From the IMG/VR virus record IMGVR_UViG_3300046660_000563, positions 1-25,626 of that record: 25,626 nt of DNA. One strand, 5' to 3'. The stretch is from a virus. Both the position numbers and the translations under genes were made by a program. The first letter of the stretch is position 1. Each line of letters begins with the position of its first letter. Below are positions 1 through 25,626 of the stretch, piece by piece. The notes under the pieces were generated by a model, which was not told the origin of the DNA, did not search any database, and saw only the letters and a list, made by a program, of their open reading frames with translations.

Positions 1-1759
1 CGCGCGGATACCGTCCGTCCTCCCCCGCAAAGGTGTGCTCGGCGATCCAAGCCGCGCCCTCCCCGCCTGGGACGACGCGGATGAACCAGCGGTCGCCCAA
101 GTGGTCGATCTCAAGCAGCCCGCGCTCGACCAGCGTGGGGAGCGCCCCACCCACCGGCTTCTCGCTGATCGCCGCCCAGCCCTCGGTGCGCTTGCCTTTG
201 ATCGAGGTGAGCACCTGCGGGTCCCTCGACGCCTTGTCCTCGACCTCCAGCAGCGCCAGCTCCAGCTTCTCGCTGAAGCCATTGACCAGAGCATCCATGT
301 GAGTTTGGGCCGCGCTGCGGGCTGCCTCGGCAATCGGCTCGACCTGCGAAGTCAGCTCGGCGAGCCAGTCTTTCAGCTTGCGCTTGTTGCCCCAGTTGAC
401 CCCCAGTCGCACGACGATCTTCGCGGCGGCGAAGGCCAGTGCGTCGGCACGGCTAGGGAAGACGGGGTCATGAGTATAGACGTGAGGCGGTGAGCCGGAG
501 CCGCTGTAGTCGGGGCCGCCCGCCTGGGTGCTGGTGGCGGCGAACCATCGTCCGTTGCTGGAGACGGTCAGGTTGATCGCAGCACGAGGGTAGTCGGTCC
601 ACGGCGTCGACAGGTTCTCACTGGGAGACTCTGGCCAGCTTTCGCCGTCGACCGTCGTCGTCCCTGACAGCTTGGCGTTCACGATCGACGGATAGCCACC
701 TTCGGCGGTACGCGCGGCCGAGATCGCGGCCTCCTTGACGGCGGTGGAGAAGTATTCGGCGCGGGCGAGGGCAGCGGTCGCCCGCGCCTGGGCTACGCCC
801 GCGTTGATCTTGTCATTTAGCGTCAGGCCGGCGGACGGTTGCGCGCTCCCTGCTTCAGCCCGACCGCCCGTCACCTCCTCGATGTCGATCTGCGCCGGGT
901 CCGTCTCCGTCGCCTTCACCGGCGCCGGGCGCAGGATGTCGCGGACTTCGCGCCAGCCCAGCTCGTCGTCTTCCCAGCGCTTCAGCACGGCGGGCGGCAG
1001 CTCGGCCAGCGCCCTGAGCCAGTCCTGGGCGGTCTTCTCGTGGACGCCGATGACCTTGGCGGCGGCGCGGGCGGACGGGTAGCGGCTGGGCACCATGGTC
1101 CGCAGCGCCTTGGCCTTCTCGAAAGAGGTCAGGTCTTCGCCCTGGCCGTTCTCGATCAGCGCCAGCTCGGCGGCCTCGGCGATCAGCGCCGCCTTCTCCT
1201 CCTCGGTCGGGGCGCGAGTGACGTACGGGATGCGAACCCTGTTCGGATCGTCGTGCCGCTGATTGACGATGCCGCACGCGCGCCAGCGCCGCTCGCCGGC
1301 CCAGATGATCTTCAGCCCCGCGTCGTTCGGCGGCCAGACGAGGATCGGCTCCAGGACGCCGACCGCCTCGATGGTGTCGGCCAGCTGCTCCAGCTTGTCC
1401 GGATTGAACTTCTTGCGCGGCTGGTCGGGGTTGCGATCGAACTCGGCGTGAAGGCCGGTCGGGACGCCGCCCTCCCCGACGCCGTCGGCCGACAGCTCGG
1501 CGTTGCGGGCGCGGTTCAAGGCTTCCAGGGCCTCCCGTCCGTCGCTGGTCAGCTCGGGCTTGGGATCGCGGAAGATCAGGCCGCCCTCGACCATGCGGTC
1601 CAGGGTGCGGGACATGTTCGTCGCCAGGCGCCCGGTCAGGGTCGCGAGGTTCTTCGAGGAGAAGTCGGCGTCCGGCTCGTCCTGAAGGCGGGCGATGACC
1701 TGCAGCAGGGCATCGTTCTCCAGCGCGATCGGCGAGATGGGGGTGGCTTGAAGGTCCAT
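1..1759 (-). CDS. ParB-like nuclease-domain protein with N-terminal winged helix, partial at left edge
   Basis: The frame is open from ATG at 1759 down to the window edge, giving 586 residues without a stop. Residues about 10-85 look like a MarR-type winged helix. Residues about 115-230 carry the ParB/Srx fold signature, including the phosphate-binding box AGERRWRA (G155-R158) and LIENGQGEDLTSFEKA (201-216), the counterpart of the conserved LIEN..RxDL box. A helix-turn-helix follows at about 229-250. The C-terminal half is unlike chromosomal ParB, so the protein is about twice the usual length. It starts 2 nt after the preceding stop, so it is translated within the leftward operon. Phage members of this family are usually annotated as partition or transcription proteins, and no ParA is visible. 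A role in DNA binding is likely; true partition is unproven. One copy of the dispersed palindrome lies inside it and encodes residues 171-178. Confidence 0.85.
   Translation of the reverse strand, partial: MDLQATPISPIALENDALLQVIARLQDEPDADFSSKNLATLTGRLATNMSRTLDRMVEGGLIFRDPKPELTSDGREALEALNRARNAELSADGVGEGGVPTGLHAEFDRNPDQPRKKFNPDKLEQLADTIEAVGVLEPILVWPPNDAGLKIIWAGERRWRACGIVNQRHDDPNRVRIPYVTRAPTEEEKAALIAEAAELALIENGQGEDLTSFEKAKALRTMVPSRYPSARAAAKVIGVHEKTAQDWLRALAELPPAVLKRWEDDELGWREVRDILRPAPVKATETDPAQIDIEEVTGGRAEAGSAQPSAGLTLNDKINAGVAQARATAALARAEYFSTAVKEAAISAARTAEGGYPSIVNAKLSGTTTVDGESWPESPSENLSTPWTDYPRAAINLTVSSNGRWFAATSTQAGGPDYSGSGSPPHVYTHDPVFPSRADALAFAAAKIVVRLGVNWGNKRKLKDWLAELTSQVEPIAEAARSAAQTHMDALVNGFSEKLELALLEVEDKASRDPQVLTSIKGKRTEGWAAISEKPVGGALPTLVERGLLEIDHLGDRWFIRVVPGGEGAAWIAEHTFAGEDGRYPR
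1229..1249. repeat. Dispersed palindrome, copy 1 (one mismatch)
   Basis: Core CGAACC-C-TGTTCG differs at one position from the consensus CGAACC-N-GGTTCG. It is flanked by GATG and GATC. It lies in frame inside the ParB-like gene, where it encodes DPNRVRIP. Confidence 0.6.
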
Positions 1760-1761
1760 CG

Positions 1762-1959
1762 TCAGGCCCTTTCGAACGTGCGGGGGTTGAACAGCCCGCC
1801 GTGCTTGTTGGTGAGGATCGAGCCGGCGTCGGTGACGCGGTCGCAGAGGACGACGTCGCCGACCGCGAACGGCGGCTTGGCGTCGTTGGGCATGCGGGGC
1901 TTGCGGATGACGCGCAGCTCCATGCCCTCGGTGAAGGGCCGCTGGTGGTGCAGGGTCAT
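1762..1959 (-). CDS. Small protein of unknown function (65 aa)
   Basis: This 65-residue gene starts at ATG 1959, overlapping the upstream stop by ATGA, and ends 2 nt before the ParB-like start. The tight spacing on both sides is the main support for it. The middle (PPFAVGDVVLCDRVTDAGSI) reads like a small beta-barrel or SH3-like fold. No membrane segment or catalytic motif is visible. Function is not recognised. Its position suggests an early accessory protein co-expressed with the ParB-like protein. Confidence 0.7.
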   Translation of the reverse strand: MTLHHQRPFTEGMELRVIRKPRMPNDAKPPFAVGDVVLCDRVTDAGSILTNKHGGLFNPRTFERA

Positions 1960-2342
1960 CGGGCCACCATCACGTAGTTGGGCCGCTGGATTTCCAGCAG
2001 GGCGACGGCGAACTGGGGCGCGGTGATCCCGGTGACCACGGCCACGACCTGGTCGGACCCGGGCCGCAGGTCGGCGGGCGCGGTCGGCCGCATCCGGCAG
2101 GTGATCGCCAGGGCGCCGCTTTCGACCTCGGTGACCTTCAGCTCGCCCGGGTGACGGTCCAGCACGTCGCAGATGGTCGCGACGGCGACGTCCAGCGGCG
2201 GACCATAGAGGGTCTGTTCCAGCAGCGGCTTGGGGGCGAACTGGCTGTAGCGCACGCCGACGACCCGTCCGGACCGGAAGGGTGATTTGAACGGCGAGGC
2301 GACGGATGCGCCGGCGGCAGGGGTGCGGGCGAGGGCGGCCAT
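1956..2342 (-). CDS. Conserved-looking protein of unknown function (128 aa)
   Basis: ATG at 2342 overlaps the upstream stop in a TGATG arrangement, and the stop overlaps the next start by ATGA. A longer frame extends upstream to 2747, but that part is the shadow of the Xre gene, so the short start was chosen. The 128-residue product is mixed alpha/beta with no membrane segment or signal peptide. A central PLDVAVATICDVLDRHPGEL helix is followed by alternating strands. It is not recognised. Context says only that it belongs to the leftward early operon. Confidence 0.7.
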   Translation of the reverse strand: MAALARTPAAGASVASPFKSPFRSGRVVGVRYSQFAPKPLLEQTLYGPPLDVAVATICDVLDRHPGELKVTEVESGALAITCRMRPTAPADLRPGSDQVVAVVTGITAPQFAVALLEIQRPNYVMVAR

Positions 2343-2554
2343 CAGGCGAAGCTCCCGCAGCCGCGCATGGCGACGACGCCCAGGGCGATGACCACGGCCC
2401 AGATCGCCACTGATACGGCGACGGCCAAGCGTCGACCGGCGGGCGTGCCCATCCAGTTGATGGTCGGCCCGCGGCGATAGTCCCAGCTGATGTGGATGAA
2501 CGGGGCGCTGGTGTCGCGCTCCCATGCGAACCCGGTTCGGACGGGGCGGGTCAT
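2342..2554 (-). CDS. Small single-pass membrane protein (70 aa)
   Basis: ATG at 2554 overlaps the stop of the Xre gene by ATGA. The 70-residue product has one hydrophobic segment at about residues 45-63 (LAVAVSVAIWAVVIALGVVA). Arginines precede it, and a short tail with one cysteine follows. The N-terminal codons 4-10 (PVRTGFA) are encoded by a copy of the dispersed palindrome, so the first residues may be shaped by a DNA site. Function is unknown. Small membrane proteins near a lysogeny switch are sometimes superinfection-exclusion factors, but nothing specific shows that here. Confidence 0.7.
   Translation of the reverse strand: MTRPVRTGFAWERDTSAPFIHISWDYRRGPTINWMGTPAGRRLAVAVSVAIWAVVIALGVVAMRGCGSFA
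2523..2543. repeat. Dispersed palindrome, copy 2 (perfect core)
   Basis: Perfect core CGAACC-C-GGTTCG at 2527-2539. It lies at the 5' end of the small membrane-protein gene, just after the Xre gene stop. Confidence 0.8.
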
Positions 2555-3015
2555 TGGAGACCTGCCCGGGGTTGCTCGGCGATGGCGGCGAGGCCTCGCG
2601 CCAGCTTCGACACCACGCGGCGCTCGTCCTCGGCCAGGCTGCCGAAGTCGCGGGCCAGCTCGTAGCCGCCCTTGAGGCCCGCGAGCGCGACAACAGGCTC
2701 CAGCCGGGCCGCGTCGACCTGGGCGACCAAGTCGGTACCGTCGTCAAACGCCAGGCCCTCGAAGAACCAGCCGGGCGTGGTCTTCAGGAAGCGAGCGGCG
2801 ACGTACAGCATCGAGGCGCTGATGCGGTTCTTGCCTCGCTCATACTTCTGCACCTGCTGGAACGTGATGTTCAGCGCGGCGGCCAGCTTCTCCTGAGTGA
2901 TGGCGAATTGCTTGCGGCGAGCGCGCAGGCGGTGGCCGACATGGACGTCGACAGGATGAACGGCGCGCGCCTCAGGCTCCGCGCCCGCGCCGGTGGTTTC
3001 CGAGACCTGGATCAT
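2551..3015 (-). CDS. Xre-family transcriptional regulator (154 aa)
   Basis: Residues about 26-80 form a classic Xre/Cro-CI helix-turn-helix: VGHRLRARRKQFAITQEKLA, then FQQVQKYERGKNRISAS. The recognition helix and the YERGKNRI signature are intact. The remaining about 70 residues are helical and probably dimerise; there is no S24 protease domain. The type resembles short Xre regulators common in alphaproteobacterial chromosomes and prophages. It is the first gene of the leftward operon, behind about 256 nt of regulatory DNA with operator-like palindromes at 3140-3198, so it probably binds its own promoter region. A leader of more than 100 nt is implied if the TTGACA box at 3160-3165 is the promoter. 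Which repressor acts at which operator cannot be told from sequence. Confidence 0.9.
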   Translation of the reverse strand: MIQVSETTGAGAEPEARAVHPVDVHVGHRLRARRKQFAITQEKLAAALNITFQQVQKYERGKNRISASMLYVAARFLKTTPGWFFEGLAFDDGTDLVAQVDAARLEPVVALAGLKGGYELARDFGSLAEDERRVVSKLARGLAAIAEQPRAGLQ

Positions 3016-3136
3016 GAAGGTGTTCCCCGGCCCCTCCCCGATCCCTGGCCCTCACCCGCCCCATGCGAGAGATCAGGCCATCCGGGCGTTCCGAGCGACG
3101 CGAAAGGGCGAAGCGGATCGGCGAGAGGTTGCGGTG

Positions 3137-3165
3137 AAACGAAACGGTTTCGTTGAAACTGTCAA
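3137..3165 (-). promoter_or_regulatory. Candidate leftward promoter
   Basis: On the minus strand a perfect TTGACA (3165-3160) is followed after 17 nt by TCGTTT (3142-3137), a poor -10 box. The -35 box is one arm of the 17-bp palindrome at 3151-3167, so a protein bound there would block it. Proposed for the Xre-led operon. The -10 is weak, so confidence is limited. Confidence 0.35.
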
Positions 3166-3198
3166 CGATGAAATGAAAGCAAATCGTTTCACGAAACG
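3140..3198. promoter_or_regulatory. Operator cluster O-left
   Basis: Three overlapping or neighbouring palindromes are packed into 59 nt of unusually AT-rich DNA: CGAAAC-G-GTTTCG at 3140-3152, CGTTGA-AACTG-TCAACG at 3151-3167, and CGTTTC-AC-GAAACG at 3185-3198. The middle one shares arms and spacing with 4395-4411 in the second control region. They lie upstream of both the Xre operon and the membrane-protein gene at 3272. The rest of 3016-3271 shows no gene. Confidence 0.7.
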
Positions 3199-3271
3199 TT
3201 TTGGACCATTGCGACCGACGCTGACGCATGGGCCTTCTAAGAGGGCACAACGGTTTCAGGAGCGAGCGGGG

Positions 3272-3562
3272 ATGGGCGTTGCGGCAGCTCGGATTGGGAC
3301 CGGAGTCGGGTTCTTCATCGCTGGAGCGGTGTTCTTTGGCTTGGCCGCGTTCGGAGCGTTGGCCAGCCAGGCGGCATTCGCGGGAATGTGCGCGGTCCTG
3401 GGTGGATCGCTGATCGCGATCGGCTTCTGGGTCCGGCTGTTCGGCATGGTCGAGCGAAGGCTGATGGACATCGAGCGCCGCCTAGCAGGCGTGTCGGAGC
3501 CGCCTTCGGAGCCGAAGAACCCAGAAGCAGCGGCGACGGATGCGGACGTCTATTACGGCTAG
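3272..3562 (+). CDS. Two-helix membrane protein between the repressors (96 aa)
   Basis: ATG 3272 was chosen because AGGAG at 3258-3262 lies 9 nt upstream; the frame is open further 5' but that DNA is regulatory. The 96-residue protein has two hydrophobic helices, at about 8-28 and 35-56, with a short small-residue turn. An amphipathic RRLMDIERRL segment follows, then an acidic, proline-rich tail. It converges on the CI-like repressor gene, and the two stop codons share the bases CTAG (3559-3562). Being next to the switch and readable separately from the lytic operon, it is a candidate lysogenic conversion or superinfection-exclusion protein. That is inference only; no family is recognised. 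Confidence 0.65.
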   Translation: MGVAAARIGTGVGFFIAGAVFFGLAAFGALASQAAFAGMCAVLGGSLIAIGFWVRLFGMVERRLMDIERRLAGVSEPPSEPKNPEAAATDADVYYG

Positions 3563-4326
3563 TAGCGGCGGATCGAGCCGACCACGAGGCCTCTAATCCG
3601 GACCTCCAGCTCTTCGCCGTGGTCGGCGCCCTCGGTCACCGACACGGGCTCGCGGAAGCGTTCGTTGGTGGACCTGGGCCACAGCATAGGGCCGTTGGGC
3701 GTGACCTCGACTTGCTTGAGCGTCAGCTCGCGCATCTGACCGCCAAATCGGGTCCGCTCGACTTCGACGATGTCGCCAGTCCTTGGCGTGTAAGCGATAT
3801 CGGTGGTCGACACGCAGTGGACCAAGTCGCCGTCGAAGATGCCCAGGAGGTTGACGGAGTCCCCTCGGACCCGCGACAGCCACTGGTCGGCGTGCGGATA
3901 GCGGCCGTCCGACGCGTGGGGGTACAGGGTCGGCTCCTCCTGCGACAGGTCGTTGGCCACCAGGAACGCCCCGGCCTGCACCGTGTCGCGGATGTAGAGC
4001 CCGGTGGTTGCGCCGCGAGGGGCCACAGGACGCGGGTCGCCGGGAATCCGAGGGTTGGGCGGATCGCCGGCCAAGCGGCGCTTGGCGTCCAGTAGATCCT
4101 CGACGGTCGCGCCCAGGGCGGCGGCCAGCTTGCTCTGCACGTCGGGCCGAAAGATGCCGGGCCGATTGCCTGCTTCGTACTGCCCCCAGGCCTGCGACGA
4201 AATGCCCGGCGCCGTACCAAACGCAGCTCCGGCGTCGGCCTGATTGATGCCGCGCTCATTGCGGACGGACGCTAAGGCGCGGCCCCACAAGATCAATTCG
4301 TCCCGGTCATCGCGTTTCGTTGTCAT
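3559..4326 (-). CDS. CI-like repressor with S24 self-cleavage domain (255 aa)
   Basis: Numbering is from ATG 4326. Residues about 12-80 are an Xre-type helix-turn-helix (QADAGAAFGTAPGISSQAWG is the core). Residues about 110-255 are a LexA/UmuD/CI S24 peptidase. The cleavage motif VQAGAF has the Ala118-Gly119 bond, Ser157 sits in RGDSVNLLGIFDGDLV, and Lys204 sits in ELTLKQVEV. All three catalytic elements are present, so RecA-stimulated self-cleavage and SOS induction are expected. An in-frame ATG at 4371 would add 15 residues and would be nearly leaderless from the promoter suggested at 4381-4409. Neither start has a clear ribosome site. As the divergent partner of a Cro-like gene, this is the probable lysogeny maintenance repressor. 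Confidence 0.93.
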   Translation of the reverse strand: MTTKRDDRDELILWGRALASVRNERGINQADAGAAFGTAPGISSQAWGQYEAGNRPGIFRPDVQSKLAAALGATVEDLLDAKRRLAGDPPNPRIPGDPRPVAPRGATTGLYIRDTVQAGAFLVANDLSQEEPTLYPHASDGRYPHADQWLSRVRGDSVNLLGIFDGDLVHCVSTTDIAYTPRTGDIVEVERTRFGGQMRELTLKQVEVTPNGPMLWPRSTNERFREPVSVTEGADHGEELEVRIRGLVVGSIRRY

Positions 4327-4372
4327 GGCGACAACATGCGCAGGACGTGAAATGGCGACGAGCGTCAGCATG

Positions 4373-4389
4373 GTTTCATTCTATGAAAC
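4373..4389. promoter_or_regulatory. Operator palindrome O-right 1
   Basis: Perfect 17-bp palindrome GTTTCAT-TCT-ATGAAAC, directly in front of the upstream ATG (4371) of the CI-like gene. A further half site GTTTCAT lies at 4417-4423. Confidence 0.65.
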
Positions 4390-4394
4390 GTTTT

Positions 4395-4411
4395 CGTTGA
4401 TAAAATCAACG
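4395..4411. promoter_or_regulatory. Operator palindrome O-right 2, overlapping divergent -35 boxes
   Basis: CGTTGA-TAAAA-TCAACG matches 3151-3167 in both arms and in the 5-nt spacer. Each arm supplies a TTGA that can serve as a -35 box. Rightward, TTGATA (4397-4402) is followed after 17 nt by TCATTC (4420-4425). Leftward, TTGATT (4409-4404) is followed after 17 nt by TCATAG (4386-4381). The -10 boxes are weak, but the geometry fits a divergent cI/cro switch. Confidence 0.6.
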
Positions 4412-4455
4412 AAGCAGTTTCATTCATTGTGTCGACTCGAATCAGGACGTCGACC

Positions 4456-4698
4456 GTGGAAGCCGCTCCAGACCCCATCCTCCGCCCGAAACTGGCCCTG
4501 TTCCTTTGGGAACGGGACCTCCGCCTGAAGGCCGCTGGCCAGGCGCTAGGCCGATCGCACGAGTATGTCCGGCTGGTGTGCCTGCCGTTCTCGGACCCGC
4601 AGCGCACGATCCCGGACGACGAATTCATTTCGCGGGTCGAGGCCTTCACCAAGGGCGCGATCACCCGGGCGGATTTCGAACCGACGGTGCCGGCATGA
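4456..4698 (+). CDS. Cro-like helix-turn-helix regulator (80 aa)
   Basis: GTG 4456 is preferred because AGGA (4444-4447) lies 8 nt upstream. GTG 4429 in the same frame has no ribosome site and would fall at or before the proposed transcription start. The 80 residues contain a short helix-turn-helix (LKAAGQALGRSHEYVRLVC). They end in FTKGAITRADFEP, the tail found in Cro/YdaS-like phage proteins, where the typical form is TGGxITPxDF. It is divergent from the CI-like gene across the operators and starts the rightward operon, overlapping the next gene by ATGA. The likely role is to repress cI and tune the early promoter. Confidence 0.8.
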   Translation: MEAAPDPILRPKLALFLWERDLRLKAAGQALGRSHEYVRLVCLPFSDPQRTIPDDEFISRVEAFTKGAITRADFEPTVPA

Positions 4699-5048
4699 TC
4701 CGCTCCGCCCGTCTCGACGCTTGGCTGGCCCTGGCCGAAGAAACCGCGAACCTAGTTCGTGACTATCGCGACGCCATGGTGGTCGACGCCGACCACGCTG
4801 TCCCGTCCCTGCCCATCCGGATCGCCGCCGTGCGCGGCCAGGTCAACGTGATCTCAGCCAAGTCCTGCCCGGTGGGCACGGCATGGGAGGCCGCCGCCGA
4901 CTACTTGCCGATCGCGCGGATGTTCGTGGACGACGCCTCGCCGCCGGCCTTGCGCCTCCAGCTGGTCGACCGCGTGGTCGTCGCCAGCGAGCGCCTGTCC
5001 AAGGCCTTGACCGAGGGCGAGCGCACCCGCGCCGACGTGTTCGGATGA
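4695..5048 (+). CDS. Helical protein of unknown function (117 aa)
   Basis: ATG 4695 overlaps the Cro-like stop (ATGA), and the stop overlaps the next start the same way, so the gene is embedded in the early operon. The 117-residue product is mostly amphipathic helix (LDAWLALAEETANLVRDYRD; LRLQLVDRVVVASERLSKAL). It has a central SLPIRIAAVRGQVNVISAK segment and no membrane segment. It is not recognised. Location suggests a function early in the lytic cycle. Confidence 0.7.
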   Translation: MIRSARLDAWLALAEETANLVRDYRDAMVVDADHAVPSLPIRIAAVRGQVNVISAKSCPVGTAWEAAADYLPIARMFVDDASPPALRLQLVDRVVVASERLSKALTEGERTRADVFG

Positions 5049-5569
5049 GGGCCGTCACGCAGCCCGCCGCGCTTGCGCCGTCCAGACGCCTCGCCGTCGA
5101 CCTCGACGCGCTACAGACCCTGTTGCGGGCCAAGATGAGCGTGGGCTCCATCGCCCGCACGCTGTCGCGCTCCACCGCCTGGGTGGAGACCCAGATCGGC
5201 CTTCTGGACAAGGCGCTGGAGGTTGAACTGCGGCTCGCCGCGCGCGGCCTGGCCCGCATCGCCGAAGTCTTGCCGATCTGTGGCGGGCGAGCCGCCAAGA
5301 CGGTGCTGCTGGCGGCCCGGATCGCGGCTGGGCGCCCTAAGCGTCAGGCCGTCTCCCTGGGGCCGCACCTGCCGCGCGGCTTCGTCTGTCGCACCTTCCT
5401 GACCTGGCATGGCGGCCACGGCGCGGCCGTCGCGCTGGGCGACGGCAACACCGCCTACATCGAGAGCGCCCGACCCCTGACCGTCGGCAAACGCGCCGGC
5501 GTCGCCCTGGTCGGCGGGCGCTGGGCGCTGACGAGCGCCGCGCCGCCGGTAATGGTCGCCCAGCCATGA
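5045..5569 (+). CDS. Helix-turn-helix-containing protein of unknown function (174 aa)
   Basis: It starts at ATG 5045, overlapping the previous stop. Residues about 18-50 (LDALQTLLRAKMSVGSIART, then LSRSTAWVETQIGLL) have the pattern of a helix-turn-helix. The C-terminal part (about 105-170) is rich in glycine and beta-forming residues, with WHGGHGAAVALGDGNTAYI, and may be a small beta-barrel. The combination suggests a DNA-binding early protein. No family is recognised, and a regulatory role is only inferred. Confidence 0.65.
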   Translation: MRAVTQPAALAPSRRLAVDLDALQTLLRAKMSVGSIARTLSRSTAWVETQIGLLDKALEVELRLAARGLARIAEVLPICGGRAAKTVLLAARIAAGRPKRQAVSLGPHLPRGFVCRTFLTWHGGHGAAVALGDGNTAYIESARPLTVGKRAGVALVGGRWALTSAAPPVMVAQP

Positions 5570-5709
5570 TCGACGGGGGGGCTCGGGAGCGACTTCGGAC
5601 CTGGCTTGAGTACGTCGCCCAGTACGCCATCGACTGGCTTGATGACCTCGACGCCGCTGGCGACGAGCTTGAAGACGACGAGCTTGGCGACGAGTGCGCC
5701 GATGGATAG
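5566..5709 (+). CDS. Very acidic small protein (47 aa)
   Basis: Short frame ATG 5566 to TAG 5709, bridging two well-supported genes. The start overlaps the upstream stop by ATGA, and the end overlaps the methyltransferase start by 8 nt. The second half is extremely acidic (WLDDLDAAGDELEDDELGDE). Such a charge could make it a DNA mimic or a small inhibitor, but this is speculative. The overlapping arrangement is the main evidence that it is translated. Confidence 0.5.
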   Translation: MIDGGARERLRTWLEYVAQYAIDWLDDLDAAGDELEDDELGDECADG

Positions 5710-6385
5710 GCCCGCCGACTTCCGCGCGGTCATGGCCTCGCGCCTGCCCGCTGTCGACGACACCGACTTCTACCCGACGCCGCCGTGGGGCGCGCGAGCC
5801 GGTGGCGAGCTGGTTCGTCGGTTCGATCCGCGTCCCGTCGGGCGCTGGTGGGAACCGGCGTGCGGCGCGCTGCACATGACCCACGGCCTGAGCGACTACG
5901 CTCCCCAGCTGGTGGTCAGCGACGCCTATCGGTACGGATCGGGCTACCCGCTGTACGACTTCCGGTCCGACGCCCCGCCGCCGTTCGTGGCGGACTGGAT
6001 CGTCACCAATCCGCCCTTCCTGGACATCGAGCTGTTCATCCGCCGGGCCTACGCCCGGGCGCTGAGGGGCGTCGCCCTGCTGATGCGGGCCGCACTTCTC
6101 GAGACGGTGGGTCGGTACACCCTGCTCTACCGTGACTGCCCGCTGACCATCTTCGCGCCGTTCTCCGAGCGCCTGCCGATGCACAAGGGCCGGTACGAGG
6201 ACGACGGCAGCACCGCGACCTTCTACGCGTGGTTCATCTGGCTGAAGCCGGTGTTGCGGCCCCGGCGGTTCATGGCGCGCATCGGCGACGCCTACTACCC
6301 CGCCACGGTGCCGATCCCCCCGGGAACCAAGACACGCCTCTATCGACCTTCGGACGCTGCGTTCGCGGCGCGGGAGGCGGCATGA
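5702..6385 (+). CDS. Phage DNA N6-adenine methyltransferase-like protein (227 aa)
   Basis: ATG 5702 is chosen because the preceding 32 in-frame codons are a shadow of the acidic ORF. Key features are FYPTPPWG (23-30), typical of phage DNA methylases, an AdoMet-binding motif I EPACG (51-55), an acidic residue after strand 2 (VVSDAY, 72-77), and the catalytic motif IV NPPF (103-106) of amino-methyltransferases. It is compact and has no evident target-recognition domain. No matching restriction endonuclease is nearby, so it is probably an orphan enzyme that modifies phage DNA. Target sequence cannot be read from the gene. Confidence 0.8.
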   Translation: MDRPADFRAVMASRLPAVDDTDFYPTPPWGARAGGELVRRFDPRPVGRWWEPACGALHMTHGLSDYAPQLVVSDAYRYGSGYPLYDFRSDAPPPFVADWIVTNPPFLDIELFIRRAYARALRGVALLMRAALLETVGRYTLLYRDCPLTIFAPFSERLPMHKGRYEDDGSTATFYAWFIWLKPVLRPRRFMARIGDAYYPATVPIPPGTKTRLYRPSDAAFAAREAA

Positions 6386-8148
6386 CCTTCGCCGACGAAG
6401 CCCTCCGCCTCGCCCAGCTCGGCCTGGCCGTCTTCCCGCTCCAGCCCCGTTTGAAGAAGCCGTACGGCTGGTCGACCGGCCTTCACGCGGCCACCCTCGA
6501 CGCCGAGCTGATCGCAGGTCGCTGGTCCGGGCGTGGCGTGCTCCCCGTGAAGGAGGTGGCGGAGGACGCAAAGGACAAGCCGCCGCCCGGCCTGGTCATC
6601 CGCCCCCGCCCAAACTCGAACATCGGCATCGCCACCGGCCCGATCTCCGGCGTTTGGGTGTTCGATCTGGACGGCCAGACGGCCGAGGACGGCCTCGCGG
6701 CCTTGGTGGCCGTGCATGGCCCCCTGCCCGTCACGCCGGAGCAGATCACCGGCGGCGGGCGACAGCTGTTCTTCGCCTGGGACGACACCTGGCCGCTGCG
6801 CAACTCGGCCTCCAAGATCGGGCCAGGGATCGATGTGCGCGGCGACGGCGGCTATGTGGTCGCGCCGCCGTCGGTGCACCCGGGCGACGAGAAAAAGGGC
6901 ATACCGCCGGGGCGCATCTACACCTGGGCGCAAGGTCGCGCGCCATGGGATATCCCGTTTGCGGCGGCGCCCGAATGGCTGCTCAAGGCCGCTATGCCCG
7001 CGCCGGAGGCCGAACATAGGCCGCCGTCGCAGCCGAGGACGATCATCGAGGGGCGCGCCACCAAGTACGGCGAAGCGACCCTGGCGACGACTTGCGCCCG
7101 CATCGCGGCCACGCCGCCGGGCGGCCAAAACGAAGCGCTGTTCGGCTATGCCGCCTTCATCGGCGCGCGGATCGCGGGCAACGAGATCGAACACGCCTAC
7201 GGCCGGGCTGCCCTGATCGACGCCGGCATGCGCATGGCGCCGCGCGGCAAACCGTGGACGCTCAAGGACGTGGAGGGCACCGTCGATCGCGGGCTGGACA
7301 AGGGCGGGCTCCACCCGACCTCGGCTCCAGACCGGCCGACTTTCCAGCCTGCTCAACGGCGCGCGCCGCGCGTCGAGGCGTCAGCGGCGGAACGGGCGGT
7401 CGATATCCGCAGCGCGCGCCAATTGTGGGACGCGGCGCGGCCGGCCGACTGTGGCCTGTTCCGATCCTGGCTGCGCATCCATGGGCTGGACGCGCAGGGC
7501 CTTCCCCACGCCGTGGGCAGGCTGAGGGCCTATCAGCGCGCGCCGATCGGCGACGAGACGGGCCCGGCGATCCTGGTCCCTCTGAGCAGCGGCCTCGACG
7601 ACCTGCCCGACGCGTTGGCCATCCTGCCGCTGGACCCGCGCAACGACGGCCTGACGGACTTCGTCGGCGACCCCGCCGGGCGCGTGGCGGTGCTTGTCCC
7701 CTGGGGCGCCGGCGGCGACGTCGTGGTGACGACGGACTTTCAGGACGCCTGGGCGCTCGGCTCCAGCGCCGTGGAGGCGGAACACGACATGGGCGTGGTG
7801 ATCGCGCCGCTACGCACCACGCTGTCCGGCGCGGCTCTCGGGGATCGCTGGGGGCGGGTCGATCCGCGCACGCCGTTCCTCGATCCGGACAACCCGCCCT
7901 GGACCGCCCCGGGCATCGGGACGGCGTTTATCGCCGTCCGCGGTGACCTGGAGAACCCGCCGCTGAGGTCGCGCAAGGCCTGGGGCGGCACGGCGAGGGT
8001 CGACCTCCAGGGCGAGGCGGCGGCGCGATTCTACGGCGGTTTGGCCGATCAGGGGTGGCGGAAGGCGGGTGCGAACCAGGTTCGCATCCTGCGCCCCAGC
8101 GCGGGCGCGCGGGGCTTCAACGCCGGACGTAGTGGGAGGGGTGCGTAG
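6382..8148 (+). CDS. Bifunctional primase/polymerase (Prim-Pol) N-terminal domain protein (588 aa)
   Basis: The AEP-type Prim-Pol domain covers about residues 1-200. It shows ALRLAQLGLAVFPLQP at the start, NSNIGIATG (78-86), the metal-binding pair in WVFDLDG (Asp95, Asp97), TGGGRQLFF (123-131) and GIDVRGDGGYVVAPPSVHPG (149-168). Many relatives have His where Gln128 stands. About 25 residues appear inserted before NSNIGIATG. The C-terminal 380 residues lack a helicase; that is supplied by the next gene, which starts within the stop codon (TAGTG). Together the pair corresponds to a split P4-alpha-type primase-helicase for phage replication. A perfect-core dispersed palindrome encodes residues near the C-terminus (ANQVRI). 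Confidence 0.88.
   Translation: MTFADEALRLAQLGLAVFPLQPRLKKPYGWSTGLHAATLDAELIAGRWSGRGVLPVKEVAEDAKDKPPPGLVIRPRPNSNIGIATGPISGVWVFDLDGQTAEDGLAALVAVHGPLPVTPEQITGGGRQLFFAWDDTWPLRNSASKIGPGIDVRGDGGYVVAPPSVHPGDEKKGIPPGRIYTWAQGRAPWDIPFAAAPEWLLKAAMPAPEAEHRPPSQPRTIIEGRATKYGEATLATTCARIAATPPGGQNEALFGYAAFIGARIAGNEIEHAYGRAALIDAGMRMAPRGKPWTLKDVEGTVDRGLDKGGLHPTSAPDRPTFQPAQRRAPRVEASAAERAVDIRSARQLWDAARPADCGLFRSWLRIHGLDAQGLPHAVGRLRAYQRAPIGDETGPAILVPLSSGLDDLPDALAILPLDPRNDGLTDFVGDPAGRVAVLVPWGAGGDVVVTTDFQDAWALGSSAVEAEHDMGVVIAPLRTTLSGAALGDRWGRVDPRTPFLDPDNPPWTAPGIGTAFIAVRGDLENPPLRSRKAWGGTARVDLQGEAAARFYGGLADQGWRKAGANQVRILRPSAGARGFNAGRSGRGA
8068..8088. repeat. Dispersed palindrome, copy 3 (perfect core)
   Basis: Core CGAACC-A-GGTTCG at 8072-8084, with GGTG and CATC flanks. 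It is about 60 nt before the stop of the Prim-Pol gene and is read in frame as ANQVRI. Confidence 0.8.
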
Positions 8149-9806
8149 TGGCCGACAAAGACAATCCATTCGGCGCGGACGTGACCGAAGTCCCGGCCGG
8201 GGTGAGCCCCGAGGACATGGCCGGGTTTCCGCTCAACGATCTGGGCAACGCCATGCGGCTTATCCTGCTGGCGGGTGGCGCCGTGGGCAAGGACGGCCAG
8301 GTCGACTCCAAGCACTCGCGCCTGCTGTTCCAGCTCGGCGGCGGTTGGGTCGGCTTCAACGGCAAGTATTGGGATCGCAAGCACGGCGAAGACCTGGCCC
8401 GCCGGCTGGCCCACGAGACCTCGCGCCTGATCCCTGCCCTGTGGGACCACGTCAAGGACCGCGTGCCGCCCAAGGACTTCTTCCGGTTCGCCAACGACAC
8501 CGGCTCGGCGGGCAAGACCTCGGCTATGCTCCGCCAGGCCCAGTCATACCTGACCGTCGAAATCGACGTGTTTGACCGCGACCCCATGGCCATCAACTGC
8601 CTGAACGGCACGGTGAAGATGCGCTGGACGCCACCAGCTGGCGGCAAGCCCGGCAAGTTCGATGTACGGCTCCAGCCGCATGAACCGGCCGACCGGATCA
8701 CGCGATGCACGACGGTGGCGTACAACAAGGCTGCCGACGCGCCGCTCTACAAGCGCGTGGCCCAGGAGAGCCTGGCCGACCCGGAGGAGCGCGGCCACTT
8801 CAAGCGCCTGATGGGCTATTCCAGCACGGGCTGCACCTATGAGCAGGCGTTCTTCCTGGCCCAGGGCCGTGGGCGGGACGGCAAGTCCACCCTGCTGGAC
8901 GCGGCGCGGGAGACCCTGGGCAGCTACGGCATGGCCGGCACGCCCCAAACCTTCCTGGAGGGCGGGATCCAGAATGGATCGGGGCCGTCTCCCGACCTGA
9001 TCGCCCTCAGCGGCGACGTTCGCCTGGCCGTGCTCTCGGAACCGCCTCGGGGCTCGAAACTGAACGAAGGCCGCTTGAAGGCCTGGACCTCGGGGACGCC
9101 GATCCAGGCCCGCGACCTCAACGCCAAACCCATCGAGTTTCGTCCGATCGCCAAACTGTTCTGGGAGTGCAACGCCTTCCCGGTGGCCCGTGGCGACGAC
9201 GACGGCATCTGGCGGCGCATCTACCCCGTGCTCTTCCGCCGCCAGGTGCCCAAGGAAGAGATCGACCGGACGCTCCCGACCAAGCTGCTCAAGGAGCGCG
9301 CCGGCATCCTCAACTGGCTTATCGAGGGCGTCGGCGACTGGTGCGCCAGGGGGCTCGATCAGCCCAACAGCTACCGCGATGCGCTGGAGGACTACCGCAA
9401 GGCCTCCAGCCCGTTCGGCGACTGGCTGAGCGAACGGTGCGTGACCGGCGAGCCCGCCAAGGGCGAGCGCGAGCTGTCCGGCGAGCTCTACGCCAGCTTC
9501 AAGGAATGGTCCGAGGAACAGGGCCACGAGAAGATCATGTCCACCCGGGCCTTCGGCGACGCCCTGCGCGACCGCCAGGTGGCCTTGGCGGGCAAGGATG
9601 CGGGCGGCCGGAAGTATCGCGGCCCGATCCGCCTGAAGACCCTGGAGGAGCGCGCCGCCGACAACGCCGACGCGCCGCCCGCCCCCGCGCCGGTTACGCC
9701 CCCCGTGGGCGCCGGTGGCCTGGAATCCGCCGATCCCTATGCGGACGTCTTCCCCGACAGCGACGTCGTCTGGCCCGAAAACCCCGACGCGGAGGACGAC
9801 CAGTGA
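8148..9806 (+). CDS. Phage/plasmid primase-type SF3 DNA helicase (P4/D5 family, 552 aa)
   Basis: GTG 8148 overlaps the previous TAG by one base, with a strong purine-rich ribosome site just upstream. The D5-like N-terminal region covers about residues 100-225. The superfamily 3 helicase core follows: Walker A GRGRDGKST (240-248), Walker B VLSEPPRG (295-302, Glu298), and motif C with Asn342 followed by GIWRRIYPVLF (353-363), which holds the likely arginine finger. The C-terminal 60 residues are proline- and acid-rich and probably disordered. It unwinds DNA as a hexamer at the phage origin, working with the Prim-Pol next door. The ACGGACA repeat cluster directly downstream is a likely binding region. 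Confidence 0.92.
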   Translation: MADKDNPFGADVTEVPAGVSPEDMAGFPLNDLGNAMRLILLAGGAVGKDGQVDSKHSRLLFQLGGGWVGFNGKYWDRKHGEDLARRLAHETSRLIPALWDHVKDRVPPKDFFRFANDTGSAGKTSAMLRQAQSYLTVEIDVFDRDPMAINCLNGTVKMRWTPPAGGKPGKFDVRLQPHEPADRITRCTTVAYNKAADAPLYKRVAQESLADPEERGHFKRLMGYSSTGCTYEQAFFLAQGRGRDGKSTLLDAARETLGSYGMAGTPQTFLEGGIQNGSGPSPDLIALSGDVRLAVLSEPPRGSKLNEGRLKAWTSGTPIQARDLNAKPIEFRPIAKLFWECNAFPVARGDDDGIWRRIYPVLFRRQVPKEEIDRTLPTKLLKERAGILNWLIEGVGDWCARGLDQPNSYRDALEDYRKASSPFGDWLSERCVTGEPAKGERELSGELYASFKEWSEEQGHEKIMSTRAFGDALRDRQVALAGKDAGGRKYRGPIRLKTLEERAADNADAPPAPAPVTPPVGAGGLESADPYADVFPDSDVVWPENPDAEDDQ

Positions 9807-9985
9807 TCGCCCCTCGAACGGACATTGACGGACAGACGGACAATCACGTTTGGGCGGTGGGGACGCGCGAGGGCCGGGGCCGGACGTTTGATTGTTCGGC
9901 CGACGCGGAATGTCCGTCCGCTAAGGCCCTGATTTCGCGCCGGAAACGGACAGAACGGACATTCCGGACAGTTGGGCCGCCGTAG
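9803..9985 (+). CDS. Short ORF across the repeat cluster, possibly not functional (60 aa)
   Basis: GTG 9803 overlaps the helicase stop and follows GGAGG, so translation is plausible. However, the 60-residue product is dominated by peptides written by the ACGGACA repeats in different frames (RTDIDGQTD, ERTFRTV). It has no recognisable fold. The DNA repeats continue past its stop, which argues that the sequence is kept for its DNA rather than its protein. Confidence 0.35.
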   Translation: MIAPRTDIDGQTDNHVWAVGTREGRGRTFDCSADAECPSAKALISRRKRTERTFRTVGPP

Positions 9986-10059
9986 GTGGCTATGGGGGCG
10001 TGATGCGGGCGCGAGTGGTGTGCGTCCACTCATCTGTCCGTCCGTCCGTCTGTGTCCGT
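9818..10059. repeat. ACGGACA iteron cluster, candidate replication origin
   Basis: The heptamer ACGGACA occurs at 9818, 9828, 9836, 9946 and 9955, with a one-mismatch copy at 9964. In inverse orientation (TGTCCGT) it occurs at 9911, 10035 and 10053. The spacing of direct copies is 8-10 nt, about one helical turn. A TCCG-repeat stretch lies at 10038-10049. The cluster immediately follows the SF3 helicase gene, as the iterons bound by P4 alpha lie near its gene. An origin is inferred. Confidence 0.7.
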
Positions 10060-10093
10060 CGCTTTGCCTTCCCTTCTGACCCTTGGTCTTAAA

Positions 10094-10930
10094 ATGACAT
10101 TCATCGAGAGAGAAAGAACCGAAACCCTGGCGGAGCATCTGCTCCGCAACGCCGATCACCTCGGCTTGTCCGAGGATCACCGGTCGCGGCTGCTGGCCGC
10201 GTTCCGCCAGGAGCAGGGGCCGTTCAAGACCAGGGCCGGCAAGCGGGAGGCGCTGGCCGCCGCCGCCGCCGTGGCCAGCGCCATCCACGCCGATCTCACG
10301 GGCGCTGCGTCGGGCGCGGTGGCCTGGGCGGCGGCGGCGCACCTTGCCGGGCTGCGGGCAGATCGGGAGGCCCTGCTCGGCGTTCGCTGTCGCACCGACG
10401 CCCAGGAGCGGGCGCTGCGGATGCTGGAGCGCCAGGTCAAGGCGGCGACCTCGGGCCGGGCGGCGGATCGGGTCGATGCCGCCACACCCATGGGCCTGCG
10501 CCGGATCAAGGCCCGTGACGGCCTTGCCTCCCTGCTCGAAGCCAAGGCCATCACCGAGGAGGAGGCCAAGATCGGATTGGCCTACCGCATGCTGTTCGAG
10601 GAGTGCGGACCAGGTTCGGGTCTGGGCTCGCAGCTGGAGGAGCGGCCTCGCGCCATCCGGGCCAGCACCCACGGCGTGGTCGCCCATGGCCTGCTCAAGG
10701 CCTATGCGGGTGTCCGCCTCACCGGTGTCGACCGGGCTGTCCAGCACGCCGACGCCTCGGGGCGCGCCCTCGCCATCCTTCGGGCGGTGGCGGGCGAGGG
10801 GCGGACCATCCGCTCGCTGGGCGGCGGCGGCAACACCCGGGACGCCAACCTTGAGGCCCTAAAGCGTGGGCTCCGCGTCGCTTTAGCTGCACTCAAGGCC
10901 AACGGCGGCTTGCGAATCGGGGGCCACTAA
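10094..10930 (+). CDS. Protein of unknown function at the end of the early operon (278 aa)
   Basis: ATG 10094 sits in TTAAAATG without a visible ribosome site; a GTG at 10052 in the same frame lies in the repeat cluster and has none either. The product is alanine-rich and helical. The N-terminal part (HLLRNADHLGLSEDHRSRLL) looks like a small helical domain. The C-terminal about 70 residues (GLLKAYAGVRLTGVDRAVQH; ILRAVAGEGRTIRSLGGGGN) resemble a DNA-binding end of phage regulators. Being the last gene before the terminator and late operon, a late-gene activator is a reasonable guess but is not shown. A degenerate copy of the dispersed palindrome falls inside it. Confidence 0.75.
   Translation: MTFIERERTETLAEHLLRNADHLGLSEDHRSRLLAAFRQEQGPFKTRAGKREALAAAAAVASAIHADLTGAASGAVAWAAAAHLAGLRADREALLGVRCRTDAQERALRMLERQVKAATSGRAADRVDAATPMGLRRIKARDGLASLLEAKAITEEEAKIGLAYRMLFEECGPGSGLGSQLEERPRAIRASTHGVVAHGLLKAYAGVRLTGVDRAVQHADASGRALAILRAVAGEGRTIRSLGGGGNTRDANLEALKRGLRVALAALKANGGLRIGGH
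10602..10622. repeat. Dispersed palindrome, copy 4 (one mismatch)
   Basis: Core CGGACC-A-GGTTCG at 10606-10618, one change from consensus, with GTG and GGTC flanks. It is internal to the unknown gene at 10094-10930. Confidence 0.5.
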
Positions 10931-10969
10931 CGGCATATAGTTCCTAGGCGTCGAAGTCGCGCCAAGCAG

Positions 10970-11000
10970 CCCGCCCGGCCCAGCCGCGGCGGGTTTTCCT
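10970..11000 (+). terminator. Intrinsic terminator of the early operon
   Basis: CCCGCCCGGC (10970-10979), loop CCA, GCCG-C-GGCGGG (10983-10993), then TTTTCCTTT. This is a 10-bp GC-rich stem with a single bulged C and a T-rich tail, 40 nt after the last early gene. Confidence 0.8.
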
Positions 11001-11149
11001 TTGCCTTTTCAATGGTCTAGGCCCCAGGCGCGCGGGTCCTCCCCCGCCCCCGGCCCTATGCGGTGAGGCTGAGCGCATTAGTTCACCAGTCTGGGCGGTC
11101 TCGGAAAGCCTAAAGACCTAAAGCCGCCCTCGTGAAGGGAGCTAAAGCC
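11001..11149 (+). promoter_or_regulatory. Late-operon leader with CTAAAG repeats, candidate packaging region
   Basis: No gene is seen. CTAAAG occurs at 11110, 11118 and 11142, offsets of 8 and 24 nt, directly before the small terminase. In lambda-like phages with GpA-type terminases, the cos site and small-subunit binding repeats lie just upstream of the small subunit gene. A cos or terminase-binding role is possible but not shown. The late promoter is expected here too, but no convincing boxes are visible. Confidence 0.35.
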
Positions 11150-11776
11150 ATGGCCGAAGCCGCCCTCACTCTGCCCAAAGGCGAGTTCGCTAAGCACCTG
11201 GGCGTCTCGCCCGGCCGCGTCTCGCAGATGATTTCTGAGGGCAAAATTAGCCCCGACGCGATCGACGGCGAGGGGCGGTCGGCGCGGATCAAGGTCGCGG
11301 TCGCCATCGCGCAAATCCGGGAGCGGACGGACGTCGGCCAGCGCTTCGGCAACGGCTTGGCGACCAATCTGGAAAATTTCGAGAAGTCGCCGACGCTGAT
11401 TGCCGGCGGGGCCACCTTCCAGGTCGGCGGCGACACCATCGATGCGCAGATCAAGCGGGAGAAGCTGCGCGAGGTCGAGTTCAAGAACCGCGACGCGGCT
11501 CGGAAGGAGCTGGAGGGGCGCGGGGACTATGTCCGCACCTATGACGTCCAGGCCGCTGTGGCGGGCATGGCGGCGTCGATGGTGACGGTGTTCGAGGGCG
11601 CGCTTTCCGACTTCGCCAAGGCGATCTCGGCCAAACACGAGCTTCCCAACCGCGACGTGCTGCACCTGCTGCGGGCGGAGTTCGTGGCGGTTCGCGCAAG
11701 GATGTCCGACGCCTATGAGCGGGCGGCTGAACGTTTGCCGATCGTGATCGAGGACGACCGGTCCGAAGGCGTCTGA
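11150..11776 (+). CDS. Terminase small subunit, Nu1-like (208 aa)
   Basis: ATG 11150 is supported by AAGGGAG at 11135-11141. An ATG at 11132 would lie upstream of that site. The N-terminus is a winged helix-turn-helix of the Nu1 type (GEFAKHLGVSPGRVSQMISE, residues about 12-31). A helical oligomerisation region with IDAQIKREKLREVEFKNRDA (about 103-122) follows. The small subunit binds the packaging start site on concatemeric DNA and recruits the large subunit, encoded 2 nt downstream of this stop. The first gene of the late operon is the usual place for it. Confidence 0.85.
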   Translation: MAEAALTLPKGEFAKHLGVSPGRVSQMISEGKISPDAIDGEGRSARIKVAVAIAQIRERTDVGQRFGNGLATNLENFEKSPTLIAGGATFQVGGDTIDAQIKREKLREVEFKNRDAARKELEGRGDYVRTYDVQAAVAGMAASMVTVFEGALSDFAKAISAKHELPNRDVLHLLRAEFVAVRARMSDAYERAAERLPIVIEDDRSEGV

Positions 11777-11777
11777 C

Positions 11778-13742
11778 GTGAAGCTGTTCGTCGCGAACGC
11801 GGCTCGCCTGGTTCAGCAGGCGTTGGCCCGCGCGCTCAAGCCGCCGCCCCCGGTCGACTACCTGGCGTGGGCGGTCGAGAACATCGTCTTCACTAAGCGG
11901 GAGAGCCCGCACCCGGGTCCGTACAACCGAGCCCTGTTCCCGTACTTCGACGAAATCCTCCGGGCGATGTCCCCGGATGATCCTTGCCGGATCGTCACCG
12001 TCTGCAAGTCAGCCCAGCTGGGCGGCACGGTGCTGGCCAACATCTTCACGCTCGGGTCGCTGGCCATGGACCCCGGCGACTTCATGTACAACCACCCGAC
12101 TATCGATAACGCCCAGCGTTGGTCGAAGATGAAGCTGGCGCCGATGCTGAAGGCCACCACGGCCTTGGCCCGCCTCTTCCCCCAGAAGTCCCGGGATGGG
12201 TCCGACAGCGTCCTCTACAAGGAGCGCGTTGACGGCCTGGGGGCGGTGCTGGTTTCCGGCGCCAACTCCCCGGCGTCGCTCTCGATGGTGACCGTCCAGC
12301 GTCAGGTCCAAGACGACCTGGCCAAGTGGGAGATGAACTCGGCCGGCGACCCCGAGGTCCAGGCTGACACCCGTAGCCAGGCCCACGAGTTCGCCAAGAT
12401 CGTCAAGATCAGCACCCCGATGATCATGCCGGGATGTCGGATCACCAAGAACCTGGAATCCGGCAGTCAGGAGATGCTGGAGGTCCCCTGTCCGCACTGC
12501 GACCATTTCCAGGTGCTGGAATGGGAGAACATGCTGGCGGGTCTCGACGAGGCCGAGCCCGAAAAGGCCCACTTCACCTGCATCGAGTGCGGATGTGAGA
12601 TCGAGGAGCATCATCGCAGCGCGATGCTGGCCCGCCACAGGTGGACCCCGCGCAATCCGAAGATGATGCGCTTCCACCGGTCTTTCGGTGGCTTGTGGTC
12701 GGCATACAGCGTGCTCCAGAGCTGGGAGCGCATTGCGCGATCCTGGTTCAAGGCCAAGGGCGATCCGGCCGCCGAACAGACCTTCATGAACGACGTGGTG
12801 GGCCGCGCCTACCAGGCCACCGGCGAGGCCGTTCCTTGGGAGGTGCTTCGGGATCGAGCTTCGGAGTCGCCCTACGCCAAGGGCAAGATTCCGGCGGGCG
12901 GCCTCCTGGTCGTCGCGGGCGTGGACTGTCAGGGCGACCGCGTCGAGGTGCAGATCGTCGCCTACACCCGCGACGGACGCCGCTTCGTCATCGATTACAT
13001 GGTCTTCCACGGCCACATCAGCGACCCGAAATGCCAAGCTCAGCTTGACGCCCTGATGGCCCAGAGCTGGCCCAACATTCACGGTCGCCGCCTGCAGCTC
13101 GACATGCTGGCCATCGACGGCAACGCCTACACCGAGGATGTCTGGGCCTGGGCTCGGCGCTGGCCGGCGGCTCGGGTGATCATGGTTCGTGGCGCAAACA
13201 GCGACCATGCCCCCCTGCTCCAGCGTGTGAAGCGCGAGCGCGGCGCCCAGGGGCAGCTCCTGAAGTACTCGCGGCGGTTCTACACCTTCGGCACCTCGGT
13301 GCTGAAACTGGCGCTGTATCGCAACCTGCAAAAGACCGATCCGCTGGAGCGCGGATACATCGGCTTCCCGACTGGCCTGGACGACGAGTATTTCCGCCAG
13401 CTGACGGCTGAACGTCGCAAGCCAGTCAAGCGCCGGGACGGGTTCACGGTCCACCAGTGGGTCAAGGACCCGTCCCAGGCCAACGAGGGTCTGGACACCC
13501 ACCTGCAAGCTGAGGCCGCCGCCATCCGTTTGGGCGTCCGCAACCTGCCCGACGCCATGTGGGACGAGCTGGAGTTCGAGCGTGAGAAGCCGCCCGAGGC
13601 CGCGCAGCTCGACCTTGAAGACCTGATGATGAGCACGGCGGCGGCTACCCCCGTCTCCGAGCCCGAGCCGCCGACCTCGTCGGATGCGAACCCGGTTCGC
13701 ACCGAAGAATGGATTGAGATCGAAGGGGAGTGGATTTCATGA
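11778..13742 (+). CDS. Terminase large subunit, GpA family (654 aa)
   Basis: GTG 11778 follows the small subunit by 1 nt. The N-terminal ATPase has the GpA-type Walker A variant CKSAQLGGT (residues 76-84, Lys77) and a Walker B region QVQDDLAKWE. Two cysteine pairs, CPHC and CIECGC (about 238-272), form the zinc-binding insert seen in this family. The nuclease half begins near GVDCQGDRVEV (about 380) and includes LAIDGNAYTEDVW. Length is normal for the family. It translocates and cuts DNA at the portal. GpA enzymes generally make cohesive ends, so this phage probably has a cos site. A palindrome copy encodes DANPVRT close to the C-terminus. Confidence 0.97.
   Translation: MKLFVANAARLVQQALARALKPPPPVDYLAWAVENIVFTKRESPHPGPYNRALFPYFDEILRAMSPDDPCRIVTVCKSAQLGGTVLANIFTLGSLAMDPGDFMYNHPTIDNAQRWSKMKLAPMLKATTALARLFPQKSRDGSDSVLYKERVDGLGAVLVSGANSPASLSMVTVQRQVQDDLAKWEMNSAGDPEVQADTRSQAHEFAKIVKISTPMIMPGCRITKNLESGSQEMLEVPCPHCDHFQVLEWENMLAGLDEAEPEKAHFTCIECGCEIEEHHRSAMLARHRWTPRNPKMMRFHRSFGGLWSAYSVLQSWERIARSWFKAKGDPAAEQTFMNDVVGRAYQATGEAVPWEVLRDRASESPYAKGKIPAGGLLVVAGVDCQGDRVEVQIVAYTRDGRRFVIDYMVFHGHISDPKCQAQLDALMAQSWPNIHGRRLQLDMLAIDGNAYTEDVWAWARRWPAARVIMVRGANSDHAPLLQRVKRERGAQGQLLKYSRRFYTFGTSVLKLALYRNLQKTDPLERGYIGFPTGLDDEYFRQLTAERRKPVKRRDGFTVHQWVKDPSQANEGLDTHLQAEAAAIRLGVRNLPDAMWDELEFEREKPPEAAQLDLEDLMMSTAAATPVSEPEPPTSSDANPVRTEEWIEIEGEWIS
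13683..13703. repeat. Dispersed palindrome, copy 5 (perfect core)
   Basis: Core CGAACC-C-GGTTCG at 13687-13699, with GATG and CACC flanks. It is about 40 nt before the stop of the terminase large subunit gene, in frame. Confidence 0.8.
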
Positions 13743-13936
13743 CGGATTATACCGCCAAGATCGCCGCCCTGGAGGAAGCCGCCGGGTCGGGTGAACTGAC
13801 TATCAAGACCGACGGCCGCGAAGTCACCTACCGGGACATGAATAGCCTGCTCAAGGCCTTGGCCTATTTCCAGGGCCGTCAGGCTGCGGCGAACGGCGTG
13901 ACCTACGCCGCCACTCTCTATAGCGAAGGCTGCTGA
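13739..13936 (+). CDS. Head-tail joining protein, gpW-like (65 aa)
   Basis: ATG 13739 overlaps the terminase stop (ATGA), with AAGGGGAG at 13722-13729 at the right distance. An ATG at 13730 would have no space after that site. The 65 residues fit the gpW family in size, position and pattern: an N-terminal helix (KIAALEEAAGSGEL), a beta hairpin (LTIKTDGREVTYRDM), then a second helix (LLKALAYFQGRQAA). gpW-like proteins close the portal after packaging and join the tail. Confidence 0.8.
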   Translation: MTDYTAKIAALEEAAGSGELTIKTDGREVTYRDMNSLLKALAYFQGRQAAANGVTYAATLYSEGC

Positions 13937-13938
13937 TC

Positions 13939-15435
13939 GTGGCCGGTTTCACCGATCTGCTCGCCATCGTGTCGCCGAAGGCAGCCTATGCACGGGCGGC
14001 CTGGAAAGCGGGCTATGATGGGCTGAAGGGGCTGGAAGGCGAGCGCCGCTACGCCGCCGCCGAACGGGGGCGCTTGACCTCGGCCTGGCGGGCGGGAAAC
14101 GGGTCACCTGACGCCGAGCTGATCAACGATCTGCCGCTGATCCGCGCCCGCTGCGGACAGATGGTCCGCGACAACAAGTACGCCGCGACCGCGGTGCGGA
14201 ACTTGGTCGCCTGGCTGGTCGGCGACGGCATTGCCGCGCGGGCGCATCATAAGGACAAGGCCGTCGCAGCGCTCGCCCAGGAGATCTGGGACGCGCACGT
14301 CAAGACCCGGGTCGACGGCCGTGACGACCACTACGGCGTGCAGAAGATGATGGTGCGGACCATGATCGTGCGCGGCGACGCGCTTCAGGTCTGGCGCGCC
14401 GATCGCGGCATGCCGGACGCCCGAGTGCAAGTACTGGCGGGCGACCACCTGGCCAACATCACTAGGCGGTTGGACAGCGGCGGGCGGATCGTTGGCGGGG
14501 TCGAGTATGACCGCCAGGGCGTCCGCGTCGCCTACCACATCTATCCCGACCACCCGGGCGACATTCTGGGCACGCGCCAGGTGCAGCCAGAGCGCATCGC
14601 GGCCGAATATGTCGACCACCTGTTCGAGGCGCTGGACGCCGGACAGAGCCGGGGCGTGCCGTGGTTCCACATGGCGATCCGTGACCTTCGTGAGGTCGAG
14701 GACGTCAAGGCGTCGGTGCGCATCCAGAAGAAGGTCCAGGCGTGCTTGGCGCTGTTCCGGCGTCCGCCTGAAGGGGTGACACCATCGCCACTGGGCGAGC
14801 GCAAGGAACAGGAACGCGGCCCGGCTCAGGAGACCCTGAAGCCTGGCATGATCATCAACGGCCTTCCCGGTGAGGAAGCGCCAACGGTCATCAATCCGTC
14901 CTCGTCGGGCGATGGCGACGGCTTCTTGCGCGCCGAGCTGACCGCTATCGCCGCCGCATTCGGGGTGCCCGCCCACGTCATGACCGGCGACGTCAGCCAG
15001 GCCAACTACAGCAGCCTGCGGGCCGCTATCGTGGTCTGGTACAAGCTGCTGGACGACTGGACGTTCAACGTCATCGTTCCCCATCTCCTGGACCCGACGT
15101 TCGAACGCGTGATGCGTCGCGCCTCCCTCATGCTCGGCATTCCGGCACTGGCGAAAGTGACGGCCGTCTGGACGCCTCCGCCGCGCCCGTGGGTCGACCC
15201 CCTGAAGGACATTGCGGCCGAAATCCTCGAAGCACGGGCCATTCCTGGTGCGCTTCTCGATGCCCTGACGGCGCGCGGCGAGAGCTTGGAAACCGCCGTC
15301 GCCAAACAGGCCCTGATCAACAAGGCCTTCGACAGGGAGGGCGTCACCAGCGACGCCGATCCGCGTCGCATCAATGGCTCGGGCGGCCTTCAACCACCCG
15401 CTGGCTACATCGCTCCCAAGGCGGACGCCGCCTAG
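13939..15435 (+). CDS. Portal protein, lambda gpB family (498 aa)
   Basis: GTG 13939 lies 2 nt after the gpW-like stop, with GAAGG upstream. Family signatures include LPLIRARCGQMVRDNKYAAT and VRNLVAWLVGDGI in the N-terminal third, LVAWLVGDG being the usual lambda portal block. The signature AAFGVPAHVMTGDVSQANYS, followed by SLRAAIVVWYKLLDDW, lies in the last third. Length fits the family. The dodecameric portal is the DNA entry channel at one head vertex and docks both terminase and tail. Confidence 0.95.
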   Translation: MAGFTDLLAIVSPKAAYARAAWKAGYDGLKGLEGERRYAAAERGRLTSAWRAGNGSPDAELINDLPLIRARCGQMVRDNKYAATAVRNLVAWLVGDGIAARAHHKDKAVAALAQEIWDAHVKTRVDGRDDHYGVQKMMVRTMIVRGDALQVWRADRGMPDARVQVLAGDHLANITRRLDSGGRIVGGVEYDRQGVRVAYHIYPDHPGDILGTRQVQPERIAAEYVDHLFEALDAGQSRGVPWFHMAIRDLREVEDVKASVRIQKKVQACLALFRRPPEGVTPSPLGERKEQERGPAQETLKPGMIINGLPGEEAPTVINPSSSGDGDGFLRAELTAIAAAFGVPAHVMTGDVSQANYSSLRAAIVVWYKLLDDWTFNVIVPHLLDPTFERVMRRASLMLGIPALAKVTAVWTPPPRPWVDPLKDIAAEILEARAIPGALLDALTARGESLETAVAKQALINKAFDREGVTSDADPRRINGSGGLQPPAGYIAPKADAA

Positions 15436-15450
15436 CAACCGAGGCTCCAA

Positions 15451-17499
15451 ATGCCACAAGCCCTTTCGACCCGGCGCTCCGTCGCCGCCGGGGTGCAGCG
15501 CCGTGTCGCCACTGCGACGACGTACGATTCCGTCGCACGCACCGTCGAGCTGGTGCTGGCGACCGACACGCCAATCCTGATGCCTGGCTGGAAGATCGGA
15601 ATCGACCAGCGGACGTACTACGAAATTCTCGACTGCACCCCCGGCGCCTGCGACCTGAGCCAGGTAGCCGCCGGTAACGCGCCCTTGCTGGACACGCACG
15701 GTCGCTGGTCGCTGGCCGATCGCCTGGGAGTGCTCAACAGCGCCCGGTTCGAGAACGGGCAACTGATCGTCGTCGCAGGCTTCGGTCAGTCTGAAGCGGC
15801 GCGGACTTTAGAGGCGGAAGTCGCAGCCGGCACGGCGCCGCCCGCTTCCGCCGGCTACGCCATCCAACAACTCGTCCTCGAACGCTTCGAGGGCGACATC
15901 CCCGTCTACCGCGCGACCAAGTGGTCCTTGCGGGAAGGCTCCTTCACTCCCATCGCCGCCGATCCGAACGCAGGGGTTCGGTCGGACAACGGTTTGCACC
16001 CCTGTGAGATCGAGGAAACCCGCGCCATGCCGCAACCCACCCCCGCCGGGACCCCGGCTTCTCAAACCCGCGAGCAACTGCTCGCCAGCGTGAGCGATGA
16101 GGGCGTTCGCGCCGCCATCGCCGCCCAATGGCAAGCCCCGACCGAAGTGGTGAACCCCGCTCCGGCGCAGCAGCAGGAGCGTCAAGCCGATCCTGCGCCG
16201 GCTCCGGGGGTGGTCGCGGACCAGGTTCTGACCCGTGCCGACGCCCTCCAGTACTCCGAACAGGCCCGGTCGCTGGGCGTGGACAACGAGCAGATTCGCA
16301 CCCTGCTCGCCGCGCCGACCACGACGCCGGCCGCCGCCGGTGCCGCCATCCTGGCCGCCGCCGCCGCTCGCCAGTCGGGCGAGACCAACCGCGTTCCGTA
16401 CGGCTCCGCCGGTCGTGCGCACGGGGGCGAGCGTGACTCGGTGCGCGAAGGCGTTCGGGGCGCGATCGAGCACGGCCTGCGTGGCACCTCGCGCGTGGAT
16501 GACGTGCCGGAGGTCGCGCGCCAGTTCATGCGCCTGAGCCTGTCCGAGATGGCCGCCACGGTGCTGGGCGAGCGCGAAATGCCCCGCTCCGCGGCCGACC
16601 GCATCGGCGTGTTCGAACGCGCATTCCACACCACCAGCGACTTCCCCTCGCTGCTGAGCGGAGCGTTGAACACCCGTCTGGAAGAGAACTACGCAGTCGC
16701 CGAGCCGGTCTATCGCCAGATCGCCCGCCAGATGAGCTTCATGGACTTCCGTGCCCATGACGTCCTGCGTCCGGGCGATTTCCCGACCCTGCAGAAGGTC
16801 AACGAGGCCGGCGAAATCAAGTTCGGCACCTTCGGCGAGAAGAAGGAAACCGCCTACGTTGTGCCTTACGGCATCCAGTTTGGCCTGTCGCGTCAGCTGC
16901 TGGTCAACGACCACCTGGGCGCCATCGACCAGGTGCTAAACAACCAAGGCATGGCCGTGGCGCTGTTCGAGGAAATCACCTTCTTCGACATGAAAGCCCA
17001 GAACGCCGGCCTCGGTCCGACGCTGGTCGAAGACGGCAAGACCGTCTTCCACGCCGACCACGGCAACCTGGCCGCCCCCGGTACGGTGATCGACACCACC
17101 AACCTGGGCAAGCTGCGCGCGGCTCAGCGCAAGCAGAAAAACCTGTCGGGCAAGCAGATGGGCTACGCGCCCAAGACCCTGCTGGTGACGCCCGACAAGG
17201 AAACCGAAGGCGAAATGGCGCTGGCCCAGGTGGTGGTCAACGACGTGGCCAAGGCCAACCCGTTCTCCGGAAAGCTGGACCTGGTGGTCGGCGGTCAACT
17301 CGCGGGCAACGCCTGGGAATTGTACGTCGACCGTGTGTTCGGCACGAACTGGGTCTGGGGCCTGCTCGACGGCTTCACCGCTCCTCGCCTGAAGATCGAG
17401 GACGTCTTCGGTCAACAGGGCGTGAAGGTCAGCCTGGAGCATGACTTCGGCTGCGGCGCGACCGACTTCCGCTACGGCCAACGCAACCCCGGCGCCTAA
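15451..17499 (+). CDS. Prohead protease / scaffold / major capsid protein fusion (682 aa)
   Basis: ATG 15451 follows GAGG at 15441-15444. Residues about 1-190 are a phage prohead protease: GNAPLLDTHGRWSLADRLGV holds the probable catalytic His, and PPASAGYAIQQLVLE the strand with the catalytic Ser. Residues about 193-340 are rich in Ala, Pro and Gln and probably act as a scaffold. Residues about 340-682 are an HK97-fold major capsid protein (YAVAEPVYRQIARQMSFMDF; MGYAPKTLLVTPDKETEGEM; ELYVDRVFGTNWVWGLLDGF). Such fusions are known in other phages as prohead protease/major capsid fusion proteins. An in-frame ATG at 16027, preceded by GAGGA at 16012-16016, may start a shorter scaffold-capsid protein of 490 residues without protease. 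No separate capsid gene is present, so this must supply the shell. Confidence 0.92.
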   Translation: MPQALSTRRSVAAGVQRRVATATTYDSVARTVELVLATDTPILMPGWKIGIDQRTYYEILDCTPGACDLSQVAAGNAPLLDTHGRWSLADRLGVLNSARFENGQLIVVAGFGQSEAARTLEAEVAAGTAPPASAGYAIQQLVLERFEGDIPVYRATKWSLREGSFTPIAADPNAGVRSDNGLHPCEIEETRAMPQPTPAGTPASQTREQLLASVSDEGVRAAIAAQWQAPTEVVNPAPAQQQERQADPAPAPGVVADQVLTRADALQYSEQARSLGVDNEQIRTLLAAPTTTPAAAGAAILAAAAARQSGETNRVPYGSAGRAHGGERDSVREGVRGAIEHGLRGTSRVDDVPEVARQFMRLSLSEMAATVLGEREMPRSAADRIGVFERAFHTTSDFPSLLSGALNTRLEENYAVAEPVYRQIARQMSFMDFRAHDVLRPGDFPTLQKVNEAGEIKFGTFGEKKETAYVVPYGIQFGLSRQLLVNDHLGAIDQVLNNQGMAVALFEEITFFDMKAQNAGLGPTLVEDGKTVFHADHGNLAAPGTVIDTTNLGKLRAAQRKQKNLSGKQMGYAPKTLLVTPDKETEGEMALAQVVVNDVAKANPFSGKLDLVVGGQLAGNAWELYVDRVFGTNWVWGLLDGFTAPRLKIEDVFGQQGVKVSLEHDFGCGATDFRYGQRNPGA

Positions 17500-17514
17500 C
17501 TCATCCTCCCGACT

Positions 17515-17544
17515 GGGGCCGCCTTCGGGCGGCCCCTCCTTTTC
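17515..17544 (+). terminator. Intrinsic terminator after the capsid gene
   Basis: GGGGCCGCC-TTCG-GGCGGCCCC (17515-17536), a 9-bp perfect stem closed by a stable TTCG tetraloop, followed by TCCTTTTC. Because tail genes continue downstream without an obvious promoter, it is probably partial, lowering tail gene expression relative to capsid. Confidence 0.8.
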
Positions 17545-17558
17545 TCGCGCCGATCTCC

Positions 17559-17578
17559 GACGCCCCGACCGGGGCGTC
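17559..17578 (+). other. Second hairpin in the capsid-decoration gene spacer
   Basis: GACGCCCC-GACC-GGGGCGTC, an 8-bp perfect stem with a 4-nt loop and no T-tract. It could be an mRNA stabiliser or processing hairpin for the downstream transcript. Confidence 0.45.
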
Positions 17579-17636
17579 CGATGTCCGCGCCGGAACCGGA
17601 CTGACCGGCAAACCAGACCTCAACAGGAGAACGGTC

Positions 17637-17972
17637 ATGAGCAAGAACTACCATTCGGATGGCAACACCCTCGACCTGATCGCCCCCGCTGGCGGCGTGG
17701 TCTCCGGCGCACCGGTCAAGATCGGCTCGATCATCGCCGTACCGCAGATCACGGCGGCGGCGGGTCAGCCCTTCGCGGGCAGGGTCAATGGCTGCTGGAA
17801 CATCGTCAAGGTGGCCGGCCAGGCCTGGGCGACCGGCGATGTCGTTTACTGGGATGACGCCGCCAAGAACTTCACCAAGACCGCCGGCGCCCTGCAAAAG
17901 GCCGGCGTCGTCATCGCGGACCAGCTGGCGGCCGATGTCGCCGGCAAGGTCCGCCTGATGCCGACGATCTGA
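17637..17972 (+). CDS. Capsid decoration protein, DUF2190-like (111 aa)
   Basis: ATG 17637 has a strong AGGAGA at 17625-17630. The 111 residues match the DUF2190 pattern. An N-terminal strand region with LIAPAGGVVSGAPVKIGSII is followed by VNGCWNIVKVAGQAWATGDV, then VVYWDDAAKNFT and a final VAGKVRLMP strand. Proteins of this family decorate or stabilise the capsid surface, and the position directly after the capsid gene agrees. The strong ribosome site after two hairpins suggests high expression, as expected for a protein needed in hundreds of copies. Confidence 0.85.
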   Translation: MSKNYHSDGNTLDLIAPAGGVVSGAPVKIGSIIAVPQITAAAGQPFAGRVNGCWNIVKVAGQAWATGDVVYWDDAAKNFTKTAGALQKAGVVIADQLAADVAGKVRLMPTI

Positions 17973-17974
17973 CC

Positions 17975-18304
17975 ATGAGCGTGGCCGACCGGGACGCTCG
18001 CCTTCAGGCCAGCGTCTATCGCACCTTTGGCGAGGCGGCCGAATGGGACCCCGTGGCCGGCGGCGAGAAGCTGCCGGTCACGGTGATCCGCCTGACCGAC
18101 ACCGAAATGCAGGACTTCGGCCAGGGCCAGGTGATCGTCGGCACCGCGATCTTCCGCGTGCGGCCGACCGAGGTCGCCGCGCCTCGCGAGGGCGACTTCC
18201 TGCGTATTCCGGCCCGCGCCGAGGCCTACAGCATCATCGGCGAGCCGATCCGAACCCGGTTCGGATTGGACTGGGTCTGCCAGGCGCAAACCGAGGCGTT
18301 CTGA
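17975..18304 (+). CDS. Head-tail joining protein, gpFII-like (109 aa)
   Basis: It starts at ATG 17975, 2 nt after the decoration gene stop, and its stop overlaps the next ATG (TGATG). The beta-rich 109-residue product has an N-terminal VYRTFGEAAEW, then FRVRPTEVAAPREGDFLRIP and a final YSIIGEP strand, the pattern of small phage head-tail attachment proteins. Identification rests on size, fold pattern and gene order. A perfect-core dispersed palindrome encodes IRTRFG near the C-terminus, just after the conserved YxIIGEP strand. Confidence 0.7.
   Translation: MSVADRDARLQASVYRTFGEAAEWDPVAGGEKLPVTVIRLTDTEMQDFGQGQVIVGTAIFRVRPTEVAAPREGDFLRIPARAEAYSIIGEPIRTRFGLDWVCQAQTEAF
18247..18267. repeat. Dispersed palindrome, copy 6 (perfect core)
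   Basis: Core CGAACC-C-GGTTCG at 18251-18263, flanks GATC and GATT, so the palindrome extends beyond the core with C/G in place of the usual G/C. It lies about 40 nt before the head-tail joiner stop. Confidence 0.8.
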
Positions 18305-18984
18305 TGCGCGTTCGGGCGGGCGTCGACAATTTCGCCGACGCCTACTCCGAGCTGGAGGAGGACGTCGCCAGCTTCGTGACGGCGGCGATGGTCGAGGGAA
18401 CCCAGCTGCTCAAGGTGGACCTGGGCGAAATCGTCCAGGCCGCCGGTCTCGGCAACCGTCTGGGCAAGACCTGGAAATCCAAGGTCTACCCGCAGGGGCA
18501 GAACAGCCTCGATCCCGCCGGCTGGGTCTGGACGAAGGCCCCTGTGCTGATCGACGCCTTCGACCGTGGCGTGACCATTCGGACTCGAGACGGCGGGGCC
18601 TGGCTGGCCATCCCGACCGCTGCGGCGGGCAAGAGAGCGCCGACCAGGGACGCGGCGCCTTTCGGGTCGCGTGGGCCCAGGCAGGGTGCTCGGGTGACGC
18701 CTGGCGGCTTCGAGAGGCGGACGGGGCTCAAGCTTCGGTTCATCTACCAACACAACAAGCCCAGCCTGCTGGTGGTCGACACGGCCAAGCGGGACGCCCT
18801 GGGCCGGGCGGCGCGGTATCAGCCCAAGGGCCGGGGCAGCAAGCTCTACGGCCCCGCCGGTCAAACCATCGTGGTGTTCATCCTCGTGCGCCAGGTCCGA
18901 CTGGCCAAGCGCTACGACATCGACAGCGCCGCCGATCGCGCCGCCAACCGCCACCCAGCCCTGCTGACCAAGCACTGGAGATGA
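18304..18984 (+). CDS. Tail protein, DUF6441-like (226 aa)
   Basis: ATG 18304 overlaps the preceding stop by one base. The 226-residue protein starts with a long helix (FADAYSELEEDVASFVTAAM), then AGLGNRLGKTWKSKVYPQG. That is characteristic of a phage minor tail protein group I recall as DUF6441. Later come WVWTKAPVLIDAFDRGVTI, WLAIPTAAAG and LKLRFIYQHNKPSLLVVD. Position between the head-tail joiner and the tail terminator-like gene matches tail-neck proteins (gpZ-like). The function is inferred from gene order. Confidence 0.65.
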   Translation: MRVRAGVDNFADAYSELEEDVASFVTAAMVEGTQLLKVDLGEIVQAAGLGNRLGKTWKSKVYPQGQNSLDPAGWVWTKAPVLIDAFDRGVTIRTRDGGAWLAIPTAAAGKRAPTRDAAPFGSRGPRQGARVTPGGFERRTGLKLRFIYQHNKPSLLVVDTAKRDALGRAARYQPKGRGSKLYGPAGQTIVVFILVRQVRLAKRYDIDSAADRAANRHPALLTKHWR

Positions 18985-18986
18985 CC

Positions 18987-19427
18987 ATGGAAGCGACGCC
19001 GTCGACCGTGCTGTCCGCCTTCAAGGCCATGCTCGACGAGGAATTCGGCAGCGCCAAGGTCACCCGCCCAGGCGCGGGCGACACCAGCAAGCCGACGCGG
19101 ATGGAGCCCGGCGGCCTGGTCGTCATGCGTGACGGCGACCCCGGCGACCCTGAGGTGATCCTGTCGCCCCAGCGTTGGATTTATACCCACCGGATCGGGC
19201 TGGAGATCGCGCCGTTCCAAGCCGACGATCCGCGCGCCGCCCTGACCACGATGCTCAAGCCGTTCGCCGCCCGCATCGCCCGCGACCCGTTCCTGGGCGG
19301 CCTGGCCGATTGGATGGAGGCCGAGGCCCCCAACACCGACCAGGTCGACACCCTGGGCGCGCCCTCCCTGACCTGGGCCACGGTCGACGTCCTGGTCACC
19401 TACACCACTTCCAATCCCCTGGGCTGA
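18987..19427 (+). CDS. Tail terminator-like protein (146 aa)
   Basis: ATG 18987 is preferred over ATG 18981 because GGAG (18977-18980) is 6 nt before it and only touching the earlier one. The product has an N-terminal helix (STVLSAFKAMLDEEFGSAKV), then WIYTHRIGLEIAPFQADDPR, a helical middle and a C-terminal TWATVDVLVTYTTSNPLG strand. Size and place directly before the tail tube gene fit a gpU-like tail terminator or completion protein. Homologues in databases sometimes carry misleading names, so the call depends on context. Confidence 0.6.
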   Translation: MEATPSTVLSAFKAMLDEEFGSAKVTRPGAGDTSKPTRMEPGGLVVMRDGDPGDPEVILSPQRWIYTHRIGLEIAPFQADDPRAALTTMLKPFAARIARDPFLGGLADWMEAEAPNTDQVDTLGAPSLTWATVDVLVTYTTSNPLG

Positions 19428-19452
19428 GCGCCCTTTCTTCTGGAGACTGAAC

Positions 19453-20745
19453 ATGGGTCGCCGCGCTTTCGGCGCGAACGCCGTGATGGCGTTCGCCTTC
19501 AATTCCACTGGCGTCTATGGGGCGATCCCGGCGGCCGGGGGCTACACCAAGATGCCGTTCGGCTCGTCCAACCTGGGCGAGGAGCAGCAGCTGACGGACC
19601 CTGGCGTACTGGGGTTGGGCCGCAATCCCCAGGCTCCTGAAGAGGGGCCTGTCGACAACGACGGGGACGTCTCGGTTCATATCGACGTGCGCTTCTTTGG
19701 CTATTGGCTGAAGTTGCTGTTCGGCGCGCCGACCACAACCCAGGGCGTGGCCGCGACTGGGCTCTACACCTTCTCGGCTCAGCCGGCGGTGGACGCGACG
19801 ATCACGGTCGGCGGGCAAGCCTTCACTTTCAAGGCTGCCAACCCGGGCGCGAACCAAATCCTGATCGGAGCCACCCTGGCCGAAACGATCCGCAACGCGG
19901 TGTGGGCGCTGAACGCCAGCGTCGTAGCCGGGGTGATGGCGGCCAGCTATTCGACCGACCGCACCTACTCGACCATCAAGATCACGCACGACACGATCGG
20001 CGTGGGTGGCAACGCCATGACCATCGCGGCCGGCGGCACGTCGAACGCTACGGTGTCGGGCGCGACGCTCTCCGGAGGCTCGGCGGTCGGCCCCTACAAC
20101 CACGTCTTCGTCTCGGGCGCCCAGGTCCTGCCCGACGCCGCCATCGAGATCGGCAACCCCGAGGTCCCCGCCTTCGGCACGAACTACGGCGCCATGGCCA
20201 ACACCCTGGCCATCGCGATGCAGCGGTCTGGCAGTCTGCGCGCGGCGATTAATCTGATCTGCCAGGGCGAAACCGACTTGGTGGACGCCAGCACCGCCGG
20301 TGCGCTGGCCGAAATGGTGCTGGAACTGTTCGCCCAGGCGACGGGTGAAATCACCGACAGCGGGGTGCCGCTGGCGGAGGTGGTCTCGGCGAACTTCAAC
20401 TTCAGCAACAACCTGGAGAAGGCGGAGAACGTTCGCGGTGACGGCCGTATCGACGGCGCGGACGGGGCGGTCTGCTCGATCACGCCGTCGTTCACGGTCC
20501 GCTTCAAGGATCGGGGCCTCGATCAGCGCGCCGCCCTCAAGCAGGTGGTGGACGCCTCGATCGGCTGGTCGAAGGGCGCGGGCAAAAGCCTGACGTTCCG
20601 TATGCCCTCGGTTCGGTTGCCGAAGACCAAGCGCGGCGTGACGGGACCGGCCGGTGTCCAGCGGACCTTCAACTGTCTGGCCTACCAGGCCCTCGGCCAG
20701 CAGGCCCTGATCGTCACCCTGGTCAACGACGTCGCCGCCTACTGA
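19453..20745 (+). CDS. Phage tail tube protein with inserted domain (430 aa)
   Basis: ATG 19453 has TGGAGA at 19441-19446. The tube-type N-terminus (residues about 1-100) includes FGYWLKLLFGAPTTT. The tube sequence resumes at GPYNHVFVSGAQVLPDAAIE (from 213) and runs to the C-terminus with strands and INLICQGE. Between them, residues about 104-212 form a separate module (ATITVGGQAFTFKAA; ILIGATLAETIRNAVWALNA; GGNAMTIAAGG). It resembles the small beta modules found in many phage tail and fibre proteins. The module probably projects from the tube surface. The family without it would be about 300 residues. The stop codon overlaps a palindrome copy. Confidence 0.8.
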   Translation: MGRRAFGANAVMAFAFNSTGVYGAIPAAGGYTKMPFGSSNLGEEQQLTDPGVLGLGRNPQAPEEGPVDNDGDVSVHIDVRFFGYWLKLLFGAPTTTQGVAATGLYTFSAQPAVDATITVGGQAFTFKAANPGANQILIGATLAETIRNAVWALNASVVAGVMAASYSTDRTYSTIKITHDTIGVGGNAMTIAAGGTSNATVSGATLSGGSAVGPYNHVFVSGAQVLPDAAIEIGNPEVPAFGTNYGAMANTLAIAMQRSGSLRAAINLICQGETDLVDASTAGALAEMVLELFAQATGEITDSGVPLAEVVSANFNFSNNLEKAENVRGDGRIDGADGAVCSITPSFTVRFKDRGLDQRAALKQVVDASIGWSKGAGKSLTFRMPSVRLPKTKRGVTGPAGVQRTFNCLAYQALGQQALIVTLVNDVAAY

Positions 20746-20764
20746 CGCGAACCTGGTTCGCATC
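20744..20764. repeat. Dispersed palindrome, copy 7 (perfect core, at stop codon)
   Basis: Core CGAACC-T-GGTTCG at 20748-20760. The first bases overlap the TGA of the tail tube gene, and the rest fill the spacer before the tail chaperone. This is the only largely intergenic copy. Confidence 0.8.
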
Positions 20765-20787
20765 CTCCAACCCTCGGGGTTCCATCC

Positions 20788-21324
20788 ATGCTGAGAGTTC
20801 GTTCCAGCCGCCCGGACATCCGGGTCGCGCTGCCCGATGGCGCGGCCATCCTTTTCCGGTCCGACAGGCCCACGGCCGGCGTCGTCGCCGGCCGCCGGGC
20901 GGCCGGCGTAGTCGTCGAGGCCGGCGGTGACTCGGCCGACGCCAGCGTCGCCTTCACGGTCGCGCTGGCCGCCTGGGGCGCGCTGTCCTGGGAGGGCGTG
21001 GGCGACGAGGACGGGCAGCCGCTGGAGCTGACGCAGGAGAGCCTTGAGCTTCTGATGACCGAGGTCCCGGAGGCGTATCGCGCCATCGACCAGGGCTTCG
21101 TCATCCCGATCCTGACGCGGGATGCGGAAAAAAACGTATCCGCGCCCTTGCCCGTTGGCGGTACGCCGGCGGCGGGGGCGCGAAAGACGAAGGCGGCGGC
21201 GAAGGCCAAGAAGACGACATCGGCGAAGCGTGGGGCGGGCGCGACTTCTGCGCGGCGTGCCCCGGTCTCTGCGACGGCCCCGAAGTCGAAGACAAGTGTC
21301 CCAACCTCCGCAACGCCTGCCTGA
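20788..21324 (+). CDS. Tail assembly chaperone, short form (gpG-like, 178 aa)
   Basis: Zero-frame product between the tail tube and tape measure genes, the fixed place of the gpG/gpGT chaperone pair in siphoviruses. Residues about 1-115 look folded (LRVRSSRPDIRVALPDGAAI; LELTQESLELLMTEVPEAYR). After the slippery site at residues 114-116, the zero-frame tail is low-complexity and rich in Lys, Ala, Thr and Ser, ending at TGA 21322-21324. Chaperones of this type bind the tape measure protein and are absent from the finished tail. No strong ribosome site precedes ATG 20788. Confidence 0.75.
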   Translation: MLRVRSSRPDIRVALPDGAAILFRSDRPTAGVVAGRRAAGVVVEAGGDSADASVAFTVALAAWGALSWEGVGDEDGQPLELTQESLELLMTEVPEAYRAIDQGFVIPILTRDAEKNVSAPLPVGGTPAAGARKTKAAAKAKKTTSAKRGAGATSARRAPVSATAPKSKTSVPTSATPA

Positions 21325-21524
21325 CCGAGGAGGGCAAGGCCGTCTGGGCGGCCTTGCAGCTGTGTGAGCGCCAGCTGCGCAGCGACGTGAACGGACCCTA
21401 CGCCCTGGATCTTCCCGCCGTCGCCCTGGTCGCCCAGAGCCTGGATGTCGACGTCGCCATGACGATCGAGGTCGCGGCGGACATCGAGCCCTACATCGTC
21501 TTCGCCTGGAGGCCACGGACATGA
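20788..21524 (+). CDS. Tail assembly chaperone, -1 frameshift form (gpGT-like, about 245 aa)
   Basis: Slipping by -1 at 21129-21135 joins the first 116 residues to 129 residues in the alternative frame, ending at TGA 21522-21524, which overlaps the tape measure ATG. The added part looks like real protein: a cysteine cluster in RDFCAACPGLCDGPEVEDKC plus two further Cys, then KAVWAALQLCERQLRSD and LDLPAVALVAQSLDVDVAMT helices. It has no plausible start codon and ribosome site of its own at its 5' end. In lambda, gpGT is made the same way in a few percent of translations. The match of slippery heptamer phase, location and overlapping stop makes this a strong prediction. Confidence 0.8.
21129..21135 (+). 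promoter_or_regulatory. -1 ribosomal frameshift slippery site A AAA AAC
   Basis: The zero-frame codons GAA-AAA-AAC place the heptamer A AAA AAC in the correct phase for tandem -1 slippage. It is within a run of seven A in otherwise GC-rich DNA. GGCG-GTA-CGCC a little downstream could form a short stimulatory hairpin. Confidence 0.8.
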
Positions 21525-23989
21525 CCACCCGCCAGGTCGGCATCCGCCTGAACACCGAGGGCAAGGCCGAGGTCAAACGCGACTTCGCCGAGGTCGCCAC
21601 GGTCGGCCAGCAGGCCGGCCAGGCCATCGAAGAGGGCTTCGACGCCGCCGCCGTCGCCGCGAAGAAGGCCGAGGACGCCGCCGTGCGTCAAATGGCCAAG
21701 TACAAAGAAATGGCCAAGGCGGCGCGCGAGTACGAGACCCAGCAGGAGCATCAGGCCAAGTTCAACGCCATCCTCGGTGTGAACGACAACGCGCGATACA
21801 GTTCGGCCGCCGCCTCGGCCTCCGTGTTCGAAGCCTCGGCCAACGGCGGCATGACCCGCCAGCAGCGCTCCGGCCGACTGAATCTCCTACGCCAGGGCGC
21901 GGACGTGTTCACCACGGCGGCGATGGGCATGGACCCCGCGATGATCGCCATCCAGCAGGGGCCGCAAATCCTGGACGCGCTGGCCACGAGCGGGTTCAAG
22001 GCCTCGGGCGCGATGATCGCCTTGGGCGTCGGCGTCGCGGCGGCGGCTGGCGCAGTCATTGCCCTGGCCGTTGCCCAGGCCCAGTACGAGGCGGAGACGA
22101 TCAAACTGACGGTCGCCACCCAAGGGCTTGGCGCAGCCTCAGGAATGACCGCTGAGCAATTGGCCCAGTCGGCCGAAGCTGGAGCCCGCGCGGGAGAGAT
22201 CAGCATCCGCGCCGCGCGAGAGGCGGGCGTCGCCTACGTTCAGACGGGGCGGATCAGTGGCCAGGTGCTCGAAGACCTGATCGGTCTGACGCAGCGCTAT
22301 GCCCTGACCACGAGCCAGGACGCGACAGCGGCAACCAAAGAGCTGGGGGCGGCCTTCGCCGATCCGGCTAAGGGCGCGGCGGACCTGAACGACAAGCTGC
22401 ACTTCCTGGACGCCAGCGAGCTGCGGCACATCGAGAACTTGGCGCGCGCAGGCCATGAGGCCGAGGCGCAAGCGTTGCTTGTCGACCGGCTCGAAGGCTC
22501 GCTGCTCAGCGCGTCGGACGCCACGACAGGTTGGAGCCACGCCTTCAAGGGCTTGGCCACCGAGGCGTCCAACGCCTTTGACAAGGTCGGCCAGGCCGTC
22601 GATCGGATGATCACCGGCGGCTCTGCCGCCGAACGCGTGTCGACCGCGCGCGCGGCCCTGGCCAGCCTTGCAGGCCAGGGCGACGGCCCGATCATCCAAG
22701 AGATGCGGAAGGCCAATCAGAAGATCATCGACGACGCCTACAAAGACTACGTCGCCGGTATGGATCGTCTCCGGACGGCGACCCTGAGCCAGACCAGCAC
22801 CGACCGTCAGGCCCTGGTCGACAAGTACAATCCAAACGACACGAAGTTGGCCAACCTGAAGGCTGATCGGGAGAAGCTGGTCGGACTGGGCGTCAACGAC
22901 GCCGCCGGCAAGGCCGCCCTGAAGGAACTGGATAGCCAGATCGGCGCATTGGGCGCTGGCTACAAGACGGCGGCCCAACAAGCCGCCGCCTTGGCCCGTG
23001 CGCAGCGGCATGCGGCCTCGGACGCCGCCAAGGACGCGCGCGAGCAGGCCAGGGAAGCCCGCGAGGCAGCCGAGGCCGAGCGACGGGCGCAAGACCTCAA
23101 GACCCAGGGCCTTCGCGGCCAGCTGGACATCGCCAAAGCCCTGAACGACCCCTCGTCGATCGACTACGCCGAACGCCAGCTTCGCATCCAGCAACTGATC
23201 GTCGCGGCGACCCGCGATGGCGTCAGTTGGGCGGTTGCCTGGCGGGACGCCAACAAGCAAGTCGCCGCCGAAATGGCGGCGGAGTTCGAGGCGGTCCGCA
23301 AATCCTATTCCGACGCCGAGCTGGCCAAGGACCAGTTCATGACGTCGGGCGAGCGCCTGTCGAAGGCGCTGAGCGGGGCCGACATCATCCCGTACACGGC
23401 CACGACCGCGTTCATCGAAGACCTGCGGATCAGCTCGGGCGACGCCCTGCACGATGGCCTGATGGCCGGCATGACCGGCGGCGACTTCTTCGATGTGTTC
23501 ACCGATCGCCTTAAGTACGCCGCCGCCTCGGCCCTGGCCGACAGCATCACCAATGCCGCGTTCGGGAAGAAGGACGGCTCCAAGTCGGGCTGGATCGACA
23601 TGGCCGTCAACGCCGCCGCGCAGTACTTCGGCGCCAACGCCAACGGCACCGACAACTGGCGCGGCGGTCTGACCTGGGTGGGGGAGGAGGGCGCCGAACT
23701 GATCGACCTTCCCAAGGGGGCGAAGGTCTACGATCACCAGTCGTCGGTCGCCATGGCCGCCGCCAACGACCGCGCCGCCATGCAGGCCCGATCCGCGATC
23801 ACCGGCGGAGGCAACGGTCCTGTCAGCGTCTCGGCGACCTTTGCCCCGGTTCTAACCGTCACGGGAGGCGACAGCGAAGAGATCGGGCGTCTGCGCGCCC
23901 AGCTGGCGGCGATGGAAGCCGATTTCCAGAGCCGCGTGACGTCCGCGGTGAATGACGGCCTGGCGCGTCGCACGATTAGGATGGCGTAG
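21521..23989 (+). CDS. Tail tape measure protein (822 aa)
   Basis: ATG 21521 has GGAGG at 21508-21512. The 822-residue protein has the composition of tape measures: long Ala/Lys/Glu-rich helices. RQGADVFTTAAMGMDPAMIA and IQQGPQILDAL (about 128-158) match the TMP_2-type N-terminal block. A hydrophobic stretch ASGAMIALGVGVAAAAGAVI (about 166-185) follows. Near the C-terminus, GGLTWVGEEGAELIDLPKGA (about 713-732) is typical of this family. It sets tail length, about 120 nm at roughly 1.5 angstrom per residue, and may help DNA cross the inner membrane. Confidence 0.95.
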   Translation: MTTRQVGIRLNTEGKAEVKRDFAEVATVGQQAGQAIEEGFDAAAVAAKKAEDAAVRQMAKYKEMAKAAREYETQQEHQAKFNAILGVNDNARYSSAAASASVFEASANGGMTRQQRSGRLNLLRQGADVFTTAAMGMDPAMIAIQQGPQILDALATSGFKASGAMIALGVGVAAAAGAVIALAVAQAQYEAETIKLTVATQGLGAASGMTAEQLAQSAEAGARAGEISIRAAREAGVAYVQTGRISGQVLEDLIGLTQRYALTTSQDATAATKELGAAFADPAKGAADLNDKLHFLDASELRHIENLARAGHEAEAQALLVDRLEGSLLSASDATTGWSHAFKGLATEASNAFDKVGQAVDRMITGGSAAERVSTARAALASLAGQGDGPIIQEMRKANQKIIDDAYKDYVAGMDRLRTATLSQTSTDRQALVDKYNPNDTKLANLKADREKLVGLGVNDAAGKAALKELDSQIGALGAGYKTAAQQAAALARAQRHAASDAAKDAREQAREAREAAEAERRAQDLKTQGLRGQLDIAKALNDPSSIDYAERQLRIQQLIVAATRDGVSWAVAWRDANKQVAAEMAAEFEAVRKSYSDAELAKDQFMTSGERLSKALSGADIIPYTATTAFIEDLRISSGDALHDGLMAGMTGGDFFDVFTDRLKYAAASALADSITNAAFGKKDGSKSGWIDMAVNAAAQYFGANANGTDNWRGGLTWVGEEGAELIDLPKGAKVYDHQSSVAMAAANDRAAMQARSAITGGGNGPVSVSATFAPVLTVTGGDSEEIGRLRAQLAAMEADFQSRVTSAVNDGLARRTIRMA

Positions 23990-23992
23990 GGC

Positions 23993-24667
23993 ATGGCGAT
24001 CATCTTTCCCCGCGCCATGCCCTCGGCCGGCGTCACCAAAGAGTCGTTCGAAATCCAGAGAGTCGACTTCCTGTCGCCGGAGGCCGTCGGGCGTCTGGGC
24101 GGCATCACGGCGGGCTTTCCGCTCTGGGGCGCTGACTGGACCCTGCCGACCGTCGGCCAGGATCGGGCCGACGAGTGGCGCGCCTGGGTCTCCGCCCAGC
24201 GCGGGCCGGGTCGGCTGTTCTTCGGCTGCGAGCAGGCTCGCCCGTTCCCCCGCGCCTATCCCAACGGCTTTGGCGGGATGGTCCGGGCCGGCGGCGGGGC
24301 CTTCGACGGCAAGGCGATCACCTGGTCCGTCAACGGCACGCGCGACGTCCTGACCCTCACGGGCTTGCCCGCCGGCTTCGCGTTCACCTGGGGCGACTAT
24401 GCGGGCTTCGAGTGGGTCACCAGCGGCCAGGCTCGCCGGGCGCTCGTGCGGTCGGTTGACGTGCCGCTGGTGGCCAATGGCGCGGGCCAGTTGGTGGTCA
24501 CCATCGAGCCGCCCCTCTACCGGGACGTCCCGGTCGGCGCGGTGGCCAATCTCGATCGACCAAACTGCCTGATGAAGCTGGTTCCCGGCGAAATCCAGAT
24601 CGGCGGCAAGACCCGCCAGACCGCGATCACGGGTCAGATCAAGGCCCTGCAGCAACTCCTGCCCTGA
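23993..24667 (+). CDS. Distal tail / tail-tip protein (224 aa)
   Basis: It starts 3 nt after the tape measure stop. The 224 residues are beta-rich, with SFEIQRVDFLSPEAVGRLGG, WGADWTLPTVGQDRADEWRA and AWVSAQRGPGRLFFG. This reads like the N-terminal ring-forming part of distal tail proteins. The place between tape measure and tail hub genes is where lambda gpM or gene transfer agent DUF2460-like proteins lie. I do not recognise the exact family, so the name is from context and fold pattern. Confidence 0.65.
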   Translation: MAIIFPRAMPSAGVTKESFEIQRVDFLSPEAVGRLGGITAGFPLWGADWTLPTVGQDRADEWRAWVSAQRGPGRLFFGCEQARPFPRAYPNGFGGMVRAGGGAFDGKAITWSVNGTRDVLTLTGLPAGFAFTWGDYAGFEWVTSGQARRALVRSVDVPLVANGAGQLVVTIEPPLYRDVPVGAVANLDRPNCLMKLVPGEIQIGGKTRQTAITGQIKALQQLLP

Positions 24668-24677
24668 GGGCTGTTCC

Positions 24678-25322
24678 ATGCACACCTATTCGGAAGCCGC
24701 CCAGGCCGCCTTGGACGACGGCACGGCCTTGGCCGTGGGCGCGGTGTACCTGGAGCTGTCCACGGGTCCCTGGGGCGTCTGGGGCGGTCACTATGTCCTG
24801 GAGCTGGACGGCAAGACCTTCCAGCCCATCGGCGATCGGGGCCTGGCGTCGGTCGCCGGGGGCCAGCTGGGCACCGCCGAGCAAGGGGCGACCCTGACGC
24901 TCTCGGGCGTCGATCCCAATGTCCTGGCCTTGGTCGACACGCTGTCGGTGCGCGGCGCGGCGGCCATCCTCTACGAGCTGCTGTTCGACCAGACCGGCTC
25001 CGCCCTGCTGTCGGCGAAGGTCGCGCTACGGGGTCGTTGTGACCGGATGCCGATCGAGGATGAGATCGGCGGCAACTCGACCGTCACGCTCAACATCGAG
25101 GGCTCGGTGCGGGGTTTGGGTCGTCGATCGGGCCGGATGCGCACGGACGCGGACCAACGCCTGATCGTCGGATCCGATGGCGGCTTCAAGCAAGTCGCCT
25201 ATGCCGGCGAGATCACCCTGAACTGGGGTGGCAAGCCGCCCCAGCGCGCCGCCTCGGCCGTGCCGAACGCCCTGATCAGCAACTTCTACCAACACACGGG
25301 GCTGGCGGCACATGTCGAGTGA
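24678..25322 (+). CDS. Tail hub / minor tail protein, gpL or DUF2163-like (214 aa)
   Basis: ATG 24678 is preceded by GAGGG. The 214-residue protein is beta-rich (VYLELSTGPWGVWGGHYVLE; QLGTAEQGATLTLSGVDPNV) with a closing region RTDADQRLIVGSDGGFKQV. That arginine and TDADQR signature recurs in phage hub-region proteins ahead of the NlpC-like peptidase. The gene order tape measure, distal tail, this gene, peptidase is the same as in alphaproteobacterial siphoviruses and gene transfer agents. No iron-sulfur cysteine set is visible. The last 11 nt overlap the next gene. Confidence 0.6.
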   Translation: MHTYSEAAQAALDDGTALAVGAVYLELSTGPWGVWGGHYVLELDGKTFQPIGDRGLASVAGGQLGTAEQGATLTLSGVDPNVLALVDTLSVRGAAAILYELLFDQTGSALLSAKVALRGRCDRMPIEDEIGGNSTVTLNIEGSVRGLGRRSGRMRTDADQRLIVGSDGGFKQVAYAGEITLNWGGKPPQRAASAVPNALISNFYQHTGLAAHVE

Positions 25323-25626
25323 TCAGGCGCGCGACCACGACGCGCTGGTGGCGTTCATCGAGTCCCGGATGCGAACCGGGTTCGCATGGGGCAAGCGCGC
25401 CAATGACTGCATCAGCTTCTTCGGCGGTGCCGTGCTGGCCCAGACCGGCGTGGACCGTCTGGCCGCGCTGCCCAACTGGACCTCACAGCGCGGCGCCCTG
25501 CGCGTGCTCAAGGGCCTGGGCGGACTCGAGTCGGCCATCGACTCGGTGCTGGCGCCGATCGCGCCCGCGCGGGCCGCGCGGGGCGACGGCGGCCTGGTCA
25601 AGGCCGCCACCGGCTTGGCCCTCATG
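25312..25626 (+). CDS. Tail peptidase-like protein, DUF6950-like, partial at right edge
   Basis: ATG 25312 overlaps the previous gene by 11 nt. The frame is open for 105 codons to the window edge. FAWGKRANDCISFFGGAVLA (about 23-42) carries the Trp-Gly then Asp-Cys motif of small phage NlpC/P60-related proteins known as DUF6950. Asp-Cys would be the nucleophile region; the His expected further on is not visible in the remaining part. Such proteins sit in the tail tip and may cut peptidoglycan during entry. A perfect-core palindrome encodes RMRTGFA immediately before the motif. Confidence 0.75.
   Translation, partial: MSSDQARDHDALVAFIESRMRTGFAWGKRANDCISFFGGAVLAQTGVDRLAALPNWTSQRGALRVLKGLGGLESAIDSVLAPIAPARAARGDGGLVKAATGLALM
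25368..25388. repeat. Dispersed palindrome, copy 8 (perfect core)
   Basis: Core CGAACC-G-GGTTCG at 25372-25384 with GATG and CATG flanks. It lies near the 5' end of the tail peptidase-like gene, in frame. Confidence 0.8.

Follow-up and report, generated by a model that had tools for sequence, protein, structure and literature searches.

The window, i.e., the whole 25,626-nt stretch of viral DNA analysed here, carries an array of about 11 short repeats on both strands (positions 9818–10059) directly 3′ of the gene for a D5/P4-family SF3 helicase, and this array is very likely a replication origin or its initiator-binding core. The helicase encoded upstream would bind the sites and load itself onto the DNA, and a separately encoded Prim-Pol primase would prime synthesis. 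An earlier note on this DNA had proposed a probable replication origin beside the SF3 helicase, and the proposal gains support from conservation of the repeat cluster in relatives and from covariation between repeats and helicase. Sequence comparison supports the array, its layout, its family-wide position 3′ of the helicase gene, and the link between repeat bases and residues 467 and 483 of the helicase; from these we infer that the protein binds the sites, loads itself, and melts DNA, and that the origin fires. The array is read as an origin because of the analogy with SaPI Rep, SCCmec Cch2, and PICI origins.

We know of no mapped origin for these uncultured tailed phages, and for a large set of them the array would supply a candidate. 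The origin specificity of self-loading SF3 helicases can thereby be phrased as a testable residue-to-base code with natural variants, and the combination of a fixed layout with a changing sequence provides a constraint on how a helicase ring may assemble on iterons.

The repeat array and its genomic setting

The window derives from a tailed phage, encoding a lambda-type terminase, terL, portal, capsid-protease, head genes, tail tube, and tape measure. The Prim-Pol primase gene (6229–8148, + strand; PF09250, E 2.2e-34) matches the N-terminal part of phrog_1156, and the proposed origin-binding initiator, the helicase, is encoded by the adjacent gene (8148–9806, + strand; PF08706, E 2.6e-19; phrog_1156), so that primase and helicase are separate proteins, as had been read from the sequence before. 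Against TIGR01613, the P4-family primase C-terminal domain, the helicase scores 174.7 bits (cut-off 108.7), and its AF2 model (pLDDT 84) resembles D5-type helicases. Its C-terminus is predicted to form a winged-helix domain (residues 424–506, 9417–9665, + strand; pLDDT 93.5 when modelled alone), the proposed iteron-binding part of the protein. A DNA methyltransferase-like gene (phrog_799, 5606–6385) overlaps the start of the primase gene and has an upstream homologue in 19 of 35 well-covered relatives. Downstream of the array follows a gene at 10094–10930 (+ strand), whose start is placed at 10094 and not at 10052 based on its conservation in an alignment with L002–L004. A Pfam search with this gene gave no match, and homologues occur in 7 of the 35 well-covered array loci.

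Exact copies of the heptamer ACGGACA were searched over all 25,626 nt. Five direct copies (9818, 9828, 9836, 9946, and 9955, + strand) and three inverse copies (9911, 10035, and 10053, − strand) fall within 242 nt, and the sole further copy lies at 21515. Measured from start to start, the first three direct copies are separated by 10 and 8 nt, the later ones by 9 and 9 nt. Shuffled sequences yield 2.78 copies per window, or about 0.026 per 242 nt, and the cluster score of 17.1, corrected for picking the best among all heptamers, compares with a maximum of 7.97 over all heptamers in 200 simulated windows. Our recount thus reproduces what had been reported from the sequence: eight exact heptamers, direct copies 8–10 nt apart, and a chance expectation near 0.03. 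The single near copy reported then is CCGGACA at 9964–9970, and it is joined by CCGTCCGT around 10041–10050 and by weaker sites around 9880 and 9892, bringing the array to about 11–12 sites, distributed over both strands in a fixed layout.

These sites extend from +11 to +253 relative to the helicase stop codon and form four groups. The first direct triplet (9818, 9828, and 9836; 9818–9842, + strand; about +11, +21, and +29) retains its layout in relatives. A middle group at 9880–9917 consists of a weak direct site near 9880, a weak inverse site near 9892, and the exact inverse copy at 9911–9917 (+73, +83 inverse, and +101 inverse), and these positions are occupied in relatives too. The second direct triplet (9946, 9955, and the near copy at 9964; 9946–9970, + strand; +139, +148, and +157) has a 9-bp pitch that is kept across motif types, and the inverse group (10035, a near copy around 10043, and 10053; 10035–10059, − strand) corresponds to an inverse pair at +225 and +233, found in relatives as well. 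Past the last inverse sites, a relatively AT-rich stretch (10060–10119; 45–60% AT in 20-nt bins vs. ~30% around it) is a candidate unwinding site and coincides with the start region of the next gene. This AT maximum lies outside the last iteron set, and between the sets AT content is just 30–35%. The 25.6 kb available as an IMG/VR virus record, probably a fragment, contain one iteron cluster, and GC skew calculated along them does not turn at the array. A search of a phage collection returned no DNA matches to the array.

From this arrangement a sequence of steps can be proposed. Helicase subunits would bind the ~11 sites through the C-terminal winged helix (recognition helix ~466–475, wing ~479–492), oligomerise on the array, melt nearby DNA, and load themselves, after which the neighbouring Prim-Pol (6229–8148) would prime.

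A 60-codon open frame (9803–9985, + strand), whose GTG overlaps the helicase stop, runs across the array. As a protein gene it was rejected by a codon-position test and by closure of the frame in relatives. The frame is open in 17/17 relatives of the window's clade and in four of another clade, as would be expected if the repeats were a by-product of a conserved small protein, but such a protein is hardly credible because substitutions are spread flatly over its codon positions (11/36, 9/39, and 12/38, compared with 43, 28, and 165 for the helicase of the same pair) and because 11 other relatives retain the array with a closed frame. The heptamer is moreover read in several codon phases (TD, GQ, and RT), and the last iteron sites lie outside the frame. 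The earlier note had already doubted this frame and held that coding does not explain the heptamers, which agrees with the absence of codon-position bias. Persistence of the open frame in the clade is perhaps due to chance, or perhaps to a requirement that translation or transcription pass through the array.

Conservation of the array and of its layout

The association between array and helicase family was recovered from both directions. A blind scan of 2.9 million viral contigs for ACGGACA-N3-ACGGACA-N-ACGGACA, made with no reference to any gene, returned 11 contigs, and a homologous helicase is encoded directly upstream in all 11. Among 71 helicase loci collected starting from the helicase (window included), the top heptamer cluster of the locus is located at the helicase stop codon in 56 (49/56 at an identity of at least 36%), where chance would give about 5% of loci. 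Absence of the cluster from close relatives that keep the helicase gene had been named as a finding that would speak against an origin; L002, L003, and L004 (78–90% identity) keep the cluster, as do most helicase relatives down to ~36% identity. Clusters at the helicase stop also occur in Bacillus phage phi105 and Microcystis phage Mae-JY02, while a search at the helicase of Microbacterium phage Elva found none and that of BPP-1 a weak one. Near the helicases of L064 and L073 a clear array is absent. In four loci (L039, L053, L061, and L070) the array lies 0.5–3.5 kb from the helicase, the largest distance being that of L053 (3.5 kb), and at least in L053 and L070 the displaced array has a recognisable layout.

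Two further features were observed in individual loci. L009, L015, and L010 contain a second ACGGACA triplet (or pair) inside the start of the helicase gene (L015:5705–5729, coding TDINGQTDIP), and the helicase genes of L014, L026, L033, and L054 carry stops or frameshifts beside their arrays, reflecting either decay or sequencing errors.

The gene neighbourhood also bears on whether the array could instead be a packaging site (cos or pac) bound by the small terminase. In the window terS (11132) and terL (11778) do come after the array, terS at a distance of 1.1 kb, but this function is highly improbable because homologues of the window's terS occur near the array in just 3/35 loci; terL homologues do so in 14/35, and divergent terminases could be missed in both counts. 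Covariation of the repeat sequence with helicase residues, detailed below, likewise argues against packaging.

ACGGACA, a motif that the first reading of the sequence did not recognise, turned out to be one lineage's version of a family-wide array. Depending on the lineage, sites read ACGGACA, ACGGACGAT, ACGGAGGAT, ACAGACAGT, TGAACAGT, or CCAGACA, and they follow the same plan of positions and orientations. When the window is set beside group A relatives that have other motifs, 9–10 of ~10–13 sites coincide within 2 bp, compared with a mean of ~4 and a maximum of 7 in randomised layouts, of which 0/300 reach the observed value. The more distant groups B and C have fixed layouts of their own, each with several motif versions. 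Related sequences inherit a shared layout; what carries information is the joint change of letters at all sites. Among the variants, L149, L150, L165, and L093 have a wing shorter by two residues and repeats with G at base 2 (AGGGACAGT, GGGGACAGA, and, judged by eye in L093, GGGGAnAGTT). In one Caulobacter vibrioides genome, that of DSM 9893 (L086 and L088), there are two such helicases, which neighbour GACGGACATT and CCGAACAGT sites, respectively.

Covariation of helicase residues with repeat bases

Across ~70 relatives, the comparative evidence points to the helicase itself as the reader of the repeats. The covariation analysis covered 50 non-duplicate sequences; its tree was calculated from residues 20–430, leaving out the C-terminal domain. 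A at base 4 is accompanied by R483 in 7/7 cases, and R483 occurs with G at base 4 in 0/43. For base 4, residue 483 outperforms every other helicase column (five parsimony changes), and in tree-aware simulations evaluated family-wise 2/400 reach the observed association. For base 7 the best column is residue 467 (10/400 simulations), K467 going with G7. Sister pairs fit this code, for example L028 (K467, ACGGACGAT) and L090 (A467, ACGGACA), as well as L095 (R483, TGAACA) and L031 (K483, CGGACA). Exceptions are L150, with K467 and A7, and L038 and L045, with A467 and G7. A search for a single helicase residue significantly associated with base 3 found none; post hoc, base 3 appears linked to wing length and to L/M at 483.

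A rule written beforehand held in the new loci L088, L090, L094, L095, and L096 and missed in L093. L090 tests residue 483 alone, its A467 being outside the pre-stated rule, and this held-out test is not independent of the statistics because the 50 sequences include the held-out loci. The reverse approach, starting from repeat patterns, gave ten matches for ACGGACG. Among these, the new arrays L188 and L191, neither of which entered the statistics, both belong to helicases with K467; L190 and L192 are not arrays, and L194 is cut off before the helicase. L190 and L192 each have three isolated ACGGACG copies beside tRNA-like sequence, and a search of these loci found no helicase of this family. 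The corresponding scan for TGAACA was uninformative for R483 because the pattern is too unspecific, returning 120 mostly unrelated stretches, and that for CAGACAGTNCAGACAGTNCAGACAG, used in place of ACAGACA, recovered known arrays plus one unrelated stretch (L317) and therefore adds no independent test.

Both covarying residues fall inside the predicted winged helix. R467 (codon 9546–9548, + strand) covaries with iteron base 7 and stands at the N-terminus of the recognition helix (466–475), and K483 (codon 9594–9596, + strand) covaries with base 4 and ends the first wing strand (479–483). The best fold match of this domain in the PDB is the DNA-binding domain of RFX1 (1dp7; TM 0.66, E 0.005), a winged helix that uses its wing in the major groove. 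The origin-binding domain of P4 alpha (1ka8) is a weak profile match (E 0.21). Taken together, residue 483 (K, R, or L/M) and residue 467 (R/T vs. K) probably set bases 4 and 7, and lineages would have repeatedly rewritten their ~11 sites together while keeping the layout. Distinct repeats might stop co-resident elements from using each other's origin and could in this way shield the origins of co-resident prophages.

Covariation with helicase residues also weighs against an origin or RNA element in which folding matters rather than site sequence. A stem-loop of this kind, 3′ of the replication gene, has been put forward for pRN1 and for Bordetella phage BIP-1 (PMC4234260), and the array region folds as RNA better than shuffled sequences (z −3.0), a value that arises because inverse copies create such a fold automatically. 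The direct triplets, in which pairing is not required, also change together, the base changes follow helicase residues, and an Rfam search of the region gave no match. The data can be explained without a stem-loop mechanism, which is very improbable here.

Covariation tells who reads the sites but not what for, and the array sits in the spacer before the next gene. The helicase could thus bind it as an autoregulatory operator that controls downstream genes or copy number, with replication starting elsewhere; in plasmids, iterons often serve both as origin and in regulation. We consider a purely regulatory array unlikely. Searches at the array found no promoter or terminator, including no sigma-70-like promoter, a type from which alphaproteobacterial promoters may differ. 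The gene downstream varies between loci, that of the window having a homologue in 7/35 as given above, and the array is displaced from the helicase in the four loci described. In addition, the nearest precedents are origins (PMC6092414, PMC7581432).

Relation to known replicons

An origin directly 3′ of the helicase gene has its closest precedents in SaPI/PICI Rep and SCCmec Cch2. Through their C-terminal domains, SaPI Rep and Cch2 bind iterons that lie 3′ of the gene encoding the protein (PMC7581432), and the PICI ori, immediately 3′ of rep, has been shown to be functional and drives plasmid replication (PMC6092414). The window shares with these rep-ori modules (PMC6092414, PMC7581432) an initiator helicase, a primase gene or domain before it, an array directly after the gene, and a C-terminal DNA-binding domain, which is predicted for the window's helicase; this helicase is also of the D5_N/Primase_Cterm (SF3) kind that a rep-ori replicon requires. 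SaPIs and PICIs are satellites, however, whereas the window comes from a tailed phage and encodes terminase, portal, capsid, and tape-measure proteins, and its primase and helicase are encoded by separate genes. PICI origins have their AT-rich stretch between two iteron sets, while that of the window lies outside the sets, and both the sequence and the layout of the repeats are particular to the window's helicase family. SCCmec Cch2 (PMC7581432) is likewise a D5_N/Primase_Cterm helicase with a separately encoded partner primase, and in vitro its C-terminal domain (residues 400–538) binds the iterons found downstream of the gene (PMC7581432). It differs in having three short AAGTG iterons, whereas the window's array has ~11 sites, placed on either strand at set positions.

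Phage P4 alpha, with which the first reading had compared the window, is an apt comparison given the TIGR01613 score and the covariation of predicted winged-helix residues with the repeats. Both are P4-family helicases in which a winged-helix origin-binding domain reads repeats, by prediction in the window, and this likeness stands although P4 gives way to SaPI/PICI Rep and Cch2 as the closest precedent. In P4, primase, helicase, and origin-binding domain are fused in the single protein alpha, and two distinct sites, ori and crr, are required; the proteins of the window are split, and its available fragment has one cluster. The pRN1 protein ORF904 and the proposed origin of Bordetella phage BIP-1 (PMC4234260) resemble the window in that the origin region closely follows the gene for a primase-helicase containing a winged helix, but a large stem-loop is essential in pRN1 (PMC4234260), whereas the window has iterons in both orientations whose sequence varies with helicase residues. 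In kind, the array and its helicase probably belong to the already known rep-ori replicon; what is new is its variant in full tailed phages.
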